DNA from: an uncultured Collinsella sp.
GTDB taxonomy: Bacteria > Actinomycetota > Coriobacteriia > Coriobacteriales > Coriobacteriaceae
DNA: 64,000 nt
Direction: 5' to 3'
Assembly (NCBI GenBank): GCA_949285915.1
Contig: CASDZW010000001.1
Span: 38,480 to 102,479, forward strand
Under the pieces are notes generated by a model. That model made no database searches and was not told where the DNA came from. It was given only the letters and a program-made list of their open reading frames with translations. Made by a program: the position numbers and the translations under genes. Position 1 is the first letter of the stretch. Every line of letters begins with the position of its first letter. Below are positions 1 through 64,000 of the stretch, in pieces.

Positions 1-642
1 TTCGACACCGGTATCCACGACCTGCACCCCGAGCTCGTCAAGACGCTCGGTGCCCTGCGCTACCGCACATCGTTTGGTCAGAACGTGCTCACGCACTCCA
101 TCGAGGTCGCTGAGCTCTGCGGCATCATGGCTTCCGAGCTCGGCGTCGACGCCAACATCGCCCGCCGTGCCGGCCTTCTCCACGACTTGGGCAAGGCTAT
201 CGACCATGAGGTCGAGGGTCCGCACGCCGTCATCGGCGCCGACCTCGCCCGCCGCTACGGCGAGAAGCCCGTTATCGTCCACGCCATCGAGGCGCACCAT
301 GGTGACGTCGACCCCGACTCCGTCGTCGCGGTCCTCGTTATGGCCGCCGACGCCATCTCCGCTTCGCGCCCCGGTGCTCGCCGCGAGTCCGCCGAGAACT
401 ACATCAAGCGCCTTGAGAAGCTCGAGGAGATCGCCAACTCCCATGAGGGCGTCGAGCGCACCTATGCGATGCAGGCTGGCCGCGAGGTCCACGTGATGGT
501 TCAGCCCGACAAGGTCTCCGATGCCGAGTCCACGGTCCTTGCCCACGACATCGCCCATCAGATCGAAGAGGAGATGGAGTATCCCGGCCAGGTCCGCGTC
601 GTCGTCATTCGCGAGAGCCGCGCGGTCGACATCGCTAAGTAG
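1..642 (+). CDS. rny: Ribonuclease Y, C-terminal part (5' end outside window)
   Basis: The open frame enters from the left edge and gives the last 213 residues of RNase Y, the membrane-anchored endoribonuclease that starts mRNA decay. The metal-binding HD pair is visible in the motif LLHDLGKA, and the downstream conserved stretches [32 protein letters not shown] and the C-terminal [12 protein letters not shown] all fit the family. The N-terminal membrane helix, coiled coil and KH domain must lie to the left. The next gene starts eight bases after the stop, so the two are probably co-transcribed. Followed two genes later by spoVS, as in Bacillus. Confidence 0.97.
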
Positions 643-650
643 GGGGATAG

Positions 651-1733
651 ATGGCTGACTCGCAGGAACTCATCTCGTTTATCGCCCAGATGACCGGAGA
701 GGCCAATCTGCGCGTCGAGGAGAACCTGGGTGAGGGCTTCGTCCGCCTGCGCGTGTCCGAGGCTGAGCGTCGCCAGGCAAAGCACGATATCCAGCATGTC
801 GAGGACATTGTTATCGAGCTTCTGCGCAACGCACGCGATGCCGGTGCGCGCAACATCTTCCTTGCGGTAGGCAAGACCGATTCGCACCGCACCCTGATCG
901 TCATCGACGACGGGTGCGGTGTTCCCGTAGATATGCAGGAGCACATCTTCGAGGCACGCGTCACCTCCAAGCTCGAGACCATGCATATGGACCGATGGGG
1001 TGTTCACGGCCGTGGTATGGCCCTGTTCTCCATCCGCGAGAACTGCGAGTCGGCCCGCGTTGTCGCATCGGGCGAGGGGCTCGGTTCCGTTTTCTCCGTC
1101 GTTGCCGATACCGATGTGCTGCCCGAGCGCGCCGATCAGTCCACCTGGCCCGAGACGGCCAAGGACGAAGAGGGGCGCGTGGTCGTCACCAAGGGTCCGC
1201 ACAACATCATCCGGTGCGCTGCCGAGTTTGCGCTCGAGGAGCTCCATGGATGCGAGGTGTACGTCGGATCGGTGACGGAGATTGCGGCCACGCTCTACGA
1301 CCGGGCGCGCAAGGGGCTCGATGCGTCGCAGCTTCTGTTTATCGATTCCGAGGGAGAGCTGCCCGTCGTCGACCGGCTCGGCTACGCCTCCGACGCAGCC
1401 GAGTTCATGCGCATAGCAGCCACGCTTGGCCTGGAGCTGTCCGAGCGAACCGCCCATCGCGTTCTCGCCGGCACCATTCATCCGCTTCGCAGCGTCGCCT
1501 CGCGCCTTTTGAGGGAGAAGACCTCGCGCCCGCATGACCTTCCGGTGGATCTGTCGCGCGACCGGCGTGGGCTCAGGCTCTCGCGCGAGGACGTGCAGGC
1601 GTTCTCCCGTCAGCTCGAGCGCGATTTCTCGTATCTGTCGGAGCGTTATTTCTTAACGCTCGCGCATGAGCCAACCGTTCGCGTGACCCGCGACCGCATC
1701 ACGGTCACCTTCGACATCAGCAAGGAGGAGTGA
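651..1733 (+). CDS. GHKL-type ATPase of unknown function between rny and spoVS
   Basis: Encodes 360 residues with a Bergerat-fold ATP-binding module. The N-box ELLRNARDAGA is at about residues 56-66, the G1 motif DDGCGVP at 86-92, and a glycine-rich lid HGRGMALFSI at 119-128. There is no dimerisation or phospho-acceptor histidine region before it, so it is not an ordinary sensor kinase; the arrangement is closer to MutL/Hsp90-type GHL enzymes. The rest (about 170-360) is not recognised. ATG is preceded by AGGGGG at good spacing. It sits in the operon position occupied by the phosphodiesterase gene ymdB in Bacillus (rny-ymdB-spoVS). Function is unknown; ATP binding is well supported, a role is not. 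Confidence 0.85.
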   Translation: MADSQELISFIAQMTGEANLRVEENLGEGFVRLRVSEAERRQAKHDIQHVEDIVIELLRNARDAGARNIFLAVGKTDSHRTLIVIDDGCGVPVDMQEHIFEARVTSKLETMHMDRWGVHGRGMALFSIRENCESARVVASGEGLGSVFSVVADTDVLPERADQSTWPETAKDEEGRVVVTKGPHNIIRCAAEFALEELHGCEVYVGSVTEIAATLYDRARKGLDASQLLFIDSEGELPVVDRLGYASDAAEFMRIAATLGLELSERTAHRVLAGTIHPLRSVASRLLREKTSRPHDLPVDLSRDRRGLRLSREDVQAFSRQLERDFSYLSERYFLTLAHEPTVRVTRDRITVTFDISKEE

Positions 1734-1815
1734 ACCTTCTTGCCCGAGATGCGGGCTTGGGTTACTCTCAATAAACCGCAACACCATTCGTACTATATCC
1801 GCAGGAGCAAGGTAG

Positions 1816-2133
1816 ATGGATTACCTGAAAGTATCGAGCAAGTCTTCGCCCGCCTCGGTTGCGGGCGCCATCGCCGGCATGGTTAAGGACGGCGTCCCGG
1901 TTAACCTCCAGTGCGTCGGCGCCGGCGCGGTCAACCAGGCGATCAAGGCCATGGCAATTGCCCGCGGCTTTCTGATTCCCACCGGGTTTGACATTTCCTG
2001 CGCCCCCGTGTTCTCCGACATCCTTATCAACGGTGAGTCGCGCACGGCGATTCGCCTATCTGTCTACGTGCACCAGATCTCTCTTCAGGGGTCCGATATC
2101 ATCGAGACCCAAGACTCGCAAACGGTGGCGTGA
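1816..2133 (+). CDS. spoVS: Stage V sporulation protein S homologue
   Basis: 105 residues. Residues 1-88 match SpoVS almost end to end (LKVSSKSSP, VAGAIAGM, GAGAVNQAIKA, ARGFLIP, ESRTAIRLSV). The family is a small Alba-like domain that affects sporulation in Bacillus but is widespread in bacteria that do not sporulate. Here there is an extra tail of about 16 residues beyond the usual 86. Preceded by an AGGAGC-type ribosome binding site; an 82-bp gap upstream contains a small GCCCG/CGGGC hairpin without a U tract. The stop is one base before the miaB start, so miaB is probably translationally coupled. Molecular role unknown. Confidence 0.93.
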   Translation: MDYLKVSSKSSPASVAGAIAGMVKDGVPVNLQCVGAGAVNQAIKAMAIARGFLIPTGFDISCAPVFSDILINGESRTAIRLSVYVHQISLQGSDIIETQDSQTVA

Positions 2134-2134
2134 T

Positions 2135-3508
2135 ATGGCCGATATGTCCCTTTCCTACCCGTCTCTCGTCCAGAAGACGTACTTCATCCGCACCTTCGGC
2201 TGCCAGATGAACCTGCATGACGCCGAGCGCGTGAGCGGCCTTCTCGACTCCTGCGGATGCCTTGAGGCGTCGTCGCCGGAGGAGGCCGATATCGTCATCT
2301 TCATGACGTGCTGCGTGCGCGAGGCGGCAGATCAGCGCCTGTACGGCCAGTGCTCGTCCATGAAGAGCCTGCCGGACGCACCTTCGGGAAGGCGCGTCAT
2401 CGCTATCGGCGGCTGCATCGCCCAGCGTGATGGCGAGCGCCTGCTCGATACGCTCGATAACGTAGATGTGGTCTTTGGCACGTCCGCCATCACCCATCTT
2501 GCTGAGCTTCTCAACGCCACGTTTGCCGAGGGCGGCAGGCACGTGCTTACCAGCGAGAACCCAGACGATGTGGCTACCTCGCTTCCCTGGCACCGTGCGA
2601 CGGGGTACCACGCTTGGGTGCCCATCATGACGGGCTGCAACAACTTTTGCAGCTACTGCATCGTGCCGTACGTCCGCGGGCGCGAGCGGAGCCGTCTTTT
2701 TGAGGAGATTGTCGACGAGGTCGAGGGTCTTTCCCGCACCGGTGTGCGCGAGGTCACCCTCTTGGGTCAGAACGTCAACTCCTACGGTCGCGACCGGTAC
2801 GGGAACCCGCGCTTCGCGGAGCTTCTCCGCGCGGTGGGGGAGACGGGCATTGAGCGCATCCGGTTCACCTCCTCGCATCCCAAGGACCTCCTGCCCGAGA
2901 CCATCGACGCGCTTGCCGAGGTGCCCCAGGTCATGCCGCACCTCCATCTGGCGGTCCAGTCGGGCTCCTCGCGCATCTTGAAGCTCATGAATCGCCGGTA
3001 CACGCGCGAGTATTATCTCGACCTCGTTAAGCGTGTGCGCGAGCGCATCCCCCATATCGCCCTCACGACTGACATCATCGTCGGCTTCCCTGGTGAGACG
3101 GAGGAGGACTTCGCCCAGACGCTGAGCCTCGCCGAGGAGGCGCGCTTCTCGCAGGCGTTTACGTTCATTTACTCGCGTCGTGCCGGCACGCCCGCGGCGG
3201 AGATTCCCGATGACACGCCTCGCGAGGTCATTCAGGAGCGCTTCGACCGTCTGGTCAAGGTCATCGAGGGCACGGCGTACGAGTACAACCAGCATGAGCT
3301 GGGGACCCGTGTGCCGGTCCTTGTTGAGGGCGTGTCCAAGAAGGACTCTCATCGCCTCCAGGGCAAGAGCCCGATGAACCAGACCGTTCATGCGCCGGTG
3401 CCCGAGGGGCTCGACCCCGCGTCGCTGATCGGTAAGATCGTCGACGTCGATATCGACGTGGCGCGCACCTGGTATCTTTCCGGCACCGTTGTCGGCGATC
3501 CGCGATGA
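2135..3508 (+). CDS. miaB: tRNA-2-methylthio-N6-dimethylallyladenosine synthase MiaB
   Basis: Radical SAM methylthiotransferase that converts i6A37 to ms2i6A37 in tRNAs, acting on the product of MiaA encoded next door. The N-terminal UPF0004 domain carries cluster cysteines C23 (FGCQMN), C59 (MTCC) and C94 (GGCIAQ); the radical SAM cluster is C168, C172, C175 (GCNNFCSYC); a TRAM domain ends the protein (457 residues). The open frame extends upstream, but the extension overlaps spoVS and has no family similarity, so the ATG one base after the spoVS stop is chosen. Its stop overlaps the start of miaA (ATGA). Confidence 0.97.
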   Translation: MADMSLSYPSLVQKTYFIRTFGCQMNLHDAERVSGLLDSCGCLEASSPEEADIVIFMTCCVREAADQRLYGQCSSMKSLPDAPSGRRVIAIGGCIAQRDGERLLDTLDNVDVVFGTSAITHLAELLNATFAEGGRHVLTSENPDDVATSLPWHRATGYHAWVPIMTGCNNFCSYCIVPYVRGRERSRLFEEIVDEVEGLSRTGVREVTLLGQNVNSYGRDRYGNPRFAELLRAVGETGIERIRFTSSHPKDLLPETIDALAEVPQVMPHLHLAVQSGSSRILKLMNRRYTREYYLDLVKRVRERIPHIALTTDIIVGFPGETEEDFAQTLSLAEEARFSQAFTFIYSRRAGTPAAEIPDDTPREVIQERFDRLVKVIEGTAYEYNQHELGTRVPVLVEGVSKKDSHRLQGKSPMNQTVHAPVPEGLDPASLIGKIVDVDIDVARTWYLSGTVVGDPR

Positions 3509-4422
3509 TCGACGTCGTCGCCGTTGTGGGTCCCACTGCCGTCGGTAAGAGCGCGGTGGCAGACGGTCTTGCTGCGGCGATAGGTACCTCGGTCATCTCT
3601 GCCGATTCGATGCAGGTGTACCGCGGCATGGATATCGGCACAGCCAAAATGAGCCCTGATGAGTGCCACGCGCCGCTTTTGATGGTAGACGTGGCCGACC
3701 CCGGCACAGCCTATTCCGCTGCGTTGTTCCAGCGTGATGCGCGCGCGGCCATCGACAAGATCAATGCCTCCGGTCATCCTGCTGTTCTGTGTGGCGGTAC
3801 GGGCCTCTACGTGCGCGCCGTGATCGATGAGTTTGACTTTCCCTCCGGCGAGCTTGAGAGCACCTCTCGCTCTCGGTACGAGGAGCTTCTTGAGCGCATC
3901 GGCGCCGACGCGCTTCATGCCCTGCTTTCCGAGCGCGACCCCGCGAGCGCCGAGGCCATCCATCCCCACAACACGCGCCGTGTGGTCCGTGCACTCGAGA
4001 TGAGCGACGAGGGCGTGTCCTATGCGGAGCAGCGTGCGGGTTTTTCTGAGAACCGCGCGCACTACTGCTCCTCCCAGTACGGTCTCACTTGCGACCGTGC
4101 GGTGCTCTACGAGCGTATCAATAAGCGCGTCGACCTCATGATGGAGATGGGCCTGATCGATGAGGTCAAGGGGCTGGTGGAGCAAGGTCTGTCTTTTGCC
4201 CTCACCTCGCGGCAGGCCATCGGTTACAAAGAGATCATCGATTACCTTGAGGGGACGTTGTCCTTATCTGAGGCAGTTGACCTTATCAAGATGCGTTCTC
4301 GTCGTTATGCCAAGCGTCAGCTCAGCTGGTTCAAGCGTGACAGCCGAATCTTTTGGATCGATATGGACGAGAGCGGGGTCGATGGCGCTATTGAGCTCAT
4401 TCGGGAGAGGGAGGGTCTGTAA
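3505..4422 (+). CDS. miaA: tRNA dimethylallyltransferase MiaA
   Basis: Transfers the dimethylallyl group from DMAPP to A37 of tRNAs reading UNN codons, the step before MiaB. The P-loop GPTAVGKS lies at residues 9-16, followed by SADSMQVYRGMDIGTAK and the catalytic region GGTGLYVRA; RQAIGYKE and YAKRQLSWF near the C-terminus are family hallmarks. 305 residues, normal length. Start overlaps the miaB stop by four bases. DMAPP is supplied by the ispH/ispG/dxr pathway genes present elsewhere in the window. Confidence 0.97.
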   Translation: MIDVVAVVGPTAVGKSAVADGLAAAIGTSVISADSMQVYRGMDIGTAKMSPDECHAPLLMVDVADPGTAYSAALFQRDARAAIDKINASGHPAVLCGGTGLYVRAVIDEFDFPSGELESTSRSRYEELLERIGADALHALLSERDPASAEAIHPHNTRRVVRALEMSDEGVSYAEQRAGFSENRAHYCSSQYGLTCDRAVLYERINKRVDLMMEMGLIDEVKGLVEQGLSFALTSRQAIGYKEIIDYLEGTLSLSEAVDLIKMRSRRYAKRQLSWFKRDSRIFWIDMDESGVDGAIELIREREGL

Positions 4423-4423
4423 T

Positions 4424-5719
4424 ATGGCACGCTTTCCTCTTGTTTCCACTGCGCCGGTGCCCGAACGAGCGGTCCTGGTGGGCGTTGAGGGCAGACCTGG
4501 CGGATGGCCTGTCGAGAGGTCGCTTGACGAGCTCGAGCGATTGGCCGACACAGCAGGGGCCGAGACGATTGCGCGCATATCGCAGCGCCTCGACCGCCCA
4601 AATCCTCGAACGTATATCGGATCCGGAAAAGTCGATGAGCTCTGCGGCCTTGTCCGTCGCATCGATGCGGACGTGGTGATCTTCGACGACGACCTCACGC
4701 CCTCGCAGCAGACAAACCTCGAGCGCGCCGTCGGTGAACCGGTTAAGATTATCGACCGCACCGCGCTCATTCTCGACATCTTCGGCCTTCATGCGACAAC
4801 GCGCGAGGGACGCCTTCAGGTACAACTTGCGCAGCTGCAGTATCTGCTGCCACGTCTGCGCGGCATGTGGAGCCATCTTGCGAAGGAGCAGACCAGAGGT
4901 GGCATCGGCAGTCGTTTCGGTCAGGGCGAAAGTCAGCTCGAGGTCGACCGTCGCCTGATTCGCAACCGCATCGCATCGCTTCGCCGTGAGCTTAAGGAGC
5001 TCGAGCGCAGGCGTGACGTGCAGGCCAAGAGCCGTGTCGCCTCAAACTCGTTTCGTGTAGCGCTTGCCGGCTACACCAATGCCGGGAAGTCCTCGCTGCT
5101 CAACAAGCTCACCGGTTCTGCCGTTCTTGCGCAGGACAAGCTGTTTGCCACGCTTGACCCCACAACGAGGGCCTATCGGCTTCCCGGTGGACGAGAGCTC
5201 ACTATCACCGATACCGTCGGGTTTATCCAGAAGCTCCCGCATGGACTGGTTGAGGCATTTAAATCGACGCTTGCAGAGGCACGCGATGCCGACCTTATCT
5301 TGAAGGTGGTGGATGCCTCCGACGATGACTTCGAGCGCCATCTGGAGGCGGTGGACCGGGTTCTCGAGGAGATCGGTGCGGGCGATACGCCGGCTGTTGT
5401 CGTGTTCAACAAATGCGATTTGCTGGGTGACGAGGACAGGCGGGCGCTCCCACTTCGCTTCCCGGAAGCGGTGCTCTGCTCCGCCTATACCGGTGAGGGG
5501 CTGGAAGATCTCATCGACCGCCTATCTGCTGAAGCCGCTCGGCTCGATGCGATCGTGGATGTGGTCCTACCATACCGCGAGGGCGCTCTGCTCAAGGCGA
5601 TTCATGAACAGGGGCAGGTTCTTGTCGAGGAATTCGACGAGAACGGCGTCCATGTGGTTGCCAAGGTCGGGCCGCGCCTCGGCGGCATCCTCGCGCCCTT
5701 TGGACCCGAAGCTAAATAG
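4424..5719 (+). CDS. hflX: GTPase HflX
   Basis: Ribosome-splitting GTPase active under stress. 431 residues: an N-terminal HflX domain (NPRTYIGSGKVDEL, IFDDDLTPSQQ, then a long helical linker with GGIGSRFGQGESQLEVDRR) and a G domain with G1 GYTNAGKSS, G3 DTVGF, G4 NKCD. The open frame continues upstream inside miaA; the ATG one base past the miaA stop is taken as the start because family similarity begins there. The miaB-miaA-hflX order resembles the miaA-hfq-hflX order of proteobacteria. It converges with the acyltransferase gene on the other strand with only about 25 bp between stops; no clear terminator hairpin is seen there. Confidence 0.96.
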   Translation: MARFPLVSTAPVPERAVLVGVEGRPGGWPVERSLDELERLADTAGAETIARISQRLDRPNPRTYIGSGKVDELCGLVRRIDADVVIFDDDLTPSQQTNLERAVGEPVKIIDRTALILDIFGLHATTREGRLQVQLAQLQYLLPRLRGMWSHLAKEQTRGGIGSRFGQGESQLEVDRRLIRNRIASLRRELKELERRRDVQAKSRVASNSFRVALAGYTNAGKSSLLNKLTGSAVLAQDKLFATLDPTTRAYRLPGGRELTITDTVGFIQKLPHGLVEAFKSTLAEARDADLILKVVDASDDDFERHLEAVDRVLEEIGAGDTPAVVVFNKCDLLGDEDRRALPLRFPEAVLCSAYTGEGLEDLIDRLSAEAARLDAIVDVVLPYREGALLKAIHEQGQVLVEEFDENGVHVVAKVGPRLGGILAPFGPEAK

Positions 5720-5744
5720 CCGCTATTACTTTGCCACGCCGTTG

Positions 5745-6461
5745 TTACAGCAATTCGATAAGCACTAACAGCAACGGTTGGTGCAAAAGGTAAATGGCGA
5801 GGCTGGCGTGACCGACAGCGGTAAGGGGCGGGCACCAGTCGCGCTTTGTCCATGCCGGATAGTCCCCTTTGGTGATGCCATCGACTATCACCGATGCGAA
5901 GAAGCCGGCGAGATACATGAAGAGGTAGGGGAGAAGGGGATAGTAATCCCCCGAGGCAAAGGCGGGCCCGGGAAAGCCCAGCCAGGCGAGCCCCGCTATA
6001 TCGTAGCGACCGAACGGGATGGGGTAGGTAAGAGCGAAGAGCAGCAGTGAGCCGACGAGTCCAGCTGGCGCCGGCACATTCCGGAGCACCGGCATGCTTA
6101 GTGCGACCAACAACGTACATGCTGCCATGCAGAACAGGATTCCAAAGCTCACAGGCGTGTCTACGCTCACCAGGGTGGTGGCGATAAAGACAATTGCTGC
6201 AGCGGCGGCGTAAGTGCCTCCGCGTTTGAGGTTGTTGCGCGAGAACGATGCCATCCAACCTGCGATAAACAGAAAGGTCCAGCTGATAGAGCATCGCCAG
6301 AATGCCTGAAAGGGCGTCCCCGTGAACCATGGCAAGGGAACGCCCTCGATATAGGCAAGGTCATAGCAGGCATGAAAGGCCACCATCGAGATGATGGTGA
6401 ACCCGCGAAGCGTATCGAACGGAGTGATGCGCTCTCGGACGGCTCGGAGCTTCTCCGGCAT
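5745..6461 (-). CDS. DUF1624-family membrane acyltransferase-like protein
   Basis: 238 residues with about seven hydrophobic segments. The opening ITPFDTLRGFTIISMVAFHACYDL (residues 12-35, read in two parts) is the hallmark of the DUF1624 / heparan-alpha-glucosaminide acetyltransferase-like group, and HASLAIYLLHQP near the C-terminus fits. Members are integral membrane proteins thought to acylate cell-surface glycans; the substrate here is unknown. The ATG follows the lexA stop by two bases, so it is almost certainly in the lexA transcript and would be SOS-regulated with it. Confidence 0.82.
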   Translation of the reverse strand: MPEKLRAVRERITPFDTLRGFTIISMVAFHACYDLAYIEGVPLPWFTGTPFQAFWRCSISWTFLFIAGWMASFSRNNLKRGGTYAAAAAIVFIATTLVSVDTPVSFGILFCMAACTLLVALSMPVLRNVPAPAGLVGSLLLFALTYPIPFGRYDIAGLAWLGFPGPAFASGDYYPLLPYLFMYLAGFFASVIVDGITKGDYPAWTKRDWCPPLTAVGHASLAIYLLHQPLLLVLIELL

Positions 6462-6463
6462 GC

Positions 6464-7102
6464 TTAGAAGCGCCTCATCAGGGCGACAACCTTACCGAGG
6501 ATAGTCGGATTCTCAGCGTAGATGGGCTCCATCGTGTCATTTTCCGGCTGCAGTCGGACGCGACCGCGCTCCTTGTAGAAGGTCTTTACCGTTGCCTCGC
6601 CATCGATCATCGCGACAACGATCTCGCCGTTCATCGCGCTCTTCTGCTCGCGGACCACCAGATAGTCGCCGTTGAAGATACCGGCGTTGATCATGGAGTC
6701 ACCGTGGACCTCAAGGATAAAGGAGCACGAATCGGTCGTGATCTCCGTGGGGAGGGTGAAGGTGTCCTCAACGTTCTGCTCGGCAAGGATGGGCATGCCT
6801 GCAGCAACGCGCCCGACAAGCGGAAGCTCGACGGTGTTTCTGTTGGGAGACTCTTTTACCTCGGCGAGCTTCACGGACGAACCGTCCTCATTGAAGAGCT
6901 CGAGTGCGCGCGGCTTCGTTGCATCGCGCTTGATAAGGCCATGGGCCTCAAGGGCAGAGAGATGCGCGTGCACAGTCGAGGGCGAAGAGAGCCCCACCGC
7001 CGCAGCCATCTCGCGAACGCTGGGCGGATAGCCCTTCTCCTGCTGGTAGGTTCGAATGAAGTCGTAAATCTGCTGCTGACGCTTCGTAATCTTCCTTGCC
7101 AT
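6464..7102 (-). CDS. lexA: LexA repressor
   Basis: SOS repressor, 212 residues. The N-terminal winged helix (residues 1-66, with SPSTVHAHLSALEAHGLIKRD read in two parts) is followed by the S24 self-cleavage domain: scissile Ala101-Gly102 (VAAGMP), nucleophile Ser136 (HGDSM) and general base Lys173 (ATVKTF). The frame stays open for another 59 codons upstream but runs through the SOS boxes, so the ATG at the start of MARKITKRQ, preceded by GAGAGGACGG, is chosen. Three LexA boxes lie upstream, implying autoregulation. Divergent from the LysM gene; the downstream DUF1624 gene starts two bases after the stop. Confidence 0.97.
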   Translation of the reverse strand: MARKITKRQQQIYDFIRTYQQEKGYPPSVREMAAAVGLSSPSTVHAHLSALEAHGLIKRDATKPRALELFNEDGSSVKLAEVKESPNRNTVELPLVGRVAAGMPILAEQNVEDTFTLPTEITTDSCSFILEVHGDSMINAGIFNGDYLVVREQKSAMNGEIVVAMIDGEATVKTFYKERGRVRLQPENDTMEPIYAENPTILGKVVALMRRF

Positions 7103-7125
7103 AGGGACCGTCCTCTCAAAAATAC

Positions 7126-7137
7126 AAACTGCTGTTC
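7126..7137. promoter_or_regulatory. LexA (SOS) box 1, closest to lexA
   Basis: Core AAAC-TGCT-GTTC: one perfect half-site and one half-site with a single change from GAAC. It lies 24 bp upstream of the lexA start codon, where bound repressor would block lexA transcription. Same core spacing (4-4-4) as the two boxes to its right. Confidence 0.7.
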
Positions 7138-7153
7138 GAATTTCTCTTGACAG

Positions 7154-7165
7154 GAACAGCTGTTC
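7154..7165. promoter_or_regulatory. LexA (SOS) box 2, middle
   Basis: Core GAAC-AGCT-GTTC, a fully symmetric 12-mer matching the CGAACN4GTTCG type of box known in Gram-positive bacteria. Its start is exactly 28 bp from those of the flanking boxes. Confidence 0.88.
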
Positions 7166-7181
7166 GCCGATAATAATACAC

Positions 7182-7193
7182 GAACACTCGTTC
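7182..7193. promoter_or_regulatory. LexA (SOS) box 3, LysM-gene side
   Basis: Core GAAC-ACTC-GTTC with C before it, matching the same consensus. It lies about 70 bp before the LysM gene start and just upstream of a possible promoter (-10 TATAAC at 7224-7229), so it is well placed to control the rightward transcript as well. Confidence 0.88.
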
Positions 7194-7262
7194 TTGCGCC
7201 AGTCTTTTGTCCGCACGATTCGATATAACCATGTTGTCGAATCTACGGAGAAGGGAACAGAG

Positions 7263-7718
7263 ATGATGAACTCCAACATGATGGTCTACGGTAACCTCGC
7301 GCTCGCCTCTGGGGCGCCCGCTTGTCGCGCGGATGTTAAGACTCGCTTTGTTGTTGTCGAGGGATCGCTGGGGCACGCTCGACCTGAGCGTCAGGTGGCC
7401 CATCGTCCGGAAACCCGCACGTCGCGTCTCGCACGCGTCTGTGCTGTCGCCGGCGTTGCCGTCATGTTCTTGATCGTTTTTGTCGCCGGTGTGTCTGCCT
7501 TCTCCAGCAGGGCGGACCTTGTTTCGCAAGCCGCATCTGAGGTCTCTTGGACCGAGACGTCTGTTCGCGAGGGCGATTCCCTCTGGTCGCTTGCCGAGTC
7601 TCATCCTATTGATGGCCTTAGCACGCAGGAGACGGCAGATATCATCGAGTCGCGCAACTCCTTTGATTCGGTGGTGCTCATCGCGGGGGACACCATCCTC
7701 GTACCCTCTCAGTCATAA
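7263..7718 (+). CDS. LysM-domain membrane protein, probable SOS cell-division suppressor (YneA / Rv2719c type)
   Basis: 151 residues: a cytoplasmic basic N-terminal part, one membrane helix at about residues 59-80 (VAGVAVMFLIVFVAGV) and a LysM domain at about 98-148 (VREGDSLWSLAE ... AGDTILVPS). This is the layout of Bacillus YneA and of the LysM gene next to lexA in mycobacteria, which delay division after DNA damage. The gene is divergent from lexA across the SOS boxes and followed by nrdR, the conserved actinobacterial order. Two adjacent ATG codons; the first has GGAGAAGGG upstream. The division-inhibitor role is inferred from context and architecture. Confidence 0.85.
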   Translation: MMNSNMMVYGNLALASGAPACRADVKTRFVVVEGSLGHARPERQVAHRPETRTSRLARVCAVAGVAVMFLIVFVAGVSAFSSRADLVSQAASEVSWTETSVREGDSLWSLAESHPIDGLSTQETADIIESRNSFDSVVLIAGDTILVPSQS

Positions 7719-7864
7719 CAAGCTGCTGTGCACCGGACGGGTGGGCCTTGAACCTCCCGTCTGTCCTTGGAGTCGGTTTCAATCTCACAACGTATGCGAA
7801 AAAATCTGGTCAGCACCACAACTCGTGGTATGCTTATCAGGTTTTCACCGAGCGAGGAGACCTG

Positions 7865-8308
7865 ATGCGCTGTCCAAAATGCGGAGCAGACGATACACGA
7901 GTTATCGATTCCCGTATGCAGGAGACCTCCAACGCCATCAAGCGCAGGCGCGAGTGCCGCTCCTGCGGGTACCGTTTCACCACATTCGAGCGGTGCGAGG
8001 ACCCCATTGAGGTAATAAAGAGCGATGGCACGACGCAGCCCTTCGATAGGAATAAGCTGCTGGTCGGTCTCATGCGCGCCACGTCTAAGCGCGATATCGA
8101 TCTTGCCACGCTGAACAACCTGATCGATGGGATCGAGCAGGAGCTTCGCACCAAGCCGTTCAAATCCATCACCTCACACGATATCGGTGACATGGTTCTG
8201 AAGCGGCTTGAGGCGCTCGATAAGGTGGCCTACATTCGCTTCGCCTCGGTGTATCGCGACTTCAAGGATATCGATGAGTTCGTTGACGAGCTCGCTAAGC
8301 TGAGGTGA
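7865..8308 (+). CDS. nrdR: Transcriptional repressor NrdR
   Basis: Represses ribonucleotide reductase genes in response to dATP/ATP. 147 residues: zinc ribbon with C3, C6, C31, C34, then an ATP-cone (about 46-136) with KSDGTTQPFDRNKL and a C-terminal VYRDFKDIDEF. The frame is open upstream, but MRCPKCG is the universal start and GGAGA precedes it. The 146-bp gap before it holds a GACGGG/CCCGTC hairpin and a possible -10 TATGCT at 7829-7834. Followed four bases later by dut, so dNTP supply and dUTP removal are linked. Confidence 0.97.
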   Translation: MRCPKCGADDTRVIDSRMQETSNAIKRRRECRSCGYRFTTFERCEDPIEVIKSDGTTQPFDRNKLLVGLMRATSKRDIDLATLNNLIDGIEQELRTKPFKSITSHDIGDMVLKRLEALDKVAYIRFASVYRDFKDIDEFVDELAKLR

Positions 8309-8312
8309 TTTC

Positions 8313-8756
8313 GTGCCTACGATCGATGTTGCTATCAAGCGCTTGGACCCGAGCGTCGAGGTACCCTCGTATGCCTATACCGGGGATGCCGGTCTCGATC
8401 TTCGTGCCAACGAGTCGTGCGTGATCGAGCCCCTGGGTCGTCGACTGGTTCCTACGGGGCTTGCCATCGCTATCCCCGACGGGTACGCCGGCTTCGTGCA
8501 GCCGCGAAGCGGTATGGCTCTCAAGAGGGGCCTGTCTATCGCTAACACGCCTGGCCTCATCGACGCCCATTATCGCGGCGAGCTTAAGATCATCGTCGTC
8601 AACCTTGATTCCGAGAATCCGATAGAGATCGAGCGCGGCGAGCGCATCGCCCAGCTCGTGATCCAGGAGGTCCCCGTCGTCAACCTCGTAGAGGTCGACG
8701 AACTCGACGAGACCGATCGCGGTACGGGGGGATTTGGCTCCAGCGGTGCCCAGTAG
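8313..8756 (+). CDS. dut: Deoxyuridine 5'-triphosphate nucleotidohydrolase (dUTPase)
   Basis: Hydrolyses dUTP to dUMP and PPi. All five motifs of the trimeric family are present in 147 residues: GDAGLDLRA, PRSGMALK, NTPGLIDAHYRG, RGERIAQLVI and the C-terminal RGTGGFGSSG. Uses a GTG start four bases after the nrdR stop, so translation is probably coupled. Confidence 0.97.
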   Translation: MPTIDVAIKRLDPSVEVPSYAYTGDAGLDLRANESCVIEPLGRRLVPTGLAIAIPDGYAGFVQPRSGMALKRGLSIANTPGLIDAHYRGELKIIVVNLDSENPIEIERGERIAQLVIQEVPVVNLVEVDELDETDRGTGGFGSSGAQ

Positions 8757-8805
8757 GGCATCCGAGCATATAAGGGAAGAACACATCGAAGGAAAAGGGG
8801 AGTAG

Positions 8806-10119
8806 ATGGATACGTTCTTCAAGCTATCCGAGCGCGGCTCGAACTCTGCTACGGAGGTGCGCGCCGGTCTTACCACGTTTTTGGCCATGGCGTACATCAT
8901 CGTGGTGAACCCGAGCATTCTTTCCGCGGCGGGCATTCCCACGACCGCTGCCGTCACGGCCACCTGCATCGGTGCCGCCATCATGACCATCGCCATGGGC
9001 GTGTTCTCCAACCGTCCACTGGCCTGCGCCTCGGGCATGGGCATCAACTCGATTGTTGCCTACACCCTTTGCGGCTCGATGGGCTACGGCTGGCAGACCG
9101 CCATGGCCGTCATCATGATCGAGGGCATCGCGATTCTCGTGCTCGTTCTCTGCGGCCTGCGTGAGGCCATCATGGACGCCATTCCGGTTTCGCTCCGTCA
9201 TGGCATCTCCATCGGCCTCGGTCTGTTCATCGCCATGATCGGCCTCAAGGACGCCGGCATCATCGTTGCGAACGAGTCCACCATGGTCGCTCTTGGTGAC
9301 GTGCAGTCCGGCGCCTTCATCGTCGGTGTCGTCTCCATCGTCCTTTCGGTCGTGCTGTATTCGATGAACGTCAAGGGCGCGCTTCTCTGGGGCATCATCG
9401 TCGCCGCCATCATCGGTATCCCGCTGGGCGTCACGCCGATTCCGACCGCTGTTGTCGCTCCGCTTGACTTCAGCACCTTCGGCGCCCCCATGCAGGCGAG
9501 CGCTTCCGGTGCCATGGGCCTTATCGAGGCTATCACCACGCCCACGCTTCTGCTCTTCGCCTTCTCGCTCATGATGAGCGACTTCTTCGACACCATGGGC
9601 ACCGCTATGGCCGTTGCTAAGCAGGGCGAGTTCCTGACTGACGACGGTAAGGTTGAGGACATCCGTCCGATCCTCATCGTCGACTCCGTCGCTGCTGCAG
9701 TGGGTGGCTTCTTCGGCGCTTCGTCCATCACCACTTTCGTTGAGTCCTCCTCGGGTGCCGCTGACGGCGGTCGCTCGGGCCTCACTTCTATCGTCACGGG
9801 CATCTTCTTCCTGCTCGCTGCGTTCCTTTCGCCCGTCATCAGCTGCATTCCCTCCGCTGCCACCTGCGGCGCGCTGGTCTTCGTCGGCTTCCTCATGATG
9901 AGCGACGTCGTTGACATCGACTGGTCCGACATCCTCGAGGGCTTCCCGACGTTCATGATCATCGCGGGCATCCCGTTCACCTACTCGATCTCCAACGGTA
10001 TCGGTCTCGGCTTCATCACCTACGTCATCGTTGCCATTGTTACCGGCAAGGTGAAGCAGATCCGTCCGCTCATGTGGGTCGCCGCTGCGGCGTTCCTGCT
10101 CTACTTCCTGCTTCTCTAA
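8806..10119 (+). CDS. NCS2-family (AzgA-like) adenine/hypoxanthine permease
   Basis: 437 residues with about 12 hydrophobic segments. The N-terminal RAGLTTFLAMAYIIVVNP, MGINSIVAYTLC, and the central SLMMSDFFDTMGTAMAVAKQ, followed by SSITTFVESSSGAADGGRSGLTS (read in parts), are diagnostic of the AzgA/PbuG group that imports adenine, guanine or hypoxanthine. GGGGAGTAG precedes the ATG. There is only a 49-bp gap upstream, with no room for a purine riboswitch. A good intrinsic terminator follows. Which purine is carried cannot be told from sequence. Confidence 0.9.
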   Translation: MDTFFKLSERGSNSATEVRAGLTTFLAMAYIIVVNPSILSAAGIPTTAAVTATCIGAAIMTIAMGVFSNRPLACASGMGINSIVAYTLCGSMGYGWQTAMAVIMIEGIAILVLVLCGLREAIMDAIPVSLRHGISIGLGLFIAMIGLKDAGIIVANESTMVALGDVQSGAFIVGVVSIVLSVVLYSMNVKGALLWGIIVAAIIGIPLGVTPIPTAVVAPLDFSTFGAPMQASASGAMGLIEAITTPTLLLFAFSLMMSDFFDTMGTAMAVAKQGEFLTDDGKVEDIRPILIVDSVAAAVGGFFGASSITTFVESSSGAADGGRSGLTSIVTGIFFLLAAFLSPVISCIPSAATCGALVFVGFLMMSDVVDIDWSDILEGFPTFMIIAGIPFTYSISNGIGLGFITYVIVAIVTGKVKQIRPLMWVAAAAFLLYFLLL

Positions 10120-10155
10120 TACGCTCTGCGCCCTCTGAGCAACCAGGAAATGAAT

Positions 10156-10196
10156 AACGGGCCGATCGCCATGTGCGGTCGGCCCGTTTCGTTATT
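10156..10196 (+). terminator. Intrinsic terminator after the purine permease
   Basis: A 14-bp stem (AACGGGCCGATCGC with GCGGTCGGCCCGTT, one G-U) around a 5-nt loop, followed by TTCGTTATTT. Confidence 0.85.
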
Positions 10197-10262
10197 TGGG
10201 TACATTGCTATCATGTCTGGTGACAACGGTTCGATTATCTTCTGAGGTTAAGGCGGTTGATT

Positions 10263-11195
10263 ATGAGCGAGTGTACCTTCGATGTTGCGATTCTCGGCGG
10301 CGGCCCTGCGGGCTATTCCGCAGCGATATATGCGGCTCGCTCGGGACTTACGGCTGCGGTTTTTGAGCAGGGCATGCCCGGAGGCCAAATCACCACGACC
10401 GATGTGATCGAGAACTATCCCGGATTCACTTCCATCTCTGGTGCCGAGCTCGGTGACAAGTTCCGTGAGCACGCCGAGGCTGCGGGAGCCGAAACCGTGT
10501 GCGCGATGATTGATTCTGTCAAACGCATGCCTTCTCGAGCATATCGGCTTACGTCCGGCTCAGAGAGCTATGAGTCCCCGACACTCATCTTGGCTACGGG
10601 TGCTGTCCCTCGCACCGCTGGCTTTGTCGGTGAGGACACGTTCCGTGGCAGAGGCATCTCGTACTGCGCAACCTGCGACGGCATGTTCTATCGCGGCAAG
10701 AAGGTGTTTGTGATCGGGGGCGGCAATGCCGCCTGCGAGGAGGCCTTGTTCCTCTCGCAAATCGCCTCCGAGGTCGTAATGGTTGTCAGGCGCGATCAGT
10801 TCCGCGCGCCGCAGGGCGTCGTTGATAAGCTGCTCGAGCAGCCGAATGTCAGTGTTGCCTATTCCCGCTCAATCATCGCGGTGTCCGGTGGCACCTTTAT
10901 TTCCCACGTGACGTTTCGCAACAACGAGACGGGTGAGGAATACACTGAGGAATTTGAAGAGGGAAGCATCGGCATCTTCGTGTTCGCCGGTACAAAGCCC
11001 GTTGTAGAGCTGTTCTCCGACCTTGTCGAGATTGCCGACGATGGGGGAGTCGTTACCGATGAGGGGATGGCAACGAAGACGCCGGGGCTGTTTGCGGCCG
11101 GTGACGTTCGGTCCAAGCGTCTCCGTCAGGTAATCACCGCTGCCGCAGACGGAGCGATTGCCGCAACATCGGCTTATCATTATCTTCGAGGATAA
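10263..11195 (+). CDS. trxB: Thioredoxin reductase family flavoprotein
   Basis: 310 residues. FAD-binding GGGPAGYSAAIYAARSG (about 12-28), redox pair C135-A-T-C138 (SYCATCDG), NADPH-binding GGGNAACEEA and VRRDQFRA, and the second FAD contact GLFAAGDVRSKRLRQ. These fit NADPH-dependent thioredoxin reductase. A TTG two codons upstream is possible, but the ATG with AAGGCGG six bases before it is preferred. No thioredoxin gene is adjacent, so the partner is unknown; an NAD(P)H-peroxiredoxin reductase role cannot be excluded. Confidence 0.9.
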   Translation: MSECTFDVAILGGGPAGYSAAIYAARSGLTAAVFEQGMPGGQITTTDVIENYPGFTSISGAELGDKFREHAEAAGAETVCAMIDSVKRMPSRAYRLTSGSESYESPTLILATGAVPRTAGFVGEDTFRGRGISYCATCDGMFYRGKKVFVIGGGNAACEEALFLSQIASEVVMVVRRDQFRAPQGVVDKLLEQPNVSVAYSRSIIAVSGGTFISHVTFRNNETGEEYTEEFEEGSIGIFVFAGTKPVVELFSDLVEIADDGGVVTDEGMATKTPGLFAAGDVRSKRLRQVITAAADGAIAATSAYHYLRG

Positions 11196-11216
11196 CAGTT
11201 AGGTAGCTAACTAATA
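11194..11216. repeat. TAG-rich 23-bp element, copy A (after trxB)
   Basis: On the minus strand it reads CTATTAG, T, TAG, C, TACCTAACTGT; 21 of 23 bases equal copy B inside degV. The middle TTAGGTAGCTAACTAA is a palindrome with 14 of 16 symmetric positions. It begins within the last codons of trxB. Operator or recombination-site remnant; see copy B. Confidence 0.6.
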
Positions 11217-11520
11217 GCGCAAGCGAAGAGTGAGGTAGCAAGCGTCCGAGAGAGTTTGGCTCAAGTATTGTTATGAGGGAAATAAAACTTGCGTCGAGTA
11301 CTAGTAATGTCGCAGCCAGCCATCCAGGCGCCATGATGGTCCGTGATGGACATTCACGAACGATTGCCAAACGATTGCTTCATATCGTTTGTAGCGGCCG
11401 ACATTGAAGTCCCGGACCGTCCGGTGTCGTGCTAGACATGGTTGGTGACGTTAGAAGATTCGTGCGCGCGCGGAATTGTGTGTACGAGGCTAACGAGTCG
11501 GTCCCTGTAGTTGGAGTATG

Positions 11521-11558
11521 GGTCTGAGAGCGTGATTTCTGGTCTGAGAGCGTGATTT
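11521..11558. repeat. Tandem direct repeat, 18-mer twice at 20-bp period
   Basis: GGTCTGAGAGCGTGATTT occurs at 11521-11538 and again at 11541-11558 with no mismatch. A partial third unit (TGAGCGTGGAGTTT, 11569-11582) may follow. No open frame is associated. Could be a protein-binding array or a dispersed genomic repeat; only this locus carries it in the window. Confidence 0.7.
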
Positions 11559-11670
11559 TTCAGCAAATGAGCGTGGAGTTTCCGATTCAAGATGTCTTCT
11601 TAGCCAGAGGCCAGTCAATTCCGCTTTGTAGTCACGATAATATATCTTATGTAAAGTTGAGTTGTAGAAG

Positions 11671-11700
11671 GAAAAGGAGGGCCAGAACCCTCCCTTTCTC
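11671..11700 (-). terminator. Probable terminator of degV
   Basis: GGAGGG (11676-11681), six-base loop, CCCTCC (11688-11693); on the minus strand the stem is followed by a U-rich run (complement of GAAGGAAAA). It lies about 30 bp past the degV stop. Confidence 0.65.
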
Positions 11701-11728
11701 GTGGATCGATAACGTTTCGCGCGCGACG

Positions 11729-12577
11729 TTACTTCCAGTCGTATCCGATGATGATACCTTTCGCCTCGGCGTAGTACGAGCAGAGACCACCGCAGGACAT
11801 GATCATGATTTCGGCCTCGGGCCATTTGGCGGTGATGGCAGCGGCAATCTCCTGGCAGCCTGCCTCATTGTCGACATGGTCCATGCATACAAGACCGCCC
11901 TTGTAGCCGTCGGCCTCCATGGTCTGGACGACCTTGGCCACCATCTTCTTCTGTCCACGCGTGGGTGCGACGATCTTGATGGTGCCCTCTTCCGATGCCG
12001 TGCCGAGCACGCGGATGCTCAGCTTATTTGCAAGAATGCCGGCCATCTTGGGCATACGGCCAGATTTCGTGAGGTTCTCATAGCTGCTGAGTGAGAACAG
12101 GACGGTGGAGCACTGCTCGATGCCGTCGATATAGGCGCAGGCCTCCGTAAACGTAGCCTCAGGATGGACAGTTAGGTACCTATCTAATAGTATGACGAGC
12201 ATCTCGAGCTTGCCGCCGGCAGCGCGCGAGTTTACGAGATGGATGCGATGACCGCTCTCCTCCTGCACAAGGTCGCGCGCCATGGAGGCTGCCTCATAGC
12301 TGCCCGAAAGGTTGGCAGAGATGGTGATGGCGATGACGTTTTCCGCACTCCGGAACAGCTCTGCCCACTCCCCTGCGCTGGGGCAAGCGCTCGAGCTGGC
12401 GCTCTTCTCCTCGGCTACGAGACGGTTCAGCTCGGCTACGTCGAGATCGGCGTCGTCGGCAAACTCGGTGCCGCCGACGTTGATCTTGAGTGGCGCGTAT
12501 GCATAGAGCGTATCCGGAGCCTGAGGTGTGTAGTCCCTAAGATTGCAGCTCGAATCTGCGATGATCGCCCAGCTCAT
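11729..12577 (-). CDS. DegV family fatty-acid-binding protein (FakB-like)
   Basis: 282 residues. The N-terminal IIADSSCNL, the SSSACPSAGEW loop, ISANLSGSYEAA, and LGTASEEGTIKIVAPTRGQKK (read in parts) are typical of DegV/FakB proteins, which present fatty acids to the kinase FakA; no fakA is in the window. The ATG with AAAGGA upstream is chosen over a codon eight residues earlier. It is divergent from a DUF1836 gene, a pairing seen in Firmicutes. Unusual: around codons 129-136 the gene uses ATA-CTA-TTA-GAT-AGG-TAC-CTA-ACT, a run of rare codons that coincides with copy B of the TAG-rich element. Confidence 0.92.
   Translation of the reverse strand: MSWAIIADSSCNLRDYTPQAPDTLYAYAPLKINVGGTEFADDADLDVAELNRLVAEEKSASSSACPSAGEWAELFRSAENVIAITISANLSGSYEAASMARDLVQEESGHRIHLVNSRAAGGKLEMLVILLDRYLTVHPEATFTEACAYIDGIEQCSTVLFSLSSYENLTKSGRMPKMAGILANKLSIRVLGTASEEGTIKIVAPTRGQKKMVAKVVQTMEADGYKGGLVCMDHVDNEAGCQEIAAAITAKWPEAEIMIMSCGGLCSYYAEAKGIIIGYDWK
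12169..12191. repeat. TAG-rich 23-bp element, copy B (inside degV)
   Basis: Minus strand reads CTATTAG, A, TAG, G, TACCTAACTGT, differing from copy A at two positions only. It is in the degV reading frame (LLDRYLTV), and copy A in the same phase would read LLVSYLTV. The rare codons it imposes suggest DNA-level constraint. Possible auxiliary operator or attachment-site core. Confidence 0.55.
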
Positions 12578-12618
12578 GCCAATCCTTTCGTATCGCCCCA
12601 ACAGCGCGTGTCATGTTC

Positions 12619-12671
12619 GTTAGCTACAGTATAGCTAGTTTTTCATACTAGGTGTGCTAGTATCCTAATAG
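12619..12671. promoter_or_regulatory. Divergent degV / DUF1836 promoter-operator region
   Basis: Contains ATACTAG-GTGTG-CTAGTAT (12645-12663), a perfect 7-bp inverted repeat, and two TAGCTA hexamers 11 bp apart (12621-12626 and 12632-12637). A -10 for degV, TATACT, lies on the minus strand at 12629-12634 between the hexamers; a -10 for the DUF1836 gene, TATCCT, is at 12661-12666, with the palindrome filling its spacer. It ends in CTAATAG like copies A and B. A repressor bound here could control both genes; the DUF1836 protein is the obvious candidate. Confidence 0.65.
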
Positions 12672-12704
12672 AGCAAAAGATTTCGAGTGTTGGGAGCGTC
12701 TGAT

Positions 12705-13328
12705 ATGCAGCATCCTCGGGTCATTCCCATGTCCGATGCCTCCAGTAGCATCTCTCAGGAGGATATTGCGCCTACCGTCTTACCGGATGACTTTGTGCGC
12801 TCCCCTATGGCTCAGCGAATTCTCTCTTTCCACTTCCCCCGCTACAACGAGCTCCCAACGGTTGAGCTCTACCGCGAGCAGGTTATCGCGCTTGTGGAGA
12901 ATGTTTTCGAGCCTCTGAACGAATGTTCCGAGGGCCCGTGGCTCACTCCGTCCATGGTGAACAATTATGTGAAGGCGCATCTCTTGAGCGCCCCTCAAAA
13001 GAAGCTTTACGGACGCGAACAGATTGCTCGGCTTCTCGTCATCTGCGTGTTTAAGCAGGTTCTGTCTATCTCTGCTATCTCGGATCTCTTCCGTATCCAG
13101 AAGATGACCTATATGACCGATGTCGCCTATGACTACGTGGCAACCGAGCTCGAGCGCGCCCTCAGGCACTTCTTCTCCATCGGGGGCGATGATGAGTGGA
13201 CTGATACCGCATCGCGCGTCACACGGGAGTCCCTGCTCGTTCGAAGCGCCGTCCTCGCCTTCGCCGCCAAGGCCCACCTCGTGGGTTACCTCGATTTTCT
13301 TGGATATGACGAGGCATCAACACGCTAG
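12705..13328 (+). CDS. DUF1836 family helix-turn-helix protein
   Basis: 207 residues. The core WLTPSMVNNYVKAHLL, KKLYGREQIARLLVI and FKQVLSISAISDLF is the DUF1836 signature, a MerR-like DNA-binding fold of unknown function. GGGAG lies eight bases before the chosen ATG; a GTG 18 bp upstream and an ATG 24 bp downstream are alternatives. Its position divergent from degV over a palindrome suggests it regulates degV and itself, perhaps in response to fatty acids; this is inference. Confidence 0.85.
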   Translation: MQHPRVIPMSDASSSISQEDIAPTVLPDDFVRSPMAQRILSFHFPRYNELPTVELYREQVIALVENVFEPLNECSEGPWLTPSMVNNYVKAHLLSAPQKKLYGREQIARLLVICVFKQVLSISAISDLFRIQKMTYMTDVAYDYVATELERALRHFFSIGGDDEWTDTASRVTRESLLVRSAVLAFAAKAHLVGYLDFLGYDEASTR

Positions 13329-13354
13329 CCGTCATCGTAATCTATTACCTGTAT

Positions 13355-13400
13355 GAAAAAGCGCCTTCCGGAGCCCTGGTACTCCGGAAGGCGCTGCAAG
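13355..13400. terminator. Bidirectional terminator between DUF1836 gene and NlpC/P60 gene
   Basis: Perfect 14-bp stem, AGCGCCTTCCGGAG (13360-13373) with CTCCGGAAGGCGCT (13382-13395), 8-nt loop; AAAAA on the left serves as U tract for the leftward gene. Confidence 0.88.
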
Positions 13401-13418
13401 TAATTTGAGATTAAAGGT

Positions 13419-14669
13419 TTAGAGCTGTCCGCCGCCCAGGAAGGTGCCGTACCAGCCGATGTTGCCGTAGCCGGCTACCTGACCGGGGCGCGTAGCACCA
13501 AACACCTGGCCGTTGCCTACGTAGAACGCAACGTGGCCGGGGAAGAAGACAACGTCACCGTACTGGAGCTGGCTCACGCTGGTAGTGAAACGACCGGCGT
13601 TGTTGCGGAAATAGGTGTACTGACCACCTGAGGTGCGCGGCAGCATGATGCCGATCTTCTGATAGGCGTAGTAGACAAGGCCAGAGCAGTCAAAGCCGCC
13701 CTCGGCAAGGCTCTCGCCACCGCTGACATAGGGCTGGCCGGCCATCTGGAGTGCGTAACCAACAGGCGTCGAGACCGTGGCGGTGCCACCGCCCGTAGAG
13801 GGGGTCTCGGGCTCAGGCTCCGGTTCGGGCGCAGGGGCGGGTGTGGTGTTCTGACCACCGCCAGAGGGCTGGTTCTGGTTCTGATTGCCACCCTGGTTGT
13901 TAGTGCTCTGGTTGTTGTTGGAGCTCTGGTTGCCACTTTCCTGGTTGTTGTTGCCAGAAGTGAAGCCGCCGTTGTTGGAAGTGCTCTGGTTACCGGTGAC
14001 GGGAACCTGGGAGGCACCGTTGGAGGCATCCTGGGCGGACTGCATGCCGGCAGCGAGGTTCTCGTCCTCCTGGGCCTCGGCCTCAATCTGGGCCTGGACC
14101 TCAGCGGAAAGTGAGTCGACCACCGCTGCGGCGCGGGCCTGGTTCTCGGCCTGGGCATCTACCTTTGCCTGGGTGTCGGAGAGCGCCTGCTGCTGCTCGG
14201 TCTGCTGCTGCTGAAGCTGGACCTGGAGCTCCTTGACGGACTCGATGGCGTTGGTCTGAGCGTCGTTGACCTTGCTCACGTAGAAGACGCGCGAGATGAG
14301 GTCGGTGAAGTCCTGCGAGCTAAGGAGGATGTCAATAAGGCTGACGCTCCCCTTCTTGTAGTCGGAGGACACGTTCTCAGAGAGAAGCGCCTGTGCAGAC
14401 TCAAGCTCGGTCTGCGTATCGGCGATCTGGGACGCCGTCTCCTCGAGCTGGGCGCCCGCCTGCTGAAGCTCGGTCTGGAGCGCCTGGTACTCGGCACCGA
14501 TCTCGGCAAGCTTGGCCTTTGCGGCGTCGAGCTCGGACTGAGGGTCGGCGTAAGCGCTCACCGGCTGGAGCGTGATATAGGGAGCGGCGCCGGAAAGACC
14601 GAGAACGCCGGCAAGGGTAAGGGCAGAAAGACAACGCACGGCACGACGGGTACGTGGTTGGAAGGTCAT
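13419..14669 (-). CDS. Secreted coiled-coil NlpC/P60 peptidoglycan hydrolase
   Basis: 416 residues. Signal peptide about 1-41 (RRAVRCLSALTLAGVLGL ... AYA); coiled coil about 42-230 rich in Q, E and A; an N/Q/S/G-rich linker and a short PEPEPEPE stretch; then an NlpC/P60 domain with catalytic Cys in GGFDCSGLVYYAY and His in FFPGHVAFYV. Layout is that of PcsB/RipA-type cell-separation endopeptidases that cut D-Glu-diamino acid bonds, with the coiled coil probably controlling access. ATG chosen to open the signal peptide; the frame is open 16 codons further. No ydaO/c-di-AMP riboswitch seen upstream. Terminators isolate it on both sides. Confidence 0.9.
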   Translation of the reverse strand: MTFQPRTRRAVRCLSALTLAGVLGLSGAAPYITLQPVSAYADPQSELDAAKAKLAEIGAEYQALQTELQQAGAQLEETASQIADTQTELESAQALLSENVSSDYKKGSVSLIDILLSSQDFTDLISRVFYVSKVNDAQTNAIESVKELQVQLQQQQTEQQQALSDTQAKVDAQAENQARAAAVVDSLSAEVQAQIEAEAQEDENLAAGMQSAQDASNGASQVPVTGNQSTSNNGGFTSGNNNQESGNQSSNNNQSTNNQGGNQNQNQPSGGGQNTTPAPAPEPEPEPETPSTGGGTATVSTPVGYALQMAGQPYVSGGESLAEGGFDCSGLVYYAYQKIGIMLPRTSGGQYTYFRNNAGRFTTSVSQLQYGDVVFFPGHVAFYVGNGQVFGATRPGQVAGYGNIGWYGTFLGGGQL

Positions 14670-14717
14670 GAAGAAAACCCCCGAAGGTACGATGATAGTG
14701 TTACAGGGCCTTAACAA

Positions 14718-14762
14718 GTATAGAGGCAGCCCCCATGATTGTCATAGGGTCTGCCTCTATTG
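14718..14762. terminator. Terminator after apt
   Basis: ATAGAGGCAG (14720-14729) pairs with CTGCCTCTAT (14751-14760), ten perfect base pairs, with further partial pairing of CCC and GGG inside. Lies between the apt stop and the NlpC/P60 start. Confidence 0.78.
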
Positions 14763-14812
14763 TGAAAAACCTTCAAAACGATGAGGGTTTCGCGCAGCTT
14801 TTCTTACGTTCT

Positions 14813-15346
14813 CTAACGAGACTTCACAAGCGAGAACACATCAAAGTCGCCGAGCTTGGCGAGTGTCTCGCGCGGGTTCAGGAACTCGAGCTCGAGGATG
14901 CAGCCAAAGCCGGCAACGGAGGCGCCGGTCTTCTCGACGAGCTTAGCGGCGGCGCAGATGGTGCCACCGGTGGCGATGAGGTCGTCCACGAGCAGCACCT
15001 TGTCGCCGGGCTCGAGGGCATCGGCATGGATCTCGATCGTATCGGTGCCGTATTCGAGCTCATAGGTCTCGGAGATCGTCTTGCGCGGGAGCTTGCCGGG
15101 CTTGCGTGCGGGAATGAAGCCGGCGCCGAGCGCGATGGCCACGGGGGCGCCCACGAGGAACCCGCGCGCCTCGGGACCGACTACCTTGGTGATGCCCTGA
15201 CCCTGGAAATGACCGGCTATCGTGTCAATGGCGGCCTTAAGCACATCGGCATTGGCAAAAAGCGGTGTGATATCCCTAAAGATGACACCGGGCTCCGGGT
15301 AATCGGGAATGGACGGGATGTAGGCATCAAAATCAAGGTCGGTCAT
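14813..15346 (-). CDS. apt: Adenine phosphoribosyltransferase
   Basis: Converts adenine and PRPP to AMP. 177 residues; SIPDYPEPGVIFRDITPLF (N-terminus), EARGFLVGAPVA and the PRPP loop VLLVDDLIATGG are characteristic. Located 18 bp after the ftsR stop, so possibly read from the same transcript. Complements the purine permease at 8.8 kb in salvage. Confidence 0.97.
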   Translation of the reverse strand: MTDLDFDAYIPSIPDYPEPGVIFRDITPLFANADVLKAAIDTIAGHFQGQGITKVVGPEARGFLVGAPVAIALGAGFIPARKPGKLPRKTISETYELEYGTDTIEIHADALEPGDKVLLVDDLIATGGTICAAAKLVEKTGASVAGFGCILELEFLNPRETLAKLGDFDVFSLVKSR

Positions 15347-15364
15347 GGATTCCCCCTCGTTTGT

Positions 15365-16345
15365 CTAAGGCCTGGGTTTGCGACGGGAGGCCTTCTTCTC
15401 GGTTCTTACGGACGTAGTCTCAAGGCCGGGCAGCGGCAGAGGCAGAACCTCGGGCTCACGAGCCCGTACGCTGTCAGCGGAGGCGGTGTTCTCCCCTAGC
15501 GCCTCAGCGGAGCGTGCCGTAGCGGGCGAGGCTTCTTCTGCGGAGGTCTCGGCCACCTCGCGTGCGCGCTTGGCCTCGGTCTGTTCGATCTGCTCGTCAA
15601 TGGCGTCGATATCCGCATCCTCGACGATGGCGTTCAGCGACTCGAAGACCCGGTTCTTAAGGAGCGACGTGCGCACGCCGTCGGTGAGGTCGTGGAGCTT
15701 CTTGAAGGCGCGCTCGATCTTTGCGTTGCGATCGCCCTCGGAGGTGTCCATGCCGAGCATACCGGTGAGCACCTGCTCGAACATGGTGGACTCACGGTTG
15801 GCGGCGACGACGTACTGGCGGAGGTTCCTCGGCTCGATGTGAAAGCGCGAGAGCTCAGACGCGTAGCGGATGATGTCAAAGTCGCGGCCGTCGATGAGCT
15901 CGCGGTTCTTGGGACTCCGAACGATTTTGATGAGGTCGTTCTCGGCGAGCTGGCGCAGAAACGAAATCTTGACTCCCAAAAGGTCGGGAACGTCCTCTAT
16001 GGGATGGAGCTTCTGCTGCGTCTCCTTGGGCTCCGTCTTGAGCGGCACGTCGGACAGGAGGCCCACCTCATAGGCCAGTGTGGAGAGGTCCGAGGCGTTG
16101 TCGAGGCGCTGCTTGATAACGTTCAGCGGCATGTAGCGCGTCTTCTGCAGGTGCAGGATAACCTCGAGCCGGTCCACGTCCTCCTTGGAGTACTGACGGT
16201 AGCCTTTAGGCGTGCGATGCGGCGTGATGAGCCCCTCGTCCTCAAGAAAGCGGATCTTGGAGTTGGAGAGGTCGGGATAGGAGCTTCGCAGATAGTTGAC
16301 GACCTGGCCGATGCTCAGGTAGCTGCGCTCGGCCAAATTAATCAC
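15365..16345 (-). CDS. ftsR: MerR-family regulator, FtsR-type
   Basis: 326 residues. Residues about 8-75 form a MerR winged helix (LSIGQVVNYLR, SNSKIRFLEDEGLITPHRT, KGYRQYSKEDVDRLEVI). The long sequence and the neighbourhood pgsA - FHA protein - MerR match FtsR of Corynebacterium glutamicum (activator of ftsZ) and Rv1828 of mycobacteria. A second MerR-like segment at about 115-165 (VPDLLGVKISFLRQLAENDLI) and an Ala/Glu-rich basic tail follow. GTG start overlaps the last 8 bp of the FHA gene, implying coupling. The target promoter is not known here. Confidence 0.82.
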   Translation of the reverse strand: MINLAERSYLSIGQVVNYLRSSYPDLSNSKIRFLEDEGLITPHRTPKGYRQYSKEDVDRLEVILHLQKTRYMPLNVIKQRLDNASDLSTLAYEVGLLSDVPLKTEPKETQQKLHPIEDVPDLLGVKISFLRQLAENDLIKIVRSPKNRELIDGRDFDIIRYASELSRFHIEPRNLRQYVVAANRESTMFEQVLTGMLGMDTSEGDRNAKIERAFKKLHDLTDGVRTSLLKNRVFESLNAIVEDADIDAIDEQIEQTEAKRAREVAETSAEEASPATARSAEALGENTASADSVRAREPEVLPLPLPGLETTSVRTEKKASRRKPRP

Positions 16346-16772
16346 CCGTTTCGATGCGCTCCGGCTTGGTCTCGTGGAAGATCAGCGTGAAGGTGCCGAT
16401 CTGGACAGACGAACCGTCATGCAAAGGCGCCGAATTGACGATGGCGCCGTCGACCCATGTGCCGTTGAGCGAGCCGAGGTCCTCGATAACCATACCGGCG
16501 GGACCGGGGACGATCTTGGCATGGGCGCGCGAGACGGTCATATCGTTCAGGAAGATGGAATTCGCCGGGTCGCGACCGATGGTGGTCTCGCCCTCGTCGA
16601 GCTCAAAGGTGTTGCCGGTCTGCGGCCCCTTGATGATGGTGAGCACGGGATGAGAGAGCGATACGCTCTTCATGAGGTCCGGCGCCGTGGCATCGTCGGT
16701 GGGCATACGGAAAACGCGGGTCTGGTCGACGTTGTTGTTTGCGCCGCCCTGGACATCCGGTGTGAATGACAT
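16338..16772 (-). CDS. FHA-domain protein, GarA/OdhI-like
   Basis: 144 residues. Forkhead-associated domain at about 50-130 with TTIGRDPANSIFLND, SRAHAKI and DLGSLNGTWVDG, the phosphothreonine-binding core. The N-terminal tail has DQTRVFR, similar to the phosphorylated TTSVFR region of GarA, which when modified by PknB/PknG folds onto its own FHA domain and controls 2-oxoglutarate metabolism. ATG with GGAG upstream chosen; ten codons further upstream are open. Metabolic role by analogy only. Confidence 0.8.
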   Translation of the reverse strand: MSFTPDVQGGANNNVDQTRVFRMPTDDATAPDLMKSVSLSHPVLTIIKGPQTGNTFELDEGETTIGRDPANSIFLNDMTVSRAHAKIVPGPAGMVIEDLGSLNGTWVDGAIVNSAPLHDGSSVQIGTFTLIFHETKPERIETGD

Positions 16773-16875
16773 GGTTACTCCTATCGTCTGCGCCGTGCGC
16801 AATCGTGGTTCAATTCATTCTACCCCACCCTGCCCGGGATAGGTTTAAGCTACACGATGAATCAAGAAGCGAACG

Positions 16876-17583
16876 TTATGATTCGACGATGTCGGGGTTG
16901 AGGAAGTCCTCCTCCTCGTCCTCCGGATGAAGCTGGGCCTGACGGATGGCGCGGTAGCCCTTTGCCGTGTAGACCACGGCAGTGACGAGGGAGAAGACCA
17001 CGCCGAGATATACAAGGTAGATGCCGAAGGGCTGGGCGGTGCCGTCGAGTCCGGGGAGGATGGCGCCCAGCGAGGGGAAGAGCGCAGGCCCCTGGATAAC
17101 GGGGAGGCCGAGCAGCATGAACGAGAAGCCGGTCATAAGGAGCGCCGTTGCCGCCTTGCCGGTATAGACGACGTCGATGGGACGCTTGTGGTAGCGGCGG
17201 ACGACGGCGTTGCCGCAGGCAAGGTAGGCGTCGCGAGTGATGATGGCGACGCAGATCCACACGGGGAGCTCGGCGCGCCAGACAAGGCCGAGCACGCCGG
17301 TGAAGAGGAGCGCTCGGTCGACGACCGGGTCGAGCATTTTGCCGAGCCAGCTGACGGTGTGCGTCATGCGCGCAATCTGGCCGTCCAGCCAGTCGGTGGA
17401 TGCCGCGACCGCGTAGATCACCAAGGCGACGTAGCGGTTGAAGTCCGTCACGAAGAGGTACAGGAATACGACCGTGAGAACGAGCCGCAGAAATGTGATG
17501 AAGTTGGAGATGGTGAAAATCTGGTTAGACGGATACTCCGAGGTGCCGATTAGCTCCTTCTTTATGCGTCTTCTCAGGCCCAC
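16876..17583 (-). CDS. pgsA: CDP-alcohol phosphatidyltransferase (PgsA-like)
   Basis: 235 residues, about five membrane segments. The family motif D-x2-D-G-x2-A-R-x8-G-x3-D-x3-D is intact (DWLDGQIARMTH then GKMLDPVVDR), so it should transfer a phosphatidyl group from CDP-diacylglycerol to an alcohol, most likely glycerol-3-phosphate. Other alcohols (inositol phosphate) are possible. CDP-DAG would come from CdsA at 44.5 kb. C-terminal tail is acidic. Upstream of the FHA gene by about 100 bp. Confidence 0.85.
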   Translation of the reverse strand: MGLRRRIKKELIGTSEYPSNQIFTISNFITFLRLVLTVVFLYLFVTDFNRYVALVIYAVAASTDWLDGQIARMTHTVSWLGKMLDPVVDRALLFTGVLGLVWRAELPVWICVAIITRDAYLACGNAVVRRYHKRPIDVVYTGKAATALLMTGFSFMLLGLPVIQGPALFPSLGAILPGLDGTAQPFGIYLVYLGVVFSLVTAVVYTAKGYRAIRQAQLHPEDEEEDFLNPDIVES

Positions 17584-17661
17584 GGGACTCCCCCACCGTT
17601 TACGAACAACTAAAAGGCATGATACCCAAGGGAATCAGTCTCATGCCATGTAGATACGAAA

Positions 17662-17685
17662 AGGGCATCGGTTTTGCCGATGCCC
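17662..17685 (-). terminator. Terminator after tRNA-Pro
   Basis: GGGCATCGG-TTTTG-CCGATGCCC stem of nine pairs, with AAAA before it on the plus strand giving the U tract for leftward transcription. Confidence 0.85.
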
Positions 17686-17694
17686 TGAAGTTTC

Positions 17695-17771
<77 letters not shown>

Positions 17772-17801
17772 AAACAACTGCTCTCTCAAGCAGCAAGAGA
17801 T

Positions 17802-17830
17802 ACTTTACTCAACTCATGGCCCAAACGCAA
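17802..17830 (-). promoter_or_regulatory. Promoter of tRNA-Pro
   Basis: Minus strand TTGCGT (-35), 17-bp spacer, TAAAGT (-10), about 30 bp before the mature tRNA. Spacing is identical at the other stable-RNA promoters in the window. Confidence 0.75.
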
Positions 17831-17842
17831 GGGGTAATTTGG

Positions 17843-19057
17843 TTAATCTTGCGAGCAACCATGAATTTGAGCGGCGCGTCGCCAGATCTCGCGAGCAAGC
17901 TCTGCCTTGCTGAGGGTCGGAAGCTCCTCCGCACCGTTTGCGGTGACCCACCAGGCTTTATTAGTGTCAGTCCCAAAGCCGGAGTCGTCGCGCGTAACAT
18001 CGTTGGCGACGATGACGTCGCACCCTTTGGAAGAGAGCTTCGCCTGCGCGTGGTCGAGAAGATCGTTGGTCTCGGCGGCAAAGCCGATGACTGTGCGCTC
18101 CCCTTTCTTGTGCGAGATGGTGCCGAGGATATCGGTCGTCTCGACGAGCTCTATGGCATCTAGACCGCCGTCCGCTTTCTTGATTTTGCGGTCGGCGACG
18201 CTGCGGGGGCGGTAGTCGGCGACGGCGGCGGCACAGACGATGATGTCGGCCGTCGCACCTTCGCGCTCGGTTGCCTCGAGCATATCGGCGGCCGTCTCCA
18301 CGCGTTGCACCTGCACGCCGACAGGCACCTCAACGGAACTGGGGCCAAGGACGAGCGTGACGTTGCGTGCGCCGAGCTTGAGGGCGGTCTCAGCAAGGGC
18401 TGCGCCCATCTTGCCGGAGGAGCGGTTGCCGATAAAGCGTACCGGATCGATGGGCTCGAAGGTGGGGCCGGCGGTGATGAGGACCGACATGTTGGCGAGC
18501 GTGGTATCGGGCTCGAGGGCGGCGAGCGTGGCGGCGACGATATCCTCAGGGTCGGCAAGGCGCCCGGTGTCGACATCGCCGCAGGCGAGGTAGCCCGAGC
18601 CCGGGCCCACGATCGTCACGCCGCGGCGACGGAGCGTCTCGACGTTCTCACGCGTTGCCTCAGCGCGCCACATACCCGCGTTCATGGCGGGGGCCACAAG
18701 TACGGGCTTTTCGGTCGCGAGCAGCGTGGTGGACATGAGGTCGTCGGCGATACCGTGCGCCATCTTGGCGATGACGTTGGCCGTCGCGGGCGCCACGAGC
18801 ACAAGGTCCGGCTCCTGCGCAAGCGAGATGTGATGGATGGGGTCTGTCGGGTCGTCGAAGAGGTCGATAGCGACCTTCTCGTGCGTGAGGGCGCGGAAGG
18901 TGGTCGGTCCCACAAACTGCGTGGCATGCTCGGTCATGAGGACCTTGACGCGGATGCCCTGCTTCTGGAGCAGGCGCACGATCTCGCAGGACTTGTAGGC
19001 GGCAATGCAGCCCGTGACGCAGACTAGAACGGTCTTTTGGGCGTCTCGCTCCCCCAT
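17843..19057 (-). CDS. coaBC: Bifunctional phosphopantothenoylcysteine decarboxylase / phosphopantothenate-cysteine ligase
   Basis: Two steps of coenzyme A synthesis. 404 residues: CoaC flavodoxin-like domain (VTGCIAAYKS; catalytic His in PIHHISLAQEPDL; APAMNAGMW) and CoaB domain (ITAGPTFEPIDPVRFIGNRSSGKMG, read in parts; AAAVADYRP). The open frame continues 103 codons upstream through the zinc-ribbon gene; the ATG one base after that gene's stop, with GGAGGCGTGAT before it, is the real start. Last gene of the long leftward operon. Confidence 0.96.
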   Translation of the reverse strand: MGERDAQKTVLVCVTGCIAAYKSCEIVRLLQKQGIRVKVLMTEHATQFVGPTTFRALTHEKVAIDLFDDPTDPIHHISLAQEPDLVLVAPATANVIAKMAHGIADDLMSTTLLATEKPVLVAPAMNAGMWRAEATRENVETLRRRGVTIVGPGSGYLACGDVDTGRLADPEDIVAATLAALEPDTTLANMSVLITAGPTFEPIDPVRFIGNRSSGKMGAALAETALKLGARNVTLVLGPSSVEVPVGVQVQRVETAADMLEATEREGATADIIVCAAAVADYRPRSVADRKIKKADGGLDAIELVETTDILGTISHKKGERTVIGFAAETNDLLDHAQAKLSSKGCDVIVANDVTRDDSGFGTDTNKAWWVTANGAEELPTLSKAELAREIWRRAAQIHGCSQD

Positions 19058-19058
19058 A

Positions 19059-19772
19059 TCACGCCTCCGTATCCTGGATGAGGATGCGCCCGCAGTAGGG
19101 GCAGGTCGCAATGGCGCCCTTGCGGGAAAGGTCCTCAACCGATGCCTCGGTGAGCGCCATGCGGCATGCCGAGGGAACGTTGCCTGCGAGGGTCTCGACG
19201 GCGATGCCCTTATGGGTGCGGCGGGACTCCTCGTATGCGGCGAGCATGTCAGCTCCGAGCGAGGCGGCGAGATGGCCGCGCCTGCGCTCCTGCTCGTCGA
19301 TCTTTGTTTGGAGCTCGGTCGCGACCGCCTTGGTTTTCTGGGCATCTGCCAGAAGCGACTTTTCAAACTTGTCGACGTAGGCGTTGAGTTTCTCGGCCTT
19401 CTCCGTAATGCCTGCGAGCTCTCGCTTCTTATCGGTCAAGGTGAAGGCGATCTTGTCGAGTTTCTTGGCAAGATCGGAAAGCTCGATCTCGAGCTTCTGC
19501 ACCTCGCGGTAGTCCTTCAGGCGCTGGGCGTCCTCCTGGGCGAGCGTCACCTCGTCCTCGGTCTTTACCTGGTCGTCCTCGAGGTCGGCAATCTCGGCCT
19601 CGAGGTCGCAGCACACGCCCTTGATATGGTCGCGCTGGGAGATGAGCTTGCGGTAGGCGGCGCGCTTTTGGGCGAGCTCGCGCAGCTCGGGCAGGTCTGC
19701 GAGCGTCTTCTTGTTGCGCTCGAGGGCAAGATCGAGCTCCTGCAGCTCGAGCAGGATCTGTGCGTCAGTCAT
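19059..19772 (-). CDS. Coiled-coil protein with (partly degenerate) C4-type zinc ribbon
   Basis: 237 residues: a long helical coiled coil (about 1-180) and a C-terminal ribbon, the layout of the DUF164 / CdsZ-like family that commonly adjoins Nif3 genes. The second CxxC is intact (C224-P-Y-C227), but the first pair reads P200-S-A-C203, so one zinc-ligand cysteine is missing. Start overlaps the Nif3 stop (ATGA); stop is one base before coaBC. Function not established. Confidence 0.85.
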   Translation of the reverse strand: MTDAQILLELQELDLALERNKKTLADLPELRELAQKRAAYRKLISQRDHIKGVCCDLEAEIADLEDDQVKTEDEVTLAQEDAQRLKDYREVQKLEIELSDLAKKLDKIAFTLTDKKRELAGITEKAEKLNAYVDKFEKSLLADAQKTKAVATELQTKIDEQERRRGHLAASLGADMLAAYEESRRTHKGIAVETLAGNVPSACRMALTEASVEDLSRKGAIATCPYCGRILIQDTEA

Positions 19773-20578
19773 AGGTTCTCTCCTTCTCCCCATGAGCGCC
19801 ATTGGCGGCGCTCGGGCAACTTGATTACGTCATGTGGATCGATGCCGGCTTCTAGGACGGCGTTCATGAGAACGTCGGCGAAGGGAAGCTCGGAGGCGTC
19901 GTGGCCAAGCAGCACGACGCTCATGCCGCGAGCGGCTAGGTCCTGGCATACATGGTAGCCCGCCTCACCGCAGATGATGGCGCTCGCACCCGCTTCGAGG
20001 GCAAGCTCTCCATAATCTCCGAGCGAGCCGCCCATGACCGCGATGCGCTGGTGCCTAGCCGTGCCGCCGTCCCAGATGCGCGGGACGGTGTCAAAGGCCG
20101 CCGCAGTGTGGGAGACAAGCCCCTCTACGTCACAGGGTTCGATGTCGATGAGCGCGCCGAGGCCGGTGGCGTCCGGGTTGGCAGGGTGCTCGAGGGATGC
20201 GATGACCGTACCACCGAGAAGCTCGCTCAAGGTACGCCGTGAGGCAAGGGAACGATCGAGATTGGTGTGAAGCGAGATGATCGCCACGCCGCGTTCAATG
20301 GCAGCCCAGACGGCCGCAGCCGCTTGGGGCGTGGTCTCACCCGGCGTGGGGTTGAAACTATCGGGAGCGGAGATGTAGACCGGATGGTGGGCCACAAGCA
20401 CGTTTGCCCCGGCCTCCGCCGCTCTCAGGACGTTTTGGTGCGTAGCGTCGAGGGAGCAGGCAACGCGCCGTACGGTACGGGCGCGGTCGCCAACAGATAG
20501 TCCGATATGGTCCCACGGCTCGGCATCCGAGGCGGGAAAAGCGGCTAAGAGCGCTCGCTCAAGGTCTCCCACATGCAT
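19769..20578 (-). CDS. Nif3-like dinuclear metal centre protein
   Basis: 269 residues; N-terminal DHIGLSVGD, metal-binding AHHPVY and SLHTNLD, C-terminal GEAGYHVCQDLAARG and LLGHDASELPF. The usual GHxxxE metal motif is read as GHDASE. The family is proposed to act in GTP cyclohydrolase-like or metal-dependent hydrolysis, without a settled role. Overlaps the downstream zinc-ribbon gene by four bases; this pair is conserved across Firmicutes and Actinobacteria. Confidence 0.9.
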   Translation of the reverse strand: MHVGDLERALLAAFPASDAEPWDHIGLSVGDRARTVRRVACSLDATHQNVLRAAEAGANVLVAHHPVYISAPDSFNPTPGETTPQAAAAVWAAIERGVAIISLHTNLDRSLASRRTLSELLGGTVIASLEHPANPDATGLGALIDIEPCDVEGLVSHTAAAFDTVPRIWDGGTARHQRIAVMGGSLGDYGELALEAGASAIICGEAGYHVCQDLAARGMSVVLLGHDASELPFADVLMNAVLEAGIDPHDVIKLPERRQWRSWGEGENL

Positions 20579-20602
20579 ATGCGTGCCTTTCTGGTCGGGT
20601 GG

Positions 20603-21772
20603 CTAGATAAACGAGAGCAGCGTCTTGGCAAAACGGTCGAGGTCGGCAGGATCGACGCGGTCGTCAAACGAGATGCGAAGCGCCCCTTGAGCTTCCCTTT
20701 CGGGAACGCCCATGGCACGGAGCACATGGCTCGTTGCCGTGCTACCGCTCGAGCAGGCAGACCCGGCGGCAACAGCAAAGCCGGCGGCGTCGAGCGCGAG
20801 GATGAGGTCGTTGGAGTCGGCATCCTCGATCACGACCGACACGATGCCGGGCAACCGGTCGACCGCTCGGTCGTCTCCCATGGAGGGCTTCAGACGCGGC
20901 GAAGCGGTGAGTTCGCGATACAGGTGCTCGGAGAGGGCGTGAAGGCGCTGGCGCTCCTCTGCGACGGTGGGCGCAAGGGCGCGCGCGACAGCGGCAAAGG
21001 CCATGATCTGGCGTACGTCCTGGGTGCCCGCACGGCGACCGGCCTCCTGCCCGCCGCCAAAGATGCGCGGTCGCAGGGGCGTGCGCGAGGCAAGGTACAG
21101 GGCGCCCGTGGAGACGGGACCGCCGACCTTGTGGGCGGCGATGGAGAGGGCGTCTACGCCAAGCTCCTCTACCGTAAAGGGAATATGCAGGTAAGCCTGG
21201 ATAGCGTCAGTGTGCATGTAGGAGCCGCTCGCATGGGCGATGCGGGCGAGCTCTGCTATAGGTTGGACAACGCCGGTCTCGTTGTTGGCGAGCATGATCG
21301 AGGTGAGGGCCACGTCCTCCCCCATCGCCTCCGCAAGGGCCGCGGGCTCGATGATGCCCTGGCGGTTGGGGGCAATGACGTCGACGGTGAACCCTGCCGC
21401 GCGAAGAGCTGGCAGGTTGTCGAGGATGGCATCGTGCTCGATCGCCGAGGTGATGATGCGTGTGCGCCCGCGGTCGCGCTCGCGGGCGGCTTCGGCGATA
21501 CCGGCAAGGGCGAGCTCGTCCGCCTCGGTGCCGCCGCCCGTGAAGATGATCTCGTGGGGTCGAACGCGCCGACCGAGCGAGCGGGCGATGTCCCCGCGCG
21601 CCTTCTCAAGAGCTGCCGCCGCGCGGCGCCCCAGCGAGTGAAGCGCATTGGGGTTGGCGCCGGCAAAGTCGGATGCGTCGTAGTTCCCCTCAGCGGCAAG
21701 CGCCTCGGCGCGCAGGGGCGCCGAGGCGGCGATGTCGAGGTTTACGATATGCCGTTGCGAATCGTGTGGCAT
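20603..21772 (-). CDS. NifS/IscS-type cysteine desulfurase
   Basis: PLP enzyme that moves sulfur from cysteine to acceptors. 389 residues: FTGGGTEADELAL, AIEHDAIL, NETGVVQPI, PLP lysine in SIAAHKVGGPVSTGAL, GGGQEAGRRAGTQDV and active-site cysteine in AGSACSSGS. The N-terminus reads NLDIAASAPL where most relatives have LDNAATTP. The frame extends further upstream over rpe; the ATG eight bases past the rpe stop is preferred. No iscU is adjacent, so the acceptor (Fe-S scaffold or tRNA thiolation) is open. Confidence 0.92.
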   Translation of the reverse strand: MPHDSQRHIVNLDIAASAPLRAEALAAEGNYDASDFAGANPNALHSLGRRAAAALEKARGDIARSLGRRVRPHEIIFTGGGTEADELALAGIAEAARERDRGRTRIITSAIEHDAILDNLPALRAAGFTVDVIAPNRQGIIEPAALAEAMGEDVALTSIMLANNETGVVQPIAELARIAHASGSYMHTDAIQAYLHIPFTVEELGVDALSIAAHKVGGPVSTGALYLASRTPLRPRIFGGGQEAGRRAGTQDVRQIMAFAAVARALAPTVAEERQRLHALSEHLYRELTASPRLKPSMGDDRAVDRLPGIVSVVIEDADSNDLILALDAAGFAVAAGSACSSGSTATSHVLRAMGVPEREAQGALRISFDDRVDPADLDRFAKTLLSFI

Positions 21773-21779
21773 GGTGGCG

Positions 21780-22460
21780 CTATTCGCGATTTCCAGCAAG
21801 GACGCCCTCGCCCATGCGGCGAAGTTCGTCGACCATGGAAGCGGGGTCCTCCGCCCCAAAGACCGCCGAGCCGGCAACGAGCAGGTTCGCACCCGCCGCC
21901 ACGACGCGCTCGATGGTCTTGGGCGAGATGCCGCCGTCAACCTCGATCAGAGGCGACACGCCGTGCGCCCGGCAGAGCGCCGTGAGCGTCTCGAGCTTGG
22001 CGATGGTGCCCTCGATAAAGGACTGGCCGCTAAAGCCGGGGTTCACGCTCATGAGCATGACCACATCGACGTCGTCGATGATGTTCTCGAGCATGCAGAC
22101 GGGCGTGGAGGGATTGAGGACCACGCCGGCGCGCACGCCGCGGCTCTTGATGTGCTCGATCACCCGGTTAAGGTGCGAGGCGGTCTCGTAGTGGACCGTG
22201 ATGAGGTCGGCGCCGGCATCGATGTACCAGTCGATGGTCTCATCGGGGTTGGTGATCATGAGGTGCACGTCGAGCGGCAGGTCGGTCATGCCCTTGCAGG
22301 CGCGGACCATCTCCGGACCAAAGGTGAGGTTGGGCGTGAAATGCCCGTCCATCACGTCGATGTGCACGTAGTCGGCGTTCTTGATGCTGTCGAGGCTGCT
22401 CGCGAGGTGCCCGAGGTTCACGGAGAGAATCGACGGGGCGATCTGGATGCGGTCGGTCAT
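21780..22460 (-). CDS. rpe: Ribulose-phosphate 3-epimerase
   Basis: Pentose phosphate enzyme, 226 residues, TIM barrel. IAPSILSVNLGHL, VHIDVMDGHFTPNLTFGP (metal and catalytic residues), DVHLMI, MSVNPGFSGQSFI and VDGGISPKT are all present. Four bases separate it from gpsA upstream; the cysteine desulfurase starts eight bases after its stop. Confidence 0.97.
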   Translation of the reverse strand: MTDRIQIAPSILSVNLGHLASSLDSIKNADYVHIDVMDGHFTPNLTFGPEMVRACKGMTDLPLDVHLMITNPDETIDWYIDAGADLITVHYETASHLNRVIEHIKSRGVRAGVVLNPSTPVCMLENIIDDVDVVMLMSVNPGFSGQSFIEGTIAKLETLTALCRAHGVSPLIEVDGGISPKTIERVVAAGANLLVAGSAVFGAEDPASMVDELRRMGEGVLAGNRE

Positions 22461-22463
22461 GTG

Positions 22464-23483
22464 CTAGTCCCTTTCGGAGGAGGTGATGCCGTAGAACTCT
22501 TCGGTCGGGAATCGGTCGGTGAGGGTGTTCAGAGCCTCCGCGATGCTCATCCCATGGTAGAGCGCCTGCTCAAGGACGAAGGTGAGGGGCGCGTCGACAC
22601 CGAGGGAGCGTGCGAGCTCGGAGGTGCTCTTCGCGGCGGCTGCGCCCTCGACGATCATGTGCGTGCGTGCCTGGTAGTCCTCGAGGCTCTCGCCGTGTGC
22701 GAAGGCGACGCCAAAGGAGCGGTTGCGCGAATGCGGAGAGGTGCAGGTCGCCACAAGGTCGCCCATGCCGGCAAGGCCCATGCAGGTCATGGGGTCGCCA
22801 CCGCGCGCGTACACGATACGGCTGATCTCGGCCAGGCCGCGCGTCATGATGAGGGCGAGCGTGTTGTCGCCCAGGCCCACGCCGGCGGCGATACCGCATA
22901 CGATGGCGATGACGTTCTTCACGGCGGCGCAGGTCTCGACGCCGATCATATCGCTCGAGGTATAGATACGAAACGCCGGCGAGATGAGGAGCGCCTTGAA
23001 GAACTCCGCCACCTCGGCGTCGGGCGAGGCCACGACGGCGGCGGAGAGACTGCCCTTGCAGATCTCCTCGGCATGGTTGGGGCCGGAGAGCGCGGCGACG
23101 CGCTCGGGGTGACCGATCTCCTCGGCAACGACCTCGCTCATGAGCTTGCCGGTGTGCTCCTCGATACCCTTGGTGAGGCAGAGCACGGGCGTGTCCGCGG
23201 CAATGTAGGGCGCCGCGCCGCGCACGGTCGCGCGGATAAAGGGCGAGGGCACGACGACGATGATGCCGTCGGCGCCTGCGAGCGCCTCCTCGTAGCTCCC
23301 GCTTGCCGAGACGTTGTCCGGCAGGCGGTAGTCAGAGAGGTAGAGCGGGTTCACGTGCTGCTCGTTGATGCCTGTGGTGGATGCCTCGTCAAACGACCAG
23401 AGCATTACCTCGTCCGCGTGGGCGGCAGCCACGCCTGCGATGGCGGTGCCCCAGGAGCCCGCACCTATTACCGTGATCTTCAT
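22464..23483 (-). CDS. gpsA: Glycerol-3-phosphate dehydrogenase [NAD(P)+]
   Basis: Reduces DHAP to sn-glycerol-3-phosphate for phospholipids. 339 residues: nucleotide motif VIGAGSWGTAIA, then LCLTKGIE, ALSGPNHAEEI, catalytic Lys in ETCAAVKNVIAI and GMAGMGDLVATCTS. Next to plsY, its direct consumer, which lies immediately upstream in the operon. Confidence 0.97.
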   Translation of the reverse strand: MKITVIGAGSWGTAIAGVAAAHADEVMLWSFDEASTTGINEQHVNPLYLSDYRLPDNVSASGSYEEALAGADGIIVVVPSPFIRATVRGAAPYIAADTPVLCLTKGIEEHTGKLMSEVVAEEIGHPERVAALSGPNHAEEICKGSLSAAVVASPDAEVAEFFKALLISPAFRIYTSSDMIGVETCAAVKNVIAIVCGIAAGVGLGDNTLALIMTRGLAEISRIVYARGGDPMTCMGLAGMGDLVATCTSPHSRNRSFGVAFAHGESLEDYQARTHMIVEGAAAAKSTSELARSLGVDAPLTFVLEQALYHGMSIAEALNTLTDRFPTEEFYGITSSERD

Positions 23484-23495
23484 GCTAAAACCTCG

Positions 23496-24137
23496 CTAAC
23501 GCTTGCTTGAGCCAAAGGAGAGCTTGGACTCCGTCCCCTTGCGGAGGCGGTCGATGTTTGCCCGGTGCGCCCATACGACCGTCCAACCCAAAAGCGCCCA
23601 GAGCGCAAGCGCGGGGACGGGGATGCCGGGCATGGCGATATAGACCGTCACCGGCACGAGGGCAGCGGTCACGATCGAGCCCACCGAGACGTACTTGGTG
23701 ATGGCAACCAGCACGATGAAGATGGCGAGGTGCACGACCGCGAGCGGCCAGAAGAAGCCGAAAAGGATTCCCACGCCCGTGGCGATGCCCTTGCCGCCGT
23801 GGAACTTCAAGTAGGGCGAGAAGATGTGCCCATAGAGCGCAGCGAGGGCGACGAGCGCGGTGAAGACCGCGTCAAGAGGGGCCCCCACACCGAGCGCGGG
23901 AAGTACGAGATCGCGGTAGACCATGACGCAGACCATGCCCTTGAGCAGGTCGAAGGCGAGCGTGAGTGCGGCAACCTTGGGACCGCCGACGCGCAGGGCG
24001 TTGGTGGTGCCGATGTTTCCCGAGCCCTCCTTCTGTATATCCTTATGGCTCATCGCCTGGACGAGGATCTTACCAAAGGGGATGCCGCAGATGAAGTACG
24101 ACGCGGCCATGACCGCGATGGTGGCGATGTAGGGCAT
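23496..24137 (-). CDS. plsY: Acyl-phosphate glycerol-3-phosphate acyltransferase
   Basis: 213 residues, about five membrane segments. The three PlsY loops are seen: GSGNIGTTNALRV, LKFHGGKGIATG and WAHRANIDRLRKGTE. Makes lysophosphatidate from GpsA's product and acyl-phosphate; PlsC encoded upstream completes phosphatidate. ATG preferred; a GTG immediately before it is possible. Starts within six bases of the der stop. Confidence 0.96.
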   Translation of the reverse strand: MPYIATIAVMAASYFICGIPFGKILVQAMSHKDIQKEGSGNIGTTNALRVGGPKVAALTLAFDLLKGMVCVMVYRDLVLPALGVGAPLDAVFTALVALAALYGHIFSPYLKFHGGKGIATGVGILFGFFWPLAVVHLAIFIVLVAITKYVSVGSIVTAALVPVTVYIAMPGIPVPALALWALLGWTVVWAHRANIDRLRKGTESKLSFGSSKR

Positions 24138-24142
24138 CACGG

Positions 24143-25480
24143 CTACTCACCCGCCTTATCGGCCGAGGCCTTGGAGCGGAAGCGCAGGCGGATGGGCGTG
24201 CCCTTGAGGTCGAACTTCTCGCGCATGCGGTTCTCGATGTAGCGGGCGTAGGTGTCGTTCACAAGGTCCGGATGGTTCACAAAGAAGGTGAAGGCGGGCG
24301 GCTCGGTGCCGGTCTGCGTCACGTAGTGCATGCGCAGGCGGCGCTTGCCGTCAACGACGGTATGGCCGAACTCACGCAGGTCGGTGAGGAACTGGTTGAG
24401 CTTGGCCGTGGTGAGTGTCTGTGCGCGGCGCTCGGCTGCGGCGTCGACCATGTTCCAGATCTTCTCGACGGAGCGGCCGGTGAGCGCCGAGATGCGTAGG
24501 ATCTCCGCCCACGGCGCCATGGTGAGACGACGGTCGACGGTCTCCATGACCTGCTCGCGTGCGCGGTCATCGGTAAGAAGGTCCCACTTGTTAAGCAGGA
24601 CCACGAGTGCGCAGCCGCGCTCGATAGCGAGGTTGGCGACCTTCTGGTCCTGCTCGGTGACGCCCACCGATGAGTCGACGACGAGCAGCGCCACATCGGC
24701 GCGGTCGATGGCACGCAGGCCACGCACCATCGAGTAGTACTCGATATTCTCGTAGACTGTGCTCTTCTTGCGGATGCCAGCGGTGTCGACCAGGCGGTAG
24801 CGGCGGCCGTCGCGCTCGACGATGGTGTCGATCGCATCACGCGTGGTGCCCGCTACGTCAGAGACGATGGAGCGCTCGCGGCCGATGATCTTGTTGAAGA
24901 GCGAGGACTTGCCGGCGTTGGGGCGGCCGATGATGGCCACGCCGAGCGAGTCGGGATATTCGTCCACGTCCTCGGTCTCCTCGGGGAGCACCGCGATGAG
25001 GTCGTCGAGCAAATCACCCGTTCCGTGTCCGTGGGTGGCGGATATGGGGATGGGGTCGCCCACACCGAGCGAATAAAACTCCCAGAGGCGCTCCTGCTCG
25101 CGGTCGGGGTTGTCGAGTTTGTTCACCAGAAGGAAGGTCGGCTTCTTGATGCGCTTGAGCAGACGCGCAACCGTCTCGTCCTCCTCGGTGACACCGACGG
25201 AGCCGTCGGTGACAAAGAGGATGGCGTCCGCCTCCTCGGCGCCGGCAAGCGCCTGGTCGCGGATAGAGGCGGCAAAGACGTCGTCGCTCTTGAGAGGCTC
25301 GATACCGCCGGTATCGATAAGGGTGAAGCTGCGACCGTTCCAGTCGGCATCATGGTAGCTGCGGTCACGGGTGACGCCGCGGCTCTCGTGCACAATGGCG
25401 TCAGCGGTCTGCGCGATGCGGTTGACCAGCGTGGACTTGCCCACGTTGGGTCGGCCGACAACGGCGACGATGGGTTTCAT
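24143..25480 (-). CDS. der: Ribosome biogenesis GTPase Der (EngA)
   Basis: 445 residues with two tandem G domains (GRPNVGKSTLVNRI near residue 8 and GRPNAGKSSLFNKI near 185), DTGGIE and DTAGIRKKS switch regions, NKLD and NKWD G4 motifs, and a C-terminal KH-like domain. Acts in 50S subunit assembly. Position between a DUF512 gene and plsY is shared with many Gram-positives (plsY-gpsA-der block). Confidence 0.98.
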   Translation of the reverse strand: MKPIVAVVGRPNVGKSTLVNRIAQTADAIVHESRGVTRDRSYHDADWNGRSFTLIDTGGIEPLKSDDVFAASIRDQALAGAEEADAILFVTDGSVGVTEEDETVARLLKRIKKPTFLLVNKLDNPDREQERLWEFYSLGVGDPIPISATHGHGTGDLLDDLIAVLPEETEDVDEYPDSLGVAIIGRPNAGKSSLFNKIIGRERSIVSDVAGTTRDAIDTIVERDGRRYRLVDTAGIRKKSTVYENIEYYSMVRGLRAIDRADVALLVVDSSVGVTEQDQKVANLAIERGCALVVLLNKWDLLTDDRAREQVMETVDRRLTMAPWAEILRISALTGRSVEKIWNMVDAAAERRAQTLTTAKLNQFLTDLREFGHTVVDGKRRLRMHYVTQTGTEPPAFTFFVNHPDLVNDTYARYIENRMREKFDLKGTPIRLRFRSKASADKAGE

Positions 25481-25511
25481 GCAAGAACTCCTAACGGGCC
25501 TATGGCCCCGT

Positions 25512-26924
25512 TCACACTCCTAAGGCGTCCTCGATGGCGCCTAGAAGGTCGAGGGGCAACGAGGAGGCGACGCGAGCGATAGCGCCGCGCCTCTCCAGGG
25601 TCTCCAACACGTCATCACGATGATAGCCGTCCAGCGTGAGACCGTCGGCGTTGAACATGACGTCCGGCAGAAAGAGCATAACCCCGGAGAGGTCGTTATC
25701 GAGCTGCTCGATGAGGTCGCAGCCGCAGATGAGGCCCGTCACGTCGACGTTGCCGCCAAAGTAGCGATTCTTGATGGCAACGACCTGTCCGCAAAGCGGC
25801 TCGCGCCCCACGAAGCCGGCGATGGTCTCGCGCGCCGCCTCCCCGGAGACGACGGTGAGCGTAAGCGAGCGCGATGAGAGCTCTCGTCCGATGCGCTCGA
25901 TGCGCGCGGCCTCCCCATGCAGGGTAGATGCAGTGTCATCGAGGTAGGACCGGATCATGCCGATGCCGTCGTAGTACTGGGGGTAGCCGTCGTACCATGC
26001 ACCCGGCGGCACCGTGACGCCGGCATCGAGGTAGAACTCGTCGGAGAGCTGGAATACTGTACGGCCAAAGCGCTCGCGGGCCCGCTCCTGATAGGGGCGT
26101 ACCTGCTCGATGACGCGGCGCGCGGCCGCCGGGTCATCTGAATAGGAGCTCGAGAAGCGCTTCTGGAACTTCGTGTAGCCAAGAGGGACGATACCGAGGC
26201 TCGTGATCTCGGGCCGCTCCTCAACGTAGTGGAGGGTGCGCTCAAGCTCCTCGCAATCGTTGAGCCCGGGGCAGAGGACGATCTGGGCGTGGACCTCGAT
26301 ACCGGCTGCAACAAGGCGCTCGAGCGCCTCGAGTCCGCGCGCAGCGTGCTTGCCCATGAGGCGGCGCCGAACATCGGCCGAGACGGCGTGCAGCGATACG
26401 TTCATGGGACTCAGCTGGCAGGTGATGATGCGGTCGATGTCCTCATCGGTGAGGTTGGTGAGCGTGACGAAGTTGCCCTGCAGAAAACTCAGGCGGTAGT
26501 CGTCGTCGCGGATGTAGAGCGAGGTGCGCATGTGCTCGGGCAGCATCGTCATAAAGCAGAAGACGCAGCCGTTCACGCAGGTGCGCATGCCGTCAAAGAC
26601 CGCTCCGTCAAACTCGACGCCCCAGTCCTCGCCCGGTAGACGCTCGAGCGTGCAGGCGGCATAGGTTGCGTCGCGGGGGTCAAAGACCGTGAGGTCGACC
26701 TCCTCGGCATCTGCCCCCCAGAGCCATCCGATCATGTCGGTCAAGGGCTCGCCGGCGACCTCCGTCACTATCATGCCGGGCTCGATGCCGGCGTCCCACG
26801 CGGGGGAATCCGGCCTCACGGCGTTCACGCGCCCGCCCACAGGCTCGCTATGGTCGACTTCGGGTTGGGTGCCGCCGTAGGTGACGCTGCCATCCGCGTA
26901 CGGGGGCCTGATGGGTTCTGTCAT
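25512..26924 (-). CDS. DUF512 radical SAM / PDZ-like protein
   Basis: 470 residues: a PDZ-like N-terminal domain (about 30-110; VRPDSPAWDAGIEPGMIV), an Fe-S type motif CVNGCVFCF followed by RDDDYRLSFLQGNFVTLTNL, and a C-terminal DUF512 domain (GIGMIRSYLDD ... GCDLIEQLDND). The family is widespread in Firmicutes and Actinobacteria, usually beside der, but has no established reaction. CxxxCxxC is present here as C-V-N-G-C-V-F-C. The start overlaps the ispH frame by four bases. Confidence 0.88.
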   Translation of the reverse strand: MTEPIRPPYADGSVTYGGTQPEVDHSEPVGGRVNAVRPDSPAWDAGIEPGMIVTEVAGEPLTDMIGWLWGADAEEVDLTVFDPRDATYAACTLERLPGEDWGVEFDGAVFDGMRTCVNGCVFCFMTMLPEHMRTSLYIRDDDYRLSFLQGNFVTLTNLTDEDIDRIITCQLSPMNVSLHAVSADVRRRLMGKHAARGLEALERLVAAGIEVHAQIVLCPGLNDCEELERTLHYVEERPEITSLGIVPLGYTKFQKRFSSSYSDDPAAARRVIEQVRPYQERARERFGRTVFQLSDEFYLDAGVTVPPGAWYDGYPQYYDGIGMIRSYLDDTASTLHGEAARIERIGRELSSRSLTLTVVSGEAARETIAGFVGREPLCGQVVAIKNRYFGGNVDVTGLICGCDLIEQLDNDLSGVMLFLPDVMFNADGLTLDGYHRDDVLETLERRGAIARVASSLPLDLLGAIEDALGV

Positions 26925-27766
26925 GCTCCCACGACCTGGGAGATGGCGCGGACCGTGCGCTCGATCTGGTCAGCCGGGGTGGAGGCGCCGGCGGTGACGC
27001 CGATGAGTTCTGCCCCGTCGAACCAAGAGGCGTCAAGCTCGCTCGCATCCTCTATGTGATGTGTGTTCTGGCAGCGCTCGGAACAGATCTCGGCAAGGCG
27101 ACGGGTGTTGCCCGACGACCGTCCCCCTATGACGATCATCGCGTCCGCGCGCGCCGCGAGCTCCGCTGCGGCAAGTTGGCGCTCGCTTGTGGCCTCGCAG
27201 ATGGTGTTCACAACAGTGAGCTCCTCCACGTGGCCCAAAAGCTCGGCAACGACCGCCCGTAGGTGCGCGAGCGTCTGCGTTGTCTGGACGACGATGCCCA
27301 CCTTACGGGCGAGTTCGATGTTGTCGAGGTCTTCGACCGTGGACACAACGTGGGCGCCCTCACCTGCGTGGCCGAGGATGCCCTGCACCTCGGGGTGGCC
27401 GCTCTCCCCCACCACGATCACCTGGTAGCCCGCCTTGGCGAGGCGCTCGGCGGCGTGGTGGACGCGCTTTACGTAGGGACAGGTGGCGTCTATGACCGCA
27501 AGGCCGAGGTCCTGCGCGCGCGAGATCACCTTGGGCGTGACGCCGTGGGCGCGGATGACGAGGGTTCCCTCCCCCGCTTCCTCCGGCGTATCCGCCGGAC
27601 GCACCCCGGCACGCTCAAGCTCTGAGACGACGAGCGGGTTATGGATGAGGGGTCCGAGCGTATGTACCGGCTGTGCGGCATCCTCCGAGGCCTGTCGCGC
27701 CATCTTGAGGGCGCGCTCGACGCCGTAGCAGGCGCCGGCCTGGCGGGCGATCTCAATGCGGGGCAT
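26921..27766 (-). CDS. ispH: 4-hydroxy-3-methylbut-2-enyl diphosphate reductase
   Basis: Last step of the MEP isoprenoid pathway, making IPP and DMAPP. 281 residues; the three cluster cysteines are in GACYGVERA (C13), DATCPYVKRVH and NTICEATSERQ, with HGV (IRAHGV) and GESGHPEVQG also conserved. The dxr and ispG genes of the same pathway lie at 40.9-44.5 kb. DMAPP links to MiaA. Confidence 0.97.
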   Translation of the reverse strand: MPRIEIARQAGACYGVERALKMARQASEDAAQPVHTLGPLIHNPLVVSELERAGVRPADTPEEAGEGTLVIRAHGVTPKVISRAQDLGLAVIDATCPYVKRVHHAAERLAKAGYQVIVVGESGHPEVQGILGHAGEGAHVVSTVEDLDNIELARKVGIVVQTTQTLAHLRAVVAELLGHVEELTVVNTICEATSERQLAAAELAARADAMIVIGGRSSGNTRRLAEICSERCQNTHHIEDASELDASWFDGAELIGVTAGASTPADQIERTVRAISQVVGA

Positions 27767-27769
27767 GGA

Positions 27770-28495
27770 CTACCTCCTCCCGGGGTGCTCCTGGCGGAGC
27801 TCGTCGCGCACCTCGTACATGCGGCGCACGGCCTCGTCCTCAAACCACTGGAGGCGCTCGGAGCGCTTGAGGCCCTCCGGCGCGTCGGCAAGAGAAAGGC
27901 GCTTGGCGCAGCGCATCCAGGTCTTTACCGGGCGCATGATGTGCTTGCCGGCAGGCGTGATGTCACGGAAGCCGCATACCGCCATGGGGGCGATGTCGGC
28001 CTTGCCCATCTGGGCCATGAGGGCAAATCCGCCGTGCACCACGACCGGCTGATCGTCTGAGCGGATGCGGGTGCCCTCAGGGAAGATGAGCACGTCCTCG
28101 CCGCGCTGAAGGGCGTGCTGCGCGCGGCGCAGCGCCTTCATGTCGGCGGTGCCGCGGTCGACGGGGATGCCGCCCACGCGTGCGAAGAACCAGCGCACGA
28201 TGGGGTTGTTGTTGAACTCCGATTTCATGATCGGACGGACCCGGCGCCCGGTCCGCACGGTATGCGGGACGATTGAGATAACCTCTGCCATGGAGGTGTG
28301 GTTGCAGATGATGACCGACCCGCGCTCGCCTCGCGGCAGCAGCTCGTCGGCGTTGTCGACGGTCCAGCGCCACATGATCTTGGAGAAGACGTAGAGGATG
28401 GCGATGACGACGTAGTAGAACACGCGGAGCGCCACGGGGTAGTCGCGCATGGCGTTGTCGTAGTAGTCGTCACGTGTGTAGTGCAAAAGCTTCAC
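27770..28495 (-). CDS. plsC: 1-acyl-sn-glycerol-3-phosphate acyltransferase (PlsC-like)
   Basis: 241 residues with an N-terminal membrane segment (about 24-40). Substrate motif FPEGTR and the glycerol-phosphate region GGIPVDRG are conserved. The catalytic motif reads N65-H66-T-S-M-A-E71: the family's HX4D is here HX4E. It should still be an acyltransferase, but the conservative swap is notable. It overlaps cmk by four bases and starts the lipid part of the operon. Confidence 0.9.
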   Translation of the reverse strand: MKLLHYTRDDYYDNAMRDYPVALRVFYYVVIAILYVFSKIMWRWTVDNADELLPRGERGSVIICNHTSMAEVISIVPHTVRTGRRVRPIMKSEFNNNPIVRWFFARVGGIPVDRGTADMKALRRAQHALQRGEDVLIFPEGTRIRSDDQPVVVHGGFALMAQMGKADIAPMAVCGFRDITPAGKHIMRPVKTWMRCAKRLSLADAPEGLKRSERLQWFEDEAVRRMYEVRDELRQEHPGRR

Positions 28496-29178
28496 GCGCC
28501 CCTCCTCTCCTGGATGAGGTCGGCGATCATCGCGACCACCTCATCGATGGTATGGGCAGTGGAATCGATCTCAACGGCGTCCGGGGCGGCCGTCAGGGGC
28601 GCCACATCGCGGGAGCTATCGAGCTCATCGCGACGACGGATCGCGTCGAGCGTGCGCTGGACCTCGTCGGCAAGTTCATCGAGCGTGAGGTCGTCGTCCT
28701 CGTGGCGCTGGAGCACGCGCCTGCGGGCGCGCTCGGCGGGGTCGGCCGTAAGGAAGATCTTGATATCGGCCGCCGGGAAGACGACGGTGCCGATATCGCG
28801 GCCCTCTGCTACCACATCGCGGCCCTCGGCAAAGGCGCGCTGGGGAGCGAGCATGGCGGTGCGGACCCCGGGGTAGGCGGCGACCTTGGAGACGCACGAG
28901 TCGATGCGCGGCGTGCGGATGGCGTCGCTCACGTCAACATCGTCTACCTCGATGCGCGTCGTGGAGCCCTCGCGCGGAGGGAAGCGGATCGAGATGGTGT
29001 TGGCAAGGTCGTCGACAGCGGGCTCGTCGTCGAGGTCGACGCCGCGGTCGAGCGCGGAAAGCGCGACGGCGCGGTACATGGCGCCGGTGTCGAGCTTGTC
29101 GAAGCAGAACCTGCGCGCGACCTCGCGGGCGATGGTGGACTTGCCGGAACCCGCCGGCCCGTCGATTGCGATGATCAT
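28492..29178 (-). CDS. cmk: Cytidylate kinase
   Basis: Phosphorylates CMP and dCMP. 228 residues with P-loop IDGPAGSGKSTIAREVA, DTGAMYRAVAL, and GRDIGTVVFP then KIFLTAD, all typical of the bacterial enzyme. ATG overlaps the upstream pseudouridine synthase stop (ATGA). Confidence 0.97.
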   Translation of the reverse strand: MIIAIDGPAGSGKSTIAREVARRFCFDKLDTGAMYRAVALSALDRGVDLDDEPAVDDLANTISIRFPPREGSTTRIEVDDVDVSDAIRTPRIDSCVSKVAAYPGVRTAMLAPQRAFAEGRDVVAEGRDIGTVVFPAADIKIFLTADPAERARRRVLQRHEDDDLTLDELADEVQRTLDAIRRRDELDSSRDVAPLTAAPDAVEIDSTAHTIDEVVAMIADLIQERRGA

Positions 29179-30032
29179 ATCTCGTCCTCTCTGGTCCTGG
29201 TTGGATCGTTTTCAGATGCCATGCGTTGCATGTCGGATTTGAGCGCGGCAATTTCTGTTTCTTCAAGTTCGCGCCAGGCGCCCGCCGCGAGCTCGCCGAG
29301 GGTAAGCGGTCCCATGCGGTCGCGGTGTAGGCGGATGACCGGGTGATGGATGGCGCCGAACATGCGCTTCACCTGGTTCTTTCGCCCTTCGCGCAGCTCG
29401 ATCGAAACCGGCGTGGCCGTGCCGTCCTCGATTGTTTGCGCGTCGTCGGGCCAGAGCTCGCATGCGCAGGCGCAGTCAACGATGGCGCAGGGCGCGGGGC
29501 GGCAGGGGCCGTCGTCGAGCGTGATACCTTGGCGGAGCGGTCCGAGCTCCTCGTCTGCAAGGCGACCGTCCACGAGCGCGAGATAGCGCTTGGGCACGTG
29601 GAAGGAGGGGTGCAGAAGCCGGTTGCCCGTGTCGCCGTCGGTCGTGAAGAGCAGAAGCCCCGTCGTGTCCTTGTCGAGTCGCCCCACGGGAAAGAGCCCG
29701 GGGAAACGCTCGCGCGGCACAAGCTCTGCCACGCAGGGACGCCCCTGTGGGTCGGCCATGGTGGTGAGGTAGCCCGCGGGTTTATGGAGCATGAGGTAGA
29801 CGGGGCCCTCACCCATGGCGACCGTGCGTCCGTCTACGGCTACCTCATCGGCGCCAAGGGTCACCTTGGTGCCGAGCTCGGTCACAACGGCGCCGTTCAC
29901 AGAGACGCGACCAGCGGTGATGAGGTCCTCTGACCCGCGCCGGCTCGCTACGCCGGCGCGCGCAAGAAAGCGCTGGAGGCGCATGGTCCAGGGATGGTCC
30001 TCCCCTGGTATGACCTTATCCGCCTCAGTCAT
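29175..30032 (-). CDS. rluB: 23S rRNA pseudouridine synthase, RsuA/RluB family
   Basis: 285 residues. N-terminal S4 domain (MRLQRFLARAGVASRRGSEDLI, read in parts; about 17-75) and a pseudouridine synthase domain with catalytic Asp in FPVGRLDKDTTGLLLFT and the GRKNQVKRMF motif. The scpA-scpB-rluB-cmk order is the conserved Gram-positive arrangement and favours RluB (23S U2605) over RsuA. It overlaps scpB by eight bases. Confidence 0.92.
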   Translation of the reverse strand: MTEADKVIPGEDHPWTMRLQRFLARAGVASRRGSEDLITAGRVSVNGAVVTELGTKVTLGADEVAVDGRTVAMGEGPVYLMLHKPAGYLTTMADPQGRPCVAELVPRERFPGLFPVGRLDKDTTGLLLFTTDGDTGNRLLHPSFHVPKRYLALVDGRLADEELGPLRQGITLDDGPCRPAPCAIVDCACACELWPDDAQTIEDGTATPVSIELREGRKNQVKRMFGAIHHPVIRLHRDRMGPLTLGELAAGAWRELEETEIAALKSDMQRMASENDPTRTREDEI

Positions 30033-30735
30033 CGAACTCCTCGTCGGTCGCGTTACCCACGATCATAAGGTCGTCATCGTCCTCTGCCACCTCGTCGATA
30101 AGCTCGCGCTCCTCGTTGAGGTCCTCCTCGGTCTCCTCCAGGGTGGATTGGATGGAGCGTCCCGAGAGGCGCTCACGAATGAACTGGCGCGCCTGCTCGT
30201 CGGGCGCGAACTGCTCGAGGTCGGGCAGGTCCTTCAAGGAGCGCAGGCCAAACTTTTCGAGGAAGGCGTTGGTCGTACCGTAGAGGATCGCCTGGCCGTG
30301 CTCGGCGTCGCGGCCGAGCTCACGAACGAGGCCCTTGTCCACGAGCGAGGAGATGACGCCGTCGGAGTTGACGCCGCGGATGCCGCGTACCTGCTCGCGC
30401 GTGGCGGGCTGATGGTAGGCGATGACGGCGAGCGTCTCGAGCGCGGCCTGACTGAGTTTCTGCGTATCCCATGAAAGGACGAATGCCTCCACCTGCTCGT
30501 GGAAGGCAGGATGGGTGAAAAGACGCCAACCGCCCGCGACCTCACGGAGCTGGAACCCGCGGTTGGCCTCCTCGTACTCGACTTTAAGCTCCGCCAGAAG
30601 CGACGCAGCCTCGCCGGGCGCGATGTCGAGTGCCTGAGCGAGGGCGCTCGCGCTTACCGGGTCGCTCGATACGAGCAGAAGCGCCTCAAGCGCCGCCTTG
30701 GGCGAGAGCGGGTTTAGGTTCTCAAGGTCGTTCAT
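30025..30735 (-). CDS. scpB: Segregation and condensation protein B
   Basis: 236 residues. Two winged-helix domains: ALEALLLVSSDPVS and LSQAALETLAVIAYHQPATREQVRGIRGVNSDGVI (read in parts), with GRALYGTT-like GQAILYGTT. Partner of ScpA and SMC in the condensin complex. The tail after residue 180 is strongly acidic (many D and E) and longer than usual. Follows scpA with 32 bp between. Confidence 0.95.
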   Translation of the reverse strand: MNDLENLNPLSPKAALEALLLVSSDPVSASALAQALDIAPGEAASLLAELKVEYEEANRGFQLREVAGGWRLFTHPAFHEQVEAFVLSWDTQKLSQAALETLAVIAYHQPATREQVRGIRGVNSDGVISSLVDKGLVRELGRDAEHGQAILYGTTNAFLEKFGLRSLKDLPDLEQFAPDEQARQFIRERLSGRSIQSTLEETEEDLNEERELIDEVAEDDDDLMIVGNATDEEFDD

Positions 30736-30767
30736 GGTCTACTCCTTACGCGCACGGGCGCTTGGCA

Positions 30768-31571
30768 TCAGTCTTCCTCGACGTAGAGGGCGTCTCCCGG
30801 GTGGTACTCCTCCGCGCCCTCCACACGCTCGATATGAATCTCGCCAAAGTTCTCCTCCTGCGTGAGCGTGATGGACCCGCGTTTGGCGAGCTCTAGGATC
30901 GCCAGGAAGGTGGAGACGAGCTGGTCGGTGGTCTCGGCACCTTCGATAAGGTCGGAGAACGTGCAGGTCATGCGAGTTGCCGTAAGACGGTCGACCGAGG
31001 CCACGGTGAGCTCGAGCGGCACGCGGTGCGGGGCGACGTGCTCGGCCTCGAGCAGGAACGTCTCACGTCTGCTGTCGAGGTCCGCGCAGATGACGGCAAG
31101 GCCGCGCAGCGTGATGCCCGCGAGGTAATCAGGCATGAGGTTTAAGAACTCCGGGTCGGGGCCGGCAACGCGCGGGTGCATGCGGCGCTCGGCCTCCATA
31201 CGCGACCCGAGCGCGGCGGCCGCACCCTTGAACTGCTTGTAGGCGATGAGGCGCTGGATGAGGACCTCGCGCAGACCCTCGGCGTCGAGCCCCGCGAGCT
31301 CATCGTCCTCCTCGAGGTCCGCTGTCACCGGGCCGTCAACGTCGGTTGGCACGAGCGAGGCAGCCTTGATGTCGAGAAGCGTCGCCGCCACAAGGAGGAA
31401 GTCGCTCGCCACGTCGAGGTCCACGTCCTCCATGCGGTCGACCTCTTGGAGGTACTGCTCGGCAACTTCGGTGATAGAGATGGCGCCGATGTCCACCGCG
31501 TGGCGGCTGACGAGCTGCAGCAGCAGGTCGAACGGGCCCGAGTAGGCCGCGGTGCTGACGCGGTACGACAT
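30768..31571 (-). CDS. scpA: Segregation and condensation protein A (kleisin)
   Basis: 267 residues. The kleisin N-terminus SGPFDLLLQLVSRHAVDI (with Y in AAYSGP), ITEVAEQYLQ, DFLLVAATLLDIKAASLV and a C-terminal winged-helix part (STFLAILELAKRGSITLTQEENFG) are typical. Bridges SMC heads. Probably the first gene of the long leftward operon, with an S2P gene 48 bp upstream. Confidence 0.95.
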   Translation of the reverse strand: MSYRVSTAAYSGPFDLLLQLVSRHAVDIGAISITEVAEQYLQEVDRMEDVDLDVASDFLLVAATLLDIKAASLVPTDVDGPVTADLEEDDELAGLDAEGLREVLIQRLIAYKQFKGAAAALGSRMEAERRMHPRVAGPDPEFLNLMPDYLAGITLRGLAVICADLDSRRETFLLEAEHVAPHRVPLELTVASVDRLTATRMTCTFSDLIEGAETTDQLVSTFLAILELAKRGSITLTQEENFGEIHIERVEGAEEYHPGDALYVEED

Positions 31572-31619
31572 GCTGCCCCTCTCCTTTTGCGTGTACGTGG
31601 GTTAGTCCAACTTTTTATT

Positions 31620-32294
31620 TTAGCCTAATGCCCAAGCCGCCAGCTGGTAGAAGAGCGGGTATACCGTGAAGTTGAAGTACACGCCCACGATGTCGATGCG
31701 CAGAATCTGCGGCAGCAGGTAGAGCACGATGATAAGGATGGGCATCGCGTACTGCTGGATCTGATAGTAGGTCTCGAGCGCGTGGCCCTTGAGGAAGGGA
31801 ACGAGGATCGATGAGCCGTCGAGCGGAGGCAGCGGGATGAGGTTGAAAAACGCGAGCGACAAATTCACGAGGATGGCGCTCATAAGAAACTCGAGGGGCA
31901 GGGTCGAGCCCGTGGCCATGACAAGAGAGCCCACAACCGGTACCCGGCAAAGTGCGGCGAAGACGACGGCGAGCACGATGTTGGACGCAGGACCGGCGAG
32001 CGCCACGATGAGCTCGTCGCGCTTAGGGTTCTTGAGGTTACCGAGGTATACGGGAACCGGCTTTGCAAAGGCAAAGACCGGACCGCCGAGCACGATCATG
32101 ATAAGCGGCAGGAGCACCGTACCAAAGGGGTCGATGTGCGCGAGCGGGCTTAACGAGACGCGCCCGCGAGAGCGCGCCGTCTTATCCCCCATCGCCCAGG
32201 CGGCAAGGGCGTGAGCGCTCTCGTGCACGCAAAGACCGATGATGAGGGCGAGGGCCTGGATGAGAAGCCCTGCGATATAGGTAATGTTGAGCAT
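31620..32294 (-). CDS. Site-2 protease family (M50) membrane metalloprotease
   Basis: 224 residues, about six membrane segments. Zinc motif HESAH at 24-28 and third ligand region NLIPLPPLDG at about 160. This is the short SpoIVFB/YwhC-like S2P without PDZ, commonly encoded before scpA. Substrate unknown. ATG chosen nine bases after the stop of the small membrane gene; a GTG nine codons further up would overlap that gene. Confidence 0.9.
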   Translation of the reverse strand: MLNITYIAGLLIQALALIIGLCVHESAHALAAWAMGDKTARSRGRVSLSPLAHIDPFGTVLLPLIMIVLGGPVFAFAKPVPVYLGNLKNPKRDELIVALAGPASNIVLAVVFAALCRVPVVGSLVMATGSTLPLEFLMSAILVNLSLAFFNLIPLPPLDGSSILVPFLKGHALETYYQIQQYAMPILIIVLYLLPQILRIDIVGVYFNFTVYPLFYQLAAWALG

Positions 32295-32302
32295 GGGACC
32301 CC

Positions 32303-32602
32303 CTAGCGCCTCACGAGCCACGAGATGCGCTGCGCGGCGTAGTCAAGGACAAAGAGCGCAATCGCGGTCAGGGCAAAGTCAAGGCGAAAGACGCCGCCAA
32401 AGGGCGTTGCGATAACGCCGTAGCCCGAGATGAAGGCGGGTATGGTGCGCGAGATATCGAGCACAAGGTTCACGATGCCAAGGCGTGTCGCCGCCCCCGA
32501 GAAGGACAGGATGCACACGATGGCGACGAGCGCTATCGCGGCGAGCCTGAAGCCCCAGGACAGGATGGCGAGCGCAAGGGCGGCTGCTTTACGCGCATCC
32601 AC
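32303..32602 (-). CDS. Small hydrophobic membrane protein, unrecognised
   Basis: About 99 residues with three likely membrane helices ([32 protein letters not shown]..., [14 protein letters not shown]). GTG start is preceded by GGAGGAG and overlaps the ABC-F stop by 14 bases; the downstream S2P gene starts eight bases after its stop. The tight packing argues it is real. No family recognised; YggT-like is possible but not shown. Confidence 0.6.
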
Positions 32603-34622
32603 GGGCGATCTCCTCCTCAATTTCGGTCGACAGCTCGAGCCATTCGTCCTCGGCGTCGGCGATCTTCTTCTTCAGGTCGTTGTACTCGGCGAGAGCCGCG
32701 TTGAAGCGCTCCTGGTCGGCGTAAAGCTCCTCGGAGGCCATGAGCGCCATGAGCTCGTCGTAGCGCGCGCGGTCGCGTTCCAGATTCTTCTCAAGGGTTG
32801 TCAAGCGCGTGCGGCGCGACTTGAGGCGGCGGTTGAGCTCGGCGCGGGCCTCGGCCTCGGCGCGCTTCTGCTCCTTGGTCTTATGCGCTTCGCGCGAAGG
32901 TGCGGTGGCAGGCGCATCTTCTCTGCGGTGCGTGCGCGGCACGCTCCTCACCGGCGCTGTGGCCGGCGTCTCCGTTGCGGAGGCGGCTTCGGCGGCGGCG
33001 CGCTGCGCCAGATCCTCGCGCTTGAAGAGGTAATAGTCGTATTCGCCATCGATAACGGTCATCTTGCCATCGCGAATGTCGATGACGCGGTTGGCGACAG
33101 AGCGGACGAGGTGCTCGTCGTGGGAGATGAGCACGAGCGTGCCGGGGAAGTTTTTGAGTGCGTTCTCGAGCATGTCCACCGAGTCGATGTCGAGGTGGTT
33201 GGTGGGCTCGTCGAGGCAAAGGAGCGCCTCGGGCGCCACGAGCATCTTGGCGAGTGCCAAGCGCGCCTTCTCGCCGCCAGAGAGCACGCCTACGCGCTTA
33301 TCGACGTCCTCACCGGAGAAGAGGAAGGCGCCAAGAAGGCTTCGCTGCTGCGGCACCGTCCAGGTGGGGGCTACCGAGTCGATCTCCTGCAGAACCGTGT
33401 TGGATTCCTTTAGGCCCTCCAGTTGATGCTGGGCGTAGTAGGCAACGCCCACGTTCACACCGAGCTCGCGCGTGCCTGCGCTTGGGGCCTCGATGCCGGC
33501 GAGCATCTTCATGAGGGTCGACTTGCCCGCACCGTTGGGGCCCACAAGCGCCACATGGTCGCCGCGGTAGAGCGTGAGGTCAAGCCCGCTGTAGATGTGT
33601 TTCTCGCCGTAGGACTTTGACACGCCCTCGAGTTTCACTACCATGTCGCCCGAGCGAGGCGGGTCGGGGAACTTGAAATCCACGTGCTTGTGGCCCTCGG
33701 GCAAGATCACGAGCTCGCTCTTGATCTGTTCGATGCGGCGCATACGCTCCTGCGCCTGCGCGGCCTTAGTAGGCTTGTAGCGGAACTTGTCCACAAAGAC
33801 CTGCATGTGCGCGATCTCGCGCTCCTGCGCGGCGCGCTTGGCGCGCATCTGCTCGAGGTTGTCCTCACGCTGCTTCAGGTAGGAGCTGTAGTTGCCCGTG
33901 TAGGTGGTGATACGGCGGTTCTCGATGGCTGCCACATGGTCCACGCATGCGTCCATAAAGGCGCGGTCATGGGATACGATCAGCACGGCACCCTCGTAGG
34001 AGGCGATGAAGCCGCGCAGCCACTGAACGCTCTCAAGGTCGAGGTGGTTGGTGGGCTCGTCCAGAAGGAGCACGTCCGGATGGCGCAGGAAGAGCTTGGC
34101 GAGTGCGATGCGCATCTGCCAACCACCGGAGAACTCGGCGCAGAGCTTGCCAAAATCCTCAACAGGAAAGCCCAGGCCCGCCAAGATCTGGCGCGCGTTG
34201 CTCTCGAGCTCGTAGCCGCCCAGGCGCTCGAAGCGGTCGAGAACCTGACCGTACTCGTTCAGGAGTGCTTGCGGCACCTCGCCCGTCTCCCCCGCCTCGG
34301 CGATCTTCTGCTGGAGGTGCTCGGCGCGCTCACCAAGCTCACGAATCTCGTGCGCCGATGCCACGACCTCGTCGATAACAGGAACGTCTGAGGCAAGCTG
34401 GGTCTCCTGCTCGAGGTAGCCCACGTTCACGCCCTTTGCAAAGGTGATGGTGCCTGCATCCGGTGCGTCTTGGCCCATGATGATCTTGAGGAGCGTGGTC
34501 TTGCCGGCACCATTGGGGCCAACGAGGGCGTAGCGGTCCCGTGGATTGACCTGAAAGGACGCTCCCGAGAATAGGACGCGCGCCCCAAAGCTCTTCTCTA
34601 CCTTCTCGACGGAAAGGATCAT
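32589..34622 (-). CDS. ABC-F family ATPase (ribosome-associated type)
   Basis: 677 residues and no membrane segment. Two ABC cassettes: Walker [10 protein letters not shown] and GPNGAGKST, signatures [13 protein letters not shown] and [13 protein letters not shown], and [11 protein letters not shown] / [12 protein letters not shown] long linker of about 80 residues (residues 235-320) corresponds to the P-site tRNA interaction motif. The C-terminal extension is Ala/Glu/Arg-rich and ends in a coiled coil as in Uup/YheS. A role in translation (stalled ribosomes or antibiotic protection) is inferred from family. Confidence 0.92.
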
Positions 34623-34667
34623 GGTTACCTACCTGCCTGCTCAACGTCTCAGCAACCGGTTGCTAGC

Positions 34668-34696
34668 AAAAGGGCCGAGGATCTCTCCCCGGCCCC
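34668..34696 (-). terminator. Terminator after tRNA-Val
   Basis: GGGCCG (34672-34677) and CGGCCC (34690-34695) with a 12-nt loop; leftward transcript continues UUUUGC. Confidence 0.75.
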
Positions 34697-34707
34697 GTCA
34701 GATTCGA

Positions 34708-34782
34708 TGGTGGGCGTTACAAGATTTGAACTTGTGACCCCTTCCGTGTGAAGGAAGTGCTCTACCCCTGAGCCAAACGCCC
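34708..34782 (-). tRNA. tRNA-Val (anticodon CAC)
   Basis: 75 nt. Acceptor GGGCGTT/AACGCCC, discriminator A, CCA encoded. Anticodon stem CTTCC/GGAAG around TTCACAC gives CAC. T arm GTTCAAATC. A monocistronic unit with its own promoter and terminator. Confidence 0.96.
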
Positions 34783-34804
34783 ATCTGCCTCTTCGGCGTA
34801 AGCT

Positions 34805-34833
34805 ATCCTAGCATGACGCTCAACGGCTGCCAA
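34805..34833 (-). promoter_or_regulatory. Promoter of tRNA-Val
   Basis: Minus strand TTGGCA, 17-bp spacer, TAGGAT, about 22 bp before the tRNA 5' end. Confidence 0.75.
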
Positions 34834-34933
34834 CCCCCAATGTGAATCTTTCCACAATGTGATGGTGTCGGATAGCCTGTCCTCGGTTTGGGGGCCCTGC
34901 ACCGTTAGGCAAGCAGAGGGCCGAAAGCGGTGC

Positions 34934-37120
34934 CTACTGCCCGTGATGCTCACATGCGAGAGCGCGCCCGGCCAGTATCGCAGCAACGCCAAGCGTGATC
35001 GCCGCTACGGCACCGAGCATCGGAAGGATCGAGTCCCCCGTAGGAACGATGACCTCGTTCGTATGGGCTTCGACGACAGCGAAAGACGTCTTCGCAGTTC
35101 CAGTGGAGGATACGATTTCAAGCTCATGGCTGCCGAGTTTCAGGGTCTCGAGGTAGCTCGCCTTCAGCGTCACGATGGTGCTGCCTTTGGTCACACGGTA
35201 TTGCTTCGCAGCGACGGTCTCACCATCGAGGCGCACCTCGCGGAAATCTTCATACGCGGCGTTCGAGGTGACCGTAAGGTCCTTCGCACTCCCTTTCTGC
35301 CACGTGACGTCGGCGCCGGCGACGATCTTCGGCGAGAAGTCGGGGTCGATGCCGCCGCAGACGGCGCAGTGCCCGCCGTCGCCGTACTTATGGCCCGTCG
35401 CGGGAACGGTTTCGCCCTTTTCGATCATGTAGCCGCAAACGGAGCAGACCGTGTCGCCGGTGTAGCCGTCCTCGGTGCAGGTGGCCTTCTTCTCGTTCTC
35501 GACGGTGCTCGTGTGCTCGGCGTAGTCAAGCCTGTCGCCGCAGGCCGCGCATGCGTGCCAGTGTCCGTCCGCGTCGCTCGACCACGCGCCGGCGGGGTCG
35601 TGCTCGACCGTCACCGTGCAGGTCGCGGTCTTTTTTCCGTCCTCCGTGGTGACGGTGATGGTAGCGGTGCCCGCGCCCACGGCGGTCACCTTGCCGTCCG
35701 CGTCCACCGTGGCGACAGTTTCATCATTGCTACTCCAAGTCACGCCCTTGTTGGTGGCGTTCGCCGGCTCCACCGTGGCAGTGAGGGTGGCAGTTTCCTC
35801 CTCCGTCAGGGTCAGGCTGGTCGCGCTCAGCGACACGCCGGTGACGGAGACCGTCTGCTCGGGGGCGATGGCCAGGGTATATTCCCTGCTGTCGCTGCCG
35901 TAGCTGTTTTCAGCGTTCACGGTGAAGGTGCTCGAGCCCTCCGCGGTGGGGGTGCCGGTTATCTCGCCGGTGCTTTCGTTGATGCTCAAGCCCTCGGGCA
36001 GGGAGCCGCTGGCGAGACTCCATGTGATGGTGTCGGAGCCAGTGACCGCAAGGGTCTGACTGTAAGCCGTGCCAACCGTGCCGTTTGGCAGGCTTTCGGT
36101 GGTGATGGTGGGGGCATATCTCACTGTACCCGTTATCTTATCTCCACCGGTGAGGGTGCCGCCATCTACAATCACCTTATGGCTACCCGTGTTCAGGCTG
36201 GCCACGTCCGGGATGGCCAGGCTCTCGTCCTCGCCGATCTCCAAATCCTCCTGCAAGATCACATCGCCGTACACGGTGCCCTCGTTGCCGTCAAAGACGA
36301 TGCCAGCGCCTGATGGTGTAGGTTTATCGACACGCTCAGCTTTGATTCCGTTTTTCGCCCGCACGATGGCGTTATCGGTGACGGTCAGGCTGGTGGTGGC
36401 ACCGGTGGCTTGAGATGATCCCACATAAAGCAGTAGCCCATCACTGTTCCCTGTGCCGCTGGCGGTCAGACTGCCGCCGTCGACGGCAAGGGAAAGATTC
36501 GGGGAGCTGGTGGCAGATACACTGGACTGAACACAGATGCCGGCGTGGCCAGAATAGGTGTAAGTAGTGTTTGCCACGACAGATGCGTCGTTGATGGTCA
36601 GGGAGGCATTGCCTGTTCCGCTTTTGACAAATAGGCCGTGGCTGTTTGTGCCGGTAACTATGAGACTGCCGTTACCAGTGATATTTAGGGAGGCATCTGT
36701 ACCGTAGCTATTAGCTGACATCTCAGCATTCACATAGATCCCAAAGTTGCCTGTGATGGTATTCTCGCCAATCAGTTCGATGGTCAGGGTAACTGGTTGA
36801 CCGCTGTCGCCCTGAGCATAGATCCCGGCGCCATAAGGAACTGATGAAATATTGTCGTTTCCCGTGATCGTCGCCCCATTTAAGGTCAGAGTTGCGGTGC
36901 TGGGGTCGTATTTGACAGTCCAATCGTTTTCACCGCCTTCTACCAGACTACCTTGTGTTGAACCTGCTTTTAAGTAGGTTGTCACATTACCGATTGTAAT
37001 CTGGTAATTGCCCACATACAGTGTTGTAGGAGCATTTCCCGCCGCCAGCGCCGTGGCGGGGAGCGCGACCAAACTCAGCAGCGCCGTTGCGAACACGGTC
37101 GCGACCATCCTTCTCAGCAT
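34934..37120 (-). CDS. Secreted/anchored mosaic surface protein with Ig-like domains
   Basis: 728 residues. Signal peptide 1-28 (ends ATALAAG); a repeat-rich, N/T/S/G-rich beta-helix-like region about 30-330; a putative-Ig (He_PIG) domain about 335-420 (SLPNGTVGTAYSQTL ... GEITGTPT); a BIG2 domain about 424-505 (TWSSNDETVATVD, GTATITV); a Cys-rich segment 523-590 with CAAC, CSVC and CAVC pairs; a C-terminal membrane helix about 697-717. No true LPXTG; only VPTGDS precedes the helix. The N-terminal half is clearly poorer in GC and uses different codons than the rest. ATG with GGAGGACGAAG upstream. Adhesin or glycan-binding role is inferred. Confidence 0.82.
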   Translation of the reverse strand: MLRRMVATVFATALLSLVALPATALAAGNAPTTLYVGNYQITIGNVTTYLKAGSTQGSLVEGGENDWTVKYDPSTATLTLNGATITGNDNISSVPYGAGIYAQGDSGQPVTLTIELIGENTITGNFGIYVNAEMSANSYGTDASLNITGNGSLIVTGTNSHGLFVKSGTGNASLTINDASVVANTTYTYSGHAGICVQSSVSATSSPNLSLAVDGGSLTASGTGNSDGLLLYVGSSQATGATTSLTVTDNAIVRAKNGIKAERVDKPTPSGAGIVFDGNEGTVYGDVILQEDLEIGEDESLAIPDVASLNTGSHKVIVDGGTLTGGDKITGTVRYAPTITTESLPNGTVGTAYSQTLAVTGSDTITWSLASGSLPEGLSINESTGEITGTPTAEGSSTFTVNAENSYGSDSREYTLAIAPEQTVSVTGVSLSATSLTLTEEETATLTATVEPANATNKGVTWSSNDETVATVDADGKVTAVGAGTATITVTTEDGKKTATCTVTVEHDPAGAWSSDADGHWHACAACGDRLDYAEHTSTVENEKKATCTEDGYTGDTVCSVCGYMIEKGETVPATGHKYGDGGHCAVCGGIDPDFSPKIVAGADVTWQKGSAKDLTVTSNAAYEDFREVRLDGETVAAKQYRVTKGSTIVTLKASYLETLKLGSHELEIVSSTGTAKTSFAVVEAHTNEVIVPTGDSILPMLGAVAAITLGVAAILAGRALACEHHGQ

Positions 37121-37151
37121 CTTCGTCCTCCATCCTGCGCACACGCCGTCA

Positions 37152-37176
37152 AACAATTGCTCTTGAACCCATTGTT
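37152..37176. promoter_or_regulatory. Possible operator before the surface protein gene
   Basis: AACAAT (37152-37157) and ATTGTT (37171-37176), inverted with a 13-bp spacer, 32-56 bp before the start codon. The 168-bp gap around it is GC-rich and otherwise without clear signals. Could be a target for the adjacent LuxR-type regulator. Confidence 0.3.
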
Positions 37177-37288
37177 GAGGACGAGGCGCCCCCTTCCCCT
37201 ACCCGACAGGCAGGGCAATATGGGGAGAAGGAAGGTGCGGCGATCGGAAATCGGCCCGCGCACAATGCCTGGGCGCCTGCAGGCCCGC

Positions 37289-38495
37289 CTACGCCAGCAT
37301 GAACTGCGCAAGGTCCTTGCGGCTCGTCACGCCGAGCTTGCGAAACGCGTTGGACAGACACTCCTTCACGCGGTTCACCGAGAAGCCCATGTGTTCGGCG
37401 ATCTCGGCGTTGGACCAATCGCGTGAGGCGAGCATGCAGACCGTGAACTCGGTGGTAGTGAGGTTGTCCGCCACGTCGTCGGCAGCCGAGGGGTTGTGGA
37501 CGCGGCGCCAGCCGGCACTGAAGCGATACGTGATGTCGATCATGCGCTTGAAGTCGTCCGGCCACGCGGGCTTGATCGCAGCCTCGAGCATACCGCCCAG
37601 AAGCCCGTGGTGCTCACCGAAGGGCTGGATGAGGCCGTCCGGGCGCGCGATATCCCAGGCGGCGAGGACGTGCTGGCGCGCCTCGTCGGTGCGGCGGAGC
37701 GCCATGAGGCTCATGACGGCCGCGAGGTGCAGGTAGATGGCAGGTATGGGGTAGAGCGCATCCGCCATGGCGAAAGCGCCCAATACGATGCCATAGCTCT
37801 GCTCATAGGCACCCTCGAGGTAGAGACGGTGCGCCTTGACATAGCAGGCGAAGAGCCTGAGGCCGGGCGGCAGGAGCGTGGGCAGGTCAGGAGCTTGTTG
37901 CGCGGGCTTAGGTGCGGGTAGATGCAACAGCGCGCTCGCGGCGTTCCCGATGAAGGCCGCCATGGCCGCTACCTCAGGAGGCGTACCCCCCCAACTCGAA
38001 ATTCAGGCGGTCGAGGGCGCCATCGAGCGCGAAGCGAGCGTCGTTGATGCGGCCGAGGGTGAGGTTCGAGAACGCGCAGATGAGGCAGGCGGAAAGGCGT
38101 GCCTCGGCGTCGTCGCTTTTGAGGAGCGGGGCGGCGAGGTCGCGTGCGCGCCCCGCGTCGCCGGTGAAGTAGGCGAGCTCGGCCTGCGCGACGGTGGCGC
38201 GTGCTCCCTTAGTGAGGGATTCTACGAACATCGCTGCCGTGCCAGGCGTGTACGCTGTGCTCATAAGCGGCATGAGGCACTGGAAGGAGAACGTTGGAAG
38301 GGGGCTAGGCGTCTGCAGTTCGGAGGCGTGCTCTCCCCTGCGCGGGTCATCGGGCTTGACCGCGCCCTCAGGGATGCGCCATGAGCCGAGGAGTTTCTCG
38401 GCACCCGCGATGCGCCTCTGCTTGCAGTAACGCTGCACGAGGCGCGTCGTCACGCCCCAACGGCGCGCCGCCTCCTCTGCCGTGATGTAGGGCAT
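37289..38495 (-). pseudogene. LuxR-family regulator with excisionase-like N-terminus, frame broken at a G7 run
   Basis: The 5' part (start 38495, stop 37974) encodes an N-terminal HTH (TAEEAARRWGVTTRLVQRYCK, residues 4-24 read in two parts) and a helical region; the 3' part (to 37289) encodes the helical middle and a C-terminal LuxR HTH (NLTTTEFTVCMLASRDWSN, AEIAEHMGFSVNRVKECL, FRKLGVTSRKDL). Removing one G from the run of seven at 37986-37992 joins them into one frame reading ELGGTPPEVAAMAAF, about 402 residues, the usual length for this Coriobacteriia regulator type. So it is a disrupted gene, a phase-OFF state or a sequencing error. Neighbour of the surface protein gene on the same strand. 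ATG is preceded by GGGGAG. Confidence 0.78.
37986..37992. repeat. Homopolymer C7 (G7 on coding strand) at the regulator frameshift
   Basis: Seven consecutive C on the plus strand, inside the region where the two regulator halves change frame. Loss of one base restores a continuous reading frame. Confidence 0.85.
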
Positions 38496-38549
38496 GTGCT
38501 CCCCTTCTCTGCCACAAATTGGTCCGTATTGAAAAGGAGGATAGCAGAA

Positions 38550-38573
38550 CGAACTGTTCGGCAAAACGAACAG
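38550..38573. promoter_or_regulatory. CGAAC-repeat operator upstream of the LuxR-family regulator
   Basis: CGAAC-T-GTTCG (38550-38560) is directly followed by GCAAAA and CGAACAG, so CTGTTCG-GCAAAA-CGAACAG (38554-38573) is also a perfect inverted repeat. Three half-sites overlap a likely leftward promoter (TTGCCG, 15-bp spacer, TATCCT). The half-site spacing excludes a LexA box. Likely autoregulatory site. Confidence 0.55.
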
Positions 38574-38576
38574 AAA

Positions 38577-38601
38577 AAGGCCAGACATGAAGCCTGGCCT
38601 T
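38577..38601 (-). terminator. Terminator after tRNA-Met
   Basis: AAGGCCAG and CTGGCCTT, eight pairs, 9-nt loop; the leftward RNA continues through UUUU (complement of AAAAA at 38574-38578). Confidence 0.8.
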
Positions 38602-38609
38602 AAGATGGT

Positions 38610-38685
38610 TGGTGGGCCCAGCAGGATTCGAACCTGCAACCCAGGGATTATGAGTCCCCTGCGCTAACCGTTGCGCCATGAGCCC
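38610..38685 (-). tRNA. tRNA with CAT anticodon (elongator Met, or Ile2)
   Basis: 76 nt. Acceptor GGGCTCA pairs with TGGGCCC (one G-U), discriminator A, CCA encoded. Anticodon loop CTCATAA. The loop is shared by elongator tRNA-Met and by tRNA-Ile2 (lysidine-modified); the sequence alone does not settle which. It is not the initiator, which would have a C1:A72 mismatch. No separate promoter fits in the short gap to the preceding terminator. Confidence 0.9.
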
Positions 38686-38692
38686 GAATAGT

Positions 38693-38720
38693 AAAACGCC
38701 CTCCGATTTCTCGGAGGGCG
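38693..38720 (-). terminator. Terminator after first tRNA-Ala
   Basis: CGCCCTCCGA-TTTC-TCGGAGGGCG, ten perfect pairs, AAAA on the left giving the U tract. Confidence 0.88.
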
Positions 38721-38734
38721 GCTGTTCACTTGGG

Positions 38735-38807
38735 TGGAGACGAGGGGGATCGAACCCCTGACCTCTTGACTGCCAGTCAAGCGCTCTCCCAGCTGAGCTA
38801 CGCCCCC
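38735..38807 (-). tRNA. tRNA-Ala (anticodon GGC), copy 1
   Basis: 73 nt without an encoded CCA (the genome continues CCCA after the discriminator A). Acceptor GGGGGCG/CGTCTCC with two G-U pairs; anticodon stem CTTGA/TCAAG around CTGGCAG gives GGC. Identical to copy 2 along its whole length. Confidence 0.96.
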
Positions 38808-38823
38808 AAGCGGTGCGGGAAAT

Positions 38824-38852
38824 ACTATACGGAAACGTCCCGTTGAATGCAA
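38824..38852 (-). promoter_or_regulatory. Promoter of tRNA-Ala copy 1
   Basis: Minus strand TTGCAT, 17-bp spacer, TATAGT. Confidence 0.8.
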
Positions 38853-38910
38853 GCCCTAATTCAAAAGAATTGGGACTATCAATTGCAGCAAGGTGAATAT
38901 GTCACATATG

Positions 38911-38939
38911 AAAAGAGCCTCCGGATTAACCGGAGGCTC
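38911..38939 (-). terminator. Terminator after second tRNA-Ala
   Basis: GAGCCTCCGG-ATTAA-CCGGAGGCTC, ten perfect pairs, AAAA at left as U tract. Confidence 0.88.
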
Positions 38940-38952
38940 GAACATTCTTGGG

Positions 38953-39025
38953 TGGAGACGAGGGGGATCGAACCCCTGACCTCTTGACTGCCAGTCAAGC
39001 GCTCTCCCAGCTGAGCTACGCCCCC
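38953..39025 (-). tRNA. tRNA-Ala (anticodon GGC), copy 2
   Basis: Same 73-nt sequence as copy 1, 218 bp away, again without encoded CCA. It has its own promoter and terminator, and its upstream flank (CCCCCAAGC ... GGAAATACTATA) also resembles that of copy 1, so the whole unit was duplicated. Confidence 0.96.
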
Positions 39026-39040
39026 AAGCAACGAGGAAAT

Positions 39041-39069
39041 ACTATAGGCGATGTGCTCTTCTAGCGCAA
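39041..39069 (-). promoter_or_regulatory. Promoter of tRNA-Ala copy 2
   Basis: Minus strand TTGCGC, 17-bp spacer, TATAGT. Confidence 0.8.
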
Positions 39070-39113
39070 GGGGTGAATTGTGGCAAATTCTTGCGCAAGA
39101 AGATGCCTCTTGT

Positions 39114-40826
39114 TTAGGAACGCTTAGGGAGAACGAGGTCGCAAACGTGCTGGACGAGCTCATCGACAGCAACGTCGGTGCGCTCGCCTGTCGCGCGATC
39201 CTTGAGTTCGACGGTGCCGTTCGCAAGCCCGCGCTTGCCCACCACGATCTGGTACGGGAAGCCCATGAGGTCGTTGTCCGCGAACTTCACGCCCGGGCGC
39301 TCGGCACGGTCATCGAAGATAACCTCGACGCCTGCGCAGGAAAGCTCGCGTGCAAGATTCTCGGCGGCGTCGAAGGCCTCGCCCTTCTTGTCGAGGGAGA
39401 TGACGGAGACCTCGTAGGGCGCGACGGAGACGGGCCAGATGATGCCCTGCTCATCGTTGTGCTGCTCCACGATGGCGGCAAGCGTGCGGGAGACGCCCAC
39501 ACCGTAGCAGCCCATGAGGAAGGGCTTCTCGCGGCCGTCCTCGTCGGTGAAGGTGGCGCCCATGGCGGCGGAGTACTTGGTGCCGAGCTGGAAGACCTGG
39601 GATACCTCTATGCCGCGTGCGCCCTCGAGGGGCCTGCCGCAGTGCGGGCAGGGGTCGCCGGCATGCACGGTGATGAGGTCCGCCCACTCGTCGACGGTGA
39701 AGTCGCGGTCCGGGCAGGCGCCGGTGTAGTGGTAATCGAGCTCGTTGGCGCCGCACGTCCAGCTCTTGGAGGCGCGCAGATTCTCGTCCACCACAAGGCG
39801 AATGCCCTCGGGCAGGTTCACGGGCCCGATGAATCCCTTGATGAGGCCGTGCTCGACAAGCTCCTCCTCGGTCATGAGGTGATAGGAGCCAAAGAGCTTC
39901 TCGGCCTTGCAGTCGTTGAGCTCGTGGTCGCCCGGAACGATGCAGACAACCGGCTCGCCCTCGCCGGTGATGAGCGCGAGCGACTTGCGCGTGCCGTTTT
40001 CGGGGAAGCCAAAGAACGCGGCGACGTCCTCGATGGAGCCAAGGCCAGGGGTGTGCACCTTGGTAAGGGTGCCGTCGCCCGGGCCCTCGGTGACCGCGAC
40101 CGTGGTGGTGGCAGCCTCCTCGTCGGCGGCAAAGCCGCAGGAGTCGCAGTAGAAAAGCGCCGCCTCGCCGGCGTCTGCGAGTGCCATGAACTCAACGGAG
40201 GTGTCGCCACCGATCTGGCCGGAGTCGGCGACCACGGGGAGCGCCTTGAGCCCGCAGCGCTCGCAGATGTTGGCATAGGCCTGCTTCATGGCGTCGTAGG
40301 TCTCCTGCAGGCTCTCCTGCGTGGCGTTGAACGAGTAGCCGTCCTTCATGATGAACTCACGGCCGCGCATGAGACCGAAGCGCGGGCGCATCTCGTCGCG
40401 GAACTTGTCCTGGATCTGGTACAGGTTGACGGGGAGCTGCTTGTAGCTCTTGAGCTCGTTGGTGATAAGGTCGGTCACCGTCTCCTCGTGCGTGGGGCCG
40501 AGGGCGAACTCGCGCCCGTGACGGTCGGTCACGCGCATGAGCTCGGGACCGTAGGCGCCCCAGCGGCCGCTCTCGCGCCAGAGCTCGGCATCCGTGAGGA
40601 TAGGCATGAGCATCTCCTGGGCGCCGGCGGCGTCCATCTCATCGCGCACGATGGCCTCGATCTTTTTCAGTGAGCGCCAGGCGAGCGGCAGGTAGCTGTA
40701 GAGACCGGCGGCCTGCTTGCGGATCATGCCGGCGCGCAGCATAAGCTTGTGGCTCGCGAGCTCGGCCTCCGCCGGATCCTCCTTGAGCGTCGGGGCGTAG
40801 AGCCTGGACATGAGCATGTAAGACAT
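39114..40826 (-). CDS. proS: Proline-tRNA ligase
   Basis: 570 residues, bacterial-type class II enzyme with an inserted editing domain. Motif 1 and 2 regions (AGMIRKQAAGLYSYLPL, FRDEMRPRFGLMRGREF), an insertion domain about 225-400 with KSLALITGEGEPVVCIVPGDHELN (read in parts), motif 3 GCYGVGVSRTLAAI, and a C-terminal anticodon domain (VSVAPYEVSVI). ATG with AAGGAG five bases upstream. Last gene of the rpsB-to-proS series, as is usual after rseP-ispG. Confidence 0.97.
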   Translation of the reverse strand: MSYMLMSRLYAPTLKEDPAEAELASHKLMLRAGMIRKQAAGLYSYLPLAWRSLKKIEAIVRDEMDAAGAQEMLMPILTDAELWRESGRWGAYGPELMRVTDRHGREFALGPTHEETVTDLITNELKSYKQLPVNLYQIQDKFRDEMRPRFGLMRGREFIMKDGYSFNATQESLQETYDAMKQAYANICERCGLKALPVVADSGQIGGDTSVEFMALADAGEAALFYCDSCGFAADEEAATTTVAVTEGPGDGTLTKVHTPGLGSIEDVAAFFGFPENGTRKSLALITGEGEPVVCIVPGDHELNDCKAEKLFGSYHLMTEEELVEHGLIKGFIGPVNLPEGIRLVVDENLRASKSWTCGANELDYHYTGACPDRDFTVDEWADLITVHAGDPCPHCGRPLEGARGIEVSQVFQLGTKYSAAMGATFTDEDGREKPFLMGCYGVGVSRTLAAIVEQHNDEQGIIWPVSVAPYEVSVISLDKKGEAFDAAENLARELSCAGVEVIFDDRAERPGVKFADNDLMGFPYQIVVGKRGLANGTVELKDRATGERTDVAVDELVQHVCDLVLPKRS

Positions 40827-40871
40827 CGCAACTCCTTGTGTCAATTATTCATGCGCCCGTACGTGCAGGCG

Positions 40872-41936
40872 CTAAAGCGTCTCGATCTCGCGCATGAGCT
40901 CATCGATGATAGCATCCTCGCTCACTTTGCGCAGCACCTCGCCGTGGCGGAATATGAGCCCGCAGCCGCGCCCGCAGGCAACGCCCACGTCCGCGCCGGC
41001 GGCCTCTCCGGGTCCGTTCACCACGCAGCCCATGACGGCGACGGAGATGGGCTTGGTCACGCCCTTGAGCCTGCGCTCCACCTCCTCGGCGATAGGAATA
41101 AGGTCCACCTGCGTGCGTCCGCAGGTGGGGCAGCTTACGAGCTCGGGTCCACGGCGGCGAATGCCGAGGCACTCGAGGATGCCCCAGGCAACGGGCGGCT
41201 CCTCGACGGGGTCTGCCGTGAGGGATACACGCAGCGTGTCGCCGATGCCATCGGCAAGAAGCGCGCCCAGCCCTACGGCGCTTTTGATGGTGCCCTGCTT
41301 CACCGTCCCCGCCTCGGTGACGCCGAGGTGCAGCGGCACCTGCGGAAGCTCGCGCGAGAGAGCGCGGTAGGTGGCTATGGTTGCGGGCACGTCATGGGCC
41401 TTGGCGGAAAGGACGATGTTTTCAAACCCGCGACCTTCGAAATGCTCGACGAAGCGCAAGGAGGACGCAACGAGCTTCTCGGGAAGGGAAAGATTCTCGT
41501 TTTGCGCGATGTCATCCTCAAGCGACCCGGCGTTCACGCCGATGCGGATGGCGATACCGGCTTCTCCCGCGGCGTCGATCACCGCGTCCACCTTCTCCCA
41601 GGAGCCGATGTTGCCGGGGTTGATGCGAAGCTTTGCCGCCCCGGCCTCGATAGCGCCGAGCGCAAGGCGATGGTCGAAGTGAATGTCGGCCACGATGGGC
41701 ACGGGTGACTCGGCGCAGATGGTGCGGAAGCTCTTGAGGGCCGCGCGCGAGGGCACCGAGACACGCACGATGTCGCAGCCGGCATCCGCAAGAGCGCGCA
41801 CCTGGTCCAGCGTTGCGGCGGCATCGACGGTATCGGTCGAGGTCATGGACTGCACGACTACGGGCGCTCCCCCGCCGATGGTCACCTCGCCCACGCGGAC
41901 GGGACGGGTCTTGGTGCGTGCGGCGTTCTCAAACAT
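40872..41936 (-). CDS. ispG: 4-hydroxy-3-methylbut-2-en-1-yl diphosphate synthase
   Basis: MEP-pathway Fe-S enzyme. 354 residues; TIM-barrel start VQSMTSTDT, ADIHFDHRLAL, RINPGNIG, and cluster ligands in SCPTCGRTQVD plus MGCVVNGPGEA. Located between rseP and proS as in many bacteria. Confidence 0.97.
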   Translation of the reverse strand: MFENAARTKTRPVRVGEVTIGGGAPVVVQSMTSTDTVDAAATLDQVRALADAGCDIVRVSVPSRAALKSFRTICAESPVPIVADIHFDHRLALGAIEAGAAKLRINPGNIGSWEKVDAVIDAAGEAGIAIRIGVNAGSLEDDIAQNENLSLPEKLVASSLRFVEHFEGRGFENIVLSAKAHDVPATIATYRALSRELPQVPLHLGVTEAGTVKQGTIKSAVGLGALLADGIGDTLRVSLTADPVEEPPVAWGILECLGIRRRGPELVSCPTCGRTQVDLIPIAEEVERRLKGVTKPISVAVMGCVVNGPGEAAGADVGVACGRGCGLIFRHGEVLRKVSEDAIIDELMREIETL

Positions 41937-41948
41937 GCGTGACCCCCT

Positions 41949-43316
41949 CTACAGGATGAAGCGGATGATGTCTGCGCGGAGCAGGTAGATAAAGAGCGCA
42001 CCGAAAAGGGCGATGCCGATGTAGGAAAGCGCGGTCTGCACTTTTACCGAAAGCGGGCGGCGGATGACGGCCTGCACGATCTCGATGACGAGCTTGCCGC
42101 CGTCGAGCGGCGGTATGGGCAGGAGGTTCATGAAGCCGAGCGAGAACGAGATGAGGGCGGCCACGCTGAGGAAGGTGGAGGCTCCGCTTTCCGCCGCAGC
42201 GGCGGCCATGACGGAGATGCCCACCACCGAGGTGGAGCTGTCGAGGACCTCGAGCGTGCGCTGGGGATTCACGAGCTGCATGATGGAATCGGCCGTGAGT
42301 GCAAGATAAGACCAGGTCACACTTGCTGCCTGAGCGGGGTCGAGGTGCACCGTCTCCTGCGGCGCGGTGATGCCGATGGCGTCGGCGCCCTCGGCGTCTA
42401 TGGTCACCGTGAGCTCTTTGCCGTCGCGGGCGAGGACCATGTCGAAGGGCTCGGACAAGTCGAGCGCGCCGATGATGTTTGCGATATCGGAGAAGCTGTC
42501 CGTGGCGGTTTCCGCAACAGAGAGGACGGTGTCCCCGGCCTCGATGCCGGCCGCTGCTGCCGGTGAGGCCGTCTCAACGGTTCCTATCGTGTTCACGTCC
42601 ATGGTTGCGGTGACGCCCACAAACATGTAGATAGCCATAAGGAGAAGAAAGCCGGAGACGAGGTTCACCGCAACGCCTGCGACGAGGATGAACGCGCGGG
42701 CGAAGAAGCCCTTGCCTGCGTACGTGTGTGAGCGCTCTCGCTCAAAGAAGGCGTCATCCCCCATCGGAGGCTCCCAAGCCTCTCCGGAGCTGGTCGCTTC
42801 GCCACGCTTGAATTGCGCGCCGTCAAGAAGCGTGGCTCCTGCCTTGTCGCGCGGGGCGGCCGCATAGGTAGAGGGGTAGTAGACGCCGGGCTTCTCGCCG
42901 GCCGCCTCATCATACCTGCCCTCGATAGAGCCCCAGTCGAGGAGCTGCACGCAGGCAGCGAGCGCATCTTCCTCAGAGATGGAGAGCGCCTCGGAAAGCT
43001 CCGCGACCGAGGTCGTGCCGCGGCGGTGCACCTCGGCAAGGACGCGCTTGGCGATTGCGCTGTCGCCTTCGGGCTCCATGCCGCAGACCATGGCGTACCC
43101 GCCGAGCAGAAGCGGCGTTACGCCGAATTTTGTGCCGATACGGCGCGAGACGTGGTGGAGATTGAACCGGCAGGGCAGACCGAGGAAGAACTCGGTGACA
43201 CGCACGCCGACGGCGCGCGATGCTAAGAAGTGACCGCCCTCGTGCACAAACACGAGCGCGGACAACATGAGGAGACCCCAGAACAGGGGTCGGATGATAC
43301 CAAGGAGCGTCTCCAT
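41949..43316 (-). CDS. rseP: RseP-type site-2 protease with inserted winged-helix-like segment
   Basis: 455 residues. Zinc motif HEGGH at 25-29 in the first membrane helix; LLLGGYAM near 70; membrane helix about 207-232; PDZ domain about 243-320 (AGIEAGDTVLSV); third ligand region LPIPPLDGGKL near 410. Between 81 and 195 lies an insertion not usual for RseP, whose first half (AIAKRVLAEVHRRGTTSVAELSEALSIS, read in parts) looks like a winged helix. Expected to cleave membrane-bound regulators such as an anti-sigma factor; the substrate is not known. Between dxr and ispG. Confidence 0.9.
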   Translation of the reverse strand: METLLGIIRPLFWGLLMLSALVFVHEGGHFLASRAVGVRVTEFFLGLPCRFNLHHVSRRIGTKFGVTPLLLGGYAMVCGMEPEGDSAIAKRVLAEVHRRGTTSVAELSEALSISEEDALAACVQLLDWGSIEGRYDEAAGEKPGVYYPSTYAAAPRDKAGATLLDGAQFKRGEATSSGEAWEPPMGDDAFFERERSHTYAGKGFFARAFILVAGVAVNLVSGFLLLMAIYMFVGVTATMDVNTIGTVETASPAAAAGIEAGDTVLSVAETATDSFSDIANIIGALDLSEPFDMVLARDGKELTVTIDAEGADAIGITAPQETVHLDPAQAASVTWSYLALTADSIMQLVNPQRTLEVLDSSTSVVGISVMAAAAAESGASTFLSVAALISFSLGFMNLLPIPPLDGGKLVIEIVQAVIRRPLSVKVQTALSYIGIALFGALFIYLLRADIIRFIL

Positions 43317-43343
43317 GGGTGACAGGCCTTTCGGTACGGGGAC

Positions 43344-44513
43344 CTAGCGGGCGCGGGCGGCGAGGTAGGCGCGCGCCTCGGAACGTGCCCAGAGGTCGAT
43401 CTGCTCGAGCTGTTCGAGCGATTCTACCCGCAATGCGTCATGCTGCTCGAGGCAATGGGCCACGCAGCCGTCGATATCGGTGAATGAACACGATTCTGCA
43501 AGGAAGGCGGCCACGGCGACCTCGTTGGCAGCGTTGAGCACGCAGGGCGCGGTGCCGCCCGTGCGCGCGGCCTCCTCGGCAAGCGCGAGGCACGGGAAGG
43601 CTTCGGTGTCGGGCGCACCGAAGGTGAGCTGGGCGATCTCGCGGAAATCGATGCGCTCCGCCGGCGTCTCCCAGCGATCGGGGTACGAAAGGGCATACTG
43701 GATGGGCAGGCGCATGTCAGATGCGCCAAGGTGGGCGATGACCGCACCGTCGCGGTATTCGACCATGGAGTGTATGCGGCTCTCGCGCTGGATGAGGACG
43801 GGAATGCGCTCCACAGGAAGGCCGAAGAGCTGCATGGCCTCGATGCGCTCGAACCCTTTGTTCATGAGCGTGGCGGAGTCGATGGTGATCTTGGCACCCA
43901 TGTTCCACGTGGGATGCGCGAGCGCGTCGGCACGGGTGACGCTTTCAAGTTCGGCGCGCGTGCGCCCGAAGAAGGGGCCGCCCGAGCAGGTGAGCCAAAT
44001 GCGGTAGACCTCCTCGGCGCGCTCACCGAGCAGGCACTGGAAGATGGCGCTGTGCTCTGAGTCGACGGGCAGCAGCTGCCCGGCAGACGCCATGGGCATA
44101 AGGAGGTCGCCTCCGACGACGAGCGATTCCTTGTTGGCAAGTGCCAAGCGCTTCTCCCCTTTTAGGACGTGGTAACTCGCCTCGAGCCCGACGGCACCCA
44201 CAACGGCGACAAGGACCGTGTCTGCCTCGGGCGTATCGGCGAGCTCGGCAAGCGCGGAGACGCCGGTGAGAAGCTTGGTCCCCTTGGGGAGCTCAGAGAG
44301 ACAGGGGTCCTGAGTATGGGCATTATCGGTAACCGCGACGAGGGGTACATTGAACTCACGCGCGGCGGCGACGAGCTCGGCGGTGCGGCTGTGCGCGGAG
44401 AGCGCGACAACCTCGATGCGGTCGGGATGCTGGCGGCAGACGTCGAGCGCCTGCTGGCCGATGGAGCCCGTGCAGCCGAGGATGACGAGGCGTATGCGCC
44501 CGGCGTCGGTCAT
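43344..44513 (-). CDS. dxr: 1-deoxy-D-xylulose-5-phosphate reductoisomerase
   Basis: MEP-pathway step 2. 389 residues; NADPH motif GCTGSIGQQALDV, ANKESLVVGG, metal and substrate residues in PVDSEHSAIFQCL, TCSGGPF, and HPTWNMGAKITIDSATLMNKG (read in parts). Overlaps cdsA by four bases (ATGA). Confidence 0.97.
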   Translation of the reverse strand: MTDAGRIRLVILGCTGSIGQQALDVCRQHPDRIEVVALSAHSRTAELVAAAREFNVPLVAVTDNAHTQDPCLSELPKGTKLLTGVSALAELADTPEADTVLVAVVGAVGLEASYHVLKGEKRLALANKESLVVGGDLLMPMASAGQLLPVDSEHSAIFQCLLGERAEEVYRIWLTCSGGPFFGRTRAELESVTRADALAHPTWNMGAKITIDSATLMNKGFERIEAMQLFGLPVERIPVLIQRESRIHSMVEYRDGAVIAHLGASDMRLPIQYALSYPDRWETPAERIDFREIAQLTFGAPDTEAFPCLALAEEAARTGGTAPCVLNAANEVAVAAFLAESCSFTDIDGCVAHCLEQHDALRVESLEQLEQIDLWARSEARAYLAARAR

Positions 44514-45418
44514 AGGATGCCTCCCAGATAGAGCATGAGCATGGCTGCGATGCAGCCGAAGATGAGCGAATCGCAGCGGTCGAGCATGCCGCCATGGCCG
44601 GGGATGAGGTTGCCGGAGTCCTTAACGCCCACGCCTCGCTTGATCCGCGACTCGATAAGGTCGCCAAAGACGCCGAGGATGGCAACGACAACACCGGTTA
44701 GGAGCGCATAGCCGAGCGACAGCGGGAAGAGGTGCGTGGCCCAGACGATGAGCCAGATGATGACCGACCCCGCGATGCCGCCGGCAAAGCCCTCCCAGGA
44801 CTTCTTGGGCGAGATCTTAGGCGCCATCTTATGGCGGCCGAATTGGCGTCCAACGAGGTAGGCGAAGGAGTCCGAAACCCAAAGCGACGCACAGGAGCCG
44901 ATGGCGAGAAGCGCCCCCGCAAATCCGGGGGCGGCGTCGCGCAACAGCACGATAGACGAGAGCATAAAGCCGGTGTAGAGCGGACCCATGAGTGTGACGG
45001 CCACATCGGCGATACGCGTGCGGGGCGTGTAGACGTACCAGAGGCCGCATGAGAGCACGAAGATGAAGATGAGAGCCGTCATCGCGATACTCTCCCCCAG
45101 AGCGGCTATGGGGGATAGCGCGCTGCAGGCAACGCCGAGGGCGAGGTTGGGCACCTTACCGTCGCGTTTTGTCATGAGGAAGAACTCGTAGGCGCAAAGC
45201 CCGCTGATGAGCGCGACGAAGATGGCGGCGGGAACAGACCCGGCGAGAAGACAGCCGATGAAGAGCGCCGCGTACACGACGCCAGAGACGATGCGCGTGA
45301 GAAGCGCGCTCGAGCTGTCCTTAGGGGCCTCGGTCACCTTGACGCGACCGCGCGCCTGGCTAAGGACGCTCGATACGTTCGTGCGCTTATGCTCTTGTGT
45401 CTGGAAATCGTGATCCAT
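44510..45418 (-). CDS. cdsA: Phosphatidate cytidylyltransferase
   Basis: 302 residues with about eight membrane segments after a hydrophilic N-terminus of about 40 residues. The family signature near the C-terminus reads SRIKRGVGVKDSGNLIPGHGGMLDRCDSL (read in parts). Makes CDP-diacylglycerol for PgsA. Six bases after the uppS stop. Confidence 0.96.
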   Translation of the reverse strand: MDHDFQTQEHKRTNVSSVLSQARGRVKVTEAPKDSSSALLTRIVSGVVYAALFIGCLLAGSVPAAIFVALISGLCAYEFFLMTKRDGKVPNLALGVACSALSPIAALGESIAMTALIFIFVLSCGLWYVYTPRTRIADVAVTLMGPLYTGFMLSSIVLLRDAAPGFAGALLAIGSCASLWVSDSFAYLVGRQFGRHKMAPKISPKKSWEGFAGGIAGSVIIWLIVWATHLFPLSLGYALLTGVVVAILGVFGDLIESRIKRGVGVKDSGNLIPGHGGMLDRCDSLIFGCIAAMLMLYLGGIL

Positions 45419-45424
45419 CGTGTG

Positions 45425-46216
45425 CTACGCGTCCTCCTTCTGGGAGAGACCTCCAAAGCGACGGTCGCGCCCTTGGAAGGCGAGTATGGCGCGAAGGAGC
45501 TCCCAGCGGTTGAAATCGGGCCAATAGGTCGGCGTGATGTAGAACTCGGCATAGGCGACCTGCCACAGCAGGTAGTTGGAGAGACGCATCTCGCCGGAAG
45601 TCCTCACCACGAGCTCGGGATCGGGAAGACCGGCGGTGTAGAGGCTGTTTGCCACAACGTCCTCGTCGATGTCCTCGACAGCAAGCTCTCCTGCGGCTAC
45701 GCGGGCGGCTATGAGCTTGGCAGCGCGTGCAATCTCTGCGCGGGCTCCGTAGTTGACCGCGAGAGCAAGCACCATTCCTGTGTGGTCGCGGGTCTCGGCA
45801 AGGCCGCGCTCAAATACCTCGCGCGTCTCAAGCGGAAGGGCGGAGATGTCGCCCAAGAAAACGACCCTGACGTTCTCGCGCTTGAGCAGAGGCAGCTCCT
45901 GGATGAAGGTCTGCGCGAAGAGGTGCATGAGGAGGTTCACCTCGGCCTCGGGCCTCTTCCAGTTCTCGGTGGAAAAGGCGTAGGCAGAGAGCACCTCGAC
46001 GTCGAGACGGACGCAGGCCGTGATGATCTCGCGCAGGGAGACAATGCCCGCGCGGTGCCCCTCGCCGCGGTTGAGGCCGCGGGCGGTTGCCCAGCGGCCG
46101 TTGCCGTCCATGATGCAGGAGATATGCCGGGGAATCCTCGTGCGGTCGAGCGCATCGAGATCGATATCCTCCGGAGGATTGGCGAAAAACGTCTCGAAGG
46201 TGGAATCGTCGTCCAT
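45425..46216 (-). CDS. uppS: Undecaprenyl diphosphate synthase
   Basis: cis-Prenyltransferase that makes the lipid carrier for peptidoglycan. 263 residues; catalytic Asp in CIMDGNGRWA, then EGHRAG, YAFSTENWKRP, RTSGEMRLSNYLLWQ and FYITPTYWPDF. Normal length with about 25 extra N-terminal residues. It takes IPP from the MEP enzymes downstream in the same operon. Confidence 0.97.
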   Translation of the reverse strand: MDDDSTFETFFANPPEDIDLDALDRTRIPRHISCIMDGNGRWATARGLNRGEGHRAGIVSLREIITACVRLDVEVLSAYAFSTENWKRPEAEVNLLMHLFAQTFIQELPLLKRENVRVVFLGDISALPLETREVFERGLAETRDHTGMVLALAVNYGARAEIARAAKLIAARVAAGELAVEDIDEDVVANSLYTAGLPDPELVVRTSGEMRLSNYLLWQVAYAEFYITPTYWPDFNRWELLRAILAFQGRDRRFGGLSQKEDA

Positions 46217-46219
46217 GAC

Positions 46220-46753
46220 CTAGATCTCCATGACCTCGGCCTCTTTGGCCTTCAGCATCTCGTCGATCTTCTTGATGTAGTCGTCGGTGTGCTTCTGGAC
46301 CTTGGCCTGCTCGCGGCGAACCTCATCCTCAGAGAGCTCCTCGTCGCGCTCGAGCTTGTTGTTGAAGTCGCGACGGATGTTACGGATAGAGACGCGGGCC
46401 TGCTCGGCGATCTCGCGGCACTCCTTGACGAGCTCGCGGCGGCGCTCCTCGGTGGGCGCCGGGAAGGGCAGGCGCACGACGGTGCCATCAGAGCTCGGGG
46501 TGATGCCGAGGTCGGAGGCGTTGATGGCGTGAACGATGGCGTTCAGGACCGACTTGTCCCACGGCTCGATCATAAGCATGTGGGCCTCGGGGACCTTGAC
46601 CGCGGCGACCTGGGTGATGGGGGTCGGCACGCCGTAGTAGTCGACGGTGATGTCACCCAGGATGTTGGGGTTGGCGCGACCGGTGCGCACCTTGGAGAAG
46701 TTGTGCTTGAGGCTCTCGATGGATTTGTCCATATGAGCGGTGATGTCGGCCAT
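46220..46753 (-). CDS. frr: Ribosome recycling factor
   Basis: 177 residues, slightly shorter N-terminus than the usual 185. LKHNFSKVRTGRANPNIL, YGVPTPITQVA, EPWDKS, FPAPTEERRRELVK and RNIRRDFNNKL are the family landmarks. Directly between pyrH and uppS, the universal order. Confidence 0.97.
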   Translation of the reverse strand: MADITAHMDKSIESLKHNFSKVRTGRANPNILGDITVDYYGVPTPITQVAAVKVPEAHMLMIEPWDKSVLNAIVHAINASDLGITPSSDGTVVRLPFPAPTEERRRELVKECREIAEQARVSIRNIRRDFNNKLERDEELSEDEVRREQAKVQKHTDDYIKKIDEMLKAKEAEVMEI

Positions 46754-46756
46754 GAT

Positions 46757-47479
46757 CTAGTCCTCCCGAACGACGACGGTTCCGATAGGCTCGCCCATGA
46801 GGGCGCGCTTGATATTATTCTCGCCCTCGATGTTGAGGACGATGATGGGCATACGGTTGTCCTGGCAAAGGGCCGTGGCAGTGGAGTCCATGACCTGCAG
46901 GCCGCGGACGAGCACCTCGTGGTAGGTGATGGTGTCAAAGCGGACGGCATCGTCGAACTTGGCGGGATCTTTGTCGTAGATGCCGTTGACCTTGGTGGCC
47001 TTGATGAGGCAGTCCGCGTCGATCTCGCAGGCGCGCAGCGCCGCTGCGGTATCGGTGGTGAAGTAGGGGTTGCCCGAACCGGCAGCGAAGATAACGATGT
47101 CGCCCTTCTCCAGATGGCGCATGGCGCGGCGACGGATGTAGGGCTCGCACACCTCGTTCATCTGGATGGCGCTCATGACACGACAGGGCGTGTCGGTGCG
47201 CTCGATGGCGTCCTGCAGGGCGAGTGCGTTCATGATGGTGGCGAGCATGCCGATGTAGTCGGCCTGAGCGCGGTCCATACCGCCGGCAGCGCCAGCGATG
47301 CCGCGGAAGATATTGCCCCCGCCCACAACGACGCCAATCTGGACGCCCTCCTCGTGAAGGGCCTTGATGTCGCGGGCAAGTCGATCGGTGATGGCGGGGT
47401 CGATGCCGTACTCGCCCTCCCCCATCAGCGCCTCACCGGACAGCTTCAAAAGAACGCGCTTGTACTGGTAGTCAGCCAC
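46757..47479 (-). CDS. pyrH: Uridylate kinase
   Basis: UMP to UDP, hexameric amino-acid-kinase-fold enzyme. 240 residues; [39 protein letters not shown] and [12 protein letters not shown]. Upstream there is a strong terminator separating it from tsf, so frr-pyrH expression probably needs read-through or a promoter in the 110-bp gap. Confidence 0.97.
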
Positions 47480-47529
47480 GGAATGCCTCCTTAGGACAGC
47501 CTGAACTCAGACCATTCTAGCAAAGATGG

Positions 47530-47567
47530 TCCAAAAAAAGGGAAGGACCCGAGGGCCCTTCCCTGTA
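47530..47567 (-). terminator. Terminator between tsf and pyrH
   Basis: AGGGAAGG (47539-47546) with CCTTCCCT (47557-47564); seven A on the plus strand give a U7 tract for the leftward transcript. Confidence 0.85.
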
Positions 47568-47589
47568 CGGTACGCTATCGAGCGCGAGG

Positions 47590-48462
47590 TTACTCCTCGC
47601 CGCGGGCGAGACGGTCGAAGGCGACGATCTTGATGGTGTCGCCGAGCTCCTTGCTGACCTTGGCCGCATAGGCGGAGATGGTCATGCTGGAGTCCTTGAT
47701 GAACTCCTGCTCGTTCAGGACGACGCCCTTGTAGTACTTCTCGAGGCGGCCGATGGCCATCTTCTCCTGAATGGCCTCGGGCTTGCCGGACTCGGCGGCC
47801 TGAGCCTTGTAGATGGAGACCTCGTGGTCGATGACGTCCTGCGGAACGTCCTCGCGCACGGCGCAGATGGGAGCGGTCGCAGCGACCTGCATAGCGACGT
47901 CGTGGGCGAACGTCTTGAAGGCGTCCGCGGAAGCGGTCTCGGCCTTCTCGAAGGAGAACTCGACGAGAACGCCGATCTTGCCGCCCATGTGGACGTAGCT
48001 GGAGACAGCGCCGGAAGCAGGCTTGCGCACGGCGAAGCGGGTGATCTTCATGTTCTCGCCCATGGTGTGGATGAGCTCGGTGAGCTCGGCCTGGACAGTC
48101 TCGGCGGCCATGGGGGCGGCGAGAAGAGCGTCGACGTCAGCCGGCTCGGTGGCGCAGGCGACCTCGGCGACGGAAGCGGCAAAGCCGGTGAACTTGGGGT
48201 TAGAGCCCACGAAGTCGGTTTCGCAGGCGACCTCGCACAGAGCGCCCTCGCGGCCGTCAGCGGAGACGTAGGCACCCACGGCGCCCTCGTTGGTCTCACG
48301 GCCGGCCTTCTTGGCAGCGGCGGCAAGGCCGTTCTTACGAAGGATGTCCACGGCGGCGTTCATGTCGCCGTCAGCCTCGACGAGAGCCTTCTTGCACTCC
48401 ATCATCGGGGAGTCGGTCATCTCGCGGAGTTCCTTGACCATAGCGGCGGTAATCTGAGCCAT
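47590..48462 (-). CDS. tsf: Translation elongation factor Ts
   Basis: Nucleotide exchange factor for EF-Tu. 290 residues; MVKELREMTDSPMMECKKAL, DGDMNAAVDILRK, the core TDFVGSN-type ETDFVGSNPKF, HVDFK-like MQVAATAP and EQEFIKDSSMTI. Follows rpsB with 41 bp between. Confidence 0.97.
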   Translation of the reverse strand: MAQITAAMVKELREMTDSPMMECKKALVEADGDMNAAVDILRKNGLAAAAKKAGRETNEGAVGAYVSADGREGALCEVACETDFVGSNPKFTGFAASVAEVACATEPADVDALLAAPMAAETVQAELTELIHTMGENMKITRFAVRKPASGAVSSYVHMGGKIGVLVEFSFEKAETASADAFKTFAHDVAMQVAATAPICAVREDVPQDVIDHEVSIYKAQAAESGKPEAIQEKMAIGRLEKYYKGVVLNEQEFIKDSSMTISAYAAKVSKELGDTIKIVAFDRLARGEE

Positions 48463-48503
48463 GTTCGGTTCCTTTCTCAGCGGAAGCGTTTCCGTATTGA
48501 CGG

Positions 48504-49262
48504 TTACTCAGCGGCAGGAGCCTCAGCGGCAGCCTCGGCAGCGGGCGCCTCGGCGGCCATCTCGGTCTCGGAGATCTGCTCCTTGCCGGTGCCGGCGAGG
48601 CAGGCGTCGGCCATGAGCTCGCACATGAGGGTGACGGCGGAGATAGCGTCGTCGTTGCACGGGATGCCGAAATCGACCTCGTCCGGGTCGGAGTTGGTGT
48701 CGATGAGGGCGACGACCGGGATGTTCAGGCGACGAGCCTCCTTGATGGCGTTCTCCTCGCGCTTGGTGTCGATGACGAAGAGAGCGGAGGGCAGACCCTT
48801 GAGGTCGCGGGCGCCACCGAGGTTGTTCTGGAGCTTAGCGAGCTCCTTGCCGAGAACAGCCTGCTCCTTCTTGGGGAGGACCGCCATGCGGCCGTCCTCG
48901 ACCATGGTCTCGAGCTCCTCCATGCGGTTGATGCGCGAGCGGATGGTCACGAAGTTGGTGAGCATACCGCCGAGCCAGCGCTGGTTGATGTAGGGCATGC
49001 CGGCGCGCTCGGCAGCGGCGCGCACGGGCTCCTGGGCCTGCTTCTTGGTGCCGACGAAGAGCACCTTGCCGCCCTTGGCAGCGTTGCGCAGGAAGGAATA
49101 GGCCTGGTCGGCGTTGATGATGGTCTGCTTGAGGTCGAGGATGTAGATGCCGTTGCGCTCACCGAAGATGAACGGCTTCATCTTGGGGTTCCAGCGGCGG
49201 GTCTGGTGGCCGAAGTGGCAGCCTGCCTCGAGAAGGGTGCGGATGTTGATCTTGGTAGCCAT
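48504..49262 (-). CDS. rpsB: 30S ribosomal protein S2
   Basis: 252 residues. [10 protein letters not shown]-type start ([24 protein letters not shown] read in parts), [37 protein letters not shown] and [17 protein letters not shown]. The C-terminus carries a low-complexity tail of Ala, Glu and Pro repeats ([16 protein letters not shown]) beyond the ribosomal core. ATG with AGGAGG upstream; 12 further codons are open but lie in the leader. Confidence 0.97.
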
Positions 49263-49431
49263 GTAAACCTCCTGTGGTTCGCCTCCGTGCGGGGTCAACC
49301 TCTCCCTACCACCCGGGACCTGCTACCCTGCCCGGGCACCACGGCGGGAAAGTAGCCGCACGTGTGTGATGAATACGCGTCGCCAGAACGGCAACGTTCG
49401 AAATCATAGCAGGATGCGCTCTGCTTTCCAA
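49263..49431 (-). promoter_or_regulatory. rpsB promoter and long leader
   Basis: Minus strand TTGGAA (49426-49431), 17-bp spacer, TATGAT (49403-49408), predicting a leader of about 135 nt. In it, two CCCGGG blocks (49331-49336 and 49312-49317) can pair as part of a hairpin. This could be an S2-binding autoregulatory leader; only the promoter is well supported. Confidence 0.6.
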
Positions 49432-49470
49432 GTAAATTCCGCACAAAGTGAGGCTCTTTATAGAACCGCC

Positions 49471-50412
49471 TCATGCGTCGCCGCGCGGATGGGCCTGAAC
49501 GACCGCGCCGAGAAGCCTCTCCGGCGTGAGGTGCGTGTAGAGCTGTGTGGTAGAGAGGCTCGCGTGGCCGAGGAGTTCCTGCACGCTCCTCAAGTCGGCT
49601 CCGCCGGCGAGGAGGTCGGTTGCGAAGGTGTGCCGCATGGCGTGCGGCGTGATGTCCGCGGGAAGCCCCGCTATGGTTGCGAGCTTGCGGAACCGGTACC
49701 TGAGCGCCGCCGCGTCCATACGGTTTCCGCGCGCTGACAGGAACAGGGGCCTTCTGGCATCCCGTTGCTCACATCTGCCGGCGGCGAGAAGTGCCGGTCT
49801 CCCCTCCTCCAAATAGCGTTTTACCGCATCGAGGGCACGTCGATAGACGGGGACGATCCTCTCGCGGGACCCCTTGCCGAAGAGGCGCACGGTCCTCGTT
49901 GCGAAGTCGATGCTCTCGATATCGAGTCGGGAGAGCTCGGAGATGCGCGCGCCCGTGGCGTAAAAGAGCTCGAGCATGCAGGAATCACGGACGCCCTCCG
50001 GCATGGTTAGGTCGGGAGCTGCGAGCAGGTCCTCCATGGCGCTTTCCCCCACGGTTTTGGGAAGCGACTTGGGAATCTTGGGTGACTGAAGCGTGAGCGC
50101 GGCAGCAGCCGTAACGATCCCCTCGAGCTCGCACCAGCGGAAGAAGGAGCGGAGGGCCGAGAGGTGGGCGGAGACGGTCCTCGGCGCGTAACGGGCTGCA
50201 TGCAGCTCCGCGAGATAGCGCCTGAGATCCCGGACAGAGGGCTTTAAGGCATCTACTGAGGCGCGCACCGTCCAGGAACCGTAGGCATCTAGATGTCCCT
50301 CGTAGGCTCGCACGGTCTCGGGGGATAACCCCTCCACGCGCGAGATATAGGCGATGAATCCGTCGAGGGCCTCGAGAAAGTCCTCGGCGGGAAGGCTAGT
50401 TCTGTCCGCCAT
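49471..50412 (-). CDS. xerC: Tyrosine recombinase XerC
   Basis: 313 residues. N-terminal SAM-like core-binding domain (about 10-105) and catalytic domain with Arg in ATGARISEL, Lys in GKGSRERIVP, HAMRHTFATDLL (H-x2-R), LGHASLSTTQLYTHL (His and Tyr nucleophile). Resolves chromosome dimers at dif with XerD; position next to trmFO and dprA is the usual xerC locus in Gram-positives. Start overlaps trmFO by 17 bases; 27 more codons upstream are open but inside trmFO. Confidence 0.93.
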   Translation of the reverse strand: MADRTSLPAEDFLEALDGFIAYISRVEGLSPETVRAYEGHLDAYGSWTVRASVDALKPSVRDLRRYLAELHAARYAPRTVSAHLSALRSFFRWCELEGIVTAAAALTLQSPKIPKSLPKTVGESAMEDLLAAPDLTMPEGVRDSCMLELFYATGARISELSRLDIESIDFATRTVRLFGKGSRERIVPVYRRALDAVKRYLEEGRPALLAAGRCEQRDARRPLFLSARGNRMDAAALRYRFRKLATIAGLPADITPHAMRHTFATDLLAGGADLRSVQELLGHASLSTTQLYTHLTPERLLGAVVQAHPRGDA

Positions 50413-51736
50413 CGTTGAAGAGGTCGCCTCTACTCGAGAGATAGACGTCGAGGTCTGCGAGAGCGCGCTCGGCGTAAGCGGCGTAGCGATCACGTTTGGA
50501 GCGGCGACGACCGTCGTCGAGAGGCGGTACGAGTCCGAAGTTCACGTGCATGGGCTGGTAGTTCTCGGTTACAGGGTCGGTTGCGTAGGCAACGAGCGAT
50601 CCGAGCGCGCCGGTTACGGGAAGCGAGACCGGATCGGCCCCGATGAGGTCCGCATAGGTGTTTGCCGCGGCGAGAAGCCCCGACGCCATCGCCTCGACGT
50701 ATCCCTCCGTGCCGCAGATTTGTCCGGCAAGGCGCACCGTTGTGCCGGGAATCGCGAAGGTTTTGTCGAGTACGTGCGGCGCATCGACGAAGGTGTTGCG
50801 ATGCATGACGCCGTAACGGAAAAACTCTGCGTTCTCGAGTCCGGGGATCATGCGGAACACCCGCTTCTGCTCGGGCCAGGTGAGGTTCGTCTGGAACCCG
50901 ACGAGGTTGTACGCCGTGCCCTCGGTGTTCTCGGCACGGAGCTGCACGGCAGCCCAGGGGCGGTGCCCGGTCCGGGGATCGGTGAGTCCGACGGGCTTGA
51001 GCGCGCCGAAGCGAAGCGCATCGCGCCCGGTGCGCGCGATCTCCTCCACCGGCTGGCACGCCTGGAAAAGGTCACGTGCCTCGAACTCCTTCTGCACCAC
51101 ACGGTCGGCTGCGAGGAGCTCGTCTATGAAGCGCTCGTACTCCACCCGGTTGAAGGGCGCGTTGAGGTAGTCGCCGGTGCCCTGGTCGTCGTAGCGCGAC
51201 TGGGTGAAGAGGACGGAACGGTCGAGGGACGCGGCGTCCACGATGGGTGCGGCAGCATCGAAGAAGGCGAGCGACTCGGCACCGAGTTTCTCGCGAATAC
51301 GTTCGGCGAGCGCGTCTGAGCAGAGCGGGCCTGCGGCTATGACGACGTGACCGGCAGGGATATCACGGACCTCCTTGCGAACCACCTCGATAAGGGGCTC
51401 ATCTTCGATGCGCTTCTCCACTGCGGCGGAAAAGGCCTCACGGTCGACAGCAAGGGCCCCTCCGGCCGGCACAGCGGTCTCCTCCGCGCACGCCAGCAGA
51501 GAGCACCCCATCCGGCGAAGCTCCTCTTTGAGAAGTCCCGCAGCGGAGTCTCGCCTGGTGGCCTTTAGGGAGTTCGAGCAGACGAGCTCAGCAAGATGGG
51601 CCGTGTGGTGCGCCGCAGACGTCGTCTCCGGGCGCATCTCGATAAGGCGGACGGGCACGCCGCGGCGCGCGAGATCGAGGGCGCATTCTGAGCCGGCAAG
51701 ACCGCCGCCGACGACGGTAACCGTGGGAAGGGTCAT
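50396..51736 (-). CDS. trmFO: Methylenetetrahydrofolate-tRNA-(uracil-5-)-methyltransferase
   Basis: Folate/FAD-dependent enzyme making m5U54 in tRNA. 446 residues; FAD motif VVGGGLAGSECALDLA, IEMRPE, ELVCSNS, then NAPFNRVEYERFI, TGHRPWAAVQLR and GALGSLVAYATDP. Gene order dprA-trmFO-xerC as in Bacillus apart from topA, which is absent here between dprA and trmFO. Confidence 0.97.
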   Translation of the reverse strand: MTLPTVTVVGGGLAGSECALDLARRGVPVRLIEMRPETTSAAHHTAHLAELVCSNSLKATRRDSAAGLLKEELRRMGCSLLACAEETAVPAGGALAVDREAFSAAVEKRIEDEPLIEVVRKEVRDIPAGHVVIAAGPLCSDALAERIREKLGAESLAFFDAAAPIVDAASLDRSVLFTQSRYDDQGTGDYLNAPFNRVEYERFIDELLAADRVVQKEFEARDLFQACQPVEEIARTGRDALRFGALKPVGLTDPRTGHRPWAAVQLRAENTEGTAYNLVGFQTNLTWPEQKRVFRMIPGLENAEFFRYGVMHRNTFVDAPHVLDKTFAIPGTTVRLAGQICGTEGYVEAMASGLLAAANTYADLIGADPVSLPVTGALGSLVAYATDPVTENYQPMHVNFGLVPPLDDGRRRSKRDRYAAYAERALADLDVYLSSRGDLFNDGGQN

Positions 51737-51769
51737 ACAGAAACCTTTCTTGTGTGTTCGGTACGCATC

Positions 51770-52699
51770 CTATTGTGCCCCAAAGGAGGTTCTGTTGACG
51801 AGGGCCGCCGCGGTCGCCGCGTAACGACCATCAACCATCCGCTCCACAAGACCGGCCAAGGTCAGCTCCGAGAGACGCTCGAGACAGGTGCGAGTGTCGA
51901 TATGCGCTGCGCGGGCGATGGCATCCACGCGCAGCGGAGTTGCCACAAGCGCCTCGAGCATCATGCTCCCGCACTGGTCCAGAGTAGGTGTGCGTGCGCC
52001 AGGGGCAGCTTCAGATCGAAGGCAGCAGAAGATGCGTGATAGAGCACAGGAGAGAGCCTCCTCATCGGCGATGATGCAGGCGCCCGATTCGATAAGGTAA
52101 TTTGATCCTCTGGATGCCGGTGAGAAGATGGACCCGGGCGCGGCGAGCACCTCGCGGTCAATCTCGGTTGCCGCTTCGGCGGTTGAGAACGTACCCGAGG
52201 GCATGCCCGCTTCTGCCACGAACACCGCACGGCTAAGCGCCGCTATGATGCGATTTCGCTTGGGAAAGGCATAGCGCCGCGGCTGCGTGCCCCAGCGCTC
52301 GATGGAGATAACCGCGCCTCCCTGGGCGATGGTTTGCTCAACGAGGGGCTCGCTGCGCTGTGGGTAGATAACGTCCGCACCGGTTCCAAGCACGATGATA
52401 TTTGTTCCGTGTTCGTCTAAAGTGGACCGCGCCGCGGCTGAGTCACACCCGATGGCGCCTCCACTCACCACGGCAATGCCAAAGGAGACGGCCATGCGCG
52501 CAGCCAGGGTGCAGATGGCTTCGCCATAGGGGGTCATCTGCCGCGTACCGATGATGGCGAGCGCATCCTCAGCTAACACTGACGGGTCTCCCCTTCCGTA
52601 TATGATCTCAGGTGGCGATGCGAGGTCCTCTAAACGATCGGGATAAGCGCACCCCCCTCGTTTGATCTCCCATCCGTCGCCGAAGGCACCGTATCCCAT
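51770..52699 (-). CDS. dprA: DNA processing protein DprA (Smf)
   Basis: 309 residues. Rossmann-like DprA core: AIIGTRQMTPYGE, GIAVVSGGAIGCDSAAA, VLGTGADVIYPQ, FPKRNRIIAALS and SGTFSTAEAA. The common SGLARGID reads SGGAIGCD. A C-terminal winged helix (about 245-295) follows. Loads RecA on incoming single strands in transformation; also kept in non-competent species. ATG overlaps the comM stop by one base (TGATG). Confidence 0.92.
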   Translation of the reverse strand: MGYGAFGDGWEIKRGGCAYPDRLEDLASPPEIIYGRGDPSVLAEDALAIIGTRQMTPYGEAICTLAARMAVSFGIAVVSGGAIGCDSAAARSTLDEHGTNIIVLGTGADVIYPQRSEPLVEQTIAQGGAVISIERWGTQPRRYAFPKRNRIIAALSRAVFVAEAGMPSGTFSTAEAATEIDREVLAAPGSIFSPASRGSNYLIESGACIIADEEALSCALSRIFCCLRSEAAPGARTPTLDQCGSMMLEALVATPLRVDAIARAAHIDTRTCLERLSELTLAGLVERMVDGRYAATAAALVNRTSFGAQ

Positions 52700-54177
52700 C
52701 AAAGTCTCCTATCCCCGCGGTACATTGAAGCTTCCTTCACGTGTGACTCTCGCACGAACATGGACTCATCCATATCGGCAAGCGCACGCGCCACGCGGCA
52801 GAGTCTGTCCAACCCTCGACCGCTCAGATGTGTCCTCTTTGCGAGAGCGATGGCGGTCTCTTCTGCCTCGGCTGATAGCGTGTGACTCTCACTCCCTTCA
52901 TCCTTGCGCCTCTGCTTACGCCAAGCTCGAAAGGCACGTCCGCGAACGACGCTTTGTGAGATTTCACTGCTTGAGAGGCCTTCGTTGCCACGAAGTACGA
53001 CCTCTGGATCGGGTCTCGATACGTCAATTACAAGATCGATGCGGTCCATGAAGGGGCCCGAGAGCCGCGCTCGGTATCGTTCTATGGCGGAGATGGTGCA
53101 CTTGCAGCCAATCTCTGGGTCCCCTAGATATCCGCAAGGGCAGGGGTTGCTTGCTGCGACAAGCTGAAAGCGGCAGGCGAAGGTGTACACGCCATCGACG
53201 CGGACGATTCGTACCACGCCCTCCTCAGTGGGCTGGCGGAGCATATCGAGGATATTCGCGGGAAACTCCGCAAGTTCGTCCAAGAAGAGCACGCCTCCGT
53301 GCGCAAGGCTGATCTCGCCTGGGCGGACGGGACGACCTCCACCCAAAAGACCTGCCGAGGAAGCACTGTGATGCGGGCTTCTGAACGGTCTTCTTCCCGC
53401 TAGGATGTCCTTAATCGGCTCCCCCACGACCGAATGGATGCGGAGCGCTTCCTGTTTGGTTTTATCGTCAATGGGCGGAAGTATCGTAGGGAGTCTCTGG
53501 GCGAGCATGGTCTTACCCGCACCTGGTGGACCCACCATGAGAAGTCCGAGTTCCCCCGTTGCGGCGATGGCGCAGGCTCTTTTGGCAAACTCCTGCCCTA
53601 CCACGTCTGCATAATCAAGAAGCGGAGCCAGCCCATGAGCGGACGCGGGAGCGTCATCGTAGGCATACATGCCGTGCGCAATGCCGTGGTTTAGATTTGC
53701 CAGGTTTACGATTCTCGCCGATCGGATGCCCTCCAGCGGAACATGACCTTCACTCCACCCACCGACAATGACAGCGTTGAGCTCTCGTGCGAGAAGCTGA
53801 TAGGCTACCTCGCCTTTAACCGGACTGACGTCTCCGTCCAAGGTGAGCTCGCCTACAAGCAGCACATCTTCGAGCCCATTTAGGGGAATCTGTCCCGACG
53901 CCGCGAGTATGCCCACCGCGATAGGAAGATCGAGACCGGTGCCAGTCTTTCGGACATCGCCCGGGGCGAGGTTCACGGTGACGCTTTGCCTCGGTAACGT
54001 ATAGCCTGAGGCGCGCAGCGCGTTTCTGATGCGCTGGCGTGCCTCGAGCACGGAGGAGTCGGGCATGCCTATGAGGTGGATACCGGGGATTCCTCCCGAT
54101 AAGGCGACCTCGACCGTTACCGGAAATGCCTCGACTCCCCTTAAGCAGGCGCCGCGTACAGAGACGACGCCGCTCAC
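52699..54177 (-). CDS. comM: YifB/ComM family Mg chelatase-like AAA+ ATPase
   Basis: 492 residues: a Lon-like N-terminal domain (about 20-170; GIPGIHLIGMPDSSVLEARQRI, VTVNLAPGDVRKTG), AAA+ domain with Walker A GPPGAGKTML, FRSPHHSASSAGLLGGG and LFLDELAEF, and the C-terminal Mg-chelatase part. Cysteines in PCPCGYLGDP are conserved. In Gram-negatives ComM drives branch migration during transformation. Together with dprA next door it suggests retained DNA-uptake processing. Confidence 0.95.
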   Translation of the reverse strand: MSGVVSVRGACLRGVEAFPVTVEVALSGGIPGIHLIGMPDSSVLEARQRIRNALRASGYTLPRQSVTVNLAPGDVRKTGTGLDLPIAVGILAASGQIPLNGLEDVLLVGELTLDGDVSPVKGEVAYQLLARELNAVIVGGWSEGHVPLEGIRSARIVNLANLNHGIAHGMYAYDDAPASAHGLAPLLDYADVVGQEFAKRACAIAATGELGLLMVGPPGAGKTMLAQRLPTILPPIDDKTKQEALRIHSVVGEPIKDILAGRRPFRSPHHSASSAGLLGGGRPVRPGEISLAHGGVLFLDELAEFPANILDMLRQPTEEGVVRIVRVDGVYTFACRFQLVAASNPCPCGYLGDPEIGCKCTISAIERYRARLSGPFMDRIDLVIDVSRPDPEVVLRGNEGLSSSEISQSVVRGRAFRAWRKQRRKDEGSESHTLSAEAEETAIALAKRTHLSGRGLDRLCRVARALADMDESMFVRESHVKEASMYRGDRRL

Positions 54178-54671
54178 ATCTCACACTCCCAATCGAACGC
54201 ACCGCACGCTTGAACGATCCCCACCTGGTCGTCACCGTCTACAACGACCCCAATGGTGTCGAAGCGAAGCGACGGCACCGGGAAGTTATCCATGAGGTAG
54301 GAAGCGGCGATTCTGCGGTAGCGCTTACGCTTGCGGACATCGACCGCCTCCTCGGGGTAGGCCCCTTGAGAAAGGCTGCGCTTGCGCCGCGTCTTGACCT
54401 CGACGAGCACGATGCATTCGTCCGCCGGATCATAGGCTACATAGTCTGCCTCGCCCTCGCGGCAGCGATACCCGTGCTCTAAGATCTCATAGCCGTTGCT
54501 GATGAGAAAGGCCCCAGCTAGAGCTTCACCGAGGATGCCGAGCTCGTGCGGTGTGAGGTTCTCCACGGCAACGTCTGCAGGAAAACCGACGTCCTCAACA
54601 AGCGCGTCGGTGAGTTCCGGGCTGATGTCGCCAAGGTCCCATTTCTCGGATACGGTTCTCTGCCCCAACAT
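54174..54671 (-). CDS. yraN: UPF0102 (YraN) family nuclease-like protein
   Basis: 165 residues. The first 50 residues are a non-conserved acidic extension; the YraN domain starts near HELGILGEALAGAFLISNGY and contains GEADYVAYD and VLVEVKTRRKRS, the D-(E/D)xK pattern of an endonuclease-like fold. Chosen ATG follows GAGGAGAGGAC; this whole start region lies in a perfect hairpin (see separate entry). Overlaps comM by four bases. Confidence 0.88.
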   Translation of the reverse strand: MLGQRTVSEKWDLGDISPELTDALVEDVGFPADVAVENLTPHELGILGEALAGAFLISNGYEILEHGYRCREGEADYVAYDPADECIVLVEVKTRRKRSLSQGAYPEEAVDVRKRKRYRRIAASYLMDNFPVPSLRFDTIGVVVDGDDQVGIVQACGAFDWECEM

Positions 54672-54704
54672 GTCCTCTCCTCTCGTTGAAGGTGAGGACA
54701 TGTT
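54667..54704 (-). promoter_or_regulatory. Perfect 11-bp hairpin masking the yraN ribosome binding site
   Basis: AACATGTCCTC (54667-54677) and GAGGACATGTT (54694-54704) are exact inverted repeats around a 16-nt loop. In the leftward RNA the 3' arm contains the GAGGAC Shine-Dalgarno and the AUG of yraN, so folding would hide both. The 5' arm also carries an in-frame AUG. Confidence 0.65.
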
Positions 54705-54833
54705 CCACGGCACTTCTTACAGATTTCACGCTGACTCTTGCACAGGGGTCACCATGCGCTGAAGGGACTTTGAAAGGTTTCCAACCTCGCAGGTAGCTTG
54801 GTGGAAAACCTCCCGGGATAAGGTCGTTGCCGA

Positions 54834-55622
54834 TTAGAAGAGCGATTCTGTCTCCAGAAAGTTTCCACAGAAGCTCACGCGGTGAACCTCAGAGAGTCCC
54901 ATCGCCTTGATGGCTGCGATGTGCTCCGGTGAGGCGTAGCCTTTGGAGTCGGCGAAATGATAGCCGGGGTACTCCGCGTCAAGCTCGACCATAAGCTCGT
55001 CACGCGTGACTTTGGCAACGATGGAGGCGGCGGCTATGCAGGCGATGGTCGCATCGCCGTGGACAACATCACGCTCGTTCTCGACGGCGTGCAGCGGGTT
55101 GCCGTCCATAAGCACGCAGTCGGGCGTGATGCCGGTGTCTGCCACGGCGCGGCGCACAGCCTCCCTGAGGGCGGCGGCCATGCCCATGCGGTCGATATCG
55201 GCTGCGGGTATCTGGCCAAAGCCGATTGCTACGGCGTGCTCGGCAATCTTTTCGGCAAGCACCTCGCGGCGGGCGGCAGAAAGCTTCTTGGAGTCGTTGA
55301 TACCCCAGATGATCGGCTCATCGGGAAGCGCGACGGCGGCCACCATCAGGGGACCGGCGACAGAGCCTCGACCTACCTCGTCTACGCCCACGATCACTCC
55401 ATCGCCACCGACCTCGTACATGCGTGCATACATAGATATGACGCGGTCGCGCTCCGCGCGCTCCTTATCGTATTTTCTTTTTGCACGCTCGCATGCCTTT
55501 ACCACCTGCGCACGCGGATCCTCGGCGTAACGCTCAATAAGTGCGGGAATGTCCTCAAAAGACGCGCTTGCAAGTTCGCCTGCGATCTGGGATGCGGATT
55601 GAGAGAGGTGTTGGTTTGCCAT
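54834..55622 (-). CDS. rnhB: Ribonuclease HII
   Basis: Removes ribonucleotides and RNA primers from DNA. 262 residues with about 70 extra N-terminal helical residues, then VGVDEVGRGSVAGPLM (first acidic residues), INDSKKLSAARRE, CVLMDGNPLH, GDATIACIAAASIVAKVTRD and HKGYAS-like DSKGYASPEH. Downstream of rplS but after a strong terminator. The stop is about 160 bp before yraN begins, with a GGTTTCC/GGAAAACC hairpin in the gap. Confidence 0.96.
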   Translation of the reverse strand: MANQHLSQSASQIAGELASASFEDIPALIERYAEDPRAQVVKACERAKRKYDKERAERDRVISMYARMYEVGGDGVIVGVDEVGRGSVAGPLMVAAVALPDEPIIWGINDSKKLSAARREVLAEKIAEHAVAIGFGQIPAADIDRMGMAAALREAVRRAVADTGITPDCVLMDGNPLHAVENERDVVHGDATIACIAAASIVAKVTRDELMVELDAEYPGYHFADSKGYASPEHIAAIKAMGLSEVHRVSFCGNFLETESLF

Positions 55623-55639
55623 AGCCTGTCTGTCCCTTT

Positions 55640-55672
55640 ACGAAAAGGGCCGCCCTGAGGCGGCCCTTTGGT
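55640..55672 (-). terminator. Terminator between rplS and rnhB
   Basis: AAAGGGCCGCC-CTGA-GGCGGCCCTTT, eleven perfect pairs with a tetraloop; leftward U tract is short. Separates rplS from rnhB. Confidence 0.85.
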
Positions 55673-55687
55673 GCATATGAAATGCTC

Positions 55688-56029
55688 TTAGCGCTTCTCG
55701 GGGATGCGAGCGGCCTTGCCGACGCGATCACGGAGATAGTAGAGCTTGGCGCGACGCACGCGACCGTGACGCACGACCTCGAGCTTGCCAATCTTGGGGC
55801 TGTGAAGCGGGAAGGTACGCTCGACGCCCACACCGAAGGAGATCTTACGAACGGTGAAGGTCTCACGAGCACCGGCACCGCTCATGCGGATGACGTCGCC
55901 CTGGAAGACCTGGATGCGCTCGCGGTCGCCTTCCTTGATGCGGTAGTGCACCTTGACGTTGTCGCCGACGCGGACCTGCGGGATGTCCTCGCGGATCTGC
56001 TGACGCTCAATAGCGCGGATGTAGTCCAT
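55688..56029 (-). CDS. rplS: 50S ribosomal protein L19
   Basis: 113 residues, full length. [32 protein letters not shown] (read in parts), [20 protein letters not shown] and [18 protein letters not shown] are the L19 sequence. Has its own promoter and leader; normally linked to trmD, but here glyQS and lepB stand between. Confidence 0.98.
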
Positions 56030-56126
56030 TTCTGATCCTTACTCTTGTCCAGAGGTGCCGCACCCGTAAGCCGGCACATGGGTTTGACAAACGAAATAAG
56101 TATACGCAAAGCGCCCGGTAAGGCAA
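56030..56126 (-). promoter_or_regulatory. rplS promoter and leader hairpin
   Basis: Minus strand TTGCCT (56121-56126), 16-bp spacer, TATACT (56099-56104). The leader holds a GTGCCG...CGGCAC hairpin (56055-56077). An L19 autoregulatory leader is possible but not proven. Confidence 0.6.
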
Positions 56127-56151
56127 GTGGAGATTTGGGGAAGGTGCGCAG

Positions 56152-56186
56152 CGGGGTCGTGACGTGGATTGCACGAAACGACCCCG
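56152..56186 (-). terminator. Hairpin after glyS
   Basis: CGGGGTCGT and ACGACCCCG, nine perfect pairs, 17-nt loop, 19 bp past the glyS stop. No U tract, so a terminator function is uncertain. Confidence 0.4.
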
Positions 56187-56204
56187 TCCCCAAACGAGTA
56201 TGCC

Positions 56205-58298
56205 TTACTTGTTCTTGGCAAGCGCCCCCATGTCGGCCACATCGGCAAAGACCGCCTCGAAGCGGTTGAGCAGGCGCAGGCGGTTCTCACGCAGGCGAAG
56301 GTCCTCGTCCATAACCATGACGTCCTCAAAGAAGCGGTCGATGGGGGCACGAAGATCGGCGAGCGCGGAGATGACCGAGGCGAAGTCGCGCTCGGCAAGT
56401 GCCTGGGAAACGGATGTCGCAGCGGCGTCGGAGGCCTCTGCAAGCTCGCGCTCGGCATCACCGAGAAGAGCCTCGTCCACATAGCAGCCGAGCTTGCCGT
56501 CCGCAAGATGGCTTGCGCGCGCATAGGCGGTAGCGAGGTTCTCGAACGTCTCAGGATCGCTCTCTCGTGCGTCACGCAGCGCTTGGGCCAGTGCGAAGAA
56601 GTCTGCGGGGGCAGAGACAGATCCAGCGGAGACCGCGGCGACCACATCGACGGGGATCTTGGCGTCGCGCGCCATCTGCTCCATGCGGCCCTTCAGGAAG
56701 GCGCAGACCGCGTCAGATGTGGCCTCAAGATCGAAGGCGATACCCTGCTCGGCAAAGAGCTCGAGAGCAGCTTTGACCAAGGGCTCGAAAGCGCACCCGA
56801 GACGCTCGCGCAGAATGTTGATGACGCCAATGGCGGAGCGGCGAAGCGCATAGGGGTCTTTGGACCCGGTCGGCGGCTCGCCGATGGCGAACATGCCCGC
56901 GATGGTATCGAGCTTGTCCGCAACCGCGACGATGCAGCCCGCGATGTTCTCGGGCAGCTCGTCGCCGGCGAAGCGCGGGCGATAATGGTCACGGATGGCC
57001 GAAGCGACCTCGGGGCTCTCCCCCGCCGCCAGCGCGTAGTAGCCGCCCATAACGCCCTGCTGGCTCGTAAACTCGATGACGGCGGAGCTCACGAGATCGG
57101 CTTTGGCGAAGTGGGCAGCGCGCTGCGCGTCGGAAGCGGCATGCGCGCCCACGCGAGCCTCATGCGCGATGGCAAGCGCGAGGTCCTCGATACGTTCGGA
57201 CTTCTGCAGGACCGTACCGAGCTTCTCCTGGAAGGCGACATCGGCGAGTCGGGAGCGCAGGTCCTCAAGCGGGATCTTGAGGTCCTCGTCGTAGAAGAAC
57301 TTGGCATCGTAGAGACGGGCGCGGACCACGCGCTCGTTGCCGTCGATGATGGTGTCGGCGCACTCGGGGCGACCGTTTGCCACGACCACGAACTCGCGCA
57401 TAAGCTTGCCGTCCGCATCGTAGATGGGGAAATAGCGCTGGTTGGAGAGCATGGACTCGCAGATGATCTCGTGCGGGACCTTAAGGAACTCCTCGTCGAA
57501 GCGACCCACGAGAACGCTTGGCCACTCGCAGAGGTTAACGACCTCGTCGAGCACCTTTTTGGGCGTGTCGACGTGAGCGCCCTGAAGCTCGCGTTCGATC
57601 TTTGCGATGCCCTCGGCGATCACCTGGCGGCGGCGCTCGTCGCCAAGAACGCCCGCCGCCTCGAGCACGGCCTCGTACTGCGCAGGCTCGGCAACGACGT
57701 GCTCACCCGGACCGAGTACACGGTGGCCGCGGGTGGTGTTGCCGGAGACTACGTCGGCATAGCGAACGGGAACGACCTCATCGCCCAGAAGCGCGCAGAT
57801 CCAGCGAATCGGACGCACAAAGGTCTCGTGCGTCGTACCCCAGCGCTGGCTGCGGTAGTTGGGCCACTCGAGAGCGGCGATGGTCTTCTCGCAGAGATCG
57901 CTCAAGATCGGAAGAGCGGGCGCCGCCGGCACGCTGCGCTCGGCGAAGACGTACTCGCGGCCATCGGTGTCCTCGCGGCGCACGAGCTCGGAGGCGCTGA
58001 TGCCGCATTTACGGGCGAATCCCTCGGCCGCCTTGGTGGGATTTCCCTCGGCATCGAAGGCGATGTTGGCGGCGGGACCGCGCTTCACCTCGTGAACGGC
58101 CTCGGTTTCGGTCGCCACCGTCGAGAGAACGGCCAGGCGACGCGGGGTGGAGAGCACGCGGATATCGCCGTGAGCAAGACCTGCCGCATCAAGACCGTCC
58201 GCGACGAGCTTGGGCAGCTGCCTTACGGCATTCATGAGCGGCGCGGAGGGCATCTCCTCGCAGCCGATCTCGAACAGGAAATCACGGGTGTCGCTCAT
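56205..58298 (-). CDS. glyS: Glycine-tRNA ligase beta subunit
   Basis: 697 residues, usual length. DFLFEIGCEEMPSAPL start, KRGPAANIAFD, RWGTTHETFVRPIRW, LLPGHR-like RGHRVLGPGEH, HD-like DLVSSAVIEFTSQQGVMGGYYA (read in parts), YALRRSAIGVINIL and a C-terminal anticodon-binding helical part. Works as alpha2beta2 with GlyQ; most other Actinobacteria use the single-chain enzyme. Starts right after the glyQ stop. Confidence 0.97.
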   Translation of the reverse strand: MSDTRDFLFEIGCEEMPSAPLMNAVRQLPKLVADGLDAAGLAHGDIRVLSTPRRLAVLSTVATETEAVHEVKRGPAANIAFDAEGNPTKAAEGFARKCGISASELVRREDTDGREYVFAERSVPAAPALPILSDLCEKTIAALEWPNYRSQRWGTTHETFVRPIRWICALLGDEVVPVRYADVVSGNTTRGHRVLGPGEHVVAEPAQYEAVLEAAGVLGDERRRQVIAEGIAKIERELQGAHVDTPKKVLDEVVNLCEWPSVLVGRFDEEFLKVPHEIICESMLSNQRYFPIYDADGKLMREFVVVANGRPECADTIIDGNERVVRARLYDAKFFYDEDLKIPLEDLRSRLADVAFQEKLGTVLQKSERIEDLALAIAHEARVGAHAASDAQRAAHFAKADLVSSAVIEFTSQQGVMGGYYALAAGESPEVASAIRDHYRPRFAGDELPENIAGCIVAVADKLDTIAGMFAIGEPPTGSKDPYALRRSAIGVINILRERLGCAFEPLVKAALELFAEQGIAFDLEATSDAVCAFLKGRMEQMARDAKIPVDVVAAVSAGSVSAPADFFALAQALRDARESDPETFENLATAYARASHLADGKLGCYVDEALLGDAERELAEASDAAATSVSQALAERDFASVISALADLRAPIDRFFEDVMVMDEDLRLRENRLRLLNRFEAVFADVADMGALAKNK

Positions 58299-59210
58299 TT
58301 AGGCCACCTCCCCTTCGGATGCGTTGCCATCGGTTTTGGATGCCACCTCGGCAAGGTAGGCCTCGCAGCATGCCTTGGCGACGGTGCGGACGCGCAGGAT
58401 GTAGTTGGCGCGCTCGACCGCCGAGAGGGCGCCGCGCGCGTCGAGGATGTTGAACGCATGGCTGCACTTCATGACGCAGTCGTAGGCGGGAAGCGGTAGC
58501 TTGGCCTCAAGGCAGGAGTGGCATTCGCGCTCGTAGTCATCAAACTTCTGGCGCATCATGGCAACATCGGCGACCTCGAAGTTGTACGCAGAGAACTCAC
58601 GCTCGTTCTCGAGGAAGACATCGCCGTAGGTGATCGCGGTGCCGTCCGGCAGGTAGCTCCAGATGAGGTCGTAAACCGAGTCAACCCCCTGCACGTACAT
58701 GGCGAGGCGCTCGAGGCCGTAGGTGATCTCGACCGGAACAGGGTCGACCTCGATGCCGCCCACCTGCTGGAAGTAGGTGAACTGGGTGACCTCCATGCCG
58801 TTCAGCCAGACCTCCCAGCCAAGACCCCAGGCGCCGAGCGTTGGGCTCTCCCAGTCGTCCTCGACGAAGCGGACGTCGTGGTCGGCCGGGTCGATACCGA
58901 TTGCCTTGAGGGAGTCGAGGTAGAGCTCCTGGGAGTTCACCGGAGAGGGCTTGATGAGCACCTGGAACTGATAGTAGTGCTGGAGGCGGTTGGGGTTCTC
59001 GCCGTAGCGGCCGTCAGCGGGACGGCGGCAGGGCTGCGCGTAGCAGGTGCGCCATGCGCCGGGCCCGAGCGAGCGGAGCGTCGTGGCGGTGTGGAAGGTG
59101 CCGGCGCCGACCTCCGAGTCATAGGGCTGCATGATGACGCAACCCTGGGAGCCCCAGTACTGCTGGAGTTTCAAGATGATGTCCTGGAAGGTGAGTGCAG
59201 ATGCGTTCAT
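58299..59210 (-). CDS. glyQ: Glycine-tRNA ligase alpha subunit
   Basis: 303 residues, class II catalytic subunit. [44 protein letters not shown] (read in parts), [44 protein letters not shown] (read in parts) are nearly invariant. No T-box leader is seen in the 105 bp upstream. Confidence 0.98.
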
Positions 59211-59315
59211 ACGCCCCTATCTTCCCTTCTTCGTCGCGTGCAAAACATAGGATATGGTAGCCGAAGCCCGCCGTTGAGGGGACCAGGCAAGGCCAATAGC
59301 TAAAAACACCCGTCT

Positions 59316-59876
59316 TTACGAGATGGTGCCGACGCGGTCGAGCGGCCAGTAGCGCACGAATGCGACGGCGACGAGGTTCTCGGCCGGCACCGCGCCAAAA
59401 TAGCGCGAGTCCGCGGAGTTCTCTCGGTTGTCTCCCATCACCCAAACCGAATCATCGGGAACGGTGTAGGGAAAGGTGACCGAAACGCCCGGAGCCTGTT
59501 GGGCAAGCTCATAGCTGAGGCCTGCGGCGTAGGGCTCGTCGAGCTCCTGCCCGTCCACGTAGACCTTGCCCGAGCGAATATCGACGGTCTGCCCGGCGGT
59601 GGCGATGACGCGCTTAACGAGGACGTCATGGTCCCCGGCGCTCGTGGGGTTACGGAAGACCACGATATCCCCCGCCGAAACGTCCTGGCCAAGCTCGAGT
59701 GTCACCTTTTGGCCGAGCAGCTGATCTCCGACCATTATCGTGGGCTCCATGGAAGCCGTTGGGACGTAATAGGGCTCAACCACGAAGGTGCGTACGATGA
59801 TCATGATGAGACAGGCGACGGCAAAGACCGCAACCCACTCGAGCAGGCTGTAGAAAAAGGACCGGGTTCGCTCCAT
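59316..59876 (-). CDS. lepB: Signal peptidase I
   Basis: 186 residues. One N-terminal membrane helix (about 12-32), catalytic Ser in VPTASMEPTIMVGDQLL, Lys in DVLVKRVIATAGQ, and VMGDNRENSADSRYFGAV. Cleaves signal peptides such as those of the NlpC/P60 and surface proteins. A GTG two codons upstream overlaps the trmD stop, but the ATG has better spacing from AAAGGGGGAG. Confidence 0.95.
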   Translation of the reverse strand: MERTRSFFYSLLEWVAVFAVACLIMIIVRTFVVEPYYVPTASMEPTIMVGDQLLGQKVTLELGQDVSAGDIVVFRNPTSAGDHDVLVKRVIATAGQTVDIRSGKVYVDGQELDEPYAAGLSYELAQQAPGVSVTFPYTVPDDSVWVMGDNRENSADSRYFGAVPAENLVAVAFVRYWPLDRVGTIS

Positions 59877-59878
59877 GA

Positions 59879-60655
59879 TCACTCCCCCTTTGCCGCGCCG
59901 TCGGCAGATTCCTTGGCCGAGGCTAAGAGGCGGTGCGCAAACGCGCGCTCCTCATCGGTGAGGTCGGCGATCTCGATAAGGTCCGGTCGCCAGCGAACGG
60001 TACGCTCGATGGCATTGGCGCGCCGCCAGGCAGCCACCTTCGCATGGTCCCCCGAGAGAAGAACCTCGGGAACGCCGCTTCCGCGGAACTCAGCGGGGCG
60101 GGTATACTGCGCATACTCGAGAAGGCCGCCACCGGCACCGGTTGCGAAGGATTCATCGACGTTGCTCATATCGTCACCGAGGGCCCCGGGAATGAGGCGA
60201 ACCACGGCGTCGGTCACCACCATAGCGGCGAGCTCACCGCCGGTGAGCACATAGTCACCGATGGAGATGCGCTCATCGGCATAAGCGTAAGCGCGTTCGT
60301 CGATACCCTCATAGCGCCCGCAAACGAAAAGGATGCGCTCTTTAGTGGAGAGGCGCTCAGCGGTCGCCTGCGTGAACGGCTCCCCGCACGGCGTAAAGAA
60401 TACGATGTGCGGGCGAGGGCCTTGGGCGATGAGGTCATCGAGTGCCTCTGCGATGGGCTCGACCTTCATCAACATCCCCTGACCGCCCCCAAAGGGGGCG
60501 TCGTCAACGGTGCGATGGCGGTCGTGAGTCCAATCCCTCAGGTCATGGGCGCAAAACTCAAAGAGGCCGGCTCGCTGTGCGCGACCCAAGATCGAGGTCG
60601 TCATGACGGTATCGAACATCTCGGGAAAAACGGAGAGCGCCTCGATGCGCATCAT
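59879..60655 (-). CDS. trmD: tRNA (guanine-N1-)-methyltransferase
   Basis: Makes m1G37. 258 residues, SPOUT fold; IEALSVFPEMFD, DDAPFGGGQGMLMK, CGRYEGIDERA, SIGDYVLTGGELAAMVVTDAV (read in parts) and VPEVLLSGDHAKVAAWRR. Overlaps rimM by four bases, as usual. Confidence 0.98.
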   Translation of the reverse strand: MMRIEALSVFPEMFDTVMTTSILGRAQRAGLFEFCAHDLRDWTHDRHRTVDDAPFGGGQGMLMKVEPIAEALDDLIAQGPRPHIVFFTPCGEPFTQATAERLSTKERILFVCGRYEGIDERAYAYADERISIGDYVLTGGELAAMVVTDAVVRLIPGALGDDMSNVDESFATGAGGGLLEYAQYTRPAEFRGSGVPEVLLSGDHAKVAAWRRANAIERTVRWRPDLIEIADLTDEERAFAHRLLASAKESADGAAKGE

Positions 60656-61185
60656 GACACCTCGCTATCGTTCATCTCAATGAGGCCGTCCATGACGTGG
60701 ACGGCAATATTGCCAGACTCGGGGATTTGGGTGATGACATCCTCAACTACCGGTATGAGCACCTCGCCATAGGCGCCGCCGTCGACCACCCAGACATCGT
60801 TAGCGGGAAGCTCGAGAATGTCGCGCACGACGCCGAGCACGCCGTAGCGCTCGTCCACGACCGCGCGACCCGAGAGCTCCTCTACGGAAGCCTCGAGGGG
60901 GCCGAGTTCGATGTCGTCCTCGCGTGCGAGGACATAGCAACCCGAGATTGCCTCAGCATCGCTCATGTAGTCTATGCCGGAGAAGGAAACAAGTGCCCCG
61001 TCTCCGCCTGTTGAGAGGTGCTCGACCGTGCACCAGCGATCTCGCTTGAGGGCAGGGGGCGTCAAGGCCACGGAGAGCCCCTCGCTCAAAACGAGAGGGA
61101 GGCCGCGCACCGGTTGCACGACGACCTCCCCTGCTTTGCCGTGCGGCTTAACCACACGGGCGATATTTCGATACCGTACGGGCAA
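60652..61185 (-). CDS. rimM: 16S rRNA processing protein RimM
   Basis: 30S maturation factor that binds S19. 177 residues; IARVVKPHGKAGEVVVQPV at the N-terminus and a PRC-barrel C-terminal domain (GVLGVVRDILELPANDVWVV). TTG start five bases after a weak TAGG, within ten bases of the KH gene stop; no ATG is available nearby. Confidence 0.94.
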   Translation of the reverse strand: MPVRYRNIARVVKPHGKAGEVVVQPVRGLPLVLSEGLSVALTPPALKRDRWCTVEHLSTGGDGALVSFSGIDYMSDAEAISGCYVLAREDDIELGPLEASVEELSGRAVVDERYGVLGVVRDILELPANDVWVVDGGAYGEVLIPVVEDVITQIPESGNIAVHVMDGLIEMNDSEVS

Positions 61186-61190
61186 GATGC

Positions 61191-61475
61191 CTAGCCCAGG
61201 ACCTCGACCTCGACAGCCGTCCCAAGACGGGCTGCGAGTGCACGAGCGAGCGTGCGAATCGCCTTGATCGTACGGCCGTGGCGACCGATGACCTTGGCAA
61301 CGTCGGAATCCGCGACGGAAACCTCGATAGTGGAGGCGTCCTCGCGGTCGATGACCTCGAGACTCACGGCATCCGGCTCGTCGACGATGCTCACGACGAG
61401 GTACTCCACCAGATCGGCGATACGATCCGAGAGGAGCTCCTCACCTTCGAGCATGCCGCTAAGCTCCTCAGACAC
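61191..61475 (-). CDS. khpA: KH-domain RNA-binding protein KhpA
   Basis: 94 residues; single KH domain with the GxxG loop in VIGRHGRTIKAIRTLARALA (about 64-82) and the start LVEYLVVSIVDEPDAVSL typical of KhpA. GTG start follows GAGGAG; an ATG seven codons later is possible. Between rpsP and rimM, the standard place. Small-RNA chaperone role inferred from family. Confidence 0.92.
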   Translation of the reverse strand: MSEELSGMLEGEELLSDRIADLVEYLVVSIVDEPDAVSLEVIDREDASTIEVSVADSDVAKVIGRHGRTIKAIRTLARALAARLGTAVEVEVLG

Positions 61476-61478
61476 CGC

Positions 61479-61823
61479 TTACTCCTCGGCGCCCTCGGCA
61501 GCCTCGGCCTCAGCCGCCTTAGCGGCCTCCGCCTCCTTGGCGAGCTGCTTCTTGGACTTCTTGACAGCGGTCTCGGCCTTGGGGCCCTCCTCGGCGGCCT
61601 TGACGAGCGCCTTGACGGCGTCGGTCAGCTGGGCGCCCTTGGACTGCCAGTCGTTGATCTTCTCGATGTCGAGATCGATGGTCTTGGGGTTGGTGAGCGG
61701 GTTGTAGCGGCCCACCTCCTCGATCAGGCGACCATCGCGGGGCGAACGGGAATCGGCGACCACGACACGGTAGTACGGACGCTTCTTAGAGCCGTGACGG
61801 GCGAGACGAATCTTGACTGCCAA
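61479..61823 (-). CDS. rpsP: 30S ribosomal protein S16
   Basis: 114 residues. [31 protein letters not shown] (read in parts) and [10 protein letters not shown] are S16. The start is TTG (TTG-GCA-GTC), preceded by GGAGGAGTTTTCA; no ATG fits because family similarity begins at the second residue. The C-terminal 30 residues are an Ala/Glu/Lys-rich extension. Confidence 0.97.
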
Positions 61824-61953
61824 TGAAAACTCCTCCAACCAGGCAGCCGGTATGGCTGCGACGACAGACAAACAAATGGGTATGATACGCCAACGGAGGG
61901 GCGTGCGTCCTGCCAACGCGCAGGAACTTCGGTATTTCCGCAGGCGGTTCCAT

Positions 61954-61982
61954 ATAATACGCACTTCTTGCAATATTGCAAG
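61954..61982 (-). promoter_or_regulatory. rpsP promoter with overlapping 16-bp palindrome
   Basis: Minus strand TTGCAA (61976-61981), 16-bp spacer, TATTAT (61954-61959). CTTGCAATATTGCAAG (61967-61982) is a perfect palindrome covering the -35. It lies 52 bp before dinB on the other strand, so a bound factor could influence both genes. The rest of the rpsP leader (about 120 nt) shows no strong structure. Confidence 0.6.
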
Positions 61983-62021
61983 GCCCCATTGCGACGAATG
62001 CGCACGCAGCGCACAAGATGC

Positions 62022-62036
62022 TATACTGCGATTATG
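62022..62036 (+). promoter_or_regulatory. Likely leaderless start of dinB
   Basis: TATACT at 62022-62027 would place the transcription start at or beside the A of the dinB ATG (62034). No Shine-Dalgarno lies before that ATG. The -35 region is weak. Confidence 0.5.
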
Positions 62037-63347
62037 TACGATAGCGAACATACATACGCTAACAAGAGCGATCTTGCCGACGTCACCGCTGGCCTGTTCG
62101 GCGGGTGGAGGGGTCCGGCCATCGGTCTTATGGACCTGGACGCGTTCTTTGCGAGCGTAGAGCAGCTCGACCATCCCGAATGGCGCGGCAAGCCCGTCAT
62201 CGTGGGAGGCAGCCCCGAGGAGCGCGGCGTCGTATCCACGGCGTCCTATGAGGCGCGGCCCTATGGCGTGCATTCGGCTATGCCCTCGGCGCAGGCCAAG
62301 CGGCTTTGCCCGGACGCCATCTGGACTCGCGGCCACTTTGACCGGTACCGCGAGATGAGCGCCAAGGTTATGGCCATCATCGCAGACGAGACGCCCTATA
62401 TCGACCAGGTTTCCATCGACGAGGCGTTTTTTGATATCACGCCGGGTCGCTTCTCACGTGAGAGCCCCGTGGAGATTGCCCAGCGCATCTCCCGGCGCGT
62501 GTCGGAGCTCGGTATCACCTGCTCCATCGGTCTCGGTCCCAACAAGACGGTTGCCAAGATCGCAAGCGAGCGCGATAAGCCCCGTGGTCTCACCGTGGTT
62601 CTTCCCGGTACCGAGGCGGCGTTTCTTGCCCCCTTACCGGTGCGTGCTATGAGCGGTATCGGCAAGGCTGCCGATGCGGCGCTTGCGAAAGCCGGCATCC
62701 TGACCCTCGGCGCGCTTGCGGAGGCACCGGTCGCAAAGCTCGCCCCAATCTTTGGGTCCGCTGCGGAGATGATGAAACTGCGCGCCCAAGGGCGAGAGCA
62801 AAGCTCGGTTAAGTCCCAGGACGCTCCTGACGAGGTTAAATCGATCAGCAACGAGCGCACCTTCGCCCATGACCTCACGCTGCGCGAAGACGTGTACGCG
62901 GCGCTCGCCCTGTTGGGCGAGTCGGTCGGCCGCCGGTTGAGGAGAAAAGGACTCGTTGGAAGAACGGTCACGGTTAAGGTCCGTTACACCTACGGCAGCG
63001 GGCACACGGCGCAGCGCAAACTCCCCCATCCGACCGATGATGAGAACCTGTTTGTCTCCGTGGCGCGTGAGCTTGTCGGCTCGATTTGGCAACCCGGTAT
63101 GCCCGTGCGCCTCTTGGGGATTGGCGTGAGCGATTTCGACGCTGACGAGGGCGTGCAGACCGATCTGTTCTGCGATGTAGATGAGCGCGGCGCCGTCTCG
63201 AGCGACCGAAGAGGCCTCTCCGTTGCCGTCGATCATGTGAGGGAGCGCTTTGGCAGTGCGGCGGTAAGCTTTGGTCGCGCCGCTCGTTTTGACCGCGATC
63301 TTGTGCGGGAGGACAAGTTCCTCACGCAGAACAAGCCTACAGAATAG
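62034..63347 (+). CDS. dinB: DNA polymerase IV (Y family)
   Basis: 437 residues. [15 protein letters not shown] and catalytic [10 protein letters not shown] supply the three acidic residues; [20 protein letters not shown] is the Y-family thumb entry and [15 protein letters not shown] the little finger. About 33 residues precede the usual start. No SOS box is near, unlike lexA. The frame is open 22 codons upstream, but through the promoter. Confidence 0.95.
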
Positions 63348-63399
63348 GCCCCGCCGCCAAAGACGACAGGGCCCATGAGTGGAACCGGCTCTGCGAGTT

Positions 63400-63858
63400 C
63401 TACGCGATGTCAATGCGCGGCGCGTCGCCCCAGAGCTTCTCGAGACGGTAGTAATCGCGCGTCTCAGGGGTGAAGACGTGAACGATGACCGTACCGTAGT
63501 CCATGAGAATCCAATTGCGCTGGTCACGTCCCTCGATGGAAAACGGGTGCTCGTTGCAGGTCTTTGCAACCCGCTCCTCGACCTCGTCCACGACGGCGTC
63601 GACAAGGCGCGAGTTAGAGGCGGACATGATCACGAAGTAATCGCATACGTCCGAGAGCGCGGTAAGGTCGAGGACCGTCACATCGTCAGCCTTCTTGTCG
63701 TCGCCCGCGCGGGCGGCGGTGAGGGCTACCTCACGCGCGTCGACGCCGGAGGAGGATAGCGAGGCGGCCGTGCGCTCAGCGCTGTGCGCGTAGCCGAGCT
63801 CGACGTCCTCTTCGTTTTGGGTGTCCTCGATTGTGCTCTCGATGGTGGAATCGGTCAT
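63400..63858 (-). CDS. rsfS: Ribosomal silencing factor RsfS
   Basis: 152 residues. The RsfS domain begins near ALTAARAGDDKKADDVTVLDL and includes CDYFVIMSASNSRLVDAVVDEVE (read in parts), GRDQRNWILMDYGTVIVHVF and YYRLEKLWGDA. About 45 non-conserved acidic residues precede it; an internal start is possible. Binds L14 and blocks subunit joining in starvation. Confidence 0.93.
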   Translation of the reverse strand: MTDSTIESTIEDTQNEEDVELGYAHSAERTAASLSSSGVDAREVALTAARAGDDKKADDVTVLDLTALSDVCDYFVIMSASNSRLVDAVVDEVEERVAKTCNEHPFSIEGRDQRNWILMDYGTVIVHVFTPETRDYYRLEKLWGDAPRIDIA

Positions 63859-63860
63859 GT

Positions 63861-64000
63861 TCAGCCCTTCTTGGTCATATAGTCGTTATAGATGGACACG
63901 GTGCCAGGATACAGGTAGCGCCTCGTCTCGAGTACGTAGGAGATGCCGCCGATGAAGCTCGTAAGGAAGAGCTCCTCGAGCGAAACGTCACCCACAAGGT
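63861..64000 (-). CDS. C-terminal end of an unrecognised gene (5' part outside window)
   Basis: Leftward frame gives 45 residues ending LETRRYLYPGTVSIYNDY then MTKKG and TGA, two bases before the rsfS ATG, so it is probably the gene upstream of rsfS in one operon. In many Gram-positives that position is held by yqeK or a LytR-CpsA-Psr protein; the fragment is too short to decide. Confidence 0.6.
   Translation of the reverse strand, partial: LVGDVSLEELFLTSFIGGISYVLETRRYLYPGTVSIYNDYMTKKG

Follow-up and report, generated by a model that had tools for sequence, protein, structure and literature searches.

A winged-helix domain in the RseP-type site-2 protease of Coriobacteriia, probably cytoplasmic and possibly protein binding

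What might a winged helix do inside a membrane protease? RseP serves as a model of how membrane proteins are selected for cleavage; its best-studied selectivity element, the PDZ domain, faces the cell exterior. Coriobacteriia include common gut bacteria such as Collinsella, and in a 64,000-nucleotide stretch of DNA from an uncultured Collinsella sp. (hereafter, the window) a sequence-only reading had marked an RseP-type protease with a hydrophilic insertion at 42732-43061 on the minus strand, corresponding to residues 86-195 of the protein. Its first half was proposed to be a winged helix and its second half a Pro/Gly/Ala linker. The gene and its surroundings comprise the following features.

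41949..43316, minus strand: rseP gene, encoding a 455-aa group I site-2 protease (ORF, TIGR00054, M50, structural match)
43212..43313, minus strand: TM1, residues 2-35, with the HExxH zinc motif H25-E26-G-G-H29 (AlphaFold2 helix 2-35)
43086..43199, minus strand: membrane-reentrant beta sheet (MRE), residues 40-77 (AlphaFold2, four strands)
42618..42707, minus strand: TM2, residues 204-233, with R207 at its start (AlphaFold2 helix)
42381..42605, minus strand: single extracytoplasmic PDZ domain, residues 238-312, between TM2 and TM3 (PDZ_6, PDZ_2)
42099..42107, minus strand: third zinc-ligand motif, L404-D405-G406 (LDG), on TM3 (invariance, 59 sequences)
43344..44513, minus strand: dxr, upstream neighbor (ORF, named from sequence)
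40872..41936, minus strand: ispG, downstream neighbor (ORF, named from sequence)

The initial assignment as an RseP-type protease was borne out. The window protein scored 171.4 bits against TIGR00054, above the curated cut-off of 147.55, and matched Peptidase_M50 (7e-42), PDZ_6 (8.2e-07), and PDZ_2 (1.4e-05) in Pfam. The best structural matches of the full-length model were RasP, E. coli RseP, and A. aeolicus RseP, led by the RasP-EcsA model 9a6w (E=1.2e-21), with E. coli RseP 7w6x at E=1e-17. Residues H25, E26, H29, R207, L404, D405, and G406 were invariant across 59 homologues, and the four MRE strands were modeled at residues 40-45, 53-56, 63-66, and 73-77. Judged by gene order, the window protein is the standard syntenic RseP and not a paralogue, because it is set between dxr and ispG, an arrangement that recurs in most of 19 related loci (tblastn; limited by locus length). 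Elsewhere in the window (~31686-31940, minus strand), a 240-aa open frame contains a second M50-like stretch, which aligns with residues 363-451 (E=3.9e-5) and is perhaps a short site-2 protease. At another locus (L032, G244:C1:1568500-1572000), rseP is seemingly split over two frames covering residues 5-264 and 270-455, which appears to be a frameshift or sequencing error.

As claimed at the outset, an insertion does lie between the zinc-binding helix and TM2: it spans residues ~79-200, from the MRE beta sheet to TM2. Counted from GGY/GGF to a point 14 residues inside the R...AG..N motif of TM2, the stretch measures ~149 residues in the window RseP. In the RseP sequences that could be read cleanly from other phyla and from Actinomycetota outside the class, it is mostly 39-48 residues long, with two longer cases that look unrelated. 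The insertion divides into two parts.

42858..43061, minus strand: inserted winged-helix domain, residues 86-153 (AlphaFold2, Pfam MarR_2 and others, Foldseek)
42732..42857, minus strand: C-terminal half of the insertion, residues 154-195, Pro/Gly/Ala-rich (block pLDDT 91-97)

AlphaFold2, run at full length on the full alignment, returned a confident model (pLDDT 95.9, pTM 0.88 for the whole chain) in which the insertion is ordered, with helices at 86-99, 104-111, and 115-127 and strands at 101-103, 131-134, and 150-153. This order, alpha1-beta1-alpha2-alpha3-beta2-wing-beta3 with the wing between beta2 and beta3, is that of a winged helix. Modeled alone, the insertion gave identical elements (pLDDT 91.6). 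Its top Foldseek matches were mostly wHTH proteins, namely, Z-alpha 1qbj (TMt 0.78), ROK, MarR, and IclR, at weak E-values (0.008-0.07). Pfam MarR_2 was matched at E<=0.1 by 14 of 32 class-wide copies of the domain (best, 6.7e-06), and a sequence search of solved structures returned weak matches only, with a repeat protein on top. On the strength of these models, the inserted domain is predicted to have the fold of MarR-like regulators, which supports the winged helix originally proposed for the first half.

The second half fared differently. Its Pro/Gly/Ala-rich composition was as described, but the linker was not recovered: the tail after the wing is predicted to be ordered (pLDDT 91-97), closing in a helix at 187-195, and residues 135-184 share 69% mean identity inside the window's family. 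Because the tail is predicted to be ordered and is conserved within families, the models indicate that it is no plain flexible linker. Its length varies, being long in the window's family and family f2, intermediate in family f3, and short in other orders, most members of which have just 33-35 residues aligned to residues 132-200. At two f3 loci (L239 and L241), the tail is lengthened by long Ala/Pro-rich segments.

Conservation across Coriobacteriia, a check named in the sequence-only reading, was found to be broad. The full protein was matched in 292/298 Coriobacteriia genomes, the remaining six being drafts with completeness of <=90%. The match usually ran end to end in families f1 and f2; in f3 and other orders it came in two pieces, the N-terminal one covering the winged helix. 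The domain was seen in the RseP of all 23 families examined, out of 25 in the sample. The aligned insertions share the core GMEPG..D..L..xL..V...G......LA..LG....D.A...L..L.DWG.I, with residue L125 present in 109/110 sequences. Mean identity of the domain class-wide is 33%, equal to that of PDZ. Substitution rates show purifying selection on the domain (e.g., dN 0.35, dS 0.79-0.93), and in domain and tail alike amino acid changes are fewer than synonymous ones.

Outside the class, the cleanly readable RseP sequences, whether from other phyla or from the rest of the Actinomycetota, lack the insertion; this statement rests on readable loci and a profile search, as the pattern-based reading failed or misfired at some loci. 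In a 246-genome phylum sample, the insert profile retrieved 22/22 Coriobacteriia at E<=1.2e-15, and its best match outside the class was 3.5e-6. At two loci of other Actinomycetota (L125 and L136), unrelated-looking stretches of 72 and 90 residues by the same count occupy the insertion site, which seems from these cases to be tolerant of insertions.

In a tree of the RseP core built without the insertion columns, the Coriobacteriia group together. A single member without the insertion was found (L230, G006:C1:134000-137500); it retains the dxr-rseP-ispG context and is nested among insertion-bearing members with modest support (0.72-0.86). Because this member nests inside the Coriobacteriia, the tree is most simply read as a single gain in the class stem followed by a single loss. 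The insertion is dispensable in at least one lineage, since the insertion-less member keeps normal synteny.

The cellular location of the domain can be approached through RseP topology. In E. coli, the loop between TM1 and TM2 first reaches the cytoplasm, then dips back into the membrane as the MRE beta-loop, and is cytoplasmic again ahead of TM2 (PMC12067869, PMC4597795). In the window protein, the insertion follows the last MRE strand and precedes TM2, and conserved basic residues come directly before TM2. Because the insertion lies between these two elements, we infer from homology to E. coli RseP that it should be on the cytoplasmic side, in the first cytoplasmic region. The basic residues agree with this placement, so that a cytoplasmic position is supported on both grounds.

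The PDZ domain of the window RseP is extracytoplasmic; in family f3, no such domain was found. All 11 f3 members scanned lacked a Pfam PDZ match and kept the winged helix. In the f3 loci L054-L081 (e.g., L054:1498-2613), a short extracytoplasmic loop joins TM2 to the remainder of the protein, the PDZ having been lost. From its size and its place in the order, this family is probably Eggerthellaceae.

The third helix of the domain, which in a regulator would be the recognition helix, and the residue that follows it are informative about binding.

42936..42974, minus strand: recognition-helix equivalent, residues 115-127, acidic (alignment-based charge count)
42933-42935, minus strand: near-invariant W128, directly after the recognition-helix equivalent (106/110 sequences)

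Seven recognition-helix positions were picked by alignment to regulator helices, with 12 GntR/MarR domains from the same genome as a control. At these positions, the family averages 0.40 K/R and 3.15 D/E, against 2.08 K/R and 0.58 D/E in the controls (net helix charge, Mann-Whitney P=3.7e-8; the sequences are related and P is indicative only). The helix is net negative in 106/110 sequences and basic to neutral in the same-genome regulators, and the net charge of the domain averages -6.0. The basic recognition-helix surface that serves as the criterion for MarR/GntR-type DNA binding is absent, while W128 suggests a protein contact.

We hypothesize that substrate recognition or partner binding is the best-supported option, and we see about an even chance that the domain sits at the protease entrance as a protein-binding module on the cytoplasmic side, selecting substrates or controlling access. 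This reading is favored because of the position of the domain, its conserved Trp and acidic helix, and the retention of the domain in the PDZ-less family. In E. coli RseP, substrate is bound by the MRE beta sheet and the C1 region (PMC4597795, PMC12067869), and protein-binding winged helices are known from archaeal RPA (PMC11686378) and Ska1 (PMC3923297). The winged helix would be inserted in the first cytoplasmic region, between TM2 and the MRE beta sheet, with which the unwinding substrate pairs. There it could bind either the N-terminal portion that single-span substrates expose to the cytoplasm or a partner protein in the cytoplasm; such binding would select substrates or control access from the cytoplasmic side. 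The domain would complement the extracytoplasmic PDZ filter and, in the PDZ-less lineage, perhaps replace it.

A less probable but credible alternative is that the domain is a structural add-on: packed against TM2 and the MRE beta sheet, it would stabilize the protease or a dimer of RseP and bind neither substrates nor partners. The entire insertion, including the tail, is predicted to be rigid, its fold is kept despite moderate sequence identity, and one lineage has lost it; the modest class-wide identity, no higher than that of PDZ, would also fit a mainly structural role. However, an acidic helix that is conserved and a Trp that hardly varies point to an interface, though possibly an internal one, and RseP elsewhere manages without such a brace.

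A narrower form of the protein-binding reading, in which the domain docks one fixed cytoplasmic partner and makes no substrate contact, we consider rather improbable. Such a partner might be, for instance, an ABC ATPase, a sigma factor, or a downstream protease or unfoldase, and the link would resemble that of EcsA to RasP in Bacillus. Docking is a frequent role of winged helices, the full protein finds its closest structural match in the RasP-EcsA model, and RasP function in B. subtilis requires EcsA (PMC10128001). Yet the immediate neighborhood suggests no partner, and EcsB, rejected as a partner, was not found in 13 Coriobacteriia genomes. Likewise, anti-sigma proteins of the zf-HC2 type were set aside as substrates, none being found in the window's own genome (81.8% complete), so that the classical type of RseP substrate may be absent from it. 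Since no zf-HC2 was found in this incomplete genome and no EcsB in the 13 genomes, neither classical link explains the domain. One sigma neighborhood (L267) gave no lead. At another (L269, G000:C26), an ECF-like sigma factor frame is followed by a 254-aa multi-spanning membrane protein, with an ABC transporter ATPase nearby and no single-span anti-sigma gene seen.

The proposal that a DNA-binding HTH couples cleavage directly to transcription, although fold and weak Pfam matches point to DNA-binding families, is very improbable: throughout the family, the surface of the recognition helix is acidic, unlike that of true regulators of the same genome, and the domain is net negative, which disfavors direct DNA binding. 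Judging from these sequences, the MarR-like domain has probably lost DNA binding. A tentative history, to which we give somewhat less than an even chance, is that the protease acquired a winged helix from a transcription factor in a single event in the Coriobacteriia stem; the domain then ceased to bind DNA, became a cytoplasmic gate for substrates or a partner, and let one lineage drop its PDZ. As a probably cytoplasmic, class-wide domain retained after PDZ loss, it provides a natural test case for control of site-2 proteolysis from the cytoplasmic side, of which no description for RseP was found in the open-access papers searched. Those papers likewise yielded no description of an RseP winged helix or of Coriobacteriia site-2 proteases.

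Set against known systems, the Coriobacteriia protein shares HExxH, the MRE beta sheet, LDG, PDZ, and the dxr-rseP-ispG arrangement with the group I site-2 proteases RseP, RasP, and Rip1. It differs from them in a winged helix of ~70 residues with an ordered tail, which should be cytoplasmic, and in that one large family of the order has no PDZ. Group III site-2 proteases of the SpoIVFB type have a cytoplasmic CBS domain and no PDZ. They too bear an accessory domain in the cytoplasm, but one of another fold and, in SpoIVFB, at the C terminus, whereas the domain here is inserted after the MRE beta sheet. With MarR/TrmB-type winged helices, the Coriobacteriia domain shares the order of elements and weak but repeated Pfam matches; what sets it apart is an acidic recognition helix, a conserved Trp, and its embedding in a membrane protease.
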